Origin: Thermoplasmatota archaeon
GTDB taxonomy: Archaea > Thermoplasmatota > Thermoplasmata > UBA10834
Length of the DNA stretch: 64,000 nt
Assembly (NCBI GenBank): GCA_018818785.1
Contig: JAHIRF010000005.1
Coordinates: forward strand, 62,001 to 126,000
Reading direction: 5' to 3'
Shown: one piece after another, positions 1 through 64,000 of the stretch
Position numbering within the stretch: the first letter of the stretch is position 1
How the letters are laid out: every line of letters begins with the position of its first letter
Notes under the pieces: model-generated
What the model was told of the DNA's origin: nothing
Seen by the model: only the letters and a program-made list of their open reading frames with translations
The model's database searches: none
Translations under genes and position numbers: made by a program

Positions 1-300
1 TATCGCGTCCTCGGCCGCGCCGAGGGACCGCGCAGGATTTGTCAGCGTGTAATTGGCAAGGTCTGGATCGAACTTCTCAATGGATGAGAACTCAACGTAT
101 ATACTTCGCACGTCTGGATATAGGTCGGCGATGGTGGAGACTTGGTGCCTTCGCTCCTGATCTCCGAGGAACTCTTCCCATATCGCTACTAGATCTTCAG
201 GTGTGTAATCCTTGGGCGTCGGTTCTCCCCCCGTTTCAGTCGATGAAGCATGATTCCGATAGACCCTTAAGAAGGGGTATGGAATGGCAGTTTGATACAA
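1..300 (-). CDS. mcm: Replicative DNA helicase MCM, N-terminal fragment (runs off the window)
   Basis: Not in the ORF track because it is open at the window edge. The minus strand reads a protein with the stretch DLYPDVRSIYVEFSSIEKF followed by DPDLANYTLTNP. This matches the start of archaeal MCM (the YPxVRSIxVxF and FDPDLA block of the N-terminal domain). MCM forms the hexameric ring that unwinds DNA at the fork. The start is uncertain: no ATG lies in frame before a TAG stop, so a TTG at 300 is proposed, about 35 nt after a TATA-like ACTATACTT. An ATG near 251 is in another frame. The gene lies 40 nt downstream of tsr3 on the same strand. The AAA+ part is outside the window. Confidence 0.8.
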   Translation of the reverse strand, partial: MYQTAIPYPFLRVYRNHASSTETGGEPTPKDYTPEDLVAIWEEFLGDQERRHQVSTIADLYPDVRSIYVEFSSIEKFDPDLANYTLTNPARSLGAAEDAI

Positions 301-340
301 ATGGTTTTGCTACTCTATATCCGCCCTTACAAGTATAGTC

Positions 341-862
341 TCAGGGCGCACGTCCCACGATATCGTTCTGGATCGCACAGACTTCGGCACTAGTCTCTAC
401 GGATGCGTACGCGTCAAGTATCTCTCTGTTCACCTCTATGAACACTGGCCCCCACTTGAACCTGGACATCACCCTCTCGGCCTGCTCCGGGAAACCGAGT
501 ATATAAATAGCCGCGGCGAGCGCCTCTGCAGTCGTCAGCTTCTGTGCCTTGCCGAAGTTGGTCGGGTTCGCGGCGAGGACGAACGGGAGAGCACGGTGTC
601 TGAGCCCCGCGCGGACGAACGGGAACTTCGAGAGCTGGTTCCAGGAGCAATCGACAGCGAGAAGACCCAGCTTCATCACGGCATCCCGGTCCTCCCTCGA
701 TATGGACTTCTCGGCTTCCGGGTCGAGGACTATCGAGCCACCCGGTATGCGTGACCTGTCCCTGACCGACCTCGCCTCTTCGAACTTCGTGAGCCTCGCG
801 GCGGTACATTTGCGGGGGTCGTCTTCGTGCTCCATCAAGATGTATAGACGTATCTGCTGCAT
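341..862 (-). CDS. tsr3: Tsr3-type rRNA aminocarboxypropyltransferase (DUF367)
   Basis: The 173-residue product carries the family blocks in order: EHEDDPRKCTAARL near residue 11, LDPEAEKSISREDR, the VDCSW motif near residue 70, LPFVLAANPTNFGKAQKL, LTTAEALAAAIYILG and a C-terminal FKWGPVFIEVN. Tsr3 enzymes transfer the aminocarboxypropyl group of SAM to a modified pseudouridine in the decoding region of small-subunit rRNA. The length fits archaeal members. It is read toward mcm with a 40 nt gap, so the two may be cotranscribed. A long ORF at 414-1121 covers the same DNA in another frame and looks like a shadow. Confidence 0.92.
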   Translation of the reverse strand: MQQIRLYILMEHEDDPRKCTAARLTKFEEARSVRDRSRIPGGSIVLDPEAEKSISREDRDAVMKLGLLAVDCSWNQLSKFPFVRAGLRHRALPFVLAANPTNFGKAQKLTTAEALAAAIYILGFPEQAERVMSRFKWGPVFIEVNREILDAYASVETSAEVCAIQNDIVGRAP

Positions 863-1070
863 CTCGTTGAGTGAGTGACAGCCATAGTATTTTAGGATAT
901 GTCGGGAGAGCTGGACAAGGGTTCATAAAGGTGGGATGGATATGTGATAGTGCCACCGTGACGAAAGAATTCCTGCTGATGTGATGATGAAAGACGGGCG
1001 ATCGGAGTGGCAGAGCTGGGCATCTCACGAGATGCCGATGTTCGGACATCGGAAAAGGATGGAAGTCTGC

Positions 1071-1505
1071 ATGGTCACTGGATTCGACTACCTTAGCCAC
1101 GACAGGGCTTTGCGTGAGCATTGGCTGAAACGGTTTGTAGCCCTGATGATAGATTTCGCCATAGTGTACACGCCGATTTGGATCGTATGGATCGCGCTCG
1201 GTCTTCCGCTGCTATTCCCAGGCTACTTCGCCGGTGTGGCACTGTTCGCATATTCATTCCTCTTCGAATCCACAATAGGAGGGACCGTGGGGAAGATGAT
1301 GGTCCACATGAAAGCGGTTCCGATCCATGGGACCATGTCTCCGTCACAGGCGCTCATAAGGAACTTCACCAAGGTGTTCCCGATCTTCCTCATCCTCGAC
1401 TGGATAATAGGGATGGCGGTCGACACTAAGGATCCCAGGCAGAAATGGACGGACCAAGTCGCGCACACTGCGGTCATCGTCTACGACCATCCGAGAGCGC
1501 CTTGA
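1071..1505 (+). CDS. RDD-family integral membrane protein
   Basis: The product has the arrangement of small RDD proteins: LKRFVALMIDFAIVY opens the first membrane helix (RDD-type Arg and Asp around residues 19 and 26), a second hydrophobic segment LFPGYFAGVALFAYSFLFE follows, then TIGGTVGKMMVHMKAV, and a third helix VFPIFLILDWIIGMAV before DPRQKWTDQVAHTAVIVY. These features are typical of the family, whose role is mostly unknown (some members are linked to ion homeostasis). The track starts at 981, but the first 30 codons look non-coding. ATG 1071 follows a weak GGAAG site, and ATG 1059 is an alternative. Divergent from tsr3. Confidence 0.8.
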   Translation: MVTGFDYLSHDRALREHWLKRFVALMIDFAIVYTPIWIVWIALGLPLLFPGYFAGVALFAYSFLFESTIGGTVGKMMVHMKAVPIHGTMSPSQALIRNFTKVFPIFLILDWIIGMAVDTKDPRQKWTDQVAHTAVIVYDHPRAP

Positions 1506-1508
1506 GAG

Positions 1509-1757
1509 TCATTCGGGGAGGCTCCACAGCCAACCCCGCCTCTCGTGCGACACTTCTCCTCGGATGAGTCCCTTCCTCCGCATCTTCGTAAGGAAGATCA
1601 CGGTCTGATCGGGACACTTCTTCTCCTGTGCAGCTGCGAGCAGCTCGATCTCCATGGTCGTCAATGGTCCTCTCGAACGCAATATGGCGATGACGAAAGA
1701 CTCGGCGTCGGAGGGGGTCATCGATACGATCGAATCGTGGCCCATCGAATCCCCCAT
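1509..1757 (-). CDS. Small winged-helix DNA-binding protein
   Basis: An 82-residue protein consisting of little more than one winged helix: DAESFVIAILRSRGPLTTMEIELLAAAQEKKCPDQTVIFLTKMRRKGLIRGEVSHERRGWLWSLP. The pattern of a helix, a short turn (GPLTTMEI), a recognition-type helix and a basic wing is that of MarR/PadR-like archaeal domains. The target is unknown. It lies convergent to the RDD gene, only 3 nt past its stop, and 162 nt beyond the pilin stop on the same strand. Met 5 or Met 13 could also be the start. Confidence 0.65.
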   Translation of the reverse strand: MGDSMGHDSIVSMTPSDAESFVIAILRSRGPLTTMEIELLAAAQEKKCPDQTVIFLTKMRRKGLIRGEVSHERRGWLWSLPE

Positions 1758-1919
1758 GTGTGTGGATGTTAATCCCTGTTGCCGTCATTAAGAGATGATA
1801 CGGGGGGATCCTCGGGACTGGAGTCGTGAAAATGGAATCGCGAGAAGATGATGATGAAGAATCGAGAAATAGTAGAAATGGAAGGGGTTTTATTTGACCA
1901 ACTCAAGCACACGATCCGT
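1758..1919. other. Intergenic stretch after the pilin gene
   Basis: 162 nt without a convincing ORF. Read on the minus strand, the DNA just after the pilin stop becomes pyrimidine-rich (ACCCCTTCCATTTCTACT), which would suit a poly-U type archaeal terminator for the pilin transcript. No repeat or RNA fold stands out. Confidence 0.4.
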
Positions 1920-2435
1920 CTAACCGTTGAAGTTGATGGAAGTCATCGAGCTTGCGGTCGGACCGTATATCAGGGTTATCGTGTAGGTGCTTGTGCTCAA
2001 GAACGAGACTGCAGTCACGGAGAAATAGTCGCCCTGGTTCGCGTATCCGTTACCAGATAGATCCGTCACGCTCAGAGACACCACAAGAGTGCCCAGAGTC
2101 ACTGTCCCGAAGTAGTTCCTGTCACCAGCGCCATCATCGAGGTCGCCCTGTGTGAGGTTTGTCCAACCCTCGTCGTTCGTTCCGTCAGATATCAGAACGT
2201 CTACATCTGTCCACAACGTCTCAATGCTCACGGCTGCCAAGGTCAACTTCACACCATTCGTGATGGTGCCCTTTGTCAGCTGAGTGGTCGGTGTCTGCTG
2301 GCTAGTACCTCCGAATCCCAGAACCATCACGTACAAGACGGCTGCTAGGACGACGGTGATCGCGACCATCAAGATGGTAGCAATAACCGGAGATACTGCT
2401 TCGGCATCCTTGCGGATTGCCCAAATTCGCTTCAT
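1920..2435 (-). CDS. Type IV pilin / archaellin-like protein with class III signal
   Basis: The N-terminus, MKRIWAIRKDAEAVSPVIAT followed by an uninterrupted hydrophobic run ILMVAITVVLAAVLYVMV, is the pattern of archaeal pilins with the pilin_N (DUF1628) motif. Cleavage by a PilD/PibD-type peptidase is expected just before the hydrophobic helix. The remaining 130 residues are Thr/Ser/Gly/Asp-rich and beta-like (for example TLGTLVVSLSVTDLSG), as expected for the exposed pilin head. Expression signals are strong: a TATA box and the SD AGGAGG 7 nt before the ATG. Three KaiC-like genes lie 262 nt upstream on the same strand. No pilus assembly ATPase is in the window. Confidence 0.88.
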   Translation of the reverse strand: MKRIWAIRKDAEAVSPVIATILMVAITVVLAAVLYVMVLGFGGTSQQTPTTQLTKGTITNGVKLTLAAVSIETLWTDVDVLISDGTNDEGWTNLTQGDLDDGAGDRNYFGTVTLGTLVVSLSVTDLSGNGYANQGDYFSVTAVSFLSTSTYTITLIYGPTASSMTSINFNG

Positions 2436-2493
2436 GTTATGTCCTCCTTGCGAACCTTTCGGCCCGCTTGAAGGTATTAACCGCTGGGCAGGG

Positions 2494-2503
2494 CTTATAT
2501 AGC
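2494..2503 (-). promoter_or_regulatory. Promoter of the pilin gene
   Basis: On the minus strand GCTATATAAG reads as a near-ideal archaeal TATA box about 60 nt before the pilin ATG, and the transcript would carry the strong ribosome site AGGAGGACATAACATG. Most genes in this window lack such an SD, so this is a well-expressed leadered gene. Confidence 0.7.
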
Positions 2504-2591
2504 TTTCCGGCTGGTTATCATCATCGAGCGTTCACGACTTCGCTCAATGCCGAAGTGGAACATCTGGCTATGTCGCAAAATCATGAAGCTA

Positions 2592-2610
2592 AAGAAGACT
2601 TAGTCTTCTT
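2592..2610. terminator. 8-bp perfect hairpin between the KaiC cluster and the pilin promoter
   Basis: AAGAAGAC-TTA-GTCTTCTT is a perfect 8-bp inverted repeat with a 3-nt loop. It lies after the last KaiC-like gene and before the pilin TATA box. It may end the KaiC transcript or serve as a palindromic operator of the pilin gene. The sequence does not decide between them. Confidence 0.45.
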
Positions 2611-2697
2611 ACTACAGTATTATCGTTTAAATAACGTCGCTTTTTGCCGAAACGTCGCCATTGTGATAACGGCGTTACTGGTTCCAGATGGACTTTT

Positions 2698-3423
2698 TCA
2701 GCAGGTCCGGATGCCCGTCTGATCGAATGTGCACGGCAGGATCCCGACTAAGCCTGGCCTGTTTCGGACCTTCTGCACGACGATGTACTTCTTGAACTCC
2801 TGTCCGATCTTCTCCCTGTCGAGCTCGAATATCACGTCCGCGAGGTCCTCAATGCTGCTCTGGATACGGGACTCGTGGACGCCCTTGAGCATAGTCATCA
2901 AAGTGACGCTCTCCGAGTGCTGCGTATGCGCCTTTATCGTGCGCATGGCCATGAGCACCTCCGAGCTGTCATAGTTCTCGAGGAAGAAGTCAAGCGAGTT
3001 GATGACCACCCTGAAAGGAGGTGTGATCTTCGATATCTCATATGCGAGGAAGGTCAGGAAGTTCTCTTCCTTGCCCGCGTCCTTGTCCTTGATCCGTCGG
3101 ATATCCTGGAGCGTTATACCTTCCTGCCTGAACTTGCTGATCTCAAGTTTCTTTGCGAGCACGTTCTCATAGTACTTCGTGCCGATATTGACTATGTTGA
3201 TATCCGTCCTCCACCCGTGCTCGCGCATTATGCTCATGACGTCCTCGTCCCTCTCCGTTGACGTGAAGTAGGTCACCGGCTCCTGTCCCGTGGATGCGAA
3301 CTGCTTCGCGAAGAATTCTGCTCCAGATCCAGGACCCCCTACGACCAGGACGGTCGATCCCTTCAGGACGCCTCCGCCGAGGTGGTCGTTGAGAGCGGGT
3401 ATGCCCATGCTCGTCAGGTTCAT
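2698..3423 (-). CDS. KaiC/RecA-like protein with lost Walker A lysine
   Basis: The 241-residue product begins like a KaiC domain (SMGIPALNDHLGGGVLKGSTVLVVG). Where the P-loop should be, it reads GGPGSGAEFFAKQF, so the lysine and following Thr/Ser of GxGK(S/T) are replaced by Ala-Glu. A Walker B-like strand is present (FRVVINSLDFFLENY). The C-terminus (LADVIFELDREKIGQEFKKYIVVQKVR) keeps the usual KaiC layout. ATP hydrolysis is therefore doubtful, and a sensory or scaffolding partner of the intact ATPase at 4012-4767 is more likely. It follows the middle gene after 1 nt. The target is unknown. Confidence 0.8.
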   Translation of the reverse strand: MNLTSMGIPALNDHLGGGVLKGSTVLVVGGPGSGAEFFAKQFASTGQEPVTYFTSTERDEDVMSIMREHGWRTDINIVNIGTKYYENVLAKKLEISKFRQEGITLQDIRRIKDKDAGKEENFLTFLAYEISKITPPFRVVINSLDFFLENYDSSEVLMAMRTIKAHTQHSESVTLMTMLKGVHESRIQSSIEDLADVIFELDREKIGQEFKKYIVVQKVRNRPGLVGILPCTFDQTGIRTC

Positions 3424-3424
3424 C

Positions 3425-4015
3425 TCAGTCCCCCGGCTTGCCTATTCGTATGACCTGGTCGCAGACCAGGTTCACCAGGTTCACGATCTCGGGTGTCGAG
3501 TGCTCCTCGACAGACAATATGATCGTGTATGCATCCTTCGCCCTGAGCCCGGACACCAATATGTGAAGGAACTCGGAGAGGATCCAGTTGTTGTTGTGGA
3601 TAGAGAGGGAGTTGATCGAATCTAGCACGACCAGCTTGTTCTTCGACGGTGACATCCTTATGAGATATTCGACTTTCAGCATGATGTTCTCGAGCATCGT
3701 GGGACTCTCGACCAGGGATGCGTGCTCGTCCTTCTGCGCGGCCGTGGTGCCCATCATTATGTGCGAGATGCAATCGACGAAGTACATGCGAGATGTGTCA
3801 ATGTCGAGGGCATCCAACACTCGTTTTATGGCCTCGAACGAGATGGTCGCCGTGACGTATATCGTGTCCATGTCCTTCTTGCGGGCGAAGATGTCCAGCA
3901 CCCCGCGCATGACTTCGAGGTAGCTATCGACGCTCATCTGCAACGAGACTGCTGACCCTGGGGAGAGTTCGGAAAGCTGTGCGGCTATCCCCTGCGGGGT
4001 ATTGGCGTCGCTCAT
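3425..4015 (-). CDS. P-loop-less KaiC-related protein (middle gene of the cluster)
   Basis: The 196-residue protein has no Walker A. It keeps later strands of the RecA fold: IYVTATISFEAIKRVLDALDIDTSRMYFVDCISHIM, a Walker B-like KNKLVVLDSINSLSI and a KaiC-like SEFLHILVSGLRAKDAYTIILSVEE. It resembles the truncated KaiC-like and DUF835/DUF7504-type proteins that accompany KaiC ATPases in archaea. The exact family was not verified. Its start overlaps the stop of the upstream ATPase by 4 nt (ATGA), so the two are almost surely translated together. Confidence 0.75.
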   Translation of the reverse strand: MSDANTPQGIAAQLSELSPGSAVSLQMSVDSYLEVMRGVLDIFARKKDMDTIYVTATISFEAIKRVLDALDIDTSRMYFVDCISHIMMGTTAAQKDEHASLVESPTMLENIMLKVEYLIRMSPSKNKLVVLDSINSLSIHNNNWILSEFLHILVSGLRAKDAYTIILSVEEHSTPEIVNLVNLVCDQVIRIGKPGD

Positions 4016-4767
4016 GTCCCAGCACTCCCTCCTTTCAGAAGTGGCACGAGAAGCACACCTACCGGTGTCAGATCGAGCACGTATTTCGCTCGGCTGTGCA
4101 TGGTTCCGCGCATCTTGATCACCTGCAGTGTGCGCAGGAGGTCTCCTCTCCGTTCCAGGTTCGACATGAGCATGATACCGTCGGCAATTGCCTCCTCGAC
4201 GCCGAACAGGGAGTATGCATTGGAATGCGGTGCCACCTCACTCACAAGTATCGATGTGCACCTGAGGTCCGAGAGCGCCTTGCTCAATTTGAGGACGAAG
4301 TCGCGTATCTTCTCCGGCGTCTTGAGCTTGTAGCATACGGAAGTGATGGAATCTATGACCAACCGCTTGGTGTTCAGCTCCCTGACCAGGCTGCTTATCG
4401 ACGCGACGAGGAGGTCGATCTCCTCCATCGACAGCTCCGCCTTGGTCATGCCCAGCCGATCATACATGGCGGGGAGGTCGACGAAGACCAGTTTGCCCGA
4501 CTTCAATAGGTCCTTATCGAAGAATCTGTAGGGTATTATGTTCGCCAGGAGTTTCTCGGAGTTCTCGGTCACTGATATGAACAACGAGTTCTCGTTGTTC
4601 AGAGCGCCGTGGATGAGAAACTCGAGAGCGAGAGATGTCTTGCCAGTGCCACAACTGCCAGTGAGAATGACAGTGTTGTCTGTGGGTATGCCACCATACA
4701 ATATGGTGTCGAGACCGTCGATACCTGTCGCGCAGCGGACGCGATCACCTGTTCTCGGCTCCATCAT
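4012..4767 (-). CDS. KaiC-like ATPase with intact P-loop (first gene of cluster 1)
   Basis: A 251-residue single-domain KaiC homologue. The KaiC signature TGIDGLDTILYGGIP is near residue 15, Walker A GSCGTGKT is at residues 37-44, a Walker B strand NTKRLVIDSITSVCY lies near residue 135, and LQVIKMRGTMHSRAKYVLDLTPVGV closes the domain as in KaiC proteins. Archaeal one-domain KaiC proteins are signalling ATPases. ArlH of the archaellum belongs to the same superfamily. It heads a three-gene unit whose other members have lost the P-loop. A divergent promoter region separates it from the HPS gene. Confidence 0.88.
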   Translation of the reverse strand: MMEPRTGDRVRCATGIDGLDTILYGGIPTDNTVILTGSCGTGKTSLALEFLIHGALNNENSLFISVTENSEKLLANIIPYRFFDKDLLKSGKLVFVDLPAMYDRLGMTKAELSMEEIDLLVASISSLVRELNTKRLVIDSITSVCYKLKTPEKIRDFVLKLSKALSDLRCTSILVSEVAPHSNAYSLFGVEEAIADGIMLMSNLERRGDLLRTLQVIKMRGTMHSRAKYVLDLTPVGVLLVPLLKGGSAGT

Positions 4768-4876
4768 TCTTTATGAATACCATGGTTCGCATATTATTGT
4801 TTCTTATGCGTAGGCACGTGCACATCATTGGATGATGCGACACTTTTTTATCAGGGCAGGTGGGTCATTCATCTCG

Positions 4877-6169
4877 ATGAAACCCGTACTTCAGGTCGCG
4901 CTCGACCTAGTGCAAGGCGAGAGGGCCCTCGAGATCGCTAAGGAGGCGGTCAGTGGGGGAGTCGACTGGATAGAGGCGGGCACTCCATTGATCAAGAGCG
5001 AAGGAGTGGAAATCATCAGAAAGCTCAAGAAGAGCTTTCCTGCAAATACGATAGTTGCAGATATGAAGACCATCGATGTCGGTGGAGCTGAGGTCGAGAT
5101 AGCTGCGAAGTCAGGTGCCGATGTTGTGGTCATACTGGGCCTGTCGTCCGACCCCACGATAACCGAGGCGATCCTGAGCGCCAGGCAATACGGCGCCAAG
5201 ATCATGGTCGACCTGTTCAACGTCGAGGACAAACCTGCGAGGGCTAAGAGGGTCGAGGAGATGGGGGCCGATTACGTCTGCGTCCATGTAGGAGTGGATG
5301 AGCAGATGGTCGGAGGTTCGCCCCTCGGAGAGCTCAAGAGCGTGGTCGAGGCGGTGAGGATCCCGGTGGCTGCCGCGGGCGGCATAAACAGTGAGACCGC
5401 CACGGATGTGATGGATGCTGGGGCGATGATCGTCATCGTCGGTGGAGCCATAATAAAAGCGATGGATGTGCCGTCTGCCACGAAGACGATCAAGGATGCG
5501 ATGGTATCCGGCGAGAAGAGGATGTCCGAGCTGTTCAGGAAATACTCCGCGGATGAGCTCTTCGAAGCTTTCTCGAAGGTATCGTCCCCCAACGTGACCG
5601 ATGCCCAACACAAGAGAGGTGCCATGAAGGGTATACTCCCCCGGATAGCTCATAACGTGAAGATGGTCGGGCGCGCCGTCACAGTCCAGACGTTCAACGG
5701 GGACTGGGCGAAATCAGTGGAAGCCGTCGACCGCGCGTCCGAAGGCGATGTGATAGTGGTCGATGCCTGTGGCGGAGACATCGCGGTCTGGGGAGAACTG
5801 GCTTCATGGAGCTGCAAGACGAAAGGAGTCGCGGGTGTGGTGATCGATGGCGCCACCAGGGACGTCGACTCCATAATCGACATGGGATTCCCATGCTTCT
5901 CAAGACATATATCGTCCAACGCCGGGGAACCGAAGGGATATGGCGGGATAGGTCAGGAGATCGTTTGCGGTGGTATCACGGTCCGCACTGGCGATTGGGT
6001 GATAGGTGACGAGAGTGGCGTCGTCGTGGTGCCGCAGGAGAACGCCGTCGAGGTGGCGAACCGGGCATTGGATGTCATGGAGAGAGAGAACCGTATTCGA
6101 GAGGAGATAAAACGGGGCGGTACACTCTCAAGTGTTCTTAAGCTCGAGAAATGGGAAAAGGTTGGTTGA
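4877..6169 (+). CDS. 3-hexulose-6-phosphate synthase fused to an RraA-like domain
   Basis: Residues 1-205 form an OMP-decarboxylase-type TIM barrel of the HPS family: LQVALDLVQGERALEIA, DWIEAGTPLIKSEG, VADMKTIDVGG, HVGVDEQ and VAAAGGINSET. Residues 225-430 are an RraA/HMG-aldolase-like domain with GVVIDGATRDVDSI holding its usual Arg-Asp. The fusion is known in several archaea. HPS interconverts ribulose 5-phosphate plus formaldehyde and hexulose 6-phosphate, in archaea mostly for pentose formation. The RraA half's role is unsettled. ATG 4877 is chosen because the barrel begins there and a TATA-like TTTTTTATC lies 25 nt before, suggesting a leaderless start. The track start at 4832 adds 15 unlikely residues. 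Confidence 0.9.
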   Translation: MKPVLQVALDLVQGERALEIAKEAVSGGVDWIEAGTPLIKSEGVEIIRKLKKSFPANTIVADMKTIDVGGAEVEIAAKSGADVVVILGLSSDPTITEAILSARQYGAKIMVDLFNVEDKPARAKRVEEMGADYVCVHVGVDEQMVGGSPLGELKSVVEAVRIPVAAAGGINSETATDVMDAGAMIVIVGGAIIKAMDVPSATKTIKDAMVSGEKRMSELFRKYSADELFEAFSKVSSPNVTDAQHKRGAMKGILPRIAHNVKMVGRAVTVQTFNGDWAKSVEAVDRASEGDVIVVDACGGDIAVWGELASWSCKTKGVAGVVIDGATRDVDSIIDMGFPCFSRHISSNAGEPKGYGGIGQEIVCGGITVRTGDWVIGDESGVVVVPQENAVEVANRALDVMERENRIREEIKRGGTLSSVLKLEKWEKVG

Positions 6170-6181
6170 AAGCGTTTCTGA

Positions 6182-7057
6182 TCAGCCTATGAAGCCCGTC
6201 TCGTCTGCGAGTTCGCGGAGACGCTTAATCCTCACATCCATCGGCGGGTGTGTCATGAACAGTGAGATCATCATCCCACCGCCCCTGAAGGGGTTCACGA
6301 TGAACAGCGAGGACGTTGCTGGGCTCCCACGTTGCATCGGCTTGCGCATGTTGCCTTTCTCGAGCTTCTCGAGGGCGCGTGCGAGAGCGAGCGGGCGCTG
6401 TATCATCAACGCTCCTTCGCGGTCGGCTTTGTACTCCCTGTTACGGGATATGGCCAGCTGGATCAACATGGCTGCGATCGGGGCCGTTACGGCGACCACC
6501 AGCAGTAGGATCATGTTTCCATTCCCCCTCCTGCCGAAAAGCGAGTTCCACAAGACCATGCGAGAGGCGAACGCTATGGCGCCCGCGATCGTGGCAGCGA
6601 CGGACATGATCAGGATGTCCCTGTTCTTGACATGGGCCATCTCATGCGCGAGCACCCCCTCGAGCTCATCGTCGCTCAGGAGCACCATTATCCCCTCAGT
6701 GGCCGCGACCACGGCGTTCTTCTTGTTGCGACCGGTCGCGAAGGCGTTCGGGTTCTGCGTCGGGACTATGGCGATTCTGGGCATCGGCAGGTCGGCCTTG
6801 AGGCAGATGCCCCTGACCAGCTTGTGAAGCCTCGGTGCCTCCGCCTCGGAGACGATCTTCGCACGGTATGACCATAGTACTATCTTGGCGCTCAGGAAAT
6901 AGGATATCACGTTCATGATGGCGGCGAGTCCAAGGAACAGTGCTGCACCGAGGATCCAGTTACCTTCCATGAAGACGCCGCCCAGCACGTAACCGATGCC
7001 CGTGAAGAGCAGCATCAGCACCATGAAGAGGCCCATCGTTCGCAAAGTGACGTTCAT
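6182..7057 (-). CDS. htpX: HtpX-family membrane zinc metalloprotease (M48)
   Basis: The 291-residue protein has two N-terminal membrane helices (residues 8-30 and 36-58), the NPNAFATG block, the zinc motif HEMAH near residue 139 within LEGVLAHEMAHVKNRDI, two more hydrophobic segments and the third-ligand region SRNREYKADREGA. HtpX degrades damaged membrane proteins at the inner face of the membrane. All catalytic residues are present. It is convergent with the HPS-RraA gene 12 nt away. The C-terminus ends with the usual HPPMDVRIKRL. Confidence 0.95.
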   Translation of the reverse strand: MNVTLRTMGLFMVLMLLFTGIGYVLGGVFMEGNWILGAALFLGLAAIMNVISYFLSAKIVLWSYRAKIVSEAEAPRLHKLVRGICLKADLPMPRIAIVPTQNPNAFATGRNKKNAVVAATEGIMVLLSDDELEGVLAHEMAHVKNRDILIMSVAATIAGAIAFASRMVLWNSLFGRRGNGNMILLLVVAVTAPIAAMLIQLAISRNREYKADREGALMIQRPLALARALEKLEKGNMRKPMQRGSPATSSLFIVNPFRGGGMMISLFMTHPPMDVRIKRLRELADETGFIG

Positions 7058-7201
7058 TCTCTACCTCACCCCAGCATAGGTATTAGCAGTTCAATGCTTC
7101 GAGGACAATCACACAAGGGGCAGATAAGAATGTTTCGACGTGAAGCCACCCGATTTCACCGAAAATGAGGCTCTGACTCGACCGTTTTTGCTGTTGAAAC
7201 G

Positions 7202-7211
7202 TATATATTTA
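7202..7211 (+). promoter_or_regulatory. TATA box of the GlcD-type oxidoreductase gene
   Basis: TATATATTTA preceded by purine-rich GAAACG fits a BRE/TATA element. It predicts transcription from about 7231-7234, which gives a leader of about 52 nt before ATG 7285. Confidence 0.6.
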
Positions 7212-7230
7212 TTGGGAATGACCGCTTTCC

Positions 7231-7284
7231 TCCAAAGGTGGTTAAGGCCACCCAGTAACCGGTCATCACCTGAAAGGTGTTATA
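7231..7284 (+). promoter_or_regulatory. Structured 5' leader able to mask the ribosome-binding site
   Basis: Two hairpins fit into the predicted leader. The first is GGTGG(7237)-TTAAGG-CCACC(7252). The second is CACCT(7267)-GAA-AGGTG(7279), whose right arm is the SD AGGTG placed 5 nt before ATG 7285. The left arm GGTG of the first hairpin is also complementary to CACC of the second, so an alternative fold would free the SD. This is the layout of a translational switch. No known riboswitch class was recognised. Confidence 0.5.
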
Positions 7285-8748
7285 ATGGATACTTCGAACG
7301 ATAAACTCGAGAGGAGAATGTATAGCCATGACCTCGCCCCGCTCCCGAAGGAGATGGACGTGATATTCAAGACCATGCCGGATCAGGTAGTAAGACCTGG
7401 TTACACGGAAGAGGTCGTTCAGATGGTCAAGAAGGCCATCGCGACGAGGAAGCCTATCGTTCCCAGGGGGGCCGGGACCTGGGGGCTCGGTGGGTCCGTG
7501 CCGGTCAAGGGTGGCATCGTCCTGGACATGACCGCCATGAACAAGATCATCTCAATAGACGAGAAGAATCTCGTCGTCACCGTTCAACCTGGCATCACCT
7601 GGAAGGCTCTGGCTGATGCTCTGGACGAGAAAGGATTGTTCCTGCCCTGCTATCCGAGCAGCGCACCATCCGCGACCATAGGCGGATGGATTGGGACCGG
7701 GGGAACTGGTATAGGCGCGTACAAATACGGAAGCGCTGGAGACCTCATCAGGGACCTCGAGGTGGTCCTTCCGACGGGTGCAGTCGTTCACACAGGGGAT
7801 AGATTCGTGCCATCCAACGGCGGTGGCCCGAACCTCAACTGGCTATTCGTAGGGTCCGAAGGAATCCTCGGCGTGGTGACTGAAGCCACTTTGTCCATAG
7901 TACCCAAGCCAGCGGAGTTCAGAGTCGTCGCGTATTCTTTTGAGGACCTATCCAAGTTCGCACCTGCGATGAGGAAGGTCACGAGGACGCACGTCGCCCC
8001 TATGCACATCATGTTCGGCGACCGTGCGCATTTCGAGTATTTGAGGGCGGCCGGAAAGCATGCCCCAGATGTCGGCTGCATGATCACGATGGCCCTGACT
8101 GGCTCGAAAGAGTCGGTCGATGTCGAGGAGAAGATTCTCGATGAGATCATGGCTTCGTCCGAAGGTGCCAAAATGCCGAAGGACGTGGCCGATCACGAAT
8201 GGTCCGAGAGGAGCTACGAGTTCAGGGTCAGGGAGATGGGTGTCGGCGCGATACCTGGAGAGATACTGATCCCCATCGAGAACTTCGAAAAGGTCCTGTC
8301 TGAGATGCAGAAGCTCGTGAAAGAAATGAAGCTCAAGGCGCCGACCATAGGCACCATCGTGGACAACAACACCGTCATGTTGATGCCTTACTACCTCACG
8401 GACGAGCACAACTTCCTGCGCTCGACTGCAGCAATGGGCTTCGGCAAGAAGCTTGGGGATATCGCCTTCGAGAACGGCGGTAGACCGGTCGGGCTGGGCA
8501 TCTTCTTCGCTGGCAACCTTGCCAAGTACCGTGGCAAGGAGGGCGCTGAGTTGATAAGGTCGATCAAGGCCATGATGGATCCGAACGACATAATGAACCC
8601 TGGAAAACTGGTCGAGACGGGAACCAGATACGGCATCTCCCTCCCTGCGTTCATGATGAACTTCGGGATGAACATGATGGCGGGAATGAAGCGGCTCATG
8701 CCCAGGGACAAAGTAGGCGAGAGAGAGATCGCGAAGCTGAAGAAGTAG
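7285..8748 (+). CDS. FAD-binding oxidoreductase of the GlcD / D-lactate dehydrogenase family
   Basis: The 487-residue protein has an FAD_binding_4 (PCMH) domain: ATRKPIVPRGAGTWGLGGS near residue 54, VQPGITWKALADAL, SAPSATIGGWIGTGGTGIG and YKYGSAGDLIRDLEVVLPTG. It ends in the GlcD-type C-domain with the closing DPNDIMNPGKL. Such flavoproteins oxidise 2-hydroxyacids (D-lactate, glycolate) or act on related lipids. The substrate cannot be read. It has no added Fe-S domain, and no partner subunit or lactate permease is adjacent. A structured leader lies directly upstream. Convergent with the ECF S-component gene. Confidence 0.88.
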   Translation: MDTSNDKLERRMYSHDLAPLPKEMDVIFKTMPDQVVRPGYTEEVVQMVKKAIATRKPIVPRGAGTWGLGGSVPVKGGIVLDMTAMNKIISIDEKNLVVTVQPGITWKALADALDEKGLFLPCYPSSAPSATIGGWIGTGGTGIGAYKYGSAGDLIRDLEVVLPTGAVVHTGDRFVPSNGGGPNLNWLFVGSEGILGVVTEATLSIVPKPAEFRVVAYSFEDLSKFAPAMRKVTRTHVAPMHIMFGDRAHFEYLRAAGKHAPDVGCMITMALTGSKESVDVEEKILDEIMASSEGAKMPKDVADHEWSERSYEFRVREMGVGAIPGEILIPIENFEKVLSEMQKLVKEMKLKAPTIGTIVDNNTVMLMPYYLTDEHNFLRSTAAMGFGKKLGDIAFENGGRPVGLGIFFAGNLAKYRGKEGAELIRSIKAMMDPNDIMNPGKLVETGTRYGISLPAFMMNFGMNMMAGMKRLMPRDKVGEREIAKLKK

Positions 8749-8777
8749 TCGCGCCCGGCACATTCTACCATGCAGTC

Positions 8778-9353
8778 TTACTTGGGGAGTCGGATGGATT
8801 TCCTGACATAGTGAGCTAGTACGAACCCGAGGGTCCCGCCGATTGCGACCTGTGGGATGTTGACTGTCAGCATCTCAGACAGGGCATATCCTATCCCGGT
8901 ATCGAGTATTATCACTTCGGCCAGGAAGTATATGGATACCATACAGGATCCTCCGCAGAAGATGCCTAGCACTGATGACCACTTCTTGCCACCGTTCAAC
9001 CTGGCAATTGTACCAGTAACTAGCCCCTCCACTCCTTTCGCCGTGAGGGTGATGGGCGCGAAATAGCCGTACCCTATGATGACATCCGCGATCGCGGAGC
9101 CGACGCCACCGCATATCGCGCCGGCCCTCCAGCCGAATATGAGCGCTGAGAAGAACACCATCGCTTCTCCGAGGTTGAAATACCCTTTGGTCGGAGGGAA
9201 TGGTATGACTGTGATGATGGTTATCGCAGCGGTCAGTGCTGTGAGAACACCATAGATGGCCACTGTCTTCGGAGATACGAAATTCGCTTGGGGCGCCTGA
9301 GCAAGGGGCGGTTGCGCGACAGGCGGTCCTCCCTGCGAGTGGTCTTCTGTCAT
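8778..9353 (-). CDS. ECF transporter substrate-binding S component
   Basis: The protein has a Pro/Gln-rich N-terminus (residues 1-25) and five to six membrane segments: TVAIYGVLTALTAAITIITVIP, FNLGEAMVFFSALIFGWRAGAICGGVGSAIADVIIGYGYFAP, ITLTAKGVEGLVTG, and two more. The GEAMVFFSAL...GxxxG...YFAPxTLxxKGxEG order is that of the ECF riboflavin/HMP-type S components, but the vitamin cannot be assigned. The track start (TTG 9422) is less likely than ATG 9353, which lies 25 nt after a TATA-like CTTTTATG and may therefore have its own leaderless promoter. It follows the T component and two ATPase genes. Confidence 0.85.
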   Translation of the reverse strand: MTEDHSQGGPPVAQPPLAQAPQANFVSPKTVAIYGVLTALTAAITIITVIPFPPTKGYFNLGEAMVFFSALIFGWRAGAICGGVGSAIADVIIGYGYFAPITLTAKGVEGLVTGTIARLNGGKKWSSVLGIFCGGSCMVSIYFLAEVIILDTGIGYALSEMLTVNIPQVAIGGTLGFVLAHYVRKSIRLPK

Positions 9354-9431
9354 GCCGGCATCCGCAAGCAACGGCAGACTACATAAAAGCTGACTCGTCG
9401 TAAGGTCGATTTGCGCATCCAATCTACGAAA

Positions 9432-10220
9432 TCAGATCGCAGCCCCGAAGACGAATTTTGCAACTGCAGGAATTGCGAACAGCAGTACGACGATCACTAG
9501 CGATACGAGGTCGGAGCTCCTCATCCGTATCTCCCGCATGTATGTCCGATCCTTCCTCGCGCCGTACGCTCTGGACTGAAGGGACAATGAGAGGGTCTCG
9601 GCAGTCCTTAATGCGTAAACGACCGCCGGTATCAGGACCGCGATATAGTTCTTAGACCTGCGGATGATAGAACCCTTGTCGAACTCCAGGCCACGCGCCC
9701 GTTGGGCGTCTTTTATAGATTCGATCGTGAATCCGAAGGTCGGGATGAATCTGAGAGATATCGCGAGTGCGAGGCCGAAGTCGTATCTCAACCCCATCTT
9801 TACCAGCGCCCGTACAAGATCGCGCTGAGTAGTGGTGAACATGAGGATGTACCAAACGGTTGCGAGGCAGCCGATCCTGATGGCGGATGTCAGTCCGCGC
9901 CATATCGCCGGTTCGGTTATCTTGATAGGCCCCAGTGCGGCCAACACAGGTGTCCCAGACTGGTCGAACAATGGCCAGAGGACCGTTATGAGGACCATCA
10001 ACCTCAATACGAACTTCAACGCGAAGTACGCTTTGCTGAAGGTGGATCGGGTCAAGTACAGCAGAAGGATGATGAAACAGAGCAGAGTGAACAGTGGGAT
10101 CAGATTCGTCATGATGAAACCCAACAGGCTGAGGAACAGAACTGCGAGTATCTTCACTCGAGGATCGAGCCGGTGTAGGAATGTGTCTCGGGCAGTGTAT
10201 AGATCGAACACGCCTTTCAT
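9432..10220 (-). CDS. ecfT: ECF transporter transmembrane T component (CbiQ/EcfT family)
   Basis: The 262-residue protein opens with HRLDPRVKILAVLFLSLLGFI, typical of CbiQ/EcfT. It has about five membrane helices and carries the two coupling helices whose Ala-Arg-Gly-like motifs bind the ATPases: IKDAQRARGLEFD near residue 171 and LSLQSRAYGARKDR near residue 218. It links the S component with the two ATPases in the membrane. Its ATG overlaps the stop of the second ATPase by 4 nt. Confidence 0.93.
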   Translation of the reverse strand: MKGVFDLYTARDTFLHRLDPRVKILAVLFLSLLGFIMTNLIPLFTLLCFIILLLYLTRSTFSKAYFALKFVLRLMVLITVLWPLFDQSGTPVLAALGPIKITEPAIWRGLTSAIRIGCLATVWYILMFTTTQRDLVRALVKMGLRYDFGLALAISLRFIPTFGFTIESIKDAQRARGLEFDKGSIIRRSKNYIAVLIPAVVYALRTAETLSLSLQSRAYGARKDRTYMREIRMRSSDLVSLVIVVLLFAIPAVAKFVFGAAI

Positions 10221-11071
10221 CTGGACCCATACCTCCGAGATAATTCGAACACGAATTCGTCCGATGTGAGGAGGTCGCGCGAAATGCCTATCGAAGAGAT
10301 CCTGCTGGCCAATAAGGTCACAGGTGGGGGAAGGAGCCTGCTGGCCTTCAGTATCTCCAGATCAGAGAACGCTCCACGGACATCGGAATCTAGCAGGATG
10401 TGGCCATCGGAAAGGATGATCACGCGATCTGCGTGCTCGGCTACAAGCTTCATCTCATGAGTGATGAGAATGATCGTTCTCCCATCAGCGTTCAACTTTC
10501 GAATCAGTGCCATTAGTTCCGACGATTCGTCCGCGTCCAAACCAGTCGTGGGCTCGTCGAGTATCATGACCTGAGGCGTCATCGCCAAGATTGATGCGAT
10601 AGTGACTCTACGCCTTTCGCTGAGGCTCAGAGAGAAAGGTGACATTGTCTTGAGTGAGAAAATGCCCATCAGCGAGAGGGCGCGCTCCATGCGCTCCCGT
10701 GACTCCTCAAGCCCGATCCCGAGGTTCTTCGGACCGAACATCACCTCATCCTCGACGCTCGTACAGAATAGTTGATGATCTGGATTCTGAAAGCAGTAGC
10801 CGACCGTCTTCGATAATTCGGCTATCGATTGACTCTCCGCGGGAGCACCTGATATCTTGATCGATCCGCTCGATGGTCGGAGCAAACCATTCATTAGTTT
10901 GGCTAAGGTAGTCTTTCCCGAACCGTTCCCGCCGACGATTGCGAGGAATTCACCGCTCGATATCTTGAGGGAGACGCTTCGAAGGGCCTCCACGCCGGCT
11001 TCGTACGTGAATCCCACATTGTCCATCTCGATCATCCTTTTGGATCGGTCGGCGCCCGGTTTGGGAATCAT
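10217..11071 (-). CDS. ecfA2: ECF transporter ATPase with degenerate ABC signature (second ATPase)
   Basis: The 284-residue ABC ATPase has Walker A GGNGSGKTT near residue 47, a Q-loop YCFQNPDHQLF, Walker B VMILDEPTTGLD and an H-loop ILITHEM. The ABC signature, normally LSGGQ, reads FSLSLSERRRV, so SGGQ is replaced by SLSE. Paired with the ATPase at 11068-11940, which has an intact LSGGQ but no H-loop His, it would leave one canonical and one degenerate ATP site. It overlaps both neighbours by 4 nt. Confidence 0.92.
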   Translation of the reverse strand: MIPKPGADRSKRMIEMDNVGFTYEAGVEALRSVSLKISSGEFLAIVGGNGSGKTTLAKLMNGLLRPSSGSIKISGAPAESQSIAELSKTVGYCFQNPDHQLFCTSVEDEVMFGPKNLGIGLEESRERMERALSLMGIFSLKTMSPFSLSLSERRRVTIASILAMTPQVMILDEPTTGLDADESSELMALIRKLNADGRTIILITHEMKLVAEHADRVIILSDGHILLDSDVRGAFSDLEILKASRLLPPPVTLLASRISSIGISRDLLTSDEFVFELSRRYGSR

Positions 11072-11940
11072 CTCGTATCACCGCGCCTCGGCAATGACGG
11101 AACCCTCGACAACAGCTCGGCCTCAGCCTCGTCAAGAGTGGTGAAGGAAAAATCGACACCGGTCAGTCTAGAATTCAACAAGGATGCGATCTCGAATATT
11201 TGGGGAGGCGGGACACGAATCGCTCGGAAATTACGGATGTCGCGGAGGATCTCGGATGGAGGAGCCACGGTCAGTATACGGCCAGAATTCATCAGAACGA
11301 CCTTGTCCGAGAACTCTAGTATGTTTTCCGAATCACGGTCCATCAGCAGGACTGCCATCCCATGCTTCTCGGTCAACGAACGAAGAAGCGCGTACAGCTC
11401 TATCCTGCCGACAGGATCGAGCGCATAGGCCGGCTCGTCCAGAACCAGCATCTTTGGACGCATTGCGAGTGCGGCGGCTATTGCGAGACGCTGTTTCTGA
11501 CCGCCAGAGAGCGTCGCGGGAGAGCGCTCGTTTAATCCTTTGAGACCGACGAGGTCCAGTGCCCACTCCACGCGCTTGAAGAGCTCGTCGCGAGGGATCG
11601 CCAAGTTCTCCGGGCCGAAGGCCACCTCCTCTTCCACGCTCATGCAGAACAATTGGCTCTCAGGTTCTTGGAATACCATCCCAACTAGGGTCGAGAGCTG
11701 GGCGACGGTGTGCTTGGATATGTCGTATCCGAATACCTTGACTGAACCTTCGAGGGTGCCTTTGATCGCGTGAGGGATCAGACCGTTCGATAACATGGCG
11801 AGTGTTGTCTTGCCGGCGCCGTTTGCGCCGAGGACCGTCACGAACTCGCCTTCGTCGATTGAAACGGAGATGTCGTCGAGCGCATGACCTTCAGCACCCT
11901 CGTAGACAAAACTCACTCCGCTCATCTTCAACGCATACAT
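11068..11940 (-). CDS. ecfA1: ECF transporter ATPase with intact LSGGQ but no H-loop histidine (first ATPase)
   Basis: The ABC ATPase has Walker A GANGAGKTT, a Q-loop GMVFQEPESQLF, signature TLSGGQKQRLAIA and Walker B MLVLDEPAYALDP. Where the switch His is expected (THD) it reads LLMDRDSENILEFSD, with Arg at the His position. It is the first gene of the four-gene ECF unit A1-A2-T-S. ATG 11940 is taken. The track uses a GTG 9 nt earlier. A TATA-like GGTTTAATAC lies about 40 nt before it. The substrate is unknown. Confidence 0.92.
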   Translation of the reverse strand: MYALKMSGVSFVYEGAEGHALDDISVSIDEGEFVTVLGANGAGKTTLAMLSNGLIPHAIKGTLEGSVKVFGYDISKHTVAQLSTLVGMVFQEPESQLFCMSVEEEVAFGPENLAIPRDELFKRVEWALDLVGLKGLNERSPATLSGGQKQRLAIAAALAMRPKMLVLDEPAYALDPVGRIELYALLRSLTEKHGMAVLLMDRDSENILEFSDKVVLMNSGRILTVAPPSEILRDIRNFRAIRVPPPQIFEIASLLNSRLTGVDFSFTTLDEAEAELLSRVPSLPRRGDTR

Positions 11941-12028
11941 TCGATGCACTGGTTCCGCTCGTCCAATCGGATGGGTTCTGTATTAAACCTTCGTCGATTC
12001 GCAGAAGCCAGAAGCCAGAGGATGTGCT

Positions 12029-12907
12029 TCAGGCAGGATAGAAGAGTGCCCTGTTGCCCTTGCGCACTACACGGATCCGACCCTTCTTGGACAGCGAAGC
12101 CAACGCCTTTGTGGCCTGTTCTGGTGGCAACCGGCTGGCCCGGGCCAACTGCACCTTAGTGGAACCATTCGGTCTCAATGCGTTCATTATGCGCTCCTCC
12201 GCATCCTCCTCGCCCGCGGCATCCAACACTTTCAGCGGTTTGCGCATAGGAGGGGCTGGAGGCGGCACGAGTCTGTATATCTCCGTCTTGCCAGTGCTGT
12301 CCAGGATCGTGCTTCCGGCAGAGATCAACCTGCCGAGAGAGAGCGTGATCTGTTCCTCGGAGTAGCCAGTCAATGCCATCAGATCAGGGAGGGTCTTCCC
12401 TTCTTCTGTGATCAGCGACAGAATGTCACCATCGATCAGATTCTGCGGAGGATGCTTGTCCTTCACGACAGATATGCTATCCAGATGCGTCTTCAGGAAA
12501 GTCCTGCTCGCGACCTTGAACTTATCAAGGTCCTCGTCCAGGAGCTGTTCGAGTTCATCGACGTCCAGACCCATCTCCCGCCATCGTTCCAGCTTGGCCC
12601 TGTAGAGCTTCTTGCGCAGCTCCACCGGTTTCTGATCAATCATGTGGGTTATTTCACGGATCCCGTTGTTCATAGCAGCTTTATCGACGTCGGTTCTGGT
12701 TGTGATGGTGTACCTTACGCTTGAGCCCCTCAGCACGTGATGAATGTCCTCGAGTTTGTCGAAAAGTCTCTCATCCTCGCCCAGGCTTAATTCGAAATCG
12801 TATTCGCCGATGACCGGCACTGCGTCTATCTGTCTCATCCGCTCGATTATCTGCTTGGGCGATTCGCCCTCGCTGCTGAGTTCGACCCGTATGTATGTCT
12901 TTATCAT
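12029..12907 (-). CDS. Two-winged-helix transcriptional regulator with an N-terminal RAM-like domain
   Basis: Residues 1-75 (MIKTYIRVELSS...GEYDFELSLGEDERLFDKLEDIHHVLRG) look like an Lrp-type ligand-sensing alpha/beta domain. A helical segment follows (PVELRKKLYRAKLERWREMG). A first winged helix (ILSLITEEGKTLPDLMALTGYSEEQITLSLGRLISAG) is near residue 165. A second at the C-terminus (ERIMNALRPNGSTKVQLARASRLPPEQATKALASLSKKG) ends in a basic wing. It is probably a transcription factor. ATG 12907 starts the domain, and the track start adds nine residues. It is 80 nt upstream of the ECF unit on the same strand and could control it, although this is inference. Confidence 0.7.
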   Translation of the reverse strand: MIKTYIRVELSSEGESPKQIIERMRQIDAVPVIGEYDFELSLGEDERLFDKLEDIHHVLRGSSVRYTITTRTDVDKAAMNNGIREITHMIDQKPVELRKKLYRAKLERWREMGLDVDELEQLLDEDLDKFKVASRTFLKTHLDSISVVKDKHPPQNLIDGDILSLITEEGKTLPDLMALTGYSEEQITLSLGRLISAGSTILDSTGKTEIYRLVPPPAPPMRKPLKVLDAAGEEDAEERIMNALRPNGSTKVQLARASRLPPEQATKALASLSKKGRIRVVRKGNRALFYPA

Positions 12908-13033
12908 TGGGGACCACTTAGCTGGAAGACACAATAGCCTCTCTCTTTGATATTGTTTTCGAATCAGGATAGTACAAGTACATGTACGGCAGATGTGAGG
13001 TTAATATACGAGTCAGCAACATAACACTGGCGC

Positions 13034-14263
13034 ATGCCTCCTGACGCGAACAAACGGTTCCTAATGACCGCTTTTTCGAGACATTACAGAGATGTCTCCA
13101 TCGCCATGCCGGATAGATTTGCGCGAAGGGAGTTCGGATTCATGTTCTTCGACCGAGACTATGTGATGAGACACCTGGGGTTCGCGAAGAGAGCTGAGCT
13201 GAAAAACTACCTCGTCGATAATGTGCCATCTCACGCATACTACTCATGCGCATATTACGAGAAGCCGAATGCCCCCACTATGCCTGAAAAGAAATGGCTG
13301 GGCGCAGACCTCATATTCGATCTGGATGCGGATCACGTCGAAGGGACGAAAGGGATGACCTACGAGAATATGCTGAAAAGGGTCAAAGAGGAGGTGATTC
13401 GACTCATGGACGAATTCCTCCTAGGAGACCTAGGCTTCGATTATGATTCGCTTAAGGTGGTGTTCTCCGGAGGCCGGGGATATCACGTCCACATCAATGA
13501 CCCGAGGGTCTTCCGATTGTCGAGTCATGAGAGGAGGGAGATTGTGGATTATGTGACGGGGACGGACCTCGACATCGATTGGATATTCCCCGAAACCTCT
13601 TTCGAGATGGCGAGGTTCAAGGATAGGCCTTCGATAGCGCGTAAGAGGACCATGCCGAAGCTCGAGGATGGTGGGTGGCGGCGGCGTATGAGACGTGGCA
13701 TCGATGAACTACTGAAGGAGTTGGAGGACGCCGACGAAACAACTGCCAAGGGCGTCCTTGCCAAGATTTCCGAGGAGGGGCCCAAGGAGATAGGTGTGAA
13801 GACCCTGGAGGGCGTGTACGACGACCTCTTCAAAGGTAGCCAGGGAAAGAGAGGGGTGGACAGGATGAGAGATGACGACACCTTCGAGGTATTTTCCGAG
13901 AAGAGACGGGCGGACGCATTCATATCAATCGTGGAGATGAGGGTTAAGGGACGAATGAAAGGTGAGACGGACGAACCAGTCACTTCGGACATAAAACGAC
14001 TGATAAGACTGCCGTCGTCGTTGCACGGCAAGACGGGATTCGAGGTCATCCCCATGAAAAGAGACGATGTCGAGGATTTCGATCCGTTCATATCGGCGGT
14101 CTCGGCTACATTCGGAGAGGAGCCAGTCCGCGTCAGTTGCAAGGAACCGGTCGAAATGTCCCTCAAGGAGCGCAAGTTCACGTTGGACGAGGGGCAGAAC
14201 ACTGTGCCAGAGTATGCTGCCATCTACCTAATATGCAGAAAGCTGGCGACTTTTGATTTCTGA
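13034..14263 (+). CDS. priS: DNA primase small (catalytic) subunit PriS
   Basis: The 409-residue product shows the archaeo-eukaryotic primase catalytic blocks: GADLIFDLDADHVEG with the metal-binding Asp96 and Asp98, SGGRGYHVHI near residue 146, and ...DIKRLIRLPSSLHGKTGFEV near residue 330. It makes the primers for replication with PriL, which is not in the window. A TTAATATACG box about 27 nt before ATG 13034 suggests a leaderless transcript. It lies in the same window as mcm, the DP1 subunit and orc1/cdc6 but is not clustered with them. Confidence 0.95.
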   Translation: MPPDANKRFLMTAFSRHYRDVSIAMPDRFARREFGFMFFDRDYVMRHLGFAKRAELKNYLVDNVPSHAYYSCAYYEKPNAPTMPEKKWLGADLIFDLDADHVEGTKGMTYENMLKRVKEEVIRLMDEFLLGDLGFDYDSLKVVFSGGRGYHVHINDPRVFRLSSHERREIVDYVTGTDLDIDWIFPETSFEMARFKDRPSIARKRTMPKLEDGGWRRRMRRGIDELLKELEDADETTAKGVLAKISEEGPKEIGVKTLEGVYDDLFKGSQGKRGVDRMRDDDTFEVFSEKRRADAFISIVEMRVKGRMKGETDEPVTSDIKRLIRLPSSLHGKTGFEVIPMKRDDVEDFDPFISAVSATFGEEPVRVSCKEPVEMSLKERKFTLDEGQNTVPEYAAIYLICRKLATFDF

Positions 14264-14304
14264 TGCACAAAATATTAATTCGAACTACGTCATCTTAATT
14301 CGCG

Positions 14305-15132
14305 ATGCCCTTATCAAAAAAGGTCCTGGAGGATTCGGTCAGGTTGACCAGGATTCACCGGATCAAGATCATGTTATACATGCTCCAGGTGGCCATCCTG
14401 GTGGCACTGGCGTTCCTCGTCGTATTCATCATAGGGGATGCGAAGATCAAGCCGAGTCTATACCTTCCCCTCGACTCCTTCGCCGCTGTGGTCGTCTTGA
14501 TTCTGTTTGTCATCTGCGTCGAAGGATTCTTCTTTAGAATACTGGAGATACGGTTTGCCAGGAGCTCCAGCGCCAGGCACCTTATGGCCAATACCTCGAT
14601 GAAGAGGTCGATACTGATAGCGATCATAAGCGCAGCAATCACGTTTGTGCTCATGGTACCACCGATACTGTCGGTGGTCGAGGACGCCACGGAGAGGACG
14701 GTCGCGATCACCAGTGGCACAGACTATTCTTTCTGGTCGAGGGACCCGATCGCATTGTTGAGGGCCTCTGAGATCAGGGCCACCTCGCAGGACATTGTCC
14801 AGCTATACCTGGTCAAGGATGCGGTATATCGGGAATATAATGGTAGCTTGGACGAAATGTACTCGATGAGATTGAATCATGATAACTACGTGATCGACGG
14901 GGAGCTGACCATCACGATACCATTCGCCGATCACACCCTCTTCCATCTGGTGCTCAATGACCTGGATAATCCTGGTGCAATCATCACCGTGACCCTGTCT
15001 AACGAAGTATCCGAAACACTCACCGGGCTCGTATCACTCCTCACCCTTGCGTTTGTGGTAGCGAACATAGCATGGGTCGCATATCTAGTCCCGATAGAGA
15101 GGAAATACGCTCACGGATCCATCTACAAGTAG
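14305..15132 (+). CDS. Uncharacterised four-helix membrane protein
   Basis: A 275-residue protein of no family I recognise. Three hydrophobic segments lie in the first 125 residues (MLYMLQVAILVALAFLVVFII, FAAVVVLILFVICVEGFFF, ILIAIISAAITFVLMVPPIL). An extracytoplasmic domain of about 115 residues follows, and then a last helix (LVSLLTLAFVVANIAWVAYLV). The middle domain holds SREIRATSQDIVQLYLVKDAVY and beta-like NYVIDGELTITIPFADH. ATG 14305 follows AT-rich CTTAATTCGC. Its 3' end overlaps the convergent radical SAM gene by 10 nt. Confidence 0.75.
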   Translation: MPLSKKVLEDSVRLTRIHRIKIMLYMLQVAILVALAFLVVFIIGDAKIKPSLYLPLDSFAAVVVLILFVICVEGFFFRILEIRFARSSSARHLMANTSMKRSILIAIISAAITFVLMVPPILSVVEDATERTVAITSGTDYSFWSRDPIALLRASEIRATSQDIVQLYLVKDAVYREYNGSLDEMYSMRLNHDNYVIDGELTITIPFADHTLFHLVLNDLDNPGAIITVTLSNEVSETLTGLVSLLTLAFVVANIAWVAYLVPIERKYAHGSIYK

Positions 15133-15977
15133 CCGTACAGGGAACAGCAGGTTTCGCGTCGCCTTATCGTGAAACCGGATTTCTTCAGAAGAGCCACAGT
15201 GGACTCCGAGGGCATCACGATCCCATCCAAGCCGGCCTGGACCGCATCGAACTCCCAGGACCTGTTCCGCTTCGATCTCATGCAACCAAAGACGATCTTG
15301 GTCTCGGGCATCCGTTCGCGTGCGAGAGAGATGATCCCGATCATGTCGCTGGGAGACGGGGGCAACAAGCTCGCATAGCACGTGCCTTCCGTCGGGATCA
15401 GGGATATCAGGACCAGGACCGGAACCCCGACATCGGCAATTTCTGCGATCGCTCTCCTCTCACCCCTCAGCTGCCCACCATGAACCCCCACGCATACGTG
15501 CGGAACGACCAAGGGAGCCCTGAAGGATTTGAGAGATTTCAGAACGCACATGTAGTCCTCGACAGTGGCCTGCAACCCCAAGACCTCTGCAATGGTCTCA
15601 TCCGACCCGTATATGTCGACAGAGAAAGCGTCGATGCCACTTCGAACGAGCTCGGCCAACTCGTCTCCGGTTGTGAGACCGATATGCGCATTGATCTTGA
15701 GGGATGTCTCGGTCTTTATGCGCGCAATTGTCGAGGCGAAATCACTCAGGGGGACTCGGCCATTCGCATCCGATCCACCGCTGAGCAAGAATCCCTTCGC
15801 ACCTCTCGCTTCGAGGGCCTTGGCGAATCTGAGCAGATCTTCCGGGGTGGTGACCGGCACCATCCCTTCGAGATATTTCGCACCACAGTGCTTGCATCTG
15901 AGAGCGCAGATCGGACCTGTGACGGAGACTGAAGGGAAGCTGCGTCCGGGGTAGAAGCACTCTATCTCTCGCAACAC
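15123..15977 (-). CDS. Biotin-synthase-like radical SAM enzyme
   Basis: The 284-residue protein has the [4Fe-4S] motif C24-x3-C28-x2-C31 (CALRCKHC), then GAKGFLLSGGSDANG, the partial barrel KINAHIGLTTGDELAELVRSG and IDAFSVDIYGSDETI, and the block VCVGVHGGQLRGERRAIAEI. This resembles the archaeal biotin-synthase-related families (COG1856 type). Some archaeal members of such families take part in lipoate synthesis, but that link is inference here. A C-terminal pair RRETCCSLYG could bind a second cluster. It starts with GTG. Confidence 0.78.
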   Translation of the reverse strand: MLREIECFYPGRSFPSVSVTGPICALRCKHCGAKYLEGMVPVTTPEDLLRFAKALEARGAKGFLLSGGSDANGRVPLSDFASTIARIKTETSLKINAHIGLTTGDELAELVRSGIDAFSVDIYGSDETIAEVLGLQATVEDYMCVLKSLKSFRAPLVVPHVCVGVHGGQLRGERRAIAEIADVGVPVLVLISLIPTEGTCYASLLPPSPSDMIGIISLARERMPETKIVFGCMRSKRNRSWEFDAVQAGLDGIVMPSESTVALLKKSGFTIRRRETCCSLYGYL

Positions 15978-16094
15978 GATCCCTTAGCAACGCCCAGTCG
16001 GCATATCAAGCTTATGAGGGAGGCAGGCCGGAAAGGGGTTGTCCAGGCAAAAGCTTTATTTGCGACCCTTTCTCTAGGGCCCCTGCTGGTCTGC

Positions 16095-16328
16095 ATGAAA
16101 GCTTTCGAAGTTAAGGGTCAGTTCAGACTATCGGTCAAGGAATGGCAACCTTTCACTATTGAGGTTGCGTCAACTGATGAAAAAGGCGCTGTAGATAAAC
16201 TGCTGGCATTGATCGGCAGCAGGCACAACGTCAAGCGGGCGTTCATCAAGATCGACGGCGTTAAACTCCTCAAATCAGAGGAGATCACGAATCATACCGT
16301 GAAATACCTGCTGGAGGCAAAGAAGTGA
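16095..16328 (+). CDS. rpl18a: Large ribosomal subunit protein L18Ae (LX)
   Basis: From ATG 16095 the product is 77 residues, the normal size of archaeal LX: MKAFEVKGQFRLSVKEWQPF, then AVDKLLALIGSRHNVKRAFIKI. The track start at 16014 adds 27 residues not seen in the family. It opens the rpl18a-pfdA-ftsY group, an arrangement common in archaea. A TATA-like CTTTATTTG lies about 40 nt upstream. Confidence 0.93.
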   Translation: MKAFEVKGQFRLSVKEWQPFTIEVASTDEKGAVDKLLALIGSRHNVKRAFIKIDGVKLLKSEEITNHTVKYLLEAKK

Positions 16329-16756
16329 TTGATGAGACGGCTCTCAGAGAGAACATGATGAAGCTCGACACGGCCAAGGCACAGCTGGAAGGGCTTGCTA
16401 GGCAGCAGGAACTGATCCAGCTCGCCATCGAGGAGCACGTCAAGGCCCGCGAGACCGTGAAGAGCCTTTCCACAGGAGCTTCAGGAGATGACCTGATGAT
16501 ACCAATAGGTGCCGATTCGTACATTTATGCCAAGGCGTCTGAGAGGAAGGACGTTGTCATCGGCGTGGGTTCTGGGGTGTCGGTCCAGAGGAACGCTGTG
16601 GAAGCGCAAAAACTATTGGATACCAGAATAGAGGAGCTGTCCCAAGGGTTCCAGAAGGTCTCTGAGAAGGCAAACCAGGTAGAGGCCACCGTTCAGCAAT
16701 TGTCACAGTTGGTTCAGAGTCAATACGAAGAGATGCAGGCAGGCCAAATAGCCTGA
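16325..16756 (+). CDS. pfdA: Prefoldin alpha subunit
   Basis: The 143-residue protein has two long heptad-rich helices (residues 5-45 and 92-140) separated by a beta-hairpin region with PIGADSYIYAKASERKDVVIGVGSGVSVQR. This is the alpha-class prefoldin form: two alpha and four beta subunits make the jellyfish-shaped chaperone that hands nascent proteins to the thermosome. The start is GTG, overlapping the rpl18a stop (GTGA). Its stop is 9 nt before ftsY. Confidence 0.95.
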   Translation: MIDETALRENMMKLDTAKAQLEGLARQQELIQLAIEEHVKARETVKSLSTGASGDDLMIPIGADSYIYAKASERKDVVIGVGSGVSVQRNAVEAQKLLDTRIEELSQGFQKVSEKANQVEATVQQLSQLVQSQYEEMQAGQIA

Positions 16757-16765
16757 GGGCGTATC

Positions 16766-17731
16766 ATGTTCCGAGCGCTGAAAGAGAAATTCTCCGCCAC
16801 ATCCAAAGTCGCGGAGAGCAGGTCGATCGACGACATCTCAGAAGTCGCTGGTGATTCTGGAAGGAGGCTCAGGGAGAGCGTCCTTGACGATGTTCTCCAT
16901 GAGCTGGAGATGGGACTTCTCGAATCAGATGTCGCTCTATCGGTCGCCGAGGAACTCACGAAGAGTGTGAGAATGGCATTGGTGGGCAAGAGGATCGATA
17001 AAGGGTTCAAGATCGATGAGGCGATTGAACTAGCACTGCGGGTCGCCGTGAGAGATGTCCTGCAGGCCAACACATTCTCCCTGAAGGATGTGCTGGCTTC
17101 GAAGGATCCGCCTTATGTCATCATGTTTGTAGGCATAAACGGAACCGGGAAGACCACAGTCATTGCCAAGATGGCGAGCAGGCTGAAGACTCACGGATAC
17201 AGTGTCGTTCTCGCTGCAGCAGACACTTTCAGGGCGGGCGCGATAGAGCAGCTGACGATACACTCAGAGAGACTTGAATGCAAGATAATCAAACATCAGG
17301 CAGGAGGGGACCCCGCGGCCGTTGCATATGACGCAATCGAGCATGCGAAGGCCCGCAAGAGAGGAATCGTCCTGATCGACACTGCGGGTCGGATGCAAAC
17401 CAATGCGAACCTGATGGATGAGATGAAGAAGATCAAGCGCGTCGCGAAACCGGACCTCATCGTGTTCGTAGGCGATTCGCTCGCGGGATCCGATGCGGTA
17501 ATCCAGGCCAAGAAGTTCGACGAAGCCGTCGGAATCGATGCAGTTGTGTTGACGAAGATAGATGCCGATGCGAAAGGTGGCGCGGCGCTGTCCATCGCGA
17601 AGACGGTCGGCAAGCCCATCGCATATGTGAGCTTCGGCCAGGAATACGATCAATTCCGGCGCTTCGACGCGGACTGGATGGTCGGAAGGATTTTCGGGGA
17701 CAAGCAATCCGCGTCCACTCAGGATTCCTGA
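16766..17731 (+). CDS. ftsY: Signal recognition particle receptor FtsY
   Basis: The 321-residue NG-domain protein has a short charged N-terminus instead of a long A domain. GTPase motifs are G1 GINGTGKTT near residue 123, AAADTFRAGAIEQL, G3 DTAGRMQTN, G4 TKIDADAKGG and a closing GQEYDQFRRFD. It docks the SRP-ribosome complex at the membrane. It is last in the rpl18a-pfdA-ftsY unit and overlaps the convergent M20 gene by 13 nt. Confidence 0.97.
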   Translation: MFRALKEKFSATSKVAESRSIDDISEVAGDSGRRLRESVLDDVLHELEMGLLESDVALSVAEELTKSVRMALVGKRIDKGFKIDEAIELALRVAVRDVLQANTFSLKDVLASKDPPYVIMFVGINGTGKTTVIAKMASRLKTHGYSVVLAAADTFRAGAIEQLTIHSERLECKIIKHQAGGDPAAVAYDAIEHAKARKRGIVLIDTAGRMQTNANLMDEMKKIKRVAKPDLIVFVGDSLAGSDAVIQAKKFDEAVGIDAVVLTKIDADAKGGAALSIAKTVGKPIAYVSFGQEYDQFRRFDADWMVGRIFGDKQSASTQDS

Positions 17732-18966
17732 GCAGAGGATATCGCGTCACCTGCAAAGAGCAGGGCGAAGACTTTCGTGTCGGACATCAAGTTATCGATC
17801 ACACAGTATTCATTCGCATCGTGTGCCATGGAGTCTAGAGACGCCCAGACCACTGCGTCGATTCCTTCGCGCCTGAATGGAGTGGCGCATGTGCCGCCGC
17901 CCATGCCAGTGGGGCGTGGCTCCACTTTCTTGATCGTCCTGACAGCAACGGATAGCCTCTTCACGACCTCTGAGTCCACGCTGGTCCTCGGGGGCGCGTC
18001 GGCCCTCTGTTCGACGTCCAGCACGATCCTGGCACCGCTCTCGGATTCGATTCCTTTGGCGACCCGGTTCATATCGGCCAGAATCTCATCCAAGCGGTAT
18101 TCCGGAAGGACCCTGAAATCAAATGCGAACCTCTGTTTCCCGGGGATCGTATTGATGTTCGGGCCGTTTGATTCGCATCTCGTCGCAACGAATGTGCTCG
18201 GAGGGGGGTTGAAAAGTGGATCGCTATCTGCATATTTTGCACGCAGTTCGTCTGTTACCTTCAACATGTATTTGGCAGCAACCTCGAGGGCGTTGACGCC
18301 ATCGTCAGGGGTGCTTGCGTGGGTCTGCTTCCCGAGGACCTCGACGTTCACCCATAGAATGCTCTTCTCCACTACCTCCAGTTCGGACCCATCGGACGCC
18401 CCATGGTCGGGGACCACCGCGAGATCGCCTTTCTTGAACAATCCCTTTGAGAGCAGGAACTCGATCCCGTGATCGTTGCCCTGCTCCTCGTCGGCAACGA
18501 AGGCGAGATTGATGTTCATCTCAGGCACAATCCCCGCAGCCTTGACCGTCGCCAGCGCGAAGAGAGAGGCGATGAGCTCCTGCCCGTTGTCCTCAGACCC
18601 TCGGCCATATATCCGGCCATCCTTGACCAGAGGGTCGAATGGTGGAGAGGCCCAGGCGGAGATATCACCTTCCGGGACCGTGTCCATGTGTGTTACGACC
18701 CAAAGATCCTTGTCGGTGCGCCCCGCGAGCCGGAGTATGATGTTCGGCCGGCCACCGGAAGGAACCCGTGGGTCGCTCGAGCACAATACTTCGGCTTTGC
18801 CTAGGCCGAGGTCGGCTGCCAACTTGACAAGGAATTCCGCGCGGGCCTGCTCGCCTTCACCTCCGCTATCAGGTGCGATCGCTTTTATTCTGAGCATCGA
18901 GCAGAAATCCTTGATCATGCCATCTTTCCGCGCGTCGACCAGTTGCGAAAGCTGCTCAGTATCCAT
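17719..18966 (-). CDS. M20-family metallopeptidase/deacylase (ArgE/DapE-like)
   Basis: The 415-residue protein has the di-zinc ligand motifs of M20: VVTHMDTVPEGD (His and catalytic Asp), YGRGSEDNGQE (bridging Asp), FVADEEQGND (general base Glu and ligand), VPDHGASDGSEL, and a late GGGTCATPFRREGIDAVVW. A dimerisation lid (KQTHASTPDDGVNALEVAAKYM) interrupts it, as is normal. Family members remove acyl groups from amino acids or cleave dipeptides. The substrate is unclear because no arginine or lysine biosynthesis gene is adjacent. Next upstream is a thiolase on the same strand. Confidence 0.88.
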   Translation of the reverse strand: MDTEQLSQLVDARKDGMIKDFCSMLRIKAIAPDSGGEGEQARAEFLVKLAADLGLGKAEVLCSSDPRVPSGGRPNIILRLAGRTDKDLWVVTHMDTVPEGDISAWASPPFDPLVKDGRIYGRGSEDNGQELIASLFALATVKAAGIVPEMNINLAFVADEEQGNDHGIEFLLSKGLFKKGDLAVVPDHGASDGSELEVVEKSILWVNVEVLGKQTHASTPDDGVNALEVAAKYMLKVTDELRAKYADSDPLFNPPPSTFVATRCESNGPNINTIPGKQRFAFDFRVLPEYRLDEILADMNRVAKGIESESGARIVLDVEQRADAPPRTSVDSEVVKRLSVAVRTIKKVEPRPTGMGGGTCATPFRREGIDAVVWASLDSMAHDANEYCVIDNLMSDTKVFALLFAGDAISSAQES

Positions 18967-19033
18967 GCAATCCTCACATCCCTTTGGGCAGGATATCAGG
19001 GATCGCCCATATGACGGTTGCTGATTATCGACA

Positions 19034-20209
19034 TCACATCTCGATCAGCATACCGACCGCGTTCCCCCCACCTAGGCAGAGGGTTGCCAGACCACGGTGC
19101 GCGCCGCGGTTCTTCATGGCATAGACCAGCGTGGTCAGGACACGTGCGCCGCTGCATCCGATTGGATGGCCGAGGGCGACTGCGCCACCGTTCACGTTGA
19201 ACCGATCCAGAGGGACGGCGAGCGCGCGGATCACGGCGACCGAGGCTGTCGAGAATGCTTCGTTGTGTTCGAACAGGTCGATATCCTCTATGGTCAGCTT
19301 GTTCCGCTCGAGAAGCTTGCGAACGGCATCGATCGGGGCCTCCATCAGAAGCTCCGGTTTCGTTCCCGTCGTTACATAATCCACAATCCTGGCCAGCGGA
19401 GTGATTCCTTTCTCGCGGGCGACTTCTCCATCCATTATGACTAGAGCCGAAGCCCCGTCGTTGATGCTCGATGAATTGCCGGCAGTCAGGATACCGTCGT
19501 TGCGAAACACGGGTTTGAGCTTCCCCAGCGATTCGATCGATGCGTCCTCTCGCGGACCCTCATCGGTCGAGAATATGATGTTACCCTTCTTCGAGGGTAT
19601 CTCCACGTCGACCGTCTCGGCCCTGAATGCCCCGGCCTTGATGGCGGCGATGGACTTCTTGTGGCTGCCACATGAGAATTCGTCGGCTTCGAGCCTCGTG
19701 ATGCCGTGCTTCTGTGCGACTATCTCGCCAGTGTTGCCCATGTGGAAATCGTTGAACACGTCCCACAGACCATCCCTCACCATGGAATCGATGAGTTTGG
19801 AATCGAACAACTTGTACCCGAACCGCGCCTTCTCCAGAAGGTAGGGTGCGTTCGACATGCTTTCCATGCCGCCTGCGACGATGATCTTCTCACGGCCGGC
19901 TAGAATCGCATCGCTTGCAAGCATCACTGCCTTCATGCCGGATCCACAGACCTTGTTTATTGTCAGCGCAGACACGGAATCTGGCAGCCCTGCCCAAAGA
20001 GCGGCCTGCCGGCCAGGGTTCTGGCCCAGACCTGCAGGTAGGACATTGCCCATAATGCATTCTTCGACTTCTCCCGGCTCGATTCCCGCGCGTCGTACGG
20101 CTTCCTTGACGGTCACGGCGCCCAAACGTGGTGCGCTCATGTCCTTCAGTGCTCCTCCGAACTTGCCAATGGCAGTCCTCGTCGCACTTGCGATTACCGG
20201 TTGTGTCAT
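19034..20209 (-). CDS. Acetyl-CoA C-acetyltransferase (thiolase)
   Basis: The 391-residue full-length thiolase has all active-site blocks: the nucleophile in NKVCGSGMKAVMLA near residue 86, NEAFS with its Asn-Glu, GHPIGCSGARVLTTL with the His, and the second Cys in CLGGGNAVGM near residue 380. It resembles the bacterial-type degradative or biosynthetic thiolases rather than the short archaeal ACAT that pairs with HMG-CoA synthase, and no HMGCS or DUF35 gene is adjacent. It condenses or cleaves acetoacetyl-CoA in fatty acid, butyrate or mevalonate metabolism. Confidence 0.92.
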   Translation of the reverse strand: MTQPVIASATRTAIGKFGGALKDMSAPRLGAVTVKEAVRRAGIEPGEVEECIMGNVLPAGLGQNPGRQAALWAGLPDSVSALTINKVCGSGMKAVMLASDAILAGREKIIVAGGMESMSNAPYLLEKARFGYKLFDSKLIDSMVRDGLWDVFNDFHMGNTGEIVAQKHGITRLEADEFSCGSHKKSIAAIKAGAFRAETVDVEIPSKKGNIIFSTDEGPREDASIESLGKLKPVFRNDGILTAGNSSSINDGASALVIMDGEVAREKGITPLARIVDYVTTGTKPELLMEAPIDAVRKLLERNKLTIEDIDLFEHNEAFSTASVAVIRALAVPLDRFNVNGGAVALGHPIGCSGARVLTTLVYAMKNRGAHRGLATLCLGGGNAVGMLIEM

Positions 20210-20278
20210 TGTTTATCACACTCCCAGCACCCCTGGCTGTCGATGCAGGATGTGGTCAATTGATTCGAATATCTGTAT

Positions 20279-21643
20279 TTATATTTTGTTGATGGCACCC
20301 TTCGACATTCGCCGAATCGGCTTGTGAAGATGGCGCCTAGAAGATACCGGGGGCTCGTACCACCCAAGGGCTAACCTCCTAGGTTCCTCGACTCTCACCG
20401 ACGAGGAGTCGGATGCGCGAGATCCGCACTTCTTGCACCTGAAGCCCTGGCCACGGCCCATCGACCCCATGGATTTCCCGCATTTCACACATGCCGGATT
20501 TCTCACCTTTTTGACATCCCGGGACAGGTTCTTGATCTGCAGCTTCTCGACATTCAATGTCCGTGGTGATGATCTGACCGATCCGAATGCGACCACCTCG
20601 TCCCCGGGAATCAGCGATCTGGCGACCTCCCTGAAGCTCTTGGATGGTTCGTAGAACGCTGCATCGATTTCTGAACCGTCGGAGATCCTGATGACGACAT
20701 GACCGCCAGGGATTGTCACCGGCATCGTAGTCACGCGGGCCTCGACCTTGACCGAATCACCGGGACGAAGCTGGCGGATCCTCTTCCTGACGATATGGTC
20801 CTCGGTCCCCTGATTCGAGAGATACACCAGCCATCGTTCGGGCTTCTCACCCCGGATCATATCGCTTGCGAGCAGAAGGTCGCTCTGAGAATCACCCCGG
20901 ATTCCATATAGGACAGGGCAGGGAGATCCAGGAACTATCGCCACGTGGCCGTTCTCATGATCATAGTTGTTGAATGTGCTCGCGACGCTCTTGTCCATCA
21001 CAATGACACTGGCATCATCGATCACCCTCTCTTTGCCGAGCATGGAGGGATGCCGGTAAGTGATGACCTCCCATGTGCGGTCCCGTGGTCTCCAGGCAGC
21101 AGCTGCAGCGGCCCCGATTAGTCCTCTGCCGCCTTTGTACACCTTCCACTTGGCCCCGCATCCTCGAAGGATCGTCTCTACATCCTCCAGTCGGACTATC
21201 TCCCTCACTGCCTTCCAATACAGCGAAGGGGGTGGGCGATTCAATGTGCATAGGATGCCAGGGTTCGTGCTATGATATTCGAAACGGGCATTTGATTCCA
21301 GAACCTCTGCCGCACGGGCAAGAAGTTGTTCGGGGTCGACCGGAGTGCCGCTTCTGAAACACTTGATCGTGCGGCCTCCGATGTGACCGCAGACGGCCTC
21401 TCGTCCCGTTCCAGTCCCGAGCTGGATGCTCACCGCAGCATTGCCTCTCGTCTTCCAGGGGACGTTCGGGTTCAGCCTCACCAGCCTAGGCAGACCTATG
21501 AGATCATAGTCCCTCAACTCGTCTAGCATCAGGGTTGCGAGGTATGTCGTGCACATACCCTCGGGTGAGTCCGTATCATCGAAGGCGAGCGTTGTCCCGG
21601 GCACAATTCGCCGAACGTCCGCAACCAACAAAAGGGTTGCCAT
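20279..21643 (-). CDS. tiaS: tRNA(Ile2) 2-agmatinylcytidine synthetase TiaS
   Basis: The protein starts with the TiaS catalytic block AFDDTDSPEGMCTTYLATLMLDEL. It continues with LVRLNPNVPWKTRGNAAVSI, an OB-fold region (VKVEARVTTMPVTIPGGHVVIRISDGSEIDAAF) and a C-terminal zinc ribbon CVKCGKS...FRCKKCG. TiaS attaches agmatine to C34 of tRNA(Ile)CAU so that it reads AUA codons. Start ATG 21643 is preferred to the track's 21667 because it overlaps the upstream stop (TGATG), a coupling typical here. Confidence 0.95.
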   Translation of the reverse strand: MATLLLVADVRRIVPGTTLAFDDTDSPEGMCTTYLATLMLDELRDYDLIGLPRLVRLNPNVPWKTRGNAAVSIQLGTGTGREAVCGHIGGRTIKCFRSGTPVDPEQLLARAAEVLESNARFEYHSTNPGILCTLNRPPPSLYWKAVREIVRLEDVETILRGCGAKWKVYKGGRGLIGAAAAAAWRPRDRTWEVITYRHPSMLGKERVIDDASVIVMDKSVASTFNNYDHENGHVAIVPGSPCPVLYGIRGDSQSDLLLASDMIRGEKPERWLVYLSNQGTEDHIVRKRIRQLRPGDSVKVEARVTTMPVTIPGGHVVIRISDGSEIDAAFYEPSKSFREVARSLIPGDEVVAFGSVRSSPRTLNVEKLQIKNLSRDVKKVRNPACVKCGKSMGSMGRGQGFRCKKCGSRASDSSSVRVEEPRRLALGWYEPPVSSRRHLHKPIRRMSKGAINKI

Positions 21644-22287
21644 CAGGCCACGGGGCGAATCGCCCAAACTTGGAGACCTGTGACAAATACATCACTATCA
21701 AAGACCAGGGTGCAATCCAGTATCCAGAAACCGTCCCGCAGAGTCCCCAAAGACTCGCAAGGCCATAGAGCTATACTCGATTCGCGGTGTTCGTCGAACA
21801 GGCGATAGGCCCCGTCCGAATCATGTTCGACCAGACCTGTCAGATTGAATCGATCGCCTTCGAAGAGCTGCCAGGATGCGCGGAGTGTGGAGAGTTCCAG
21901 CGCATTCTCCGAAGAGGATATCTGTTCGATCTTGCCATAGACGGTAAAAAGGGTGGGCCCTTCTTCGTCGAATGATATCTCGCCTTCTGCTCTGATCTCG
22001 TCACCTATGGACACCTGGCTGCTGGGAGGGGAAGCTGCAGAGGGGGTGCAAACGACCTTCAACGAGTATCGCCCGGATTCGTCGATCATCATGAGGATCT
22101 CGGTGCCTGACTCGTATCGCTTCAGGCTCGTGAGTATGCCATGGGTCACCACCCTGGCCCCGTCAAAGTCGGAGGATAACTCATCGATGGAGAGTACAGT
22201 CGTTTCTACCCCGTATGAGAGCAGCAACACGGAGGATATGGCAAGGGCGGCGATCGCGGCATTGCATCTCGGCCCTGGCAGATCCAT
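21643..22287 (-). CDS. Exported OB-fold-like protein of unknown function
   Basis: The 214-residue protein has an N-terminal membrane helix or signal anchor (AAIAALAISSVLLLSYGV). It then has two similar beta-rich units: SSDFDGARVVTHGILTSLKRYESGTEILMMIDE and IGDEIRAEGEISFDEEGPTLFTVYGKI, with a third weak copy at FNLTGLVEHD. The pattern suggests tandem OB-folds outside the cell. No catalytic motif is visible. It is translationally coupled to tiaS, although a functional link is unlikely. Confidence 0.7.
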   Translation of the reverse strand: MDLPGPRCNAAIAALAISSVLLLSYGVETTVLSIDELSSDFDGARVVTHGILTSLKRYESGTEILMMIDESGRYSLKVVCTPSAASPPSSQVSIGDEIRAEGEISFDEEGPTLFTVYGKIEQISSSENALELSTLRASWQLFEGDRFNLTGLVEHDSDGAYRLFDEHRESSIALWPCESLGTLRDGFWILDCTLVFDSDVFVTGLQVWAIRPVA

Positions 22288-22547
22288 GCGTTTCCGATTC
22301 GCGAGGGGATGCTATAGGATGTGGGCTGCATGTAGCGGTCTGCGAGCGATTCTGTCAATCATCGGGAGGTGGTCGCTCGGACCCACCGTTCGATCGATCC
22401 TTGTATGTACGATCATTTGCACCTGGCAGCCAGTGGGACATCGGGCTCTTGATGCTGAACACCACGTGTATCACCCGTGCAAAGATAGAACCGCTGGAGC
22501 AAATCCTTTTAACATTATTCAGATTACCATCCCTCTAAGGTGAGCGA

Positions 22548-22931
22548 TTGACCAAGAGGATAACGATTGAATATCGATTCGAACTGAGCGTGCTCATGGT
22601 TATAGTGTTCGCTTTGGTGACACTTGTTGGAATCGTCGGCGTATTCTTCGAGGATTCGCTGCCATCATCCATCTCGTTCCTGAGCGATATATCGACGCCT
22701 TTTGGGGCCTGGGTGTATTGGCTGGTCATCATGGGCCCGATCGGCCTGGTCTCTGGGATATGGTGGCTCTATGATTACGTGAAGAAGTCCAGGAAACTCG
22801 GGAACCTGATGAAGACCCCGAGCAAGGCGAAATTCGTACGGAACCTGGACGACATCGAGTATCTCGCATGGTCACTGCCGCAGCGATTCGAGGATCGTGT
22901 ATTGGATCGCAAGAAGGGGTTCGGGCTCTAG
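22548..22931 (+). CDS. Small two-helix membrane protein with soluble C-terminus
   Basis: The 127-residue protein has helices ELSVLMVIVFALVTLVGIVGVFF (12-34) and WVYWLVIMGPIGLVSGIWWLYDYV (55-78), followed by a basic, soluble tail PSKAKFVRNLDDIEYLAWSLPQRFEDRVLDRKK. It recalls the small Thermoplasmata membrane family DUF3198, an assignment I cannot confirm. The start is TTG 22548 after a clear SD AAGGTGAG, which is stronger than most here. The tail could bind nucleic acid or ribosomes. Confidence 0.7.
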   Translation: MTKRITIEYRFELSVLMVIVFALVTLVGIVGVFFEDSLPSSISFLSDISTPFGAWVYWLVIMGPIGLVSGIWWLYDYVKKSRKLGNLMKTPSKAKFVRNLDDIEYLAWSLPQRFEDRVLDRKKGFGL

Positions 22932-22985
22932 GCACCGTACAGGCCCCCCTGTGGTTCTACTGGAGGAGTTATACCCTACACTGCC

Positions 22986-24248
22986 TCACGAAAGGGGCGG
23001 GGGCTGAACGAGGATCGTCCCATTTGATGCTCTCAACCAACCAATGATCTTCTCGGAATCATCGATATTGCACCTCACGCTCAGTCGAATATGATCTTCC
23101 TTGATATCGCTGATGACATCCGATAATGGATGAAGTCTAGAAATCAGACTGTAACTCTCATCAACGATTGGGAGTGATGCTTCGATGACATGATTCCTTC
23201 CCTGCATCTCATGTATACGTTCTCTTATGAGATCCAATCCATCTTTTGTGAAAGAGGATACGAATATCAATTGTCTTGAGCCTATAATCCCTTGAATAAT
23301 CTTACGTGATTCTTCTATCTTCTCTGAGGAAATCTTATCCATCTTTGAACCGATAGCTACGATTGGTGTGTCGCCTACCTTTGGAAGGAGTATGTCGAAA
23401 GCAGTCCTCATCTTCATCTCAAGAATCTCAGTATCATCGCTTGAATCGAATACGAACAGGACGAGATCTGAATAGAATATCTCTTCAAGGGTTGATTTGA
23501 AAGCATTGATGAGGTCTGGAGGAAGATCTCTAATGAATCCAACCGTATCTATCATCAGTACATTCCCTTTCATTCCAGGGATTCTCCTGGTCGTTGTCGA
23601 CAGAGAAGAGAATAGTTCAGAACTGACTTCGACATCTGAACCACATAATGCATTCATCAACGCGGATTTCCCTGCGTTCGTATATCCTGCCAATGAAACA
23701 AGCAGATAACCTTGTTCATGACGTCTCGATCTTTTCACTCCTCTACCTTCTGATATATCTATCAACTTCTTCTCTAAACGTTTGATATGAGTTCTTGCAT
23801 GTTCATAGTACACATCAGTTGCATATGCACCACCAGATAGGAACCCTGGTCGTTCACCGCTCTTGGCCTTGTTTACCCATTCACGCAAGAAAGGTTGCTC
23901 ATATCTCAATCTGGCCAATTGCACCTGTGCGATTGCCTCAGGAGTCTGAGCATGTTCTGAGAATATTCTGAGGATCACTCCAACCCGATCGATGCACTCC
24001 TTCTGGAATCTCATCTCGAGGACATGATGTTGTGATGGTTTGAGATGACCATTGATCACAATGACATCTGGGTCAATTCCCTTGATTTCTTCTACAATCT
24101 CGTCTATCTTCCCAGGACCAAAATGGCTCGCACTATGAGGGACGTCGCGCTTCTGAACGAATTCCTTCACGATTTCGTATTTCAGAGTATGAAGCAGCGA
24201 GTACAGTTCAGATAGGTCTGTGGTTATCGATAGTATGACTGCGCGCAT
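22986..24248 (-). CDS. hflX: GTPase HflX
   Basis: About 420 residues. The HflX N-domain contains GPGKIDEIVEEI and the DRVGVILRIFSEHAQTPEAIAQVQLARLRYEQP block. The G domain has G1 GYTNAGKSALMN, G3 DTVGFIRDLPPDLINAFKSTLEEI and G4 GSKMDK. HflX binds ribosomes and splits stalled 70S-type particles. Start ATG 24248 (MRAVILS) fits the family better than 24269. The gene is clearly richer in A/T at third positions than its neighbours (runs such as ATTCTTCTATCTTCTCTGAGG), which may mean recent transfer. Confidence 0.94.
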   Translation of the reverse strand: MRAVILSITTDLSELYSLLHTLKYEIVKEFVQKRDVPHSASHFGPGKIDEIVEEIKGIDPDVIVINGHLKPSQHHVLEMRFQKECIDRVGVILRIFSEHAQTPEAIAQVQLARLRYEQPFLREWVNKAKSGERPGFLSGGAYATDVYYEHARTHIKRLEKKLIDISEGRGVKRSRRHEQGYLLVSLAGYTNAGKSALMNALCGSDVEVSSELFSSLSTTTRRIPGMKGNVLMIDTVGFIRDLPPDLINAFKSTLEEIFYSDLVLFVFDSSDDTEILEMKMRTAFDILLPKVGDTPIVAIGSKMDKISSEKIEESRKIIQGIIGSRQLIFVSSFTKDGLDLIRERIHEMQGRNHVIEASLPIVDESYSLISRLHPLSDVISDIKEDHIRLSVRCNIDDSEKIIGWLRASNGTILVQPPPLS

Positions 24249-24269
24249 TTGATGCGAACCATGTAACAT

Positions 24270-24655
24270 AATCGTGAATGATAATGCATTCTATGCCGGA
24301 ATTCGACTGGAAACGGGGGTATCTCGACCGAACCTTCCGATGGAATTTTCTACACTCCGTACGCTGAGGGGTCGGAAAAACACCTCCATATGAAATGAAG
24401 GGGGGTCTCTACTCTGATGTATGCGTGTATACATTCCTCTGTTATGATCAAAATGCACATTTCTCGAGGTTTGCTGGCCAAATCAAAACCTAGAAATTCT
24501 GGGCCTGCGGGAAAAATGGGATTTGTAGATAATATTAACACTTAAGTACGGTGCCCCGTATTCCCCAAATCCCACCGTTTCAAGTGGATTCCGAGAACGG
24601 CTTCCACAGGAAGCAGCGGGGAGGGGAAAGACCTTTTGGCTTTCGGGGGCTATCG
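24270..24655. other. Candidate chromosomal replication origin (oriC) upstream of orc1/cdc6
   Basis: No gene lies in these 386 nt. They hold at least four elements resembling archaeal origin recognition boxes, each a TTCCAnnnGGAAAC-like core followed by a G-run: ATTCGACTGGAAACGGGGGT (24301-24320), TCCATATGAAATGAAGGGGG (24385-), its minus-strand counterpart CCCACCGTTTCAAGTGGATT (24571-24590) and TTCCACAGGAAGCAGCGGGG (24602-). An AT-rich core (24430-24550) lies between outer and inner pairs, as a duplex-unwinding element would. An inverted repeat TGGGATTTG/CAAATCCCA (24517/24566) flanks the most AT-rich part. The position next to orc1/cdc6 is the classical archaeal origin location. Confidence 0.65.
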
Positions 24656-25891
24656 ATGCAGGACACCATATTTCAACAGTACATAAGGTCCAAATCAATT
24701 TTCAAAGGCGACAGGGATGTGTTGCGGCCATCATACATACCCGACGAGCTACCGCACAGGGAAGAGCAGATAAATCAGCTCGCCTCCATCCTCGTCACCG
24801 CCTTGGAAGGGCAGAGGCCCTCGAACGTATTGTTGTTCGGTAAGACTGGAACTGGAAAGACCGCCACCATCAAGTATATCGGCAAGGAAATCAAAAAGGC
24901 CAGGTCAGACCTCCGCAACGTGCACTTCCTATACATGAACTGCGAAGTGGTGGATACACAATACGGCGTCTTGCAGAACATCGGCAACGAGTTCATCGAG
25001 GATTTCGAACAGAGAATACCATTCACTGGGTGGAGCACGGAACGCGTCTATAACATCCTGCGGGAGAAGATAGACGAGGACCGGAGGGTCATCGTCATCG
25101 CCTTGGACGAGATCGACAAGCTCGTCTCGAAGAGCGGAGATGATGTGCTGTACCATCTATGCAGGATCAACGATGACCTGAAGAACGCAAAAGTGAGCGT
25201 GATAGGCATATCCAACGATCTCAAGTTCACCGAATTCCTTGACCCCCGGGTCAAGAGTTCATTGAGTGAGGAGAAGATGGTCTTCCCTCCATACAACGCC
25301 GAACAGTTGCGAGACATACTCGCGCAGAGGTCCGCACTGGTATTCGAGGAGAACGTCCTGGAACCATCGGTCATACCTCTCTGCGCCGCGCTGGCCGCGC
25401 AGGAGCATGGGGACGCCAGACGAGCGCTGGACCTGCTGAGAGTCTCGGCGGAGATCGCAGAGAGGAATCATCTGTCCATCGTGAACGAATCCGATGTGAC
25501 CAAGGCAAAAAACAAGATCGAACTGGACTGCGTCACCGAAGCCATACGTACGCTGCCACTGCAATCCAAGATGATATTGATGGGCGTGGTGCTCAGCGGT
25601 GAGCGCGGGTGCGGAAAACTGACCACCGGCGACCTTTATGAGACCTACAAAGAACTCTCCCAATGTACGTCGACCGCGGTATTGACCCAGCGCAGGGTGA
25701 CGGACTTGGTGTCCGAACTCGACATGCTCGGACTCGTGCACGCGCGCGTCAAATCCTTCGGTCGCGGAGGCCGGACGAAGGAGATCGAGCTCAGCGTCCC
25801 GCAGCATGATGCCAAGAAATCTCTCGAAGAGGATGAGACACTGGGTCAGCTGAAGAACTATCGGCTGAGGTATCAGACGACTCTCATGTAA
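24656..25891 (+). CDS. cdc6: Origin recognition protein Orc1/Cdc6
   Basis: From ATG 24656 the protein starts MQDTIFQQYIRSKSIFKGD. It continues with the Orc1/Cdc6 hallmark YIPDELPHREEQINQLASIL, Walker A GKTGTGKTATIKYI, Walker B VIVIALDEIDKLV, sensor-1 VIGISNDLKFTE, sensor-2 EHGDARRALDLLR and a C-terminal winged helix near residues 320-400. It binds the ORB elements and loads MCM. The GTG start of the track (24551) would place coding sequence over ORB-like motifs and is rejected. Confidence 0.96.
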   Translation: MQDTIFQQYIRSKSIFKGDRDVLRPSYIPDELPHREEQINQLASILVTALEGQRPSNVLLFGKTGTGKTATIKYIGKEIKKARSDLRNVHFLYMNCEVVDTQYGVLQNIGNEFIEDFEQRIPFTGWSTERVYNILREKIDEDRRVIVIALDEIDKLVSKSGDDVLYHLCRINDDLKNAKVSVIGISNDLKFTEFLDPRVKSSLSEEKMVFPPYNAEQLRDILAQRSALVFEENVLEPSVIPLCAALAAQEHGDARRALDLLRVSAEIAERNHLSIVNESDVTKAKNKIELDCVTEAIRTLPLQSKMILMGVVLSGERGCGKLTTGDLYETYKELSQCTSTAVLTQRRVTDLVSELDMLGLVHARVKSFGRGGRTKEIELSVPQHDAKKSLEEDETLGQLKNYRLRYQTTLM

Positions 25892-25900
25892 GGCCCGATT

Positions 25901-26893
25901 TCATAGGTTCTCATCTGGAGGCGGGACCGGTTCCGTCGCAGGCGGTTCAGGTGGCGGTGTCTCCACGGGCTCCGTCGCTCCGATTTGTTGCTGCGCATCG
26001 AATTCGTGTTGAGCCGTCTCTCTCCTCTTGGCGATCTTCTTCCTTATTCTGAATGTGAGCACCACATCGACTACGATGGGTGCGGCCACGATGAATGCCA
26101 TGCTTATCCAGAGGTTCCTAACACTGTTCTCTGGGGCAGGGCTACCGAGCGAGTCCGTAGCCCACAGTTTCAGAAGTCCGAACCATGGCATCTCACCTCT
26201 TGCGATGCCAACTACCCAATCCAACTTGACTGGGCTGTATCTGCTCGCCAGAGATTGGTCGACATTGAGATTGTGATCTCCCTTCGTGATGTATCCGCTC
26301 GGAAGCGTCGAATATTGTCGGAATGCGGTTATGATCCTGCCAATGTCGATTGATGTGGACGTGTCCCTGTATCCGACGTTTCGTATCGTGAGTGTGCTTG
26401 TCAGATGATCCCAGGTATCCGATGGGTTGGAAGTGCTCCACTTGTTGTCCTCATCGGGTATATCCTTCAGGGACGGCGCGCTGTAGCTGACCCCGTCCGC
26501 GTTGCCCTGTAGGTATATCATCGCCCTATGGATGATGGGCGTGCTAGTCAACTGACCGTTCACCCTGTAGATGACGACGTCTCCGTAATCCCCGTAGGTC
26601 TTATGCCCCGAGGTGTAGCCGTCCATGTATGTCTGGATATCTGTAACGGAATCGACGTCCTTGACCAGAACCAGATCTCCGGTATCGATTGCCCCGATGT
26701 AACTGGTGTTATCATTACTGTGCATCATACTGTCCGATTCGACGACCACGAGCGGTGGCCATAGACCCGTATATGCGTACATGACGACGAGGATGCTCAA
26801 AACGAGTGCCAAAGCTATGCCTGCATCCCTCAGGAATTGGAGCCCGGGGGATAGTTTCTTCTTGCGCTCTGGCACACTTCCCTCGCTCGCCAC
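25901..26893 (-). CDS. Archaeal-type signal peptidase I (S26B-like) with Pro-rich tail
   Basis: About 330 residues. There is an N-terminal membrane helix (DAGIALALVLSILVVMYAYTGLW), then VVVESDSMMHS with the nucleophilic Ser. IDTGDLVLVKDV, GDVVIYRVNG, the His box IIHRAMIYLQ and the Asp box GYITKGDHNLNVDQ follow. Together they make the Ser-His-Asp form typical of archaea. An insert of about 55 residues separates the His and Asp boxes. A second helix and a tail rich in Pro/Glu (VETPPPEPPATEPVPPP) end it. GTG 26893 lies 22 nt after TTATA, giving a leaderless start. The track start is 18 codons earlier. Confidence 0.87.
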   Translation of the reverse strand: MASEGSVPERKKKLSPGLQFLRDAGIALALVLSILVVMYAYTGLWPPLVVVESDSMMHSNDNTSYIGAIDTGDLVLVKDVDSVTDIQTYMDGYTSGHKTYGDYGDVVIYRVNGQLTSTPIIHRAMIYLQGNADGVSYSAPSLKDIPDEDNKWSTSNPSDTWDHLTSTLTIRNVGYRDTSTSIDIGRIITAFRQYSTLPSGYITKGDHNLNVDQSLASRYSPVKLDWVVGIARGEMPWFGLLKLWATDSLGSPAPENSVRNLWISMAFIVAAPIVVDVVLTFRIRKKIAKRRETAQHEFDAQQQIGATEPVETPPPEPPATEPVPPPDENL

Positions 26894-27018
26894 AACGCCA
26901 TGAGTGGAAGTAAGGTATAAAATGAATATGGTGCGCCCAGAAGTCATCGGTTCAGCCCGGTGTCATCAAAAACAGTGAAACTGATGTCGAAAAGGGTTTG
27001 ATCGACGGCCACGCCCGT

Positions 27019-27300
27019 TCAGCTGCAAGTGCAGTTGTTAGCGGGGCAGTCGTTCACTACATCGTAGTCGTAGGTGTAGTTGTAGTCGTAGTTGAACTCA
27101 TGAGGGGTCTGCGTCGTGTCTCCGCCGAACGCCCACTGCCACATGTGCTGCCACATGTTCATGTGACCGGCCCCGTCGTTTGTGCCCATGCCCTTCGAGT
27201 CCGAGCTCGAGGCGGTCAGGGCGCCGCTCGCTGCTGCGATCCCGGCGAACCCGAGAACTGCGACCACTCCGACAATCGCGACTATGATTGTTGCCTTCAT
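27019..27300 (-). CDS. Small membrane-anchored secreted protein rich in Met, His, Tyr and Cys
   Basis: The 93-residue protein has a signal anchor (TIIVAIVGVVAVLGFAGIAAAS) and a short exported part containing GHMNMWQHMWQWAFGG, then HEFNYDYNYTYDYDVVNDC and the ending CPANNCTCS. No family is recognised. The clustered Met/His/Trp and Cys residues recall copper-binding peptides, which is inference. The SD AGAGGTGAATAAGAAATG supports it as a real gene. Upstream lies a repeat array and a membrane-bound winged-helix regulator gene on the same strand. Confidence 0.75.
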   Translation of the reverse strand: MKATIIVAIVGVVAVLGFAGIAAASGALTASSSDSKGMGTNDGAGHMNMWQHMWQWAFGGDTTQTPHEFNYDYNYTYDYDVVNDCPANNCTCS

Positions 27301-27377
27301 TTCTTATTCACCTCTCTCTTTCGGCGCTTGGAGCCCGGATACCCCGGTCGCCCTTCGCGCCTCTTGAGTCTATACTT

Positions 27378-27456
27378 CGGTGAAAGGGTATTTGGACCTA
27401 TGCTGAAAAGTGGCTCGTACCTTTGCACCTCGGTGAAAAGTGAGATGAAAAGTGCC
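27378..27456. repeat. Repeated TGAAAAGTG elements upstream of the small secreted protein gene
   Basis: TGAAAAGTG occurs at 27404, 27434 and 27446, and a variant TGAAAGGGT at 27381. Two are preceded by CGG. Read on the minus strand (CACTTTTCA) they lie just upstream of a TATA-like AGTATAGAC (near 27370-27377) of the 27019-27300 gene. They look like a multi-site operator or activator region in a 163-nt intergenic space. Confidence 0.5.
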
Positions 27457-27463
27457 ATATGGG

Positions 27464-28069
27464 CTATCTTCTGAGGTTGATCCTGATCTTGTTGGTGGAG
27501 CCGTGCCTCTCCTTGGAGATGACCCCCTTCTGCTCGAGTCGTTCGAGGACCCTAGATACCTTGGCATTGGACATTTTCGTACGTTGCATGAGATCCTTCT
27601 GCAGGGCTTCTCCCCCAGAATCCATGACCGATTTGAACATGGTCCTCTCATCCCCCGAAAGCAATCTCAGGGCGAGGTACCTCTCCTCCATGTCCTTGTC
27701 CTCAGAAACGGTTGCCTCTTCGATGACGGGCGATGAAACCTTCTCTTCCTCGACCGCAGATTTCGGAGACGCCACCTTGTCCTTAGTCACGAGGGCCCTC
27801 TCGTCCTCTGGTGGTGGAGGCAAGGTCATCGAGGGCGGGAGGGGCACATACTCCTCTCGAAGGAGTATGAACATCACCGCGACGGCGATGATCAAAGATG
27901 CTAGGATGATCAGGGCGAGGTTGGACGTGGAATATGTATGGACATTATCCCACATGCCCTTCTGGTCCTCCGTGGTGTCGGTTGGCGTGTTGTTGAGGAT
28001 GGCGTAGGCCAACAGCGCTATCGCGATGATTGCGAGGACTGCGGCGATGATCTTTGTCCATTTAGTCAT
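27464..28069 (-). CDS. Membrane-anchored winged-helix transcriptional regulator
   Basis: From ATG 28069 the protein has 201 residues. It has two membrane helices (KIIAAVLAIIAIALLAYAIL and NLALIILASLIIAVAVMFILL), a charged linker with PPPPEDERALV, and a C-terminal MarR-like winged helix (LLSGDERTMFKSVMDSGGEALQKDLMQRTKMSNAKVSRVLERLEQKGVISKERHGSTNKIRIN). This is the COG2512 type of membrane-associated archaeal regulator. Its 30-residue extension in the track is probably not translated. The downstream gene and its repeat array are likely targets. Confidence 0.83.
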   Translation of the reverse strand: MTKWTKIIAAVLAIIAIALLAYAILNNTPTDTTEDQKGMWDNVHTYSTSNLALIILASLIIAVAVMFILLREEYVPLPPSMTLPPPPEDERALVTKDKVASPKSAVEEEKVSSPVIEEATVSEDKDMEERYLALRLLSGDERTMFKSVMDSGGEALQKDLMQRTKMSNAKVSRVLERLEQKGVISKERHGSTNKIRINLRR

Positions 28070-28190
28070 CCGGATCACTCTGATATCTCGGAGAATGTAG
28101 AACCTGATAGAATAAGTAAACGTTGGTCTGCCCCGATCGACGGAAAGATAGAAATCCATTCAGCGTCTTCACACAGCCTGGGCAGAGACC

Positions 28191-28673
28191 GTGTCAGGCA
28201 AGAACAACAGGCGCATATCGAAGGACGAGTACTTCATGAACATCGCCATCGAAGTCTCGCGCAGGAGCACGTGCACCCGCAGGCAGATCGGCGCTATCAT
28301 AGTCAGCCCACACGGGGAGATCAAGAGCACTGGATACAACGGCAATCCGAGAGGGCTGCCTCACTGCGAGGAGATGGGGTGCATCCGAGACAAACTGAAC
28401 ATCCCCTCCGGAACGCGTCTGGAGACCTGCACCGCAGTTCACGCCGAGCAGAACGCACTGATCCAGGCAGGGACCAATGCTCAAGGTTCTACGATGTATT
28501 CTACAATTGTGCCCTGCCCAATATGCGCTAGGATGATACTCAACTCACAGATCGTACAAGTGGTTTTCATAGGGGATTATTCGGACCTATCCGGCTTGGA
28601 GTTGCTAAAGCAGGGCGGAATCAAGGTGACCAGACTGGACAAAGCCTCCTTCGAGGGCCGTCTCCCACACTGA
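28191..28673 (+). CDS. Deoxycytidylate (dCMP) deaminase
   Basis: The 160-residue cytidine-deaminase-fold protein has zinc motifs TAVHAEQNALI near residue 82 and VPCPICARMI near residue 109. It also has the ComEB/dCMP-specific early blocks STCTRRQIGAIIVSPHGEIKSTGYNGNPRGLPHC and GCIRDKLNIPSG. It makes dUMP for thymidylate synthesis. The start is GTG 28191. It is divergent from the membrane regulator and upstream of the ATP synthase operon. A 160-nt gap precedes the operon. Confidence 0.93.
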   Translation: MSGKNNRRISKDEYFMNIAIEVSRRSTCTRRQIGAIIVSPHGEIKSTGYNGNPRGLPHCEEMGCIRDKLNIPSGTRLETCTAVHAEQNALIQAGTNAQGSTMYSTIVPCPICARMILNSQIVQVVFIGDYSDLSGLELLKQGGIKVTRLDKASFEGRLPH

Positions 28674-28835
28674 CAGGGCATTCTCTTACCTCTGGACCTT
28701 GCACATATACGCGTGCCAAATCGTCGAATGTCGAAAATTGTCGCCAGATTACTGAGACTCACTCGTCGAATCGTCGATGTACATAGAAACAATTATCCGC
28801 AAAAGACCGTTATCCAAAAAACTGAAGTGGCTTTC

Positions 28836-29162
28836 ATGGGGAAGGCAGAGATCCTCCAGAAGATCAAGATCGCGGAGGAGCAGGTCCGCGCGATGATTAA
28901 GCAGGCCGAGGAGAAGCGGAAAGCGCTGCAGGCAGAGGGAAAGCGGATGACCATAGAGGTGGTCGACGCTGCTGACGCCGAACTGAAAAAGCAGATCGAC
29001 CGTCGCATCGCTGACGCAAAGAATGCCATCGGAGCGAAGAAGAAGGCAATCCTCGCAGAGGGTGTCAGGAAGGCAGATGCTCTGGAATCACGCGCTCGTG
29101 CTAACTCTAGCAATGTCCGGGCCTTGGTTCTAACGGAGTTCGAGAGGACCGCAGATGCTTAA
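28836..29162 (+). CDS. atpH: A-type ATP synthase subunit H (peripheral stalk)
   Basis: The 108-residue, almost wholly helical and charged protein (ILQKIKIAEEQVRAMIKQAEEKRKALQAEGKRMTIEVVDAADAELKKQIDRRIADAKNAIGAKKKA) is a right-handed coiled coil that pairs with subunit E to form the peripheral stalk. Length and position (first in the operon) match AhaH. The track start at 28713 adds 41 residues that look non-coding. ATG 28836 is preferred. The gene end overlaps atpI. TCGTCGAAT repeats lie in the DNA upstream. Confidence 0.9.
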   Translation: MGKAEILQKIKIAEEQVRAMIKQAEEKRKALQAEGKRMTIEVVDAADAELKKQIDRRIADAKNAIGAKKKAILAEGVRKADALESRARANSSNVRALVLTEFERTADA

Positions 29163-31146
29163 GCCGGAAGAAATGACCCGTGCGGTAGTAGTCGGGTCAA
29201 TCGAGAGTCTCGATGTCACGATCGAGGGTCTGTACGTGCTTGGAGTATTGCACCTCATCGATTTCAACGAACAGGATGAGGACTTCAAGATCGGCCAACC
29301 ATTGGAGAAGGCATCGGATGCGTCGAAGAAGCTCATCAAGCTCCGGTCGATGATTCGAGCGCTCGAGATAGAACCACACAAGCTACGTGAGAAGATGCCC
29401 GTCTCCGAGATCACCAAGACTCTGGAGCAGGCGCTCGTCACACTCGACCTCAACACTTCAAAGAAAGCCGAGAACAGGCAGAGGATACAGTCACTCATCC
29501 ACGAGAAGAGGATCGAGATAACCTCACTCGAACCTTTTGCGCCTTTTGGAATCGCCATCGAAGACTTCGGAGGCTACGAATCGATTATCTCATTCGTGGG
29601 TCTTTGCACGGCCGACCCTACCCTGGCGTTCAGCAGCAAGCTTCGTGAATCGGAGATATTCACCAATCCGCGCAAGAGCGATATCGCGATCGCAGCCTTT
29701 GTCGGGACAGACGACCGGGCAGAAGCGCAACGGATATTGTCTGAACATGGTTTCCAGGAAGCGAAGATCCCACAGGTGACCGGCGCTCCTGGAGACGTCA
29801 TTGCCAGGAACAAGTCCGAGATAGCGGACCTGGAGAAGGACCTCGAGCGAACGGAGGCGGACCTCGATGCTATCAGGAAGAAATTCGCAGGCCTCATCAT
29901 CTCGTCCGAGGAACATCTGTCTATCGAGGTGCTCAAGGCGGAGACGCCTCTCAAGATAGCGACCACTATGAATTCGTTCGTAATCGACGGATGGATCCCC
30001 AGCAGCAAGGTCAAGATGCTTCAGGATTCCCTGAACCGGCAATGTTGCGGACTTGCGTTCGTTGAGACCCTTCCAAGCGAGAAGGGGGATGAACCACCCG
30101 TCAAGCTGAAGAACGCAAAACCGGTCAAACCATTCGAGTTCTTCCTTGATCTCGTGTCGACCCCAAAGTACGACGAGGTCGACCCGACGCTCATCCTGTT
30201 CATAACATTCCCCGTCTTCTTCGGGTTCATGATTGGCGACCTCGGGTTCGGGCTGGGCCTCATGGCGCTCGGCGCCTTCATGAGGTTCAAGCTCAAGGAT
30301 TCGCCAGACCTGAAGATGCTCGGCACGATCATCATCGTCAGCGGTTTGATGGCGAGTCTGTTCGGCCTGTTCGTGTTCGCCGAAGCGTTCGGCGTCCCGT
30401 TCCATCCACCGGAGGCCAACCCGGACGAGCACTCGTGGGAATCCGTCGCCAACATTCCGATACATCCGTTGCTGGACAAGATGCACGACATCAAGGAGAT
30501 GCTCGCGCTGTCGCTGCTCGCAGGATGGGTGCATCTCACGGCCGGCTTCATACTCGGGTTCGTGAATCAATATCATCACAATAAGAAGCACGCGATGGCA
30601 AAGATCGCATGGCTCTTCCTGCTCTTTGGTCTGTTCATCGAGATGATGACGATCGCAGGCTCCGCGACGGTCACGAGCGAGTTCATCAACGGCACCATAC
30701 TCAGTCCCGTGCCAGATATGACCGCTACTCTGACCGGGATCTCCGTCTCCATTCCAGCAGTCGTGTTGATACTGATAGGTGTGATCGGGCTCCCGCTGAC
30801 CGAGGGGCCTCTAGCCATGACGGAGATCATAGGGTTGTTCACCAACCTGGTCTCCTATACCAGGCTGGCCGCTCTCGCAGTAGGCAAGGGCGCGATGGCA
30901 CTGGCGTTCAACACCATGCTCTTCCCTCTGATATTCGAGAGCCACAATATCGCATTCATCGTCCTGGGAGCACTCGCCCTGTTCGTTACCCAGATGTTCT
31001 TCGTCTTCTTCCTCGGCGCATTGTCCGCAGGGATTCAAGCTATCAGATTGAACTATGTTGAATTCTTCCTCAAGTTCTTCGAGGGCGGTGGGACGGAATT
31101 CTCCCCGCTCAGATACATTAGGAAGTACTCGGTCGAAACGAAATAA
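29155..31146 (+). CDS. atpI: A-type ATP synthase subunit I (a subunit)
   Basis: The 663-residue protein has a soluble, coiled-coil-rich half (residues 1-330, including SEIADLEKDLERTEADLDAIRKKF). A membrane half follows, with about seven helices from PTLILFITFPVFFGFMIGDLGFGLGLMALGAF to the C-terminus. The ion-channel region SYTRLAALAVGKGAMALAFN carries the essential Arg. It connects the rotor ring with the peripheral stalks. It overlaps atpH by 8 nt. Confidence 0.95.
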   Translation: MLKPEEMTRAVVVGSIESLDVTIEGLYVLGVLHLIDFNEQDEDFKIGQPLEKASDASKKLIKLRSMIRALEIEPHKLREKMPVSEITKTLEQALVTLDLNTSKKAENRQRIQSLIHEKRIEITSLEPFAPFGIAIEDFGGYESIISFVGLCTADPTLAFSSKLRESEIFTNPRKSDIAIAAFVGTDDRAEAQRILSEHGFQEAKIPQVTGAPGDVIARNKSEIADLEKDLERTEADLDAIRKKFAGLIISSEEHLSIEVLKAETPLKIATTMNSFVIDGWIPSSKVKMLQDSLNRQCCGLAFVETLPSEKGDEPPVKLKNAKPVKPFEFFLDLVSTPKYDEVDPTLILFITFPVFFGFMIGDLGFGLGLMALGAFMRFKLKDSPDLKMLGTIIIVSGLMASLFGLFVFAEAFGVPFHPPEANPDEHSWESVANIPIHPLLDKMHDIKEMLALSLLAGWVHLTAGFILGFVNQYHHNKKHAMAKIAWLFLLFGLFIEMMTIAGSATVTSEFINGTILSPVPDMTATLTGISVSIPAVVLILIGVIGLPLTEGPLAMTEIIGLFTNLVSYTRLAALAVGKGAMALAFNTMLFPLIFESHNIAFIVLGALALFVTQMFFVFFLGALSAGIQAIRLNYVEFFLKFFEGGGTEFSPLRYIRKYSVETK

Positions 31147-31158
31147 GGAGGTAAGAAA

Positions 31159-31380
31159 ATGGACCCAACACAAATGGGAATGGCGTTGGTCGGCGCAGGT
31201 ATCGCGATAGGCGCAGCAGGTATCGGAACCGGCATCGCCCAAGGACAGGTAGGCGCGGCAGCGGTCGGTGCGACCGCCGAGAACCCGAAGATGTTCGGAA
31301 AGGGTATGATCCTGATGGTTCTGCCCGAAACCATAGTCATCCTCGGTTTCGTCGTTGCATTCCTGATAATGAACGCGTGA
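31159..31380 (+). CDS. atpK: A-type ATP synthase rotor subunit K (c subunit), single hairpin
   Basis: The 73-residue two-helix protein has GIAIGAAGIGTGIAQGQVGAAA in helix 1 and LMVLPETIVILGFVVAFLIM in helix 2 with the ion-binding Glu57. A strong SD (AAGGAGGTAAGAAAATG) supports the high copy number needed for the ring. Gln28/Gln30 in helix 1 and Thr58 beside Glu57 are compatible with Na+ coordination, but the ion cannot be decided from sequence alone. It is a single hairpin, not a duplicated V-type subunit. Confidence 0.95.
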   Translation: MDPTQMGMALVGAGIAIGAAGIGTGIAQGQVGAAAVGATAENPKMFGKGMILMVLPETIVILGFVVAFLIMNA

Positions 31381-31444
31381 GGCATCGAAAGTCAGAATGA
31401 ATGGTATGCTAGACGACCCAGGCGGTCTGCGGAGTTGAAGAACT

Positions 31445-32002
31445 ATGGGCTTGGACAAGGTAGTCGAGGACATCCTTCGCCGAGGCGAGGAGCGGAAGAG
31501 CGAGATAATTCGCCAAGGGGAGCGCGAGCGGGATGAGCAGTTGGCACAGACGAGTGCCATGATCGCGGAGCACCGCAAGAACGCTGAGCGGCGAGCCGAG
31601 AACGTCATCGCTCAGATGGAACAGCAGGAGCTATCCAGCGGGGAACTCGAAGCGAAGAAGTCACTCCTGGCGGCTCAGATGCGTGTGATGGAGGAGCTCA
31701 AAACGCAGGTGCTGGTAGAGTTGGCGAACTACCCTGCGGACAAGCGCAAGAAGCTGTATGGCCGACTAATGCAGAACGCTATGACGGAATTGGGAGCATG
31801 CTACGTGTACTCCAATTCCTCGGACAAGGCTCTCTTGAAACCCATCGCAGGCGTGACAGATGGTGGTGTGATGGAGTGCATGGGGGGTCTCGTCTTCGAG
31901 AGCAAGGACCGTAGTGTCAGACTCGACTACAGGTTCGAGAGCATCCTTGAGGGTGTGTGGAACAACAAGATCCAGGAGATATACTCCAGTCTGTTCGGGT
32001 GA
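31445..32002 (+). CDS. atpE: A-type ATP synthase subunit E (peripheral stalk)
   Basis: The 185-residue protein has a long charged N-terminal coiled coil (DKVVEDILRRGEERKSEIIRQGERERDEQLAQTSAMIAEHRKNAERR) and a C-terminal globular part (KPIAGVTDGGVMECMGGLVFESKDRSVRLDYRFESILEGVWNNKIQEIYSSLFG) that binds A1. It is the partner of subunit H. The order K-E-C follows the usual archaeal operon. Confidence 0.94.
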   Translation: MGLDKVVEDILRRGEERKSEIIRQGERERDEQLAQTSAMIAEHRKNAERRAENVIAQMEQQELSSGELEAKKSLLAAQMRVMEELKTQVLVELANYPADKRKKLYGRLMQNAMTELGACYVYSNSSDKALLKPIAGVTDGGVMECMGGLVFESKDRSVRLDYRFESILEGVWNNKIQEIYSSLFG

Positions 32003-32010
32003 GATTGAGA

Positions 32011-33069
32011 ATGAGGCTCTTCGGCGGGAAAGGGAACTATGCATATGCGTGCGCACGAGTGAAAGCGCGCAAGAGTTTCCTCCTATCGAAGGACACCTAT
32101 TCGCGGATGATGGTGATGGACATACACGAGATTGGCCGGTTCCTCGGTGAGACCCAATACAGGGAGGAGATGTCCCTGTATGGTGGCAAGTACTCAGGAG
32201 CCAGCCTCGTCGAGGTCGCGGTGACAAGGAGCCTAGCTAGCACATACTCTGACGTGCTCGCGTTTACGACCGGGCATCTGCGCGAGATGGTCGGCAACTA
32301 TCTGAGAAGGTGGGACACATTCAACGTGAAGACCATCCTGAGAGGCAAGGTGTCCAAAGCAAGTAACGATGAGATCATCGACACGCTCGTCCCCGCGGGG
32401 GCCTTCTCCGAGGAATATCTGAAGACGCTGGTGGCGATGCCTTCTCTTCAGGAGATCACCGACTCGCTCATGAAGCAACCCGCCCTCAGATTGACCCTCG
32501 AGATGCAGAGGGACGTCGTCGAATTGGGCAAGCTCGCCCCGATGGAAGATCACCTGGACAAGATGCTCTACTACGACCTTCTCGATGTGATCGAACCGAC
32601 CAAGAACCCTGAGCGCCTGCTACGGGACTTCATCAGGAGGGAGGTGGACGTCACCAACCTCAAAGTCCTGTTGAAGCTCAAGGCCGAGCGGATACCCGAG
32701 GACCGCATCCAGAGATATCTGATTCCTGGAGGGTTCGAATACGGCCTGGACAAGCTCAAGACACTCGCGCAGGGTGGGGACGTATCGACCATAGTCGCAG
32801 AGCTGGAGAAGTCATCATTGTTCGAGGAGTCCAGGCCTGCCTTGGAACGATATAGGGCAGACGCGCACATGTCCACGCTCACGATAGCATTGGACAAATC
32901 GTTGATAGGTCAGAGTGAGAAGTTCGCCCACTTCTATCCTCTATCCGTGCTCCCGATCGTGAACTACATGATACGGAAGAAGGTGGAAGTGGACAATATC
33001 AGGATAATCGCGAGAGGAAAAGAGAGCGGCCTCTCCAGCAAAGTGATCGAAGAGCTCTTGGTGATGTGA
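32011..33069 (+). CDS. atpC: A-type ATP synthase subunit C (rotor cap)
   Basis: From ATG 32011 the protein has 352 residues: GGKGNYAYACARVKARKSFLL, then Asp/Glu/Arg-rich helical repeats typical of the funnel-shaped d/C subunit (NYLRRWDTFNVKTILRGKVSK, YYDLLDVIEPTKNPERLLRDFIRREVDVTNLKVLLKLK, and PLSVLPIVNYMIRKKVEVDNIRIIARGKESGL at the end). It links the K ring to the central stalk. The track start (31957) lies inside atpE and is rejected. Confidence 0.95.
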   Translation: MRLFGGKGNYAYACARVKARKSFLLSKDTYSRMMVMDIHEIGRFLGETQYREEMSLYGGKYSGASLVEVAVTRSLASTYSDVLAFTTGHLREMVGNYLRRWDTFNVKTILRGKVSKASNDEIIDTLVPAGAFSEEYLKTLVAMPSLQEITDSLMKQPALRLTLEMQRDVVELGKLAPMEDHLDKMLYYDLLDVIEPTKNPERLLRDFIRREVDVTNLKVLLKLKAERIPEDRIQRYLIPGGFEYGLDKLKTLAQGGDVSTIVAELEKSSLFEESRPALERYRADAHMSTLTIALDKSLIGQSEKFAHFYPLSVLPIVNYMIRKKVEVDNIRIIARGKESGLSSKVIEELLVM

Positions 33070-33369
33070 ATGGAGATCGCAGTGGTAGGGTCTGAGGAGT
33101 TCGTCGTCGGCTTCAGACTCGCTGGGATAAGGAAGGTGTACGGCGTGGAACCCGACAAGTTGCAGGAGACGATATTGCAGCTGTTGGAGGAGAAGAGCGT
33201 CGGCATACTAGCAGTCCACTCGAAGGACATCGAGAGGCTGCCCCAGCCGCTGCGCGACAGGATGATGGCAAGCGTGGATCCCGTGGTCATCCCCGTCGGT
33301 GAGGAAGAAGGCGACATGAGAGACAAGATCAGAAGGGCGATGGGAATCGACCTTTACAAGACGAAATGA
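33070..33369 (+). CDS. atpF: A-type ATP synthase subunit F
   Basis: The 99-residue protein starts MEIAVVGSEEFVVGFRLAGIRKVY, the conserved start of subunit F, and continues with VGILAVHSKDIERLPQPLRDRM and PVVIPV. It has the Rossmann-like fold of the central-stalk subunit that contacts D and may regulate hydrolysis. It begins directly after the atpC stop. Confidence 0.95.
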   Translation: MEIAVVGSEEFVVGFRLAGIRKVYGVEPDKLQETILQLLEEKSVGILAVHSKDIERLPQPLRDRMMASVDPVVIPVGEEEGDMRDKIRRAMGIDLYKTK

Positions 33370-33384
33370 GAGGAAGTGTTCCGT

Positions 33385-35121
33385 ATGGCGGATGAGATGA
33401 GAGGGAAGATCAGCAGAGTCGCAGGTCCCGTGGTGACTGCCGAGGGCATCTCGCCCAGGATGTACGACGTCGTGCTAGTCGGCGAGATGAAACTCATGGG
33501 TGAGGTCATCAAGCTCGTGGGCGACAAGACCGTCATCCAGGTCTATGAGGACACGTCGGGCATCCGCCCTGGTGAGGAGGTCGTCGACACAGGCGCCCCT
33601 CTGCAGGTGGAGTTGGGACCCGGCCTGCTATCGAGCATCTACGACGGAGTCCAGAGACCGCTGCCCGTCCTGAGGGACAAGCAAGGCGATTTCGTATCGA
33701 GAGGAGTGACAGCTCCTGGTCTCGACCGCACGAAGAAATGGAAGTTCAAACCGACAGTCAAGAAAGGAGACGACCTTCATGGCGGCATGGTCGTGGGCGA
33801 GGTCCCCGAGGGGAACATCGTACACAAGATCATGCTCCCTCCGAATGCGAAGGGTAAGGTAGTCAGGATCTCCGAAGGGGATTTCACAATAGAGGAGATC
33901 ATCGGCGAGCTCGACTCCGGCCACAAGATCATGATGTTGCAGAAGTGGGCTGTCAGGAAGTCGAGGCCATATGTCGAGAAGCTCCTTCCGGACATCCCTC
34001 TCGTCACAGGTCAGAGGGTCCTGGACATGCTCTTCCCATTGGCAAAGGGCGGAACGGCCGCCATCCCCGGCGGGTTCGGGACCGGGAAGACGGTCACATC
34101 ACAGCAACTCTCCAAGTGGAGCGATGCGCAGATAGTGGTCTATGTCGGATGCGGCGAGCGCGGGAACGAGATGACCGAGGTGCTCACAACATTCCCGGAG
34201 CTGGAGGACCCGAAGAGTGGGAAACCTCTCATGGGCAGAACGATCCTCATCGCGAACACGTCGAACATGCCAGTCGCTGCGCGAGAAGCCTCCGTTTATA
34301 CTGGTATCACAGTCGCCGAATATTACCGGGACATGGGATATGATGTCTCTCTGATGGCCGATTCGACATCCAGATGGGCCGAGGCCATGAGGGAGATCTC
34401 GTCCAGGCTCGAGGAGATGCCAGGCGAGGAAGGATACCCTGCCTATCTCGCATCTAGATTGTCAGAATTCTATGAGAGATGCGGTCGCGTGAACACACTC
34501 GCAGGACCGACCGGCTCCATATCGGTCATCGGCGCAGTATCGCCATCCGGCGGAGATTTCAGCGAGCCTGTCACTCAGAGCACCCTCAGGATCGTGAAGG
34601 TCTTCTGGGCGCTCGACTCCAAGCTCAGGGAACGGAGACATTTCCCTGCCATCAACTGGTTGACCTCTTACAGCCTGTACAGCCCGATCCTGGAGGAATG
34701 GTACCGCCAGAACGTCGCGGAAGACTGGAATCCGCTCAGGCTCTGGGCCATGGACAATCTCCAGAAGGAGTCCGAGCTGCAGGAGATCGTCCAGCTGGTC
34801 GGATCAGATGCGTTGCCGGACGAGCAGAGGCTGACTTTGGAGGTCGCAAGGATGATCCGGGAATTCTTCCTGCAGCAGAGTGCGTACCACGCGGTGGACA
34901 CATACAGTCCGTTGAGACGTCAGTATGATTACATGAACGCGATCCGCAGGTATGCGGAACTCGCCAAGAAGGCTCTGGCTCTCGAGGTGCCCTTGGAGAA
35001 GGTCATCTCTCTCACGGTCAGGTCGGACCTCGGCAAATTGAAGTTCGAAGAGACGATCGACAAGGACCTTAAGTCGATCCTGGGTGAGATGGACAGACAG
35101 TTCTCAGAGCTGGGGGTGTGA
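33385..35121 (+). CDS. atpA: A-type ATP synthase catalytic subunit A
   Basis: About 578 residues, with a Walker [10 protein letters not shown] near residue 233, the A-type non-homologous insert (residues 110-190, [17 protein letters not shown]), [32 protein letters not shown] and [12 protein letters not shown]. It forms the catalytic nucleotide sites with subunit B. ATG 33385 follows the SD GAGAGGAAG at good spacing, whereas the track's GTG 33376 would overlap it. No intein is present. Confidence 0.97.
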
Positions 35122-35125
35122 TGTA

Positions 35126-36505
35126 ATGGTCAAGGAATACCACACGATAAGCCAGGTCGCAGGCCCGCTGGTCTTCGTCAAGAAAACCGAGCCAATATCC
35201 TACGGGGAATTGGTCTCGATCAGCCTGCCGGACGGGTCGACCAAGAGAGGCCAGGTCCTAGACACATCGAACGAAGTGGTCGTCGTGCAGGTCTTCGAAG
35301 GTACTGGCGGCATCAACCGTTCGTCGGGCGTCAAATTCCTGGGCGAGACCGTCAAGATGCCGGTCTCCAAGGACATGCTCGGAAGGATACTCTCCGGCTC
35401 GGGGGACCCGCTGGACAAAGGCCCACCTATCATCCCTGAGAAGCGGCTCGAGATCATCGGCGCGGCGATCAATCCATATGCCAGGGACAATCCTCAAGAG
35501 TTCATCCAGACCGGCATCTCATCGATCGACGGCATGAACACCCTGGTCCGAGGACAGAAACTGCCAATCTTCTCAGGGTCCGGTCTTCCACATAACGACA
35601 TCGCTCTGCAGATCGCGCGACAGGCCAAGGTGCTAGGTGAGAAAGAGGAGTTCGCCGTCGTCTTCGCAGCCATGGGTATAACGAGCGAAGAGGCACAGTA
35701 TTTCATGAAGGATTTCGAAAGGACGGGCGCGCTCAAGCGAGCGGTCGTGTTCCTCAACCTCGCGGACGATCCGGCGATCGAGAGGCTGCTCACGCCGAAG
35801 CTGGCACTGACGACCGCAGAGTACCTCGCATTCGATCTCGGGATGCACGTGTTGGTCATTCTGACCGATATCACGAACTATTGCGAGGCGCTCAGGCAGA
35901 TCGGTGCGGCAAGGGAGGAGGTCCCTGCTCGGAGAGGCTATCCTGGGTACATGTACACCGACCTGGCGGGTATGTACGAGCGCGCTGGGAGGATCAAGGA
36001 CAAGGCAGGGTCGATCACCCAGTTCCCCATACTGTCCATGCCGGGCGATGATATCACTCATCCGATACCCGATCTGACGGGATACATAACGGAAGGGCAG
36101 ATCGTGGCTTCCAGGGAATTGCACAGGCAGGGCATTTATCCGCCGGTCGCGGTAGAGCGGTCGTTGTCACGTCTGATGGGCCAAGGTATCGGTCCCGGTC
36201 GTACGAGGGAGGATCACCGAGCCGTATCCGATCAGCTCTATGCCGCCTATGCCGAGGGCAGGGATCTGAGAGGGCTCGTTGCGATCGTTGGCAAGGAGGC
36301 GTTGTCCGATAGGGACAGGAATTTCCTGAACTTCGCAGAATCCTTCGAGGACAGGTTCATCCGTCAGGCGAAGGATGAGGACCGGACAATAGACCAAACG
36401 CTGGACCTCGGCTGGGAACTGCTCTCGGTGCTCCCGATAGATTCCCTGACGAAGATCGACAGGAAGTTCATCGAGAAGTATCACCCCGCGAACAAGAAGA
36501 AGTGA
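35126..36505 (+). CDS. atpB: A-type ATP synthase regulatory subunit B
   Basis: The 459-residue protein lacks a Walker A Lys, as is normal for B. Family blocks are [115 protein letters not shown] and [17 protein letters not shown]. It alternates with A in the A3B3 ring. ATG 35126 is just after the atpA stop, so the track's 35084 start is inside atpA. Confidence 0.97.
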
Positions 36506-36511
36506 GTTCAG

Positions 36512-37153
36512 ATGGCCGTCAGAGAGATACAGCCTACCAGGTCGGAACTGCTCGAGACCACGAGGAAGATCAGGCTGACCAAGAACGGGCACAAGATCCT
36601 CAAGCTGAAGAGGGACGGCCTTATCCTAGAGTTCTTCAACATACTCGATCAGGCGAAGAACCTGAGACAGGAGATCGCGGGACTTTACAAGACGGCGAAG
36701 GAGACGATCGCCATCGCGTCCGCGGTGGACGGCGTGATCGCGGTCCGGTCGGCTGCCTATGCCCTCACGGTGCACCCTGAGATCCAGCTCCGCAGCAGGA
36801 ACCTGATGGGGGTCGTGGTCCCCGAGATAACATCATCCCGTATCGTGGCTCCGCTCGACGAGAGAGGTTACGGGATTATAGGGACGTCTCCCAGGATCGA
36901 CGAGGCCGCGGATGCCTACGAGAAGCTGGTCGAGACGGTCGTGAAGGCGGCCGAACTGGAGACCACGATGAAGAAGCTCTTGGAGGAGATCGAGAGGACG
37001 AAGAGGCGAGTGAACGCCCTGGAGTTCAAGGTCTTGCCGGAGCTGGAGGAGATCGAACGTTTCATCAGATTCAGACTGGAGGAGTTGGAACGTGACAACA
37101 TATTCCGTTTGAAGCGGATCAAGAACAAGACCGCTGCGAAGACCGAGGCATGA
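36512..37153 (+). CDS. atpD: A-type ATP synthase central stalk subunit D
   Basis: The 213-residue, long antiparallel coiled-coil protein starts VREIQPTRSELLETTRKIRLTKNGHKILKLKRDGLI, the conserved N-terminal helix of subunit D, and ends with KVLPELEEIERFIRFRLEELERDNIFRLKRIK. It rotates inside A3B3. It is followed without gap by a small membrane ORF and then the convergent glnA. Confidence 0.95.
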   Translation: MAVREIQPTRSELLETTRKIRLTKNGHKILKLKRDGLILEFFNILDQAKNLRQEIAGLYKTAKETIAIASAVDGVIAVRSAAYALTVHPEIQLRSRNLMGVVVPEITSSRIVAPLDERGYGIIGTSPRIDEAADAYEKLVETVVKAAELETTMKKLLEEIERTKRRVNALEFKVLPELEEIERFIRFRLEELERDNIFRLKRIKNKTAAKTEA

Positions 37154-37157
37154 GGAC

Positions 37158-37283
37158 TTGCGACTGTTCGATATATTCCATGATAGGGTGAAGCTCATCA
37201 AACTCTTCTACATCGCATTCTGGGTCAGCCTGGTGTTCCTAGGGATCGGTTATGCGATCATCATCACGGATCTGTTCGGCTAG
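37158..37283 (+). CDS. 41-residue single-helix membrane protein ending the ATP synthase operon (AhaG-like position)
   Basis: Missing from the ORF track. A TTG at 37158, 9 nt after a GAGG site inside the end of atpD, opens LRLFDIFHDRVKLIKLFYIA followed by FWVSLVFLGIGYAIIITDLFG and a TAG. The product has one amphipathic start and one clear membrane helix. Its position, 4 nt after atpD, matches the small hydrophobic AhaG reported at the end of the Methanosarcina mazei aha operon. Homology cannot be shown by eye. Its stop overlaps that of glnA on the other strand. Confidence 0.62.
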   Translation: MRLFDIFHDRVKLIKLFYIAFWVSLVFLGIGYAIIITDLFG

Positions 37284-38614
37284 AGCACCTTGAGATAGTT
37301 CTCGATCTCCCATCTGGTGACCTGGGTCCTGTAAGTGTCCCACTCCCTCTGCTTGATCACGATGAAGTGGTTGAACGCGTGTTCCCCCAAGGTATCCTTC
37401 ATCAATTCGCTCTTCGCGAAATAGCTCAGGGCATGGCCCAGGTTCGCGGGCAGGGACTCTATCCCGTTCTTCTCGCGGTCCTTCTGCGACATCGCGAACA
37501 GGTCCTTCTCCACAGGGTCCGGTGGGTCCAATCTCTTCTTGATGCCATCGAGGCCAGATGCCAGCATCACGGCGAACTGCAGATACGGATTGCCGGCGGG
37601 ATCAGGGTTCCTCACCTCTATCCTCGTGGCGGCTCCCCGGCCTGCAGGCACGCGGACCAGCGCGCTCCTGTTCCTGTTGGCCCATGATATATATGCCGGT
37701 GCCTCGAATCCCGGGACTATCCTCTTGTACGAATTGACCCACGAATTCAAAATCGCGCAGTTATCCTTCGCGTGGTTCAGTATTCCTGCTATGTAATGGG
37801 TCATCGTCTTCGAGAGCTCGTTCTTCGCTTTGGGATCGTAGAACGCGTTCTCGCCTTCGGCCGTGAATAATGACTGGTGCACATGCATCCCACTTCCGTT
37901 CACTCCGTACACTGGCTTGGGCATGAATGTGGCCCAGAGGTTGTGCTGCAGTGCGACCGTCTTGATCGCGTGCTTGAGCATCAGTATCCTGTCAGCTATC
38001 GAGAGCGCATCGTCGTATCTCAAGTCTATCTCGTGCTGCCCAGGTGACACCTCGTGTGTGGTCCTCTCCACATTGAACTTGAGCTGGTCCAGATAAAGAG
38101 CGGTCTCCTTTCTGACGCGTTCTGCCTGGTCCAAGGGCAACAGGTCGAAGTAGCCTCCGTGATCGGTGGGGGTGGTCGTAGGCTCACCATGTTCATCTAG
38201 CTTGAACAGGAAGAACTCGAACTCGGGGCCGGTGTTGAATACGAACCCGAGCTCCTTGGCCTTGTCCATCTGTCGTTGGAGTATGTATCTCGGGTCTCCT
38301 CTGAACCTCTTGCCATCTATCGTGAAGATGTCACATATCATCCTGGCAGTCTTCATCCTCCCCTCGGTCCATGGGAATATCAGGAATGTGTCATGGTCCG
38401 GATGCGCCCGCATATCGGACTCGTCGATCGTCGCGTAACCGACTATGGATGATCCATCGAATAATATCCCCTCATCGAGCGCCCGTTCCATCCTGGCGAC
38501 CGGCACGGACATGCACTTGACGGTGCCCAAGATGTCCATGAACTGGAATTCTATGAACTCTACCTCCTCCTTCTCGACCACTTCGAGAAGCTCCTCTTTA
38601 GTAGGTTTCGCCAT
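37280..38614 (-). CDS. glnA: Glutamine synthetase, type I
   Basis: The 444-residue enzyme has the GS beta-grasp start (VEFIEFQFMDILGTVKCMSVP), DGSSIVGYATIDESDM, metal and glutamate site motifs NTGPEFEFFLF, HEVSPGQHEIDLRY, GSGMHVHQSLF, and the ATP/Arg block NRSALVRVPAGRGAATRIEVRNPDPAGNPYLQFAVML. It forms glutamine from glutamate and ammonia. The SD GGAGGAGATGGT precedes ATG 38614. The length fits the GSI-alpha type without an obvious adenylylation insert. No GlnK or GlnB is adjacent. Confidence 0.96.
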   Translation of the reverse strand: MAKPTKEELLEVVEKEEVEFIEFQFMDILGTVKCMSVPVARMERALDEGILFDGSSIVGYATIDESDMRAHPDHDTFLIFPWTEGRMKTARMICDIFTIDGKRFRGDPRYILQRQMDKAKELGFVFNTGPEFEFFLFKLDEHGEPTTTPTDHGGYFDLLPLDQAERVRKETALYLDQLKFNVERTTHEVSPGQHEIDLRYDDALSIADRILMLKHAIKTVALQHNLWATFMPKPVYGVNGSGMHVHQSLFTAEGENAFYDPKAKNELSKTMTHYIAGILNHAKDNCAILNSWVNSYKRIVPGFEAPAYISWANRNRSALVRVPAGRGAATRIEVRNPDPAGNPYLQFAVMLASGLDGIKKRLDPPDPVEKDLFAMSQKDREKNGIESLPANLGHALSYFAKSELMKDTLGEHAFNHFIVIKQREWDTYRTQVTRWEIENYLKVL

Positions 38615-38637
38615 ACCATCTCCTCCTGGACTTTCTC

Positions 38638-40068
38638 CTACTTGGTTCTGCCCTTACCTCTCTCAGATAGGCAGCCATTCTTCGTCGGTTCAGGGTGATC
38701 GATGCCCATCTTGTCTAGCCACTTTCCTCGCTCAGAGAGTGCATGCAATGCTGTGATCCCTCTCTCAGGGACAGACATGACCGGTATCCCCCTCGAATCA
38801 AGATATTGTTCCGATTCCTGATCGAAGATTCCGGCAAAACACGCAACCGTCGGCTTGCCGCTCAGCTTCGATGTGATGGCTATCCATTTGGCTATCTGGA
38901 ACAAGTTCGTCGCGGCCTGTCTCGCAGCTATCACCATGATCGCCTTGACCTCCGGCGCCCTGCCCACCGCGGTGAGGACCTTGGCGTATCTGGAAGTATC
39001 TGCGTCCCCTATGATGTCGATCGGGTTCCCCCAGCTCCAGGTCGGTGGGCAAGCCTTTCCGATGTCCTGGAGCGTTTCATCGGACAGCTCCGCGAGCTTG
39101 AGATTCATATCGAAAGCGAAATCCGTCGCGATCACTCCCATGCCGCCGGCATTCGTCACGATCGCAACGCCTTCTCCTTTCATGGGCGGCTGGTTGGCAA
39201 GCGCCTGAGCCGCATCGAACAGCTCGAACATGGTCTTGGCCCTGTATACGCCGGTCTGTTTGAACGCCCCGTCATAGGCGGAATCAGAACCGGCCAGAGC
39301 ACCAGTGTGCGATCTGGCAGCCTTCGCTCCTCTCTCAGTCCTCCCCGCCTTGAGGATCACGATCGGTTTCTTCTTGGAGGCTCTCTTGAGCGAGTCGAAG
39401 AGCGCGTGTCCATCCTTCGTAGACTCCATGTACGCTGCGATGCAGGTGGTCCTCTTATCTGATGCGAAGTGATCCACCAGATCCGAATCTCCCACGTCTG
39501 CCTTATTTCCAGAACTGACGAATGCTGAGAACCCGAGCATCTCCCTTACGGAGTATTCTATCGCCGCAGTGCAGAATGCGCCACTCTGCGAGAAGAATGC
39601 GATCGGCCCCTTCAAAGGCGAGGTCCTGGCGAAAGACGCGTTCATCTTATGGTGTGGTGAGATCACTCCGAGGGAATTGGGCCCCACTATCCTCATCCTG
39701 TGTTTTTTGGATATTTCTAAGATGAGGTTCTCTCTGTCTCGTCCCTCCTGGTCACCTTCCGAGAAGCCCGCGGATATCACCACCGCCCCTTTGACCTTCT
39801 TCCTCCCTGCCTGCTCAAGAACATCGGGCACTATCTTCGCAGGGACGACTACTATGGCGAGATCAACACTATCCGGACAATCGGTTATCTTCGGATAACA
39901 TGGCATCCCCAGGATTTCGTCATAGTTCGGGTTCACGAAGTGTATCCTGCCATCGTATCCCTCTCCATAGAGGTTCTCTATTACGATGTTGCCTATCTTT
40001 CCCGGGGTCGGGGTGGCACCTATCACAGCGACCGATCTTGGCTTGAAGAAGACCTCCAACTCTCGCAT
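38638..40068 (-). CDS. acdA: ADP-forming acetate/acyl-CoA ligase, alpha subunit
   Basis: The protein begins with a CoA-binding Rossmann domain (FFKPRSVAVIGATPTPGKIGNIVIENL), continues with a succinyl-CoA-synthetase-like domain (GFSEGDQEGRDRENLILEISKKHRMRIVGPNSLG), the phosphohistidine region AARSHTGALAGSDSAYDGAF, and GEGVAIVTNAGGMGVIATDFAF. It conserves energy by making ATP from acyl-CoA. The ATP-grasp beta subunit is not in the window, so the complex is encoded in parts. ATG 40068 is preferred to the TTG of the track. Confidence 0.93.
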   Translation of the reverse strand: MRELEVFFKPRSVAVIGATPTPGKIGNIVIENLYGEGYDGRIHFVNPNYDEILGMPCYPKITDCPDSVDLAIVVVPAKIVPDVLEQAGRKKVKGAVVISAGFSEGDQEGRDRENLILEISKKHRMRIVGPNSLGVISPHHKMNASFARTSPLKGPIAFFSQSGAFCTAAIEYSVREMLGFSAFVSSGNKADVGDSDLVDHFASDKRTTCIAAYMESTKDGHALFDSLKRASKKKPIVILKAGRTERGAKAARSHTGALAGSDSAYDGAFKQTGVYRAKTMFELFDAAQALANQPPMKGEGVAIVTNAGGMGVIATDFAFDMNLKLAELSDETLQDIGKACPPTWSWGNPIDIIGDADTSRYAKVLTAVGRAPEVKAIMVIAARQAATNLFQIAKWIAITSKLSGKPTVACFAGIFDQESEQYLDSRGIPVMSVPERGITALHALSERGKWLDKMGIDHPEPTKNGCLSERGKGRTK

Positions 40069-40116
40069 GAGTCTCAATCCCGCTCACACGATATCAAATA
40101 TACTCTCATAAAGGGT

Positions 40117-41574
40117 TCAGTACGAGAAATCTTCGATCCACGACTCCCCAGTACCCAGGTTTATCATGGGTACTCTGGCGGGGTCAGGGACCACGTTGTG
40201 CATCCTCTGGAACTCCGTCTGGGATTGCCAGGTGGATGCGTTGATCAGTTTGATCCCCCTGTACTCCGAGACGCCACACGAATGCACGTGACCGGTCACG
40301 AATATGTTCGGCACACGATCGATTATCATGTAGTCCTTCTGCTCGGGCGCGATCGCCGTACGCTCGCCATATACAGGAGCGAGATGCCTTCTCTTCAGCA
40401 TCTCCTTCATCGCATCCAAGGGTGCGGAATAGGATAGGCTGGGCACACTGGCTATGAAATCGTCCATGCTTCGGCCATGATATGCCAGGATCGAACGTCC
40501 TTCTATCTCCAGGTAGCACGGGTTCCCGGCGAACATCACGCGGGAGTCGAATATGTTCTGGATCTCTTTCGACAGGGCTGGCTGAGGTTCGGCGAGGCGG
40601 ACGGCGTCATGGTTGCCAGGCATCATCACGATCTTGATCCAGTCCGGGATCGGTTCGATCAATTTCGACAAAGCCTCATATTGCGCAAAGACATCTTCTA
40701 TGAGGAGCTCGTCCTCCTGACCCGGGTATATCCCGATGCCGTCAACGAGGTCTCCTGGCATCACCATGTATCTTATCTTCTTCGCCGACGGATCCTTGTT
40801 CAACCACTCGAGGAACCTGTTCCATTTCTCCGGCAGGAATGTATCGCTGCCGACATGGATGTCCGAGACGAAAGCAATGACCGAATCCGAACCGTTCGGA
40901 ATCATCGCACTGTTCATGGGAACATCTGGTCTGATGATCTCCTTTGCGATTATTATCTCGCCATCCTTGCTGAACGAGCCGATCACGCCGATCACTTCGT
41001 CCTTGAGGAAAGCCTCTCTGATCTTCCTGGAACCCTTCATGATGAGTATCTGGATCTTGTCCGCCTCGTCTTCGAGCTCCAGGAGTGTGTGCCCGTTCTT
41101 TGTCGTCCTTATTTCGTTGACCATGCCCACTATCTTGATGTCCCTCTGAACCTTCTTCGCTCTGGAGATCGAGATGATGCCCGCGAGTTCCCTTCTTCTA
41201 TAGAGCATCTTACGTATGGTAGAATAACGGTCGTTGAATAGCTTCGCGAAGTCGATCACGTTGCCAACACAAGTGGAATCCCCGGTGATGTCCCTGACCA
41301 CGATGACCTCATGTTTCTTCACGGTCGTCTCGGCCGCTGCCATCTTCTTCTTGGGTTCCGATACCTTCCTAGGTTCGGCGATCGTCTTCTCGGACACACA
41401 ATGGGCATATTGCTCGACATCTTCCTTGGAGAGTATGAGTGGTCGGTTGTCAGGGTCCTTCAAGATGTGCTTCACGCAACCAATCGGATCAGGCAATGTG
41501 CAGAGCATGTCCACAGCCGCCGGGTCGACGAGTATCCCACCTCCAGTCAGCAGCTCCAAAATGCGCTTCTTCAT
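40117..41574 (-). CDS. polB: DNA polymerase D small subunit DP1 (exonuclease)
   Basis: The 485-residue protein has an OB domain (VGMVNEIRTTKNGHTLLELEDEADKIQIL) and a calcineurin-like phosphoesterase domain with FVSDIHVGSDTF, MPGDLVDGIGIYPGQEDEL, VMMPGNHDAVRLAEPQP, LAYHGRSMDD and VTGHVHSCGV. It is the proofreading and accessory subunit of the archaeal replicase. The large subunit DP2 is not in the window. All metal ligands appear present. Confidence 0.96.
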   Translation of the reverse strand: MKKRILELLTGGGILVDPAAVDMLCTLPDPIGCVKHILKDPDNRPLILSKEDVEQYAHCVSEKTIAEPRKVSEPKKKMAAAETTVKKHEVIVVRDITGDSTCVGNVIDFAKLFNDRYSTIRKMLYRRRELAGIISISRAKKVQRDIKIVGMVNEIRTTKNGHTLLELEDEADKIQILIMKGSRKIREAFLKDEVIGVIGSFSKDGEIIIAKEIIRPDVPMNSAMIPNGSDSVIAFVSDIHVGSDTFLPEKWNRFLEWLNKDPSAKKIRYMVMPGDLVDGIGIYPGQEDELLIEDVFAQYEALSKLIEPIPDWIKIVMMPGNHDAVRLAEPQPALSKEIQNIFDSRVMFAGNPCYLEIEGRSILAYHGRSMDDFIASVPSLSYSAPLDAMKEMLKRRHLAPVYGERTAIAPEQKDYMIIDRVPNIFVTGHVHSCGVSEYRGIKLINASTWQSQTEFQRMHNVVPDPARVPMINLGTGESWIEDFSY

Positions 41575-41727
41575 CTCGGCAAACCTAGCGCGGACGTCTT
41601 TAAATATCTTTCACTGGGCAAAATGGTGTCGTTGAACTTCTCGGATGAAAGATTACAGGAAGAATCGCGATGACGACAGTAATCCGGAAAGCAGACTCTA
41701 GATTATGTGTCGTGAGGAATGAGGGAC

Positions 41728-43074
41728 TCAACTCTCTTTCGCTTGTCTGTATTTCAGTATGCGGACAAGACCGTACGAAGCGACCGCGACGCTATTCACA
41801 ACGACAAGTATAATCAGGGAGATTTCGGTCCTATCCGGCTCCGAGGATGGTATGAGCGCATGTACTTCTGCCCCGCAGCTATAGTAGACAGTTTCATCAC
41901 TACCCAAGCAAACGAAGCTGTAACCATCTAGATCAGCGCGATGCCTCCAAGCAACGGCCCCATCAGAATCGATCCTCTTGATTGAGGAATCATCCTTGGC
42001 CAGCAGACCTCCTGAATGGAATCTATCCACCATAATGCCGAGGAAAGGTTTCACCCAGAGTATTGCCCCGCTAGGATCCAATGAATAAGAGTATCTGTCG
42101 TCGACATCATCGCAGAAGAGCTTGCCCTCGACATCTACTATGGCCAGTGAGAGTTGATAGCTCCCCGGTGAGAGATGATCAGGATTGTCGGAGTAGTGCA
42201 GGAGTGTTTTCCATTCTATAGAGCCATTCAATAGGCTCAGTGCATAGACACTGATTGCGGTGGTCTCATTGTCGATACCCTCCTTCCTCACCTCATACAT
42301 TCTTGTCCCGTCTGAGCTCAGAGGGCGATATGGAGGGTAATTGTAGTAATCTCCCTCCTCTATGTAGGCTAGAATCCCGTCCTTGGTAATACCCACCAGG
42401 TAGCTGCTGTAGTCTTGAAATCCAATCATTTCGAATGTGCCATTCTCGGCCACTCTCTGGTTTGTCCAAATCGTGTCGGTGATTGGCACGTCCATGCTCC
42501 AGACCTCCGACCCTGTGCTCGAGATAGCTATTATTCGGTCGACAGTGACCACCCACTCATCGGAGATGTAGTTGTACTCATTATCGTGGTGATACGCAAT
42601 CACTCGACCATCAGGGTAGATCCCCCACAGTTCCAAGGTGCCATTTGGCGTCACGAAACTCCATTTGAATTCACCGTTGGCATCAAGCGCCGTGATGTTG
42701 GACCACGCTGCCATAGAAGGACTGCTTGTATTCCAATCCTGGTAGTAGTATCCTCCATCAGGCCCTTCCACAATTTGCGGGCGCGCATTTGTATCTGCCC
42801 TCCACAGGAGCATACCATTCGCATCGATGGCCAAGAAGCCCGACCAATCATCCAGGATTAGATTGCCCCTGCTATCGAAATAGCATCCCCAGCTCAGCTC
42901 CCGCTCGTTCCCGTAAGAATCGAGATTGCGATACACCCATCTGTCTTCCATCCCCCCCCATTCAGAATCATAGGCAATGATAGCCGCACCGATGAAGGCA
43001 GATGATACTAGCAGAAGTACAAGAGCAATTGCCGCAACTCCAATAGCAGAAGCGCCAATCCTCACCGATTCCAC
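41728..43074 (-). CDS. Membrane-anchored PQQ-type beta-propeller protein
   Basis: The 448-residue protein has an N-terminal helix (IGVAAIALVLLLVSSAFIGAAIIAY) and a C-terminal one (EISLIILVVVNSVAVASYGLVRIL). Between them about six propeller strands follow the pattern A-x-D-x-x-G-x-x-x-W: GFLAIDANGMLLWR, ITALDANGEFKWSF, IIAISSTGSEVWSM, YSLDPSGAILWV and RIDSDGAVAWR. It is a cell-surface propeller, probably for binding or assembly. No PQQ site is implied. The codon use is more A/T-rich than its neighbours. Confidence 0.78.
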   Translation of the reverse strand: MESVRIGASAIGVAAIALVLLLVSSAFIGAAIIAYDSEWGGMEDRWVYRNLDSYGNERELSWGCYFDSRGNLILDDWSGFLAIDANGMLLWRADTNARPQIVEGPDGGYYYQDWNTSSPSMAAWSNITALDANGEFKWSFVTPNGTLELWGIYPDGRVIAYHHDNEYNYISDEWVVTVDRIIAISSTGSEVWSMDVPITDTIWTNQRVAENGTFEMIGFQDYSSYLVGITKDGILAYIEEGDYYNYPPYRPLSSDGTRMYEVRKEGIDNETTAISVYALSLLNGSIEWKTLLHYSDNPDHLSPGSYQLSLAIVDVEGKLFCDDVDDRYSYSLDPSGAILWVKPFLGIMVDRFHSGGLLAKDDSSIKRIDSDGAVAWRHRADLDGYSFVCLGSDETVYYSCGAEVHALIPSSEPDRTEISLIILVVVNSVAVASYGLVRILKYRQAKES

Positions 43075-43432
43075 CTTGCCTCACAGACAACAGATGGACT
43101 ATATTACATCTCTGATGAATCGTCCTCAATCTGCGAAAGCTGACAAACGGATCTGAGCGCTAGACGATTGCCTATCGCAGGATAGGGTCTAGCAAAGGGT
43201 GTAACTCTGGCGATTCTCCATCTGATTGAAATCAGAAAAAGGGCATCTGGCTAGCTCAGGGTGTGCGGCCCGGCGGCCGCACGTTCAGCCTTCCTGAGAA
43301 AAGGTCATAAGGGGCAAAAGGAAAGGGGTTTGAGGGGACGGACGAGACGGGTCATGGGAACGCTTCAACTGGCGCGGTTTTACGTCGCGAGAACGCACAG
43401 TTAAATATCTTTTCGAGCATGGTCAGCACATC
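43075..43432. ncRNA. 358-nt gene-free region with several perfect hairpins, possible structured RNA
   Basis: Three stems stand out. GCTAGAC-gattg-CCTATC-gcag-GATAGG-GTCTAGC (43159-43193) is a 7+6 bp hairpin with a 5-nt bulge. CTGATT-ga-AATCAG is at 43222-43235. GTGCGGCC-cggc-GGCCGCAC (43263-43282) is enclosed by CTCAGG (43255) and CCTGAG (43293). A purine-rich stretch follows, then a TTAAATATC box before the next gene. It does not fit tRNA, SRP RNA or RNase P RNA by eye. The strand and limits are unknown. Confidence 0.4.
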
Positions 43433-43810
43433 ATGGATATAAGGGCAGTGGCCAGATGCTATCCCACTGAGGATCGGTCGAAGGTGGTTCAGGCCATTCT
43501 CTCCATCTTCCCCGACGCAGTAATCGACGGTGATGATGAGATCATAGCGAGAACCTCTTCATTTGAGCATTTCAGTGAAATGTTGCAGAAGCAGAGGATA
43601 CGATCAGCGGCTAGGTCGGCACTGAGGAGGAGCATGATGCCCGGGTCCATACGGTTCAATCTCAATAAGCAGGTGGCCACCATCGGCAAGATATCTTTCT
43701 CTGAAGAGTGTCGACCGTTGGGGGACATCGTAGTCGAGGTCTCGTGCGAGGATCCGGAAGGGCTCATCGATTCGATCGCCCCGCTCCCCGTGAAGGAGGG
43801 GCCGAAGTGA
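43433..43810 (+). CDS. UPF0201-family RNA-binding protein
   Basis: The 125-residue protein shows the family's blocks: VARCYPTEDRSKVVQAILSIFPDAVI, FSEMLQKQRIRSAARSALRRSM, IRFNLNKQVATIGKISFSE and a late GLIDSIAPL. The family (PF01877) has a ferredoxin-like RNA-binding fold and is predicted, not proven, to act with archaeal RNA-processing complexes. A TATA-like TTAAATATC 25-30 nt before the ATG suggests a near-leaderless start. It is coupled to the next gene by a GTGA overlap. Confidence 0.85.
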   Translation: MDIRAVARCYPTEDRSKVVQAILSIFPDAVIDGDDEIIARTSSFEHFSEMLQKQRIRSAARSALRRSMMPGSIRFNLNKQVATIGKISFSEECRPLGDIVVEVSCEDPEGLIDSIAPLPVKEGPK

Positions 43811-44565
43811 TCGGCGTCGCCTCCCCTGCCTTCTGCGCCAAGCCGTTCGATGAGACGTTAGCGACTATCTCCAAACACTTCTCACTCTGGGAAATACTCC
43901 CGGAAGGCGAACATCATCTGAACGAGATCGAGAAGGGGATATTATACGGCCGAGATTCATTGGATCTGAAGTTCCAGATCCATGCGCCGATGACTGATGT
44001 GAACATCGGTAGCGTATACGAGCCGATGAGACTGGCAGCATTGAAGGAGATTCGAAACGTCATATCTGTCTGCAGGGAACTGGATATCCGACTCGTGACC
44101 ATCCATCCGGGTTTCGTGAACGGCATCGCTTTCCTGGACAGATCGAAGGTGTTCGAGGCAACAAAACGCTCGGTTCGCGAACTGGCTCCGTTCGCCAAGG
44201 ATAATTCCGTTCACCTAGCTCTTGAGAACATGCCTGCGAACATCAACGCGACATGCACAGCCGCGGCAGATCTGGTCGAAGCGGTTCAGGGGACTGACGT
44301 CGGCCTGTGCTTTGACATGGGGCATGCGAACACCTCGAATCAGCTCGACGAGATGCTTAAGCACAAATCGGAATTCAGAAACGTCCATCTCCACAATAAT
44401 GATGGCCAGTGGGACCAACACAACAGGATCGACCACGGCACTGCTGACCTGGACCGGGTTCTCAGAGCCTTGAAAGGTTCTTACGATGGCAATCTGATCA
44501 TAGAAGCGACCGGCCTCGATGAGGGGATTGAGAGCAAGAGGATATTGGAGGACCGACTACTGTAG
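43807..44565 (+). CDS. Sugar phosphate isomerase/epimerase (AP_endonuc_2 TIM barrel)
   Basis: From GTG 43807 the 252-residue protein has the xylose-isomerase-like barrel: HFSLWEILPEGEHHLNEI, QIHAPMTDVNIGS, LVTIHPGF, HLALENMPANINAT, VGLCFDMGHAN, NVHLHNNDGQWDQHNRIDHG and LIIEATGLDEG. The Glu and His residues of the metal site are at the expected strand ends. The substrate is unknown; endonuclease IV function is possible but less likely. The track start at 43708 lies inside the UPF0201 gene. Confidence 0.83.
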   Translation: MIGVASPAFCAKPFDETLATISKHFSLWEILPEGEHHLNEIEKGILYGRDSLDLKFQIHAPMTDVNIGSVYEPMRLAALKEIRNVISVCRELDIRLVTIHPGFVNGIAFLDRSKVFEATKRSVRELAPFAKDNSVHLALENMPANINATCTAAADLVEAVQGTDVGLCFDMGHANTSNQLDEMLKHKSEFRNVHLHNNDGQWDQHNRIDHGTADLDRVLRALKGSYDGNLIIEATGLDEGIESKRILEDRLL

Positions 44566-45918
44566 CGAGCCGCACCTGAGGCACTGGAACCGTCCATCGA
44601 GCCATCTCGCCTGCGTGCTGCCGCATACGGGGCATATGAACACCGCTCCGAACCCAGGTATTGCGTTTTGCGTCGTGACAGGTTCGCGTCGGTCGGGTTC
44701 TGGGCTTCTCGTGACTGATGGAGTCTCCCTTTGCAGTTGCGTAATCTGCCCACCGTACGAATGAGTGTAGTGTACTGGCTGTGGCGCGGGTCGATCCTCG
44801 AAGTACTTGCGTTTGGTGACGAATTCCGCCATGCGTGTCAGGTAGTATCCGAAGAATACGCTGCCCATCCCGATCCATAGGAGCACTGCCACTCCCAGGA
44901 ACACGAGTATGCTCAGGGATGCCCCTGGGAAGACATCGGACGGGAGTGAGAGGTAGTCGAATCCGAAATGCAGCATGATCGAGGCGGCGAGTCCATGCCT
45001 CAGGAACATGTACCCGAATGCGAGTCCCGCCACCGCCGTAGGGAACACTTTCCATGCGCCCCATCCTTCGTAGTGCCCCATGCCAAACATGGCAGATGAG
45101 AATATCAGAAGGGCTGCTTCCGGGATCCCTATGCTTATCCCTCCGCCTAGAACATACTTGTGAGGTTTGTACGGTAGCGCTCTTCCGCTGAACGCGCGTC
45201 TTAGGAGATCGATGGCCATCAGAGGCAGGCCGATCATGAGCACCCGTACTATGAGTTCTTCCCAGACGGATGCATTGGCCAGCAGGAAGAGGAGTTCCCA
45301 TAGGTCCCTGTCCTCAACGGGCGAGGTCACCTCGTTGCCGAACATCCCCATCACAAGTATCACGACCATGTTCAGGAAGATTACTGCGAACATCAGTCCG
45401 CAGAGATCGAATATCGCGCTATGCTTTCTGGATTCGGCCCTCATCCCAAGTTCCTTCCTGAAAGGCCTCGCGCTGGTCGCAAACAGCCAAAAGGCGCTCA
45501 TCAAGATCGCCGCGACGATGAGGAGATAGTACACACCCAGCGCATCGCCGGATATCCTGCCTATCTCGACCAGGTTTGGTGTGATGATTATCATCGAGAA
45601 CGTATGTTTGACGATCTCCGGGAGCACTATCGTTATCCCATATATCAGGGTGACAAGAGCGAGGATGAACTGGGCCAGCAATGTAATCATCGAATATGCC
45701 GACCCAGTTTTGAAGAGCCTACGCCACGAAGGCCCTGTCTTCACGGGAACGGTTCTGGCCATGGGGAACGGTGACTGGGTAGGATCGGAAGCCCTCAGAG
45801 ACGCCCTTATCGCCCCACATCTCGGGCAGAAATTACCTGTCGGCGGTATCCAAGCACCGCATAATGTGCAGTACTCGCCGGGCGTATTCTGACATGCTGG
45901 CCGTGGCTCCTCTGACAC
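44557..45918 (-). CDS. CPBP-family intramembrane protease with zinc ribbons at both ends
   Basis: The 453-residue protein has an N-terminal zinc ribbon YCTLCGAWIP...FCPRCGA, about eight membrane helices and the CPBP motifs WEELIVRVLMIGLPLM (EExxxR), FGMGHYEGWGAWKVFPTAVAGLAFGYMF and LHFGFDYLSL. A second zinc ribbon closes it: FICPVCGS...FQCLRCGS. CPBP proteins include CAAX-type proteases and bacteriocin-immunity proteins. The ribbons may bind partners or nucleic acids. It starts with GTG, and TATA-like ATAATATAG 25 nt before it suggests a leaderless start. It is convergent with the isomerase gene, with a 9-nt overlap. Confidence 0.85.
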   Translation of the reverse strand: MSEEPRPACQNTPGEYCTLCGAWIPPTGNFCPRCGAIRASLRASDPTQSPFPMARTVPVKTGPSWRRLFKTGSAYSMITLLAQFILALVTLIYGITIVLPEIVKHTFSMIIITPNLVEIGRISGDALGVYYLLIVAAILMSAFWLFATSARPFRKELGMRAESRKHSAIFDLCGLMFAVIFLNMVVILVMGMFGNEVTSPVEDRDLWELLFLLANASVWEELIVRVLMIGLPLMAIDLLRRAFSGRALPYKPHKYVLGGGISIGIPEAALLIFSSAMFGMGHYEGWGAWKVFPTAVAGLAFGYMFLRHGLAASIMLHFGFDYLSLPSDVFPGASLSILVFLGVAVLLWIGMGSVFFGYYLTRMAEFVTKRKYFEDRPAPQPVHYTHSYGGQITQLQRETPSVTRSPEPDRREPVTTQNAIPGFGAVFICPVCGSTQARWLDGRFQCLRCGSLQ

Positions 45919-46114
45919 GACCGAACCAACCTGCTCGTCACTATATTATGATTTGTATATCCGCCAACAGCCATGAAAGTCCGGGGCAATCCTCGTGGAT
46001 ATGAATTCGGGCCATCTCATTGTGCATAAACGTGTACGGTGTCCCATATCCTCCGCCAACGTTTATATGACCGGAACGGTGTTTTCACTGCCGCCACATC
46101 ACGGAGGCAACCAA

Positions 46115-46363
46115 ATGGATGATGAGAAGGGAGCAAAGGTCCGTTTTGAGACGTTGAGCGCTGAGAAGATTCCTTTTGGAAAGAACAATTTCTTGGAAGT
46201 CGCGCGAAAGAAGGCAATAACTGATGAGGGCGACAGTGAGTTCATCTCTGTGTCCAGGGGTTACTTCCTTCCGGATGGTAGCGAGAAATACAAGAAATCG
46301 ATCACCATCCCGGACGAACCCGCGATCAAGACCTTCGTGACGGAGAAAATAAACACGCTCTGA
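46115..46363 (+). CDS. Conserved-looking small protein, 82 residues
   Basis: A soluble, mildly charged protein: KVRFETLSAEKIPFGKNNFLEVARKKAI, then EGDSEFISVSRGYFLPDGSEKYKKSITIPDEPAIKTFVTEK. It has beta strands and one helix but no motif I can name. It is likely a real gene: a promoter ACGTTTATATGACC lies upstream and a clear SD CGGAGG 8 nt before ATG 46115. The track start at 45995 would include the promoter. A hairpin follows its stop. Confidence 0.75.
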   Translation: MDDEKGAKVRFETLSAEKIPFGKNNFLEVARKKAITDEGDSEFISVSRGYFLPDGSEKYKKSITIPDEPAIKTFVTEKINTL

Positions 46364-46408
46364 AACCTCCGTCAATCAAACGAGTTCGCGTCAATCCGTA
46401 GTTGATCG

Positions 46409-46428
46409 ACGAGGGGATGGACCCTCGT
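46409..46428. terminator. Hairpin between convergent genes
   Basis: ACGAGGG-GATGGA-CCCTCGT is a perfect 7-bp stem with a 6-nt loop, midway between the stops of the small protein gene and the CYTH gene. A bidirectional terminator is the simplest reading, although no T-run follows directly. Confidence 0.45.
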
Positions 46429-46448
46429 TCCTAGTGTTACCGAGAGTC

Positions 46449-46973
46449 CTAGTCCTTGGCTTTCTGAAGCGTCAGCTCGAGATATGTTCGCGGTTCCATC
46501 TTCGATAGTGCCAGTTCGGCTCGGAGCTGCTCTATGAGTCTCTCCGCTCTCTTTGGTTCCTCGGTGATGAGCTCAAGCTCTACATACTCTCCGAGACCAT
46601 CGACATCGTCCACGGCGATCCTTATCTTATCGTAGATGTAATTCACGCGTCTCTTCTTGATGGTCATGAATTCCGCGAACCCGAGTCTCTCCACGATCCT
46701 CTGCATCGCGAGGGGGTTCTCCATCTTCATCGTGATCTCCTCCCTCGCCTTGGTGTGCTGCATATGCATCCTCGGGCCCTTGTATGTCAGTTCGGAGGAA
46801 TCCCCCATCTTCCGCAATCTGAGGGCTTCGTCCGTCTTGCCGAAATCCCTGACTGGATGGCGATAATAGATGTCCTCCATCTCCTCCTCGGAGGTCTTGA
46901 CCGCCCCGATCCTCTGAAGGGTCTTCTCGATCTTGTCGTTGCCCGGAGACAGGTACTTGCTCTCTACTTCCAA
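46449..46973 (-). CDS. CYTH-domain protein (class IV adenylate cyclase CyaB-like)
   Basis: From TTG 46973 (SD GGAG, 5 nt spacing) the protein of about 174 residues begins MEVESKY, the ExExK motif that defines CYTH. It continues with EDIYYRHPVRDFGKTDEALRLRKMGDSSELTYKGPR, KAREEITMKM, KKRRVNYIYDKIRIAVDDVDGLGEYVELEL. CYTH enzymes act on triphosphates; the archaeal role (cAMP, thiamine triphosphate or polyphosphate) is unsettled. The track start (TTG 47060) lies on the promoter TTATAACTT and is rejected. Confidence 0.85.
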   Translation of the reverse strand: MEVESKYLSPGNDKIEKTLQRIGAVKTSEEEMEDIYYRHPVRDFGKTDEALRLRKMGDSSELTYKGPRMHMQHTKAREEITMKMENPLAMQRIVERLGFAEFMTIKKRRVNYIYDKIRIAVDDVDGLGEYVELELITEEPKRAERLIEQLRAELALSKMEPRTYLELTLQKAKD

Positions 46974-47114
46974 CACGGCTCCAGATATCTTCTGATGGTA
47001 GATTAACTTCTCCCGGAGGAAACAAAGCGTATCACTGAGAACTGGAGAAGGGCCAACCAAAAGTTATAAGTCTCGACTCATTGATAGATGGGACCCCCGG
47101 TATAGGTGAATATC

Positions 47115-47522
47115 ATGGAGCAACCAGACCGCGCCATAAAGATGCGCAAGGAGGAGCTCGTAGAGATCAAGCGGCTTTACGAAACAGTCATGACTTTTGC
47201 ATCCCACGGAATGTTCTACAGGAGCGGAAGGATAATGGGCAATCGTATCGTCAAGACGACGGGCACTGACTTGGGCAGGATACGAGAAGTCCTGATCAAG
47301 GAAGGCTGGGCGATCGACCTCGTCTTTGAAGGCGATACCGTGTCCATATCCGGCTCTATCGAGGTGCACAGTTCTGACATGCCGACCTGTCATATGCTCA
47401 GGGGCATACTCGCAAAGGTGTTCGAGGAACGCACAGGCAAGGATGTGTATTGCCACGAGCGGAAGTGCGTATCCAAAGGAGACGATAAATGCGTCTTCAT
47501 CATAGATACAGAGGTGCTGTAG
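47115..47522 (+). CDS. V4R-domain putative ligand-binding protein
   Basis: The 135-residue protein starts from ATG 47115 after the SD AGGTGAATATC. It has the V4R layout: MTFASHGMFYRSGRIMGNRIVK, LIKEGWAIDLVFEGDTVSISGSIEV, and the Cys-rich ending TGKDVYCHERKCVSKGDDKCVFII (Cys residues placed as in V4R 4-vinyl-reductase-like sensors). V4R proteins bind hydrophobic or metal-linked ligands and often sit beside regulators. It is the first gene of KaiC cluster 2 and probably senses the input. The KaiC gene follows without gap. Confidence 0.82.
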   Translation: MEQPDRAIKMRKEELVEIKRLYETVMTFASHGMFYRSGRIMGNRIVKTTGTDLGRIREVLIKEGWAIDLVFEGDTVSISGSIEVHSSDMPTCHMLRGILAKVFEERTGKDVYCHERKCVSKGDDKCVFIIDTEVL

Positions 47523-48197
47523 ATGTCTAGGAAGACCTCTGGAATACCAGGTCTGGATGGAATGCTCCAGGGAGGTTTCCCGTTCCCATCCGCAGTGCTC
47601 GTCGCTGGCGAGCCAGGTACTGGAAAGACCACCTTCGCGGTCCAGAGCCTGTTCCACGGTGCCCGCGAGGGCGAGAAGGGTCTTTACATAACTGCAATAT
47701 CGGAACCGCAATGGCTCGTGCAGAAATTCCTTTCATCGTTCTCATTCTACGACCAGCAGCTGGTCGAGCGTGGGATTGTGAACTTCATCGATATCGGACC
47801 GACGCTCATGAAGAACCCGAGCGATATGCTGGGCACTATAAAGAAGCAGATCGAACAGCACCATCCCGCCAGGATAGTGATCGACCCCATCACTCCGATG
47901 ACCGATATGCTGCAATGGCGTGGCGAGACGAGGGAGTTCATGCACGAACTGTTCGCTTACCTGAAAGCGTTCGAATCGCTCGCGATCATCACCGCGGAGC
48001 TGTCATACGATGACATCTCCCACAGCCAGGAATCTTACATGGTCGATGGAGTCGTGATGCTCTCCTACCCTGAGGAAGAGAAGGTCAGGCGGAAGTTCCT
48101 CGAAGTCTTGAAGATGAGGGGGACCAAGCACACGACTGGAAGACAGTTGATCGACATCACCGACGAGGGGTTGGCTGTCCAGGCAGGCTTGAGGTAA
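47523..48197 (+). CDS. KaiC-like ATPase with intact P-loop (cluster 2)
   Basis: The 224-residue single KaiC domain has the start TSGIPGLDGMLQGGFPFPSAVLVAGEPGTGKTTF (Walker A GEPGTGKT near residue 29), LYITAISEPQWLVQKFLS, Walker B-like ARIVIDPITPMTD and the KaiC-type ending RKFLEVLKMRGTKHTTGRQLIDI. Both the P-loop Lys and Thr are present. It is translated with V4R and DUF835 partners. Archaeal KaiC proteins of this size include ArlH and signal-transduction ATPases. Confidence 0.9.
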   Translation: MSRKTSGIPGLDGMLQGGFPFPSAVLVAGEPGTGKTTFAVQSLFHGAREGEKGLYITAISEPQWLVQKFLSSFSFYDQQLVERGIVNFIDIGPTLMKNPSDMLGTIKKQIEQHHPARIVIDPITPMTDMLQWRGETREFMHELFAYLKAFESLAIITAELSYDDISHSQESYMVDGVVMLSYPEEEKVRRKFLEVLKMRGTKHTTGRQLIDITDEGLAVQAGLR

Positions 48198-48205
48198 GTC
48201 ATTTC

Positions 48206-48715
48206 ATGAGTGGCGGATATAGCCCTGCTCTCATCAACGGCAACTCGTACCTGTTCACGAAGAAGGGCGTCGAACAGGCCTATGATGCCATGAAGAAGAT
48301 GCTCGCTGAGGGCAGGCGTGGGCTTGTGATCACCCGCACCCATCCGAGTCGGGTGCAGCAGCTGTACGGCTTGGACTGCCCCATCATGTGGATCGCCAAG
48401 AACATCAAGACGACCACAACCACCAGTGGTGTGATCAACCTCGAACCGACTAGGTTGATGAAGATACACAGCACGATCTCGGATTTCATAAAGGCGAACC
48501 CCGGAGCGACAGTCCTCCTCGACGGTCTTGAGTACCTGATAACCGAGAACGGTTTCTCGACAGTCATGAAGGCGATACAACTCACGAACGAGGAGGTGGC
48601 GATGTCCGGAGCCCTCCTTCTTGTTCCAGTCGACCCGAGAACCCTGGAGACGCAACAGTTGGGATACCTCGAGCGCGAGTTCTCTCTGCCAGAGGATAAC
48701 AACAGGGACCGATGA
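48206..48715 (+). CDS. DUF835-family protein
   Basis: The 169-residue protein has INGNSYLFTKKGVEQAYDAMKKMLAEGRRGLVITRTHPSRVQQLYGL, then TTTTTSGVINLEPTRLMKIHSTISDF and the most typical DUF835 part ATVLLDGLEYLITENGFSTVMKAIQLTNEEVAMSGALLLVPVDPRTLETQQLGYLEREF. DUF835 proteins have a P-loop-less RecA-like fold (the LLDGLEYL strand resembles a Walker B). They often accompany KaiC ATPases in archaea. It overlaps the CobA gene by 4 nt. Confidence 0.82.
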   Translation: MSGGYSPALINGNSYLFTKKGVEQAYDAMKKMLAEGRRGLVITRTHPSRVQQLYGLDCPIMWIAKNIKTTTTTSGVINLEPTRLMKIHSTISDFIKANPGATVLLDGLEYLITENGFSTVMKAIQLTNEEVAMSGALLLVPVDPRTLETQQLGYLEREFSLPEDNNRDR

Positions 48716-49290
48716 ATCAGCCCAAGCGATTTTCTAGTCGGACGCTACTCCCATTCTCGATGTCTGAGGTAAAGGGCTTGGGCAAGATCCACGTCATCAC
48801 TGGGCCTGGCAAGGGCAAGACCACCGCAGCTTTCGGGTCGGCCATACGTGCAGCCGGCCACGGCATCCGAGTCGGCATTGTGCAGTTCATGAAAGCCGAC
48901 GGCAGCGGAGAGGTCATCTCTGCAAGACATCTTGACAACATCGAAGTAGTGCAGTTCGGGACTGGCAACTTCATCGATTTTGGCCACGCTCGCGAGCACG
49001 ATACCGCGAAGGCTGGCGAGGGTTTGCGACAGGCCGAGAAATTCTTGACATCCGGTGATTATGGTCTCGTGATCCTGGATGAGATAAGCGTCGCGGTCGA
49101 CTTCGGATTGTTGAGCGCGGATGAGGTGCTCGCGGTCATCCGGTCGAGGAAAAGTGGCGTTGAGGTCATCCTGACGGGTAGGAACGTGCCGAAGTCATTC
49201 GTGTCTGAAGCAGACTATGTCTCCTTCATCCAAAGCGTGAAGCATCCGTTCGATAAAGGCGGCGAGGCCCGACGTGGGATAGAATGGTAG
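48712..49290 (+). CDS. cobA: Cob(I)yrinic acid a,c-diamide adenosyltransferase (CobA/BtuR)
   Basis: The 192-residue protein has the CobA P-loop VITGPGKGKTTAAFGSAIRAAGHG, VQFMKADGSGEVISARHLDNIEVVQFGTGNFI, Walker B GLVILDEISVAVDFGLL and EVILTGRNVPKSFVSEAD. The enzyme puts the adenosyl group on cobalamin precursors. ATG 48712 overlaps the DUF835 stop; ATG 48760 (residue 17) is where family similarity starts and may be the true start. It is translationally coupled to the KaiC cluster. Confidence 0.92.
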   Translation: MNQPKRFSSRTLLPFSMSEVKGLGKIHVITGPGKGKTTAAFGSAIRAAGHGIRVGIVQFMKADGSGEVISARHLDNIEVVQFGTGNFIDFGHAREHDTAKAGEGLRQAEKFLTSGDYGLVILDEISVAVDFGLLSADEVLAVIRSRKSGVEVILTGRNVPKSFVSEADYVSFIQSVKHPFDKGGEARRGIEW

Positions 49291-49293
49291 CGG

Positions 49294-50427
49294 TCAGCCC
49301 TTCTTATCCTTGAGGAAGAGGAGGTAGCGTGCCTCCTCTGTCGTGAAGACCGTGTTCTTCTTAAGCCCTTCATAATCGCCATCCGCGAGCATCCTCAGGA
49401 TCATGGGTTGACCTCGGCTCATCATGAATATCCTTCTGAACGCGTCCTTCTCTATCTTCTCGTTACCCAGGAGTCTCATGGCGCTCTTCTCATCGAGCCC
49501 TTTGATTCTGAGCACCCTGACGGTCTCGTCATCGACATGCTTCTTGTGGTAGAACCAGTTATATGCTGGCGTCTCCTCCCTCGCGGTCACTATGATCTTC
49601 GTCCTTCCGTCGGATTCGATCATGGTCGTGAGGAACTCGACGACCTCTTCGGTTACTGTGAAGAAATCATCGAAAATTATGACGCTCTCCTCCAGATCAA
49701 GGGCCCGCTCATTCTCCGCGGATTGTCCTGTCACCTTCTCGGCGAATCGACGCAGCTTAACAAGGATCTCTTCGAGGGAGGTCTGCGAGTCCAGAGGGAC
49801 CCATAGCGCATTGGTCTCGTCATGGGTCTGTATCAACCTTCTTGCGATGGTGGATGTGCCGGAGCCGCGATTGCCCAAGATGACCATTGCACGCGAATCA
49901 GACCTGAGGAAGTCTTCCCCACTCCTAAGCTCATCATCTCTTCCATAGAACTCTACAGGCTCTGGGGAATCGTCCATCATCCTGATGGGCTCAGTCTGCT
50001 TCTTCCCTATGTCGACGACCCCATCTTTTATGCGTGATACAATGGCAAGAGCCTTCTTCTTGCCCACCAGCTCCTCGATCTGAGCGCCTGTCATGGATTC
50101 CGCACTCTCTCCGCGCTGGACTTTGAGATGGGAATTCGAGATATCTCTCCAAAGCTCCGAGGCGGTCTTGACACCTTCTGCGGTGACCGCATAGACACTC
50201 ATCCTTCTCTCATGACCCGTGACTCGGGCCCTCGACTCATCGACAAAACCCTGCTTCATTAGCCCCTTGACCGCTCTCGGGGCATGGGTTCGTGATATGC
50301 CGATGGCCGCTGCTATCCCTGCCTGTGTACACTCCGACGGGAATTCCGTAGGTGGTACGTCGGTAGCGAACCTGAGCAGGTGTAGAAGCACCCTATCATT
50401 GACGCTGAGCTGGCCAGCTTCAGACAT
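49294..50427 (-). CDS. Winged-helix/NTPase fusion regulator with atypical Walker A
   Basis: From ATG 50427 the protein has 377 residues. It has a MarR-like winged helix (LSVNDRVLLHLLRF...CTQAGIAAAIGISRTHAPRAVKGLMKQGFV, residues 8-65) and an AAA/STAND-like NTPase (EFYGRDDEL near 160). The P-loop reads VILGNRGSGTSTIARRLI, with Thr in place of the P-loop Lys. Walker B is SVIIFDDFFTV. A sensor-like C-terminal part is helical. ATG 50427 lies about 27 nt after TTATATAAG, so a leaderless start fits. It is divergent from the giant surface protein, with 174 nt between them, and may control it. Confidence 0.8.
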   Translation of the reverse strand: MSEAGQLSVNDRVLLHLLRFATDVPPTEFPSECTQAGIAAAIGISRTHAPRAVKGLMKQGFVDESRARVTGHERRMSVYAVTAEGVKTASELWRDISNSHLKVQRGESAESMTGAQIEELVGKKKALAIVSRIKDGVVDIGKKQTEPIRMMDDSPEPVEFYGRDDELRSGEDFLRSDSRAMVILGNRGSGTSTIARRLIQTHDETNALWVPLDSQTSLEEILVKLRRFAEKVTGQSAENERALDLEESVIIFDDFFTVTEEVVEFLTTMIESDGRTKIIVTAREETPAYNWFYHKKHVDDETVRVLRIKGLDEKSAMRLLGNEKIEKDAFRRIFMMSRGQPMILRMLADGDYEGLKKNTVFTTEEARYLLFLKDKKG

Positions 50428-50601
50428 CAACCCGCGAAATACCCTTGAGCTTATATAACCGTGCGGTCGCGATCGGTACCTGACACATGGTGGCCGACCT
50501 CTCGTAAGGTAGTTGGTAATGACCGCAACACGTTTATATACGCACTTATACGTTTGAAACCTAAGCTGGCAGGGCACTCCATCTCCCCGGAGGATGCATC
50601 G
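50428..50601. promoter_or_regulatory. Divergent promoter region of the winged-helix/NTPase and giant surface protein genes
   Basis: Two TATA-like boxes face outward: TTATATAAG on the minus strand (near 50452-50460), about 27 nt before ATG 50427, and CGTTTATATACGCACTTATACG on the plus strand (50530-50550), about 60 nt before ATG 50602, which has an SD GGAGGATG. The 70 nt between the boxes would suit shared control. Confidence 0.6.
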
Positions 50602-53600
50602 ATGAGTCTGAAACTATTCAAGAGAAAAGCATGGTCTGATGATAGCGCTGTTTCCGAAATTATCGGCAATATACTCATACTAATGATAACTGTGATGCTG
50701 TTCAGCGGGATCATGGTATTCGTCAATCAGATGCCCGTCCCTGAATTGGCCACGAAGACCGATTTCGTCGGCAGCGTTTCGTTCGATGCTTCGGGTACGG
50801 AGGCGACCCTGACCATCACTCACTCCGGAGGTGCAGTACTTCCTGCCAATTACACGACCGTTTTCATCCTCATCGACGACGTGAGCTACACATACAAACT
50901 CTCTGAGGATGCAGAATTCACCCATGATTATTGGGCCACTGGTCTTGATTGGACCAAGACCTTCAATAGCACTTCATATTCAAGCGTAATAACCGTTACA
51001 GTCATCGACGATGTCAAGCACTCTGCCGTCTGGGTCAGCCAGCTCAGTGGCGGAATGGGTGGCGGACCACCTACCATCCTCCAGAGATATGTCGATTCCA
51101 ATGTGAACACCCCGACTGCGGATTACATCAAAGCCGGAGATGATTTCTCACTGTTCGTCAAGGTCATCGATCTTGATGGCGATCTGGACACTACCACGAG
51201 TGGTGTCTGGGTCGATTCGAGAAGTATAGGTGGCGTCGAAAATGATACGTACGAGGTGGCAAGCGGAGGATGGTTCCGCTGGGATTACACGGATGTGACC
51301 GATGATGTGGTCAGTGTCGATGGAAAGGTTCTCATCATCCATGCTAAGGACACCGCAGGTCACGAATCCATATCCAATTTCAAGATATCTGTAATCGTGC
51401 TTCCTGTTGAACCCGGTGATGTGACCCTTATCGAAACTCCAACCGACGAAGGGGGCTTGCCGTCATATCTGACCTTCTCATCACCCATACTCGGCTCAGG
51501 CTACGGCGTCTATGGCGAGAACTTGACGAACAACACGCCTACGGAGAGGGCTGATGTGAACGATGCGAGGACAACCTTCGACAAGGATGAGAGAGTGTTC
51601 GTCCGGGTCGCGAGCACCCAGATGACCAACATCATGGGCCGGAACGATTTGACCCTTAAGGACACAAGGACGGGCCTCACTTACATCCCGACCTTCTTCA
51701 ACCAGAGCGCTGTCAATGTCGATAACCCGTTCTATGTCTATGGATCGGCCGGATCAGCCCAGATATATCAAGCCAAGTTCAACACGTCCGGTCTGCCACC
51801 GAGTGCATACAGTATGAACATTTACCTGAGAAGTGCAGGTACTGACGAGGTCGTGTTCCAGACGGATATTACGCTCATAATCCAGCAGGAAGGCTCACCT
51901 ATCACCTTCATCCCGCAAATCTATCTGTTCTCGGATGCAACGATGACCATTCCTTTCGGGACAAAGACGACTCCATACGATGTCAACGGTGGGACGCATA
52001 CCATTTACGCAAGCATGAATGTGCAGGATGCCCAGAGCACCCCGCCATACCCTGTTGTCGGTGAGATACGGATCGAGGATTTGACCGGTGGGGCGGAGAT
52101 ATACGGAACCCCACCTGCTGGTGCGATGATCAGCAACTTCGTGCAGGATGCGACCAATGCATCACACCAGAGATACAGTTTCACGATAGATCTGAGAATC
52201 AACAATGCAGACCAATGGCTCTCTGGCAGCAACACTTATACCCTACGCATATCCAGTTTCAGTGACAATAATGAGGGGATATACAGCCTCGCGAAGCAGG
52301 TCTATATAAAGGCCAGCGTCAGCAAGATGGACTTCTTCACTGCGACGAACGGCATCTATTCGACCAGAGGTGGCAGTACCAACTTCGTGAACCCTGAATA
52401 CATCTACTATATCGAGAACAACAACTTCTTCACGACCAGGGTATTGCACGACCAATCCAATTCCCCCAGTGCAGCAGCTATGTACTACATGACCGCGATG
52501 GCCGTTGGCGACCTCGATGGTGACGCCGATGACGACCTCATAGCGGCCCAGTTCAAGCCGTCAGGGTCAGGTTATGTCGCAGAGGGGCATCTGCTATACT
52601 TCGAGAACTCCATGAACTCCTATGGTAATTGGCAAGCTCCATCGTTCATCACCAGAGCAAGTGCGGACGATACGACCGTGAAGATCGAATGGATTGCCGC
52701 AGGAGACACCAATGGCGATGGCGATATCGATATCATGTATGCAACGGAGGCGCACAAGTTGTTCATCTACAACAACACATATGGTGCAGCAGCGGTGCGA
52801 TTCCTCAGTTCCGCATATGGTTCGGGCAACGATGGCATCAGGAAGATCGATCTGAAGGACATGAACGGTGACGATGCTGCCGATCTCATCGTTCTTGCGA
52901 ACGGAATCGTGTACGTCTATGACATCAAGAATTGGAGGACCACCCCGATCGCCACGATCCAGGCGACCAGCGGCACTTCGAATATCGAAGACTTCGATAT
53001 CGCGGACGTCAATGGCGATGGGATGCTTGATGTCCTCACTGCGGATCCGAACAGTGCCTCTGGTAATAGCATCGAAGGCGTGTGGGTCAATTACTACAGA
53101 GAATCCACATCCCCAACGGTGAAGTTGCTGGACCAGACGTTCACTCCCGTTGTGACATATGGGGCTATCTCCCCGAGCACTCTCCCGACTTCGGTGACCT
53201 ATACCCAAGTCAATGACACTCAGGCCACGGCTGTTCAAGAGAGCGCAGTTTCTGGTATTGCATCCGCGACATTCAAGGTCCAAGCTCTCACGGCTGACAA
53301 AGACCAGATATTGCATGTGACCGCTAGAACGGTCGGGAACGACGAATCATTCTATATCTGGTATTCGATCGATTCGACGAACGGCATCGATGGCAAGTTC
53401 ACCCCAGTGATCGTGGTGACAAATGGCACCACTAATTGGAGGGAATACACATTCAGACTACCATCCAATGTCGCAGGTCACACCATGTTCATACGCGTGA
53501 CGGACTCGCTCAACTCATACGGTTCTCTCCAAGATTCCCTCGAACTGAACTATGTCTCAGTCCATTCGAGCGTGTTCGGATCGTATATGACGACCAGGAC

Positions 53601-54036
53601 GAATATCGTGACTGTCACGCCTGTATACGCATGCGTTAGAGCGATGAATATCGATGGCATCGGTTCACTCGAGATAGTTGCAGCGAAGAACGGCAATTGG
53701 TCGACATTCTATGCATCGGGCACAGGGCAATATGTCAGCGGCTGGAGCGTCACGAACTCGTACCTCTATATCTACGGTCCCGGTATGACATTGGTATCGC
53801 CGACATTATTCACCGTCGCTGATGTGAATGGTGACAGCTACTCCGATGTCGTGGCGTCCTTCACTCCGAGCAGTATCGGCAGTGCCTCTCAGATCTCCGT
53901 GATCGGCGTGTACATCAATATCGACAACTACTGGTATGTCCAGATCAAAGACCATTACGCTGGCTACCTCTCAGGAACCGAGACAGGATCGATTCTCTAC
54001 TTGCTGGTATCCGATGTCATGCACGAAAGTTCCTAG
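50602..54036 (+). CDS. Giant pilin-like surface protein with FG-GAP/VCBS-type calcium repeats
   Basis: From ATG 50602 the protein is 1144 residues. Its N-terminus, KAWSDDSAVSEIIGNILILMITVMLFSGIMVFVNQM, is a pilin_N-like (DUF1628) class III segment. Ig-like beta units follow in the first 600 residues (TEATLTITHSGGAVLPANYTTVFILIDDVS and others). About six calcium-loop repeats come later (DLDGDADDD, DTNGDGDID, DMNGDDAAD, DVNGDGMLD, NIDGIGSLE, DVNGDSYSD), like integrin-type propellers. It is an adhesin or pilus-anchored protein, which is inference. It lies next to KaiC cluster 2 and a divergent regulator. The track start (50461) is upstream of the promoter. Confidence 0.88.
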   Translation: MSLKLFKRKAWSDDSAVSEIIGNILILMITVMLFSGIMVFVNQMPVPELATKTDFVGSVSFDASGTEATLTITHSGGAVLPANYTTVFILIDDVSYTYKLSEDAEFTHDYWATGLDWTKTFNSTSYSSVITVTVIDDVKHSAVWVSQLSGGMGGGPPTILQRYVDSNVNTPTADYIKAGDDFSLFVKVIDLDGDLDTTTSGVWVDSRSIGGVENDTYEVASGGWFRWDYTDVTDDVVSVDGKVLIIHAKDTAGHESISNFKISVIVLPVEPGDVTLIETPTDEGGLPSYLTFSSPILGSGYGVYGENLTNNTPTERADVNDARTTFDKDERVFVRVASTQMTNIMGRNDLTLKDTRTGLTYIPTFFNQSAVNVDNPFYVYGSAGSAQIYQAKFNTSGLPPSAYSMNIYLRSAGTDEVVFQTDITLIIQQEGSPITFIPQIYLFSDATMTIPFGTKTTPYDVNGGTHTIYASMNVQDAQSTPPYPVVGEIRIEDLTGGAEIYGTPPAGAMISNFVQDATNASHQRYSFTIDLRINNADQWLSGSNTYTLRISSFSDNNEGIYSLAKQVYIKASVSKMDFFTATNGIYSTRGGSTNFVNPEYIYYIENNNFFTTRVLHDQSNSPSAAAMYYMTAMAVGDLDGDADDDLIAAQFKPSGSGYVAEGHLLYFENSMNSYGNWQAPSFITRASADDTTVKIEWIAAGDTNGDGDIDIMYATEAHKLFIYNNTYGAAAVRFLSSAYGSGNDGIRKIDLKDMNGDDAADLIVLANGIVYVYDIKNWRTTPIATIQATSGTSNIEDFDIADVNGDGMLDVLTADPNSASGNSIEGVWVNYYRESTSPTVKLLDQTFTPVVTYGAISPSTLPTSVTYTQVNDTQATAVQESAVSGIASATFKVQALTADKDQILHVTARTVGNDESFYIWYSIDSTNGIDGKFTPVIVVTNGTTNWREYTFRLPSNVAGHTMFIRVTDSLNSYGSLQDSLELNYVSVHSSVFGSYMTTRTNIVTVTPVYACVRAMNIDGIGSLEIVAAKNGNWSTFYASGTGQYVSGWSVTNSYLYIYGPGMTLVSPTLFTVADVNGDSYSDVVASFTPSSIGSASQISVIGVYINIDNYWYVQIKDHYAGYLSGTETGSILYLLVSDVMHESS

Positions 54037-54086
54037 TTGACTGAACGCTCAAAACCATTTCTTACCCTTGTTTTCGCACTGGTCAG

Positions 54087-54713
54087 CTAGAGCGCTTCCT
54101 GTATCAACTCGCTGACTTCTTGCGCCCTCTCAAGCTCCAATACTGCTAGAAGCTCCTTCGAGTTCTTCGAAGCATCCAGTATGCCATTGGCCATGGCTTC
54201 GACCCGCTTGCTCTCTATGAGTCTGAACCCTTGCATGCCGTTTATCACACGGTCCCAGAGCATCACGAACTCCTCAGGTGTTTCCGCATTGAAACTTCTG
54301 TGCCTGAGAGCCCAGGTCCTCGTGGAATGTCTGAAGAGGGCGGAGCCCGTGACGGCCGCACAATAGAGGTCCGTGTAGCTGACCTCATCCAGATCCACCG
54401 GTACGAGGGGTATTCCGAAATGGTCCGATAGCTCCACGGCTGCCACATAACATGGTGGCGGCGCAGCGACCTCTCCATATCTGCCCAATCTGGAAACATA
54501 TATCTCCTCATATCTCGAGAGTTCAGGCTCGTAGTCATCGGGCAGGTTCCTCAAACCTTCTATCTCTTCCTTCGAGAGTGAGATCGCTACCTTGTTCGGC
54601 TGCACCTTCTCGAAAGCATCCTTGACCTTGTCCGTCTCGGATTTCAGACCTTTTATCACAGGGAGGATGTGGATCATGTGGCCATTCGCATTTATGGTGG
54701 TCATCGCTTTCAT
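54087..54713 (-). CDS. TraB/PrgY-like protein (tentative)
   Basis: The 208-residue protein is soluble: NGHMIHILPVIKGLKSETDKVKDAFEKVQPNKVAISLSKEEIEGL, then ALFRHSTRTWALRHRSFNAETPEEFVMLWDRVINGMQ and a helical end. The start recalls the TraB domain pattern (histidine near the front, a Glu-rich helix and a strand ending in a charged residue), but the match is weak. It is last in the cdc48-HTH-this gene string, overlapping the HTH gene by 4 nt (ATGA). Confidence 0.6.
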   Translation of the reverse strand: MKAMTTINANGHMIHILPVIKGLKSETDKVKDAFEKVQPNKVAISLSKEEIEGLRNLPDDYEPELSRYEEIYVSRLGRYGEVAAPPPCYVAAVELSDHFGIPLVPVDLDEVSYTDLYCAAVTGSALFRHSTRTWALRHRSFNAETPEEFVMLWDRVINGMQGFRLIESKRVEAMANGILDASKNSKELLAVLELERAQEVSELIQEAL

Positions 54714-55735
54714 TGCATCGGCCTCTTCTCTCTCTTGAGTATGAGTTCCATCAGATCATCGGAATGGTCCACCCTTCTGAGCTCGTCCTTGGTCACGAGC
54801 GGTGTGCCATCGATCTCTTCGATGCTCGTACGTTTGTGTATGATTATGACGCTTTTCCTCTCCGTGACCCTCGAGAGGTTCCCGACGACCTTCGCCTTCT
54901 TCTCGGTCATCCTTGGATCCTCTCCTATGCCTGTGAGCAGAAGCAGCTCCTCTTCGCTCGCGAGAGCGTCGAATGGCGCCTTCCTGGTAGGGATGACGGA
55001 ATAGCCTATCTCCCTCAACATCTCGAATATGTCCTTGTTGTGCCCTTCGAAATCCTCGAGTACTTTTAGGTTCTCGGCGACCTCCGCAATATACGTGAAC
55101 GGATCGAGTGGGACCAGCAATGGCGCGTCAAGGAACTCCTCGATCCTTGATGCTATATCCATCATCGCACCCATTCCTGATTCGTACATCTGGATGGCCT
55201 TTCTAGACACGCCCGCTGCTTCAGCGAGGGTTCCCAATGACATGGCTCTCTCCTGCCTGATCTGCTTGAGCATCTCGCCATCGAGTCGGACATACAGTCC
55301 ACCCGGGGCGGCGTAGACCAGTGGAGGAACGCCTTCGAGCATGAATTCCGCGAAGGTGCCCTCGGACACGATGGGCACTCCGAACCTGGTGTAGAGGATG
55401 CCATCCTCCAGCTCCGCAGAGCTGGAGTGCAACCCTATCACCGCAGGGCTCGCATTGAGCAGTCTGCCAAGAGTCTTGAGTTCCTCGGCGTCCTCTGATG
55501 ATAATGAATCTATGTTGCACAGGGCCTTGACTATCAGCAGTTGTCTGTCTCTGCGCGCGACGAGGTCGAAGCTTATGCTCCTTAGATTGTGCGGGTTCGA
55601 TACGTAGAATCCGCACTTCGCGAGCGTCTCCCTGGTCCGCCTGATCAACTGATCCCTGTCACTGGCGACGGATCTCCCGTGCCTGACAGGTTTGGCTCTT
55701 TGTTCCTGTAAGTCCATCCCAAGCCTCTGTTTCAT
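54710..55735 (-). CDS. HTH-type transcriptional regulator (archaeal COG1395 type)
   Basis: The 341-residue protein has an N-terminal nuclease-like fold ([37 protein letters not shown]). An XRE-type helix-turn-helix near residue 160 follows ([47 protein letters not shown]), then a C-terminal domain ([61 protein letters not shown]). This order is that of the archaeal regulators of COG1395. It overlaps cdc48 by 4 nt, so it may control the cdc48 operon. The ligand is unknown. Confidence 0.85.
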
Positions 55736-57912
55736 CTGTACATCGCATTCGGCGACAGTTTCTCGTATCTCCGGATCTCGTTCTCGGTCATCGGTATGAC
55801 GTTCTCCATGGCCGCTTCGAAGTACTTCATGCCGACCTTGCGCCCCTTCATCTTCTCCTCGTCGAGGCCGCTTCCTTCAAGGACGTAATCCCTTATCGCC
55901 AGCATCACAGCTTCGTTGCACACGGCCGATATCTCAGCACCCGTGTAGTTCTCCATCTTTGAGGCCAGTTTGTCAAGGTCCACATCGTCGTCCAAAGGTT
56001 TACCCTTTGTGTGTATCCTCATTATCTCCTTCCTGGCAGCAAGATCAGGTGGCCCTATGTAGACCATCCTGTCGAACCTGCCCGGTCTCAGGAGCGCTGG
56101 ATCGATTATATCAGGTCGATTCGTCGCCGCGATCACCACCACGTTGTGGAGTGATTCAAGCCCGTCCATCTCCGTCAGCAACTGGCTTATGACCCTCTCG
56201 GTCACGCCGGAGTCGCTCGAAGTGCCTCTCACCGGCGCTATCGCGTCTATCTCATCCAGGAATATCACGCACGGTGCAGCCTGTCTGGCCTTCCTGAAGG
56301 TCTCGCGGACGGCTTTCTCGCTCTCGCCGACCCACTTGGATAGGAATTCCGGCCCCTTCACGCTTATGAAATTCGCCTCGCTCTCGCTCGCGACGGCCTT
56401 TGCAAGAAGCGTTTTGCCAGTGCCAGGTGGGCCGTAGAGCAACAACCCTTTCGGTGGCGTCGCATTCATGTGTCTGTATAAAGCGGAATATTTCATGGGC
56501 CATTCGACGGACTCCATCAATTCCTGCTTCGGTTTCTCGAGACCGCCGATCTCCTCCCATTTGACATTGGGCGATTCGACCAGGACCTCTCTGAGTGTGG
56601 AAGGCTGCATCTCGCGGTAAGCATCCATGAAATCCTCCATTCGGGTGCTCAGACCGTTCAGCACTTCGGTCGGTATAGACTCCGCCTCCAGGTCTATGGT
56701 CGGAAGGACCTTCCTCAGCGATCGCATCGCCGCTTCCCTGGTTAAAGCTGCGAGATCTGCACCGACATAGCCATGGGTCATGGACGCTAGCTTGTCCAGG
56801 TCGACGTCATCATCGAGAGGCATTCCACGGGTGTGTATCTGCAGTATCTGCAGCCTACCTTCCTTGTTCGGTATGCCCATCTCTATCTCGCGATCGAACC
56901 TTCCTGGTCTCCTCAGAGCGGGGTCGAGCGCGTTCGGCCTGTTCGTGGCCCCTATTACCACGACCTTCCCTCTGCCTTCGAGCCCATCCATGAGTGCCAG
57001 GAGTTGTGCGACCACCCTGCGCTCCGTCTCTGCAGTCACCTCGTCCCTCTTGGGCGCGATGCTGTCGATCTCATCTATGAATATGATGCTCGGCGCGTTC
57101 TCCGCTGCCTCTTTGAAGATGTCCCTGAGCCGCTCCTCGCTCTCTCCGTGGAACTTGCTCATTATCTCAGGTCCACCAATGGACGTGAAATTCGCGCTCG
57201 TTTCCGATGCGACTGCCTTCGCGAGCAGTGTCTTCCCCGTCCCTGGCGGACCGTGCAGGAGCACTCCTTTCGGCGCATCGACCCCGAGTTTCTCGAACAG
57301 TTCCGGATGCCTGAGCGGTAGCTCTATCATCTCTCTGACCCTGCTCACTTCGTCCGAGAGACCTCCGATGTCTTCGTAGGCGACCTTGGGTCCTTTCGCG
57401 GCCGCCTCCTTCGCGGGCTTCTCGCTGAGCTTGACCTCGGTGAAATTCTGGATCACGACCGCCTCTCCCGAAGGCTGATAGCTCTGGACCACGAGGTCGA
57501 ACCTCCTTCCCATGACGTTGACTTCCACGAGGTCGCCTTTGACCATCGGCCTGCCCTCGAGAGTCTGGACCAGATATTCTTCTCCTCCCAGGAGCTTGAG
57601 CGGTTGGGTAGGCGCAAAAGTGGCTTTCGTCGCTGGCTTGGGCACGATCTTCCTTATGCCGACCTTCTCGTCCAGACCGGCTCCCGCGTTCTTCCTGGTG
57701 GTCCCATCTATCCTGATGGTGCCTCTGTTCTCATCCTCTGGGTATCCTTGGTACACGGTCACCGCGGTATTCCTGGTCCCTTCTATCATGACCGTGTCTC
57801 CCTGATCGAGTTTTAGAATTCGCATCAGTGCAGGATCCACCCTGGCTATGCCCTTTCCGTCATCGCCCGTCTTGGCCTGCACCACCCTGAGTATCTTTTC
57901 CTTCTTTGTCAT
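55732..57912 (-). CDS. cdc48: AAA+ unfoldase Cdc48/VCP (VAT)
   Basis: About 726 residues. The double-psi-barrel N domain (residues 1-165) contains [11 protein letters not shown] and [20 protein letters not shown]1 has Walker A GPPGTGKT (near 221-228), Walker B IIFIDEID and pore SKFHGES. D2 has Walker A near 494-501, VIFLDEID and pore SKWVGES. It unfolds proteins for degradation. The C-terminus ends MYR, which fits the HbYX motif used by proteasomal ATPases to dock on the 20S core; other archaeal Cdc48s have it too. Start ATG 57912 is preferred to GTG 57921. Hsp20 lies upstream. Confidence 0.96.
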
Positions 57913-57985
57913 TTCAAGCACCGATCATTTCCTGTTGATGTCATTGAGAAATGTGAGATGAAAGCGATTTCATGTCCCTCTCAAA

Positions 57986-58489
57986 TCACTTTATCGCGAC
58001 TTTCCTGGCCTTCTTCTCTGGAGGGGCGGCCTTCGGTAGTCGCACGAAGAGCACTCCGTCCTTCAGCTCCGCCTCGACCTTGTCCATCCGTACATTCTCT
58101 GGCAGAGGCACGGATCGGTAGAACTTCGAGAACCTGCGCTCCCTTCGGATGTAGCCAGATCCCTTGTCCTCTTTCTTCTCATCGACCTGTGTCTCCCCAG
58201 ATATCTCAAGGCCTCTCTCGGTGACCTCGATCCTGAGGTCGTCTTTCTTGATGCCGGGGATCTCAGCCGTGACCAAGAAGTCCTTGCCGTTGTCCACTAG
58301 ATCGATCAAAGGCTGCCTGATCATATCTGTCGTCATCGTCTGCGGCATGACGAACATCGTCTCCCATTCCGATCTGAAATCATCGAATATGCGGTCCATG
58401 TCGGTAAGCAACGACCACGGACTCACCATGCTGGGACCCCAGTAGTCAGAGGTCACCAGTCCTTCGCGCCTGTCCTTCCTTCTTATCAT
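57986..58489 (-). CDS. hsp20: Small heat shock protein Hsp20
   Basis: About 167 residues. The alpha-crystallin domain runs from about residue 58 (PLIDLVDNGKDFLVTAEIPGIKKDDLRIEVTERGLEISGE) to LKDGVLFVRLPKAAPP near the end, with an N-terminal Met/Trp-rich arm (SPWSLLTDMDRIFDDFRSEWETMFVMPQTM). It holds unfolded proteins. The C-terminal IxI motif is replaced by ARKVAIK. ATG 58489 is 5 nt after the SD AGGTGG, and the track start is a GTG. It lies upstream of cdc48 with a 73-nt gap. Confidence 0.95.
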   Translation of the reverse strand: MIRRKDRREGLVTSDYWGPSMVSPWSLLTDMDRIFDDFRSEWETMFVMPQTMTTDMIRQPLIDLVDNGKDFLVTAEIPGIKKDDLRIEVTERGLEISGETQVDEKKEDKGSGYIRRERRFSKFYRSVPLPENVRMDKVEAELKDGVLFVRLPKAAPPEKKARKVAIK

Positions 58490-58666
58490 CTCATCCACCT
58501 ATGAATTTCGATGAGGTTCTGGACCTCAAGGTAAATTATGTTTGCACTTCTATATGAAACTTATGGCTTGTTTGCGAGGGCCCCGCGCATTGCTCTCCTG
58601 CCGAGCAAGACTCCTCATGCCCTCTTCTGGAACACTAATAATACCTGGTTATGATATCCTCGCTGA

Positions 58667-59722
58667 ATGCCTGGAGTGCTCAAAGGCCGCGAAATCATCG
58701 TGGATGACCAATCCGAATCGAGTCAGGTCTACAACAAGGGGTACTACGGCGTCCCTCAATCTGGCGGAAGCCTCAGGATGGACATCATGGAAGCCACCTA
58801 CCTGGTCGAATGTGGGCGGCTGGAGGTCTTGTCCGATGGAAAGCTATTGAGCGCCGGCGAACTCCTGAGACTCGCCCACAAGACCTCGGAAGGTTTCGAA
58901 GTCAGATATCTCGTCTACAGGGAGCTGAGGCAGAGGGGCTATATCGTGAAGCTCAGCAGCCCCCCACTGGATTTCAGGGTGTTCCCCAGAGGCGGATCGC
59001 CCAACAAGACCCCCAGCAAGTGGTGGGTCGCAGCCATATCCGAACGGTCCACGTTCGACCTGGGCGACCTGTTGACCAATCTGGACCACACATCCGATGT
59101 CAGGAAGAAGCTGCTCCTCGCAGTCGTGGATGAGGAGAGCGATGTGACATATTACGATGTCAGGCGTATCTCACCAAAGGGCCGGTTGGGCGCTGTCGAT
59201 CTCAGTGTCCCATCCGAAGGTTTGCTCATGGCAGACAGGGTCCTCGTGGATGATCCAGACTCTTTGAAGGCTCTGCACGGAGGGCACTACTTCGGCAAGA
59301 TGATAGGTGCCACACTGCAGTTATCACTGATCGAGGCGGTCTTCCTGACGGAGCTTGGCGTCCTGAAGCTCAGGGACGCGAAGACGAACCGCCCGCTCAG
59401 CCTCGCGACTCTCAAGAAACGTGCGCGTGCCGTGCAACCAGATTTCGATTTGCGCCTCAACGCCTTCAAGGACCTGAAAGGAAAGGGGCTGATAGTCAAG
59501 ACCGGGTTCAAGTACGGTTCCCATTTCCGCGCATACGAGGGTGACCCTGACAAACAGCACGCACGGTTCCTTGTACATGCCGTGCCAGAGAATTATACCT
59601 CCATGTGGCCGGAGGTCAGCAGGGCCGTGCGATTAGCTCATGGTGTCAAGAAGGAGATACTCCTGGGACGCGTGAAGAAGGATGCGGTCGAATATGTCTG
59701 CCTGAACAGATTCAGACCGTGA
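58667..59722 (+). CDS. endA: tRNA-splicing endonuclease EndA (tandem-domain)
   Basis: The 351-residue protein has two copies of the endonuclease fold: residues 60-130 (MDIMEATYLVECGRLEV...LVYRELRQRGYIVK) and 210-345 (LSLIEAVFLTELGVLKL...). The second carries the catalytic triad region FKYGSHFRAYEGDPDKQHARFLVHAVP plus ...EVSRAVRLAHGVKKEILLG. The length fits the two-domain homodimeric type, which cuts introns at bulge-helix-bulge motifs. A TATA-like AATAATACC about 28 nt before ATG 58667 suggests a leaderless start. Confidence 0.94.
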   Translation: MPGVLKGREIIVDDQSESSQVYNKGYYGVPQSGGSLRMDIMEATYLVECGRLEVLSDGKLLSAGELLRLAHKTSEGFEVRYLVYRELRQRGYIVKLSSPPLDFRVFPRGGSPNKTPSKWWVAAISERSTFDLGDLLTNLDHTSDVRKKLLLAVVDEESDVTYYDVRRISPKGRLGAVDLSVPSEGLLMADRVLVDDPDSLKALHGGHYFGKMIGATLQLSLIEAVFLTELGVLKLRDAKTNRPLSLATLKKRARAVQPDFDLRLNAFKDLKGKGLIVKTGFKYGSHFRAYEGDPDKQHARFLVHAVPENYTSMWPEVSRAVRLAHGVKKEILLGRVKKDAVEYVCLNRFRP

Positions 59723-59881
59723 TCATATCCTGGAGCTTCCGCCTGATTTGTAGAGTTCATCTCTCCAGGGTACCTGTCTGTAGCGTTTGCAGTACTCGTC
59801 GATCCTGTTCCTGTGCTCCATCGGCGGCACTATGCCCTTGCACTCGATGCCGAAACGATCGCAGTCGTAGCAGGATACCAT
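59723..59881 (-). CDS. 52-residue Cys-rich protein (small zinc-binding candidate)
   Basis: Too short for the ORF track. The minus strand from ATG 59881 reads MVSCYDCDRFGIECKGIVPP followed by MEHRNRIDEYCKRYRQVPWR and a short end DELYKSGGSSRI. Four Cys (CxxC, then C and C) plus His give a zinc- or iron-binding look. It fills the space between endA and the GAPDH gene, is convergent with endA (stops adjoining) and has normal codon use. No close family is recognised. An ORF this compositionally regular in a dense genome is likely real. Confidence 0.72.
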   Translation of the reverse strand: MVSCYDCDRFGIECKGIVPPMEHRNRIDEYCKRYRQVPWRDELYKSGGSSRI

Positions 59882-59937
59882 GGCATTGCTACTAGCCCGT
59901 GCGGACTAATAATCGTTGGCACGGCAATCCTAACGTA

Positions 59938-60948
59938 TCACAGGAGTTTGCCCGTGAGGTCCACGAGTCTGTTGGCGTATCCCCACTCGTTGTCATACCA
60001 TGACAGAATCTTCGCGGCATGACCCTTACCACCTATGACCATCGTGGAGAGGGAGTCTATCACGCTCGAGTGAGGGTTGCCAACGACATCCATCGAGACG
60101 ATCGGTTCTTCGCAGAACTCCATCACGCCCTTCATCGGTCCATCCGCCGCCTGCTTCAATGCTGCGTTGATCTCCTCCGCCGTGGCCTCCGCCTTCGTCG
60201 TGAAGCTCAGGTCGGTCACCGAGCCCACTGGTGTCGGCACCCTGAGCGCCAGACCGTTCATCTTGCCCATCAGCGCGGGAATCACCAATCCGATCGCCTT
60301 CGCGGCTCCGGTCGATGTCGGTATTATCGAGAGTGCGGCCGCCCTGCCCCTCCTCAGATCCTTGTGCGGAAGGTCGATGAGCTTCTGGTCCCCGGTGTAA
60401 GCATGGATTGTCGTCATCATGCCCTGCTCGATGCCGAATGTGTCGTTGATTATCTTCGCCGGAGGCGCCAGGCTTCCCGTTGTGCAGGACGCCATGCTCA
60501 CGACGTTGTGGATCGTCCTGTCATAAATGTCCATGTTGACGCCGATGACCAAGGTCGCATCTGCATCCTTGGACGGGGCGGATATGATGACCTTCCTCGC
60601 GCCGCCGACCATGTGCTTGGACGCCTTCTCCTTGTCAGTGAACAATCCAGTGGATTCTATGACGACATCGACACCGAACTTCCTCCACGGGATCTCAGAA
60701 GGCTCTCTGATCTGTGTGATCTCGAACCTGCTGTTGCCCACGGTGACCCCTGATGCGTCCTTCTTGACCTCTTTGCCGATCTTGCCGTAGACCGAGTCCC
60801 ACTTGAGCATGTATGCCAGTGAATCAAGGGGTGCGATGTCGTTGACCGCAACGATCTCGAAGTCCTTGCCGTACCCTTCCTTCTCGATCGCAGCCCTGTA
60901 AACGTTCCGTCCGATCCTACCGAATCCGTTTATCCCTATCTTGATCAA
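59938..60948 (-). CDS. gap: Class I (bacterial-type) glyceraldehyde-3-phosphate dehydrogenase
   Basis: The 336-residue enzyme starts IKIGINGFGRIGRNVYRAA (NAD-binding fold). It has the catalytic Cys in VVSMASCTTGSLAPPAKI, where the bacterial consensus is SNASCTTNCLAP, then HAYTGDQKLID, GAAKAIGLVIPALMGKMNG and WYDNEWGYANRLVDL. It belongs to the bacterial/eukaryotic class, unlike the usual archaeal class II GAPDH, so transfer from bacteria is likely. The start codon is TTG 60948 after GGGGAGAACACT. Confidence 0.94.
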   Translation of the reverse strand: MIKIGINGFGRIGRNVYRAAIEKEGYGKDFEIVAVNDIAPLDSLAYMLKWDSVYGKIGKEVKKDASGVTVGNSRFEITQIREPSEIPWRKFGVDVVIESTGLFTDKEKASKHMVGGARKVIISAPSKDADATLVIGVNMDIYDRTIHNVVSMASCTTGSLAPPAKIINDTFGIEQGMMTTIHAYTGDQKLIDLPHKDLRRGRAAALSIIPTSTGAAKAIGLVIPALMGKMNGLALRVPTPVGSVTDLSFTTKAEATAEEINAALKQAADGPMKGVMEFCEEPIVSMDVVGNPHSSVIDSLSTMVIGGKGHAAKILSWYDNEWGYANRLVDLTGKLL

Positions 60949-61070
60949 AGTGTTCTCCCCGTCACGCCTAAGGTCAGGGCTGCATAAAAAGTTGTCCGTT
61001 TCACTATCTTGGTCTATGCATGAAAACGAAGACGAATCGGGTTTGGGGAAGGAGTTTTCCAGTCAGAATA

Positions 61071-62003
61071 TCAGAGCTGGACTTCGATACCGAGCTTCTC
61101 AGTGAGCTCCTTGTACCTGTTCCTGATGGTGACCTCAGTGACGCCGGCTACGTCCGCCACCTCTCTCTGCGTCCTGCGCTCGTTGCACAGGATCGACGAG
61201 ATGTAGATCGCGGCCGCGGCCACGCCCGTTGGTCCCCTTCCGGAGGTGAGTTCCTTCTTCGCGGCGTCCTTGAGTATCTCCGCCGCCTTGGCCTGGACCT
61301 CTCCGGAGAGTTTCAGCTCCGAGCAGAATCTGGACACGTAGTCCTGAGGCTTCGTAGGCATGAGCTTCAGCTTGAGCTCCCTCGTCATGAACCTGTATGT
61401 CCTGCCGATCTCCTTGCGACCGACCCTGGACGAGTTCGCGACTTCATCTAGGGTTCTGGGCACATTGCATTGCCTGCAAGCTGCGTACAACGATGCCGCG
61501 ACGACTCCCTCGATGCTCCTGCCACGTATGAGGTTCTTGTTGACCGCCTTCCTGTAAGTCATCGCGGCGGTCTCCCTCACATTCCTCGGCAGCCCCATCG
61601 AAGAGGCCATGCGATCGAGTTCGCTCAGTGCGAACGCGAGGTTCCTCTCGGTGGCGTTCGATACACGTATCCTGCGCTGCCACTTCCTCAATCTGTACAA
61701 CTGGGCCCTGTTCCTAGTCGGGATGCTCTTCCCGTAAGAATCCTTGTTCTTCCAAGATATCTCTGTGGAGAGACCCTTATCGTGGATGGTGTAGGTCATC
61801 GGCGCACCGGTCCTCGCCCTCTTCTCCCCCTGTTCCACATCGAAGGCCCTCCATTCGGGCCCTTGGTCTATCAGCTGGTCGTCCAGGACTATCCCGCAGT
61901 CCTCGCAGACGAGTTCTCCTCGCTCGTAGTCTCTCACCAGATGAGCGCTGTTGCATTCAGGGCATCTCTCGACCTGCTCAGTTTCTTCTCTTACCTTTGC
62001 CAT
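61071..62003 (-). CDS. tfb: Transcription initiation factor TFB
   Basis: From ATG 62003 the protein has 310 residues: an N-terminal zinc ribbon [24 protein letters not shown], the B-finger region [24 protein letters not shown], then two cyclin repeats ([18 protein letters not shown]...[17 protein letters not shown] and [24 protein letters not shown]...) and an end [16 protein letters not shown]. It recruits RNA polymerase to TATA promoters. It overlaps gar1 by 26 nt. Other TFB copies cannot be seen here. Confidence 0.97.
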
Positions 62004-62238
62004 GGTCCCACTCCTGTTGAACGTAGACTTCCTTGCCGAGCACAGCAAGGGTCCTGAGTTCTCTTCGCGGTTCTATTGCCACATAAGGCGACCGGGTCGG
62101 ACCAAAAACTTTCACCACTCTTCCGACCTCCCCCTTCAAGTTATCCCTCACGATGGTTCTTACATTCGGCGCGAACCGAGCTTTCACAATGAGCCTCCCG
62201 TCGTGGGAAATATCCTGAACCACTCCGAGAAGTTGCAC
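61978..62238 (-). CDS. gar1: H/ACA ribonucleoprotein protein Gar1
   Basis: The 86-residue protein shows the Gar1/Naf1 fold: [55 protein letters not shown], with the conserved [16 protein letters not shown] core and a later GKEVYVQQ. It works with Cbf5, Nop10 and L7Ae in guided pseudouridylation. It starts with GTG after the SD GGTGAGACG. The gar1-tfb order is common in archaea. Its promoter is in the AT-rich 62240-62320 stretch. Confidence 0.93.
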
Positions 62239-62259
62239 CGTCTCACCGAATCGTATATA

Positions 62260-62335
62260 TAATTTGTGCCGAGCGCCCTATGTGTATAGTTATATATAAT
62301 GTTTTTCTCAAGGTATTTAAGGTTTGAGCATATAT
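62260..62335. promoter_or_regulatory. AT-rich divergent promoter of gar1-tfb and the pantothenate ligase gene
   Basis: Several TATA-like runs occur: TATATATAAT in both orientations around 62248-62300 and GTATTTAAGG at 62312-62321 before ATG 62393. They serve the divergent gar1-tfb unit (minus) and the next gene (plus). Confidence 0.55.
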
Positions 62336-62392
62336 CTGGGTCATACTGGAACCGGTCCCGTGCATGATCGATCGGCCTTGAGAAGGTTTACC

Positions 62393-63139
62393 ATGACGAA
62401 TATTCCCAAGAGTCATCCTCGATACGATTCCCTGGTGCTCAGGGAGCGGCTCGTCGCAGGCTATAACGATGGTATAGTGGCTACACAAGGACTGATAGCA
62501 CATGGGCGGGGAGAGATGTTCTACTACCTCCTCGGTGAGAGGACGACCAAGGAGGCTCGAACAGCAGAACGGGCCGCTGCTGCGCTCATGCTTCTGGCGA
62601 AGAACCCTGTCATATCCGTCAACGGGAATGTCGCTGCGCTGTGCCCTGGCGAGGTCGTTCGTCTGGCGGAGGTGACCGGTGCGAAGATCGAGGTCGGCCT
62701 CTTCCATAGGTCGGATCAGCGCGTTGCGAAGATACAGGCGGTTCTGGAAGATCATGGTGCGAAGGATGTGCTCGGCTTATTGCCCGATGCACGCATAGAT
62801 GGCGTCGACAGCATGCGAGGGCTCTGCTGCGGTGACGGCATCCACTCTGCTGACGTCGTGCTCATACCGCTCGAGGATGGGGACCGTGCCGAGGCACTGT
62901 CGAGGATGGGGAAGAAGACGATCGTCGTCGACCTGAATCCGCTGTCGCGGACTTCGCGGTCAGGAACTGTCGCAATCGTCGACGAAGTCACCAAAGCGCT
63001 ACCAGAGATATCTCTGTTCGCAGAGGAACTGGAAGATGATGCATCCGAGCAGGATCGCTTGCTGACGAATTATGATCGCGATGCCAATCTTCAAGCCGTG
63101 ATGAATGTCATGCAAGGCAACCTCGGCAAACTGGGCTGA
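62393..63139 (+). CDS. 4-phosphopantoate--beta-alanine ligase (archaeal phosphopantothenate synthetase)
   Basis: From ATG 62393 the 248-residue product begins TNIPKSHPRYDSLVLRERLVAGYNDGIVATQGLIAHGRGEMFYYLLGE. It continues with NPVISVNGNVAALCPGEVVRLAEVTGAKIEVGLFHRS, DVVLIPLEDGDRAEALSRMGKKTIVVDLNPLSRTSRSGTVAIVDEVTKALP. These are the blocks of the archaeal family COG1701, which with pantoate kinase replaces the bacterial route to CoA. It is divergent from gar1. The track's 62324 start would add 23 residues. Confidence 0.92.
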   Translation: MTNIPKSHPRYDSLVLRERLVAGYNDGIVATQGLIAHGRGEMFYYLLGERTTKEARTAERAAAALMLLAKNPVISVNGNVAALCPGEVVRLAEVTGAKIEVGLFHRSDQRVAKIQAVLEDHGAKDVLGLLPDARIDGVDSMRGLCCGDGIHSADVVLIPLEDGDRAEALSRMGKKTIVVDLNPLSRTSRSGTVAIVDEVTKALPEISLFAEELEDDASEQDRLLTNYDRDANLQAVMNVMQGNLGKLG

Positions 63140-63288
63140 TCCATTCTAGCCTTCGCCACCTGCGCGCAAGTGACGATGTAGATGACCGGTCGGATATTCT
63201 GCACACGATGCTTCTCTATTCATAGCGACTGAGATGTCGTGATTCGAAAACTGTTATCTACCATACAACCGATGCGATTCACGATATC
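63140..63288. other. Intergenic space before ahcY
   Basis: 149 nt without an ORF or repeat. ACTGTTATCTACC about 30-35 nt before the ahcY ATG may be its promoter. Confidence 0.35.
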
Positions 63289-64000
63289 ATGGCCAAGAAC
63301 GAGCTGGTCGAAAAGGGCGTACGCAGGATAGAATGGGCACGGGCGCATATGCCAGTGCTCGCGAAGATACGCGATAGGATGGTCAAGGAGCAGATCTTCG
63401 AGGGGCTCAAGGTCGCCATGGCCCTTCACACGGAGGCCAAGACTGCCGTGCTCGCATTGACGATACAAGAGGCGGGAGCGGAGGTCCGCCTGTCCAGCTG
63501 CAACCCTCTTTCGACCGACGATTCGGTCGCCGTCGCACTGAACGAGAAGTACGGGCTCGAGACCTATGCCAAGAAGGGGCAGAACAACAAGGACTACTAC
63601 GCCTCTCTCAACAAGGTGTTGGACATGAAGCCGGATTACGTCATCGACGATGGGGCCGATCTCATATTCCTGCTCCATACCAAGCGCAAGGAACTTCTTT
63701 CGAAGGTCAAGGGCGCGAACGAGGAGACCACCACCGGAGTGCTCCGCCTGAGGGCAATGGCACAACAGGGCGCGCTCAAGTTCCCAGTGATGTCCGTCAA
63801 CGACGCATATATGAAATACCTGTTCGACAACCGTTATGGCACTGGCCAGTCCACTATGGATGGCTTCATGGCCGCGACCAACCTGGTGATTGCTGGCAAG
63901 AACTTCGTGATCGCGGGCTACGGATGGTGCGGCCGCGGCATAGCCATGCGCGCGAAGGGCATGGGTGCAGATGTCACCATCTGCGAGGTGGACCCGATCC
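63289..64000 (+). CDS. ahcY: Adenosylhomocysteinase, N-terminal part (runs off the window)
   Basis: Open at the window end, so absent from the track. It starts MAKNELVEKGVRRIEWARAH and continues with MPVLAKIRDRMVKEQIFEGLKVAMALHTEAKTAVLALTIQEAGAEVRLSSCNPLSTDDSVAVAL, PDYVIDDGADLIF, VLRLRAMAQQGALKFPVMSVNDAYMKYLFDNRYGTGQSTMDG, then the NAD-binding GKNFVIAGYGWCGRGIAMRAKGMGADVTICEVDP. It hydrolyses SAH after methyl transfers. The first 237 residues are visible. Confidence 0.95.
   Translation, partial: MAKNELVEKGVRRIEWARAHMPVLAKIRDRMVKEQIFEGLKVAMALHTEAKTAVLALTIQEAGAEVRLSSCNPLSTDDSVAVALNEKYGLETYAKKGQNNKDYYASLNKVLDMKPDYVIDDGADLIFLLHTKRKELLSKVKGANEETTTGVLRLRAMAQQGALKFPVMSVNDAYMKYLFDNRYGTGQSTMDGFMAATNLVIAGKNFVIAGYGWCGRGIAMRAKGMGADVTICEVDPI

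Follow-up and report, generated by a model that had tools for sequence, protein, structure and literature searches.

A V4R-KaiC-DUF835 signalling operon beside a CobA-giant pilin block in a Thermoplasmatota archaeon: two units probably joined once

Do genes that stand together in an archaeal chromosome, and keep their order among relatives, also work together? The question is raised by a run of six genes in the window, by which we mean the whole 64,000-nucleotide stretch analysed here, from an archaeal genome of 1.97 Mb in 12 contigs. An initial annotation named the six as V4R, KaiC, DUF835, CobA, a winged-helix (wHTH) NTPase and a giant Pilin_N/FG-GAP protein, and all six are present and match the families named (Pfam; Table 1). 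It went on to read them as a sensor, ATPase and surface-output system with CobA coupled in. Part of that reading stands, since V4R, KaiC and DUF835 do form a unit; the ties to the pilin and to CobA are not supported, since the units occur apart in four other families (f13, f15, f19 and f20, described below). We think it probable that two units, V4R-KaiC-DUF835 signalling (unit A) and CobA/wHTH-NTPase/giant pilin (unit B), lie side by side here and were joined once, in the ancestor of the order.

Table 1. Genes and candidate control elements of the locus, in window coordinates
Feature	Position	Strand	Remarks
Promoter-like element AAAAGTTATAAG	47059..47070	+	Serves the V4R-KaiC-DUF835 operon; kept among the f1 genomes listed
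V4R protein, 135 aa	47115..47522	+	Pfam V4R 6.7e-15
KaiC-family ATPase, single domain, 224 aa	47523..48197	+	Pfam KaiC 6.6e-45
DUF835 protein, 169 aa, no P-loop	48206..48715	+	Pfam DUF835 6.2e-29
TTTTCTA element	48730..48736	+	About 23-24 nt 5' of the CobA start; in 16/16 f1 sequences listed
CobA/BtuR ATP:corrinoid adenosyltransferase, 176 aa	48760..49290	+	Pfam 6.5e-57; revised start
wHTH-NTPase, 377 aa	49294..50427	-	Weak wHTH and AAA matches; revised, most likely start 50427, leaderless
TATA box of the wHTH-NTPase gene, conserved TTATATAA	50451..50458	-	23 nt before the start
Palindrome GGTAATGACC, consensus GGTAnnKACC	50515..50524	.	Candidate operator; families f1, f2, f15, f19
TATA box of the giant pilin gene GTTTATATACG	50532..50542	+	
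Giant Pilin_N + FG-GAP surface protein, 1144 aa	50602..54036	+	Pilin_N 6.1e-10, FG-GAP_3 7.9e-15; divergent from the wHTH-NTPase gene

The three genes of unit A are arranged in tandem, with gaps of 0 bp between V4R and KaiC and 8 bp between KaiC and DUF835. A Shine-Dalgarno-like GAGGTG or GAGGT lies within the tail of each preceding gene, and a single conserved promoter-like element stands ahead of all three. The footprint 5' of V4R reads ACCAAAAG[GT]TATAAGT.. in the genomes listed of f1, the family of the window genome (19 genomes), which with its sister family f2 (two genomes) makes up the order compared. The V4R start first annotated is upheld by conservation among orthologues. The tandem layout, kept order-wide, and a V4R-DUF835 fusion on another contig of the genome bear out the proposal that V4R, KaiC and a P-loop-less DUF835 form one conserved set. 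Within the genus, identity is 93% for KaiC, 82-83% for DUF835 and 81% for V4R, versus 54-57% for CobA, 48-51% for the wHTH-NTPase and 53% for the pilin, which points to stronger constraint on the triad than on its immediate neighbours. Identity to f2 is 79% for KaiC, about 60% for V4R and 46-47% for DUF835, and that of KaiC to another family of the class is 69%. A single scan of genome contigs with the V4R alignment gave 20 close loci, all in Thermoplasmatota-type MAGs that match genomes already in the comparison; Euryarchaeota archaeon RBG_13_57_23 is one of the Thermoplasmata MAGs among the named relatives.

What sort of KaiC does this operon encode? The protein belongs to PF06745, and its Walker A motif is intact (GEPGTGKTT; the form GxPGTGKTT is kept in 12 aligned orthologues), as is a conserved KMRG/KMRGT motif. 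Where cyanobacterial KaiC has the catalytic glutamate pair of TFEE, the alignment reads I59-S60, then E61; that pair is the mark of the clock-type enzyme and not of the Pfam KaiC family. From these motifs the protein is likely to bind ATP and might plausibly hydrolyse it, though the shifted glutamate pair makes hydrolysis uncertain. A circadian KaiABC system would comprise a double-domain KaiC with KaiA and KaiB, and what is found is a single domain in an operon that holds neither a kaiA nor a kaiB gene. As to DUF835, it belongs to PF05763 and its sequence lacks GxxxxGK[ST]. Its AF2 model (pLDDT 87) matches ArlH/FlaH, PH0284 and KaiC, with Foldseek E-values of 3e-5 to 4yds (FlaH) and 5e-5 to 2dr3, the KaiC/RecA fold expected of an inactivated KaiC; hhalign, working from shallow profiles, gave no sequence link between DUF835 and KaiC. 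By its predicted structure, DUF835 is an inactive, P-loop-less KaiC fold.

DUF835 has been listed as an iKaiC, that is, an inactivated KaiC (PMC5847659), and the pairing of KaiC with iKaiC, as well as links of KaiC to pili, has been proposed before (PMC5847659, PMC4858521). We place unit A, as a KaiC/iKaiC signalling operon with V4R for its input, in this known class, whose members were put forward earlier as signalling hubs of archaea. With the KaiC/iKaiC (DUF835, MEDS) signalling of Makarova, Galperin and Koonin (2017), as far as the citing paper PMC5847659 conveys it, unit A shares an active KaiC with an inactivated partner; it differs from the class as presented there in having a separate V4R protein as the first gene of the operon. 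ArlH/FlaH and cyanobacterial KaiC have their fold in common with KaiC and DUF835 alike, and the differences are the single KaiC domain, the shifted catalytic glutamate, an operon without KaiA or KaiB, a position outside any archaellum operon and the missing P-loop of DUF835. Genome-wide there are 15 KaiC/RecA-type and 14 DUF835 matches, besides four for V4R, two for Pilin_N and one for CobA. KaiC/iKaiC signalling is therefore expanded in this organism, and one such operon is not exceptional there. At L090:9683-11094 (-), contig C9, lies the nearest KaiC paralogue noticed in this genome, which also has an LSEP motif and overlaps the gene of a 241-aa protein that has no Pfam match and resembles another inactive KaiC.

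What might the V4R protein sense? It falls in PF02830, and both MopR and MJ1460 are matched in profile comparison. The AF2 model (pLDDT 85) matches MJ1460, MopR and PoxR, the TM-scores being moderate (about 0.58) and the rmsd high. Residues C95, E118, C121 and C129 are kept without exception across 19 orthologues. Their pattern, Cys-x22-Glu-x2-Cys-x7-Cys, which aligns with MopR by profile, has the zinc-ligand spacing of the MopR/DmpR type, the same as in DmpR (PMC7264223). W68 is invariant in the same 19 sequences, the His/Trp residues of the phenol pocket being aligned without confidence. In the aromatic sensors MopR, PoxR and DmpR, V4R controls an AAA+ ATPase. The V4R fold, the zinc-ligand spacing and the association with an ATPase are common to them and to unit A, but here V4R is a separate protein and the ATPase is of the KaiC/RecA type.

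A second known relative suggests a different signal. In MsvR, the V4R redox regulator of methanogens, the redox cysteines are C206, C232 and C240, and C206 controls redox-dependent DNA binding (PMC3729527). The spacing of C95, C121 and C129 (26, 8) is identical, and the NCBIfam MsvR model matches the V4R region at 5e-9, a score far below the model's cut-off. V4R might on these grounds be a thiol redox sensor, and not a sensor of an aromatic or other small ligand, in which the three cysteines oxidise and so alter the contact with KaiC. The same cysteines serve both readings, however, and the invariant E118 completes the MopR/DmpR set of zinc ligands and favours a metal site. Unlike MsvR, the present protein carries no fused DNA-binding domain and its partner is an ATPase. 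We regard the thiol redox sensor as rather doubtful.

How would a ligand- or redox-gated V4R reach its ATPase? The fusion mentioned above (338 aa, contig C7, L088:8902-9915 (+)) is a direct hint that V4R and DUF835 work together. From the operon structure, the fusion and the analogy of V4R-gated AAA+ regulators, we infer that V4R would act on KaiC and that DUF835 would bind KaiC. On the reading that we favour, the Zn/Cys-bearing fold of V4R would sense a small molecule or the redox state, and V4R would act in trans on the ring-forming KaiC ATPase, to which DUF835 would bind, or which it would cap, as adaptor or output. The full model, a diffusible V4R regulator gated by ligand or redox state and acting in trans on a ring of single-domain KaiC, with DUF835 co-assembled or capping, is tentative, and we trust it somewhat less than evenly. 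Another protein of the genome (L004:1144-2982 (+), contig C1) has an N-terminal V4R-like region that scores below the cut-off, with PAS and histidine-kinase regions recognised by eye.

How far does the arrangement of the two units reach? V4R, KaiC, DUF835 and CobA follow one another in this sequence in 18 of the 19 f1 genomes (in the nineteenth, G016, V4R lies inside a run of N) and in both f2 genomes, and the wHTH-NTPase and giant pilin follow CobA in f1 and f2 wherever the contig extends. The whole neighbourhood is syntenic in these two families, including genes for a DNA polymerase D small subunit-like protein, an endonuclease-IV-like TIM protein, an Rce1-like protein, ORF 45995, g54, an HTH regulator and CDC48, so that conserved gene order inside the order is uninformative on coupling. 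One step outside it, the tie of the triad to CobA and the pilin breaks. In f15 (G033, G052) and f19 (G043), CobA, the wHTH-NTPase and the giant pilin stand together without the triad, and the outer flanks are the same, from the polymerase subunit-like gene through the TIM, Rce1, ORF 45995 and g54 to the HTH gene. In f20 (G054), CobA precedes the pilin, at which the contig ends, again without the triad. The converse is seen in f13 (G031), where V4R-KaiC-DUF835 sits beside RtcB-like and HD-domain genes without CobA or pilin; the CobA and giant pilins of that family lie on contigs other than this one, and a wHTH gene adjoins each of them (L086, L192, L221). The V4R-KaiC pair of f25 (G104) adjoins a Cdc6-like gene (L152), also without CobA or pilin, and f16 has a KaiC orthologue without V4R. 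In this comparison of V4R-KaiC-DUF835 neighbourhoods, the check proposed with the initial annotation, absence of the arrangement from close relatives, named there as its refutation, does not occur within the order but does occur for the CobA and pilin links just beyond it.

What history accounts for this distribution? The simplest, and the most likely, is that the ancestor of f1 and f2 gained the triad by insertion 5' of CobA. Unit B would be the older conserved block, to which unit A was added once, and unit A would since have stayed by general synteny. One might suppose the reverse, that the class began with the triad beside CobA and that f15, f19 and f20 lost it from the slot. KaiC orthologues do occur in other families, and the CobA tree, which groups f1 with f2 (92/77) and leaves the backbone open, is too weak to polarise the change. 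Loss, however, would require several events against one gain; the slot 5' of CobA is filled by different genes across families, an acetyltransferase-like gene in f15, a 116-aa ORF in f19 and CYTH in f20; and the triad of f13 and the pair of f25 sit in unrelated surroundings. We infer insertion over loss, and consider the ancestral triad unlikely. A small conserved protein of about 110 aa is encoded beside CobA in f19 (L200:6019-6366 (-)) and beside the KaiC orthologue in f16 (L153:9019-9351 (+), L154:10098-10430 (-)); the f19 copy has no Pfam match, and the likeness among the copies was judged by eye.

CobA is a full-length member of its family (193 bits versus a Pfam cut-off of 25.7; NCBIfam PRK05986 at 8.1e-54, the score being just under the cut-off), and the only copy found in the genome. 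It had been thought to overlap DUF835, a claim that hinges on an ATG at 48712; conservation among orthologues begins at 48760, 44 bp past the DUF835 stop. That conserved start, with the conserved TTTTCTA lying between, leads us to reject a translational overlap of DUF835 and CobA. One possibility is that TTTTCTA acts as a TATA-like box for a leaderless CobA promoter, its spacing to CobA being the same as that between the leaderless wHTH gene and its TATA box (23 nt); the other is that it forms the U-tract terminator of the upstream operon. Either would argue against tight DUF835-CobA coupling. In f15, where there is no triad, TTAAATAG occupies a similar position 5' of CobA. V4R, CobA, the wHTH-NTPase and the pilin each appear to own a conserved promoter-like element. 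We propose that CobA is a housekeeping enzyme.

Beyond CobA, the divergent wHTH-NTPase/giant pilin pair is present as first described, with the start and length of the pilin correctly called. The wHTH and P-loop NTPase matches are weak, under most of the curated cut-offs, and conservation among orthologues sets the most likely start. In f1, f2, f15 and f19 the palindrome precedes the giant pilin TATA box with unchanged spacing, the f15 variant GGTAACTACC having a C at the neighbour of the K position; extended by a conserved 3' CAAC, GGTAATGACC has its sole exact match in the genome here. Such a conserved palindrome beside the pilin promoter makes it likely that the wHTH-NTPase regulates the giant pilin locally and without KaiC, and it would control this surface protein by binding the palindrome as operator. 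The pilin resembles archaeal type IV pilins with large C-terminal domains in its Pilin_N signal and hydrophobic segment, and differs from them in its length, its FG-GAP repeats and its divergent wHTH-NTPase partner. Three other window proteins, at 41731-43074 (-), 54090-54713 (-) and 45995-46363 (+), had no family match in the searches made; the latter two are kept in the same block across several families.

Could the whole locus nevertheless be an integrated system, with the wHTH-NTPase and giant pilin under the control of the triad and CobA coupled in? The arrangement is kept across f1 and f2, a link between KaiC proteins and type IV pili has been proposed in archaea (PMC4858521), and in Haloferax both motility and cell shape are affected by CirA, a homologue of KaiC (PMC13286277). 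Module 1 of the window (1920-4767 (-)) is itself a conserved KaiC-pilin cluster: an active KaiC (4012-4767) with intact Walker A, two inactive KaiC-like proteins, one with a degenerate P-loop (2698-3423) and one without a P-loop (3425-4015), and a small Pilin_N protein (1920-2435). KaiC by small tandem pilins recurs in f7, f13, f15, f17 and f19 (L175, L179, L181, L184, L189, L190), with an inactive KaiC in four of these five families and only the active KaiC seen in f7; this association is real and widely conserved. Both modules do pair an active KaiC, active as judged by motif, with a P-loop-less partner, as had been noted, but the view that the second repeats the theme of the first does not hold, as the conserved link of KaiC to a small pilin in module 1 has no supported counterpart in module 2. 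There the pilin keeps CobA and the wHTH-NTPase, not KaiC, in f15 and f19, so that the adjacency of KaiC and pilin does not exceed general synteny. Unit B without the triad in three families (as CobA-pilin in f20) leads us to reject KaiC-giant pilin coupling, and f13, with the triad alone, and the separate promoter elements point the same way. We judge an integrated system improbable.

The name V4R derives from a tetrapyrrole enzyme family, and CobA, the sole such gene found in the genome, lies directly downstream of the triad in f1 and f2, so that V4R might sense cobalamin or another tetrapyrrole and tie KaiC signalling to CobA activity, but this is most improbable and finds no support in the family comparison, CobA being in place without V4R in f15, f19 and f20, the triad doing without CobA in f13, and CobA having its own start and promoter-like element and being one of the block's less conserved genes.

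What, then, does the locus offer? Adjacency to surface-protein genes can be historical, and here the pilin goes with the wHTH-NTPase and a specific palindrome. KaiC proteins are abundant in archaea; most of them lack an assignment, and for few is the input known. The V4R-KaiC-DUF835 operon is a compact, highly conserved candidate, in which a zinc/cysteine V4R sensor, an ATPase and an inactive partner come together as small, apparently soluble proteins. If the tentative model of V4R acting in trans on a KaiC ring is true, the operon would encode a three-protein ATPase switch that takes the MopR-type sensor outside its sigma54 context.
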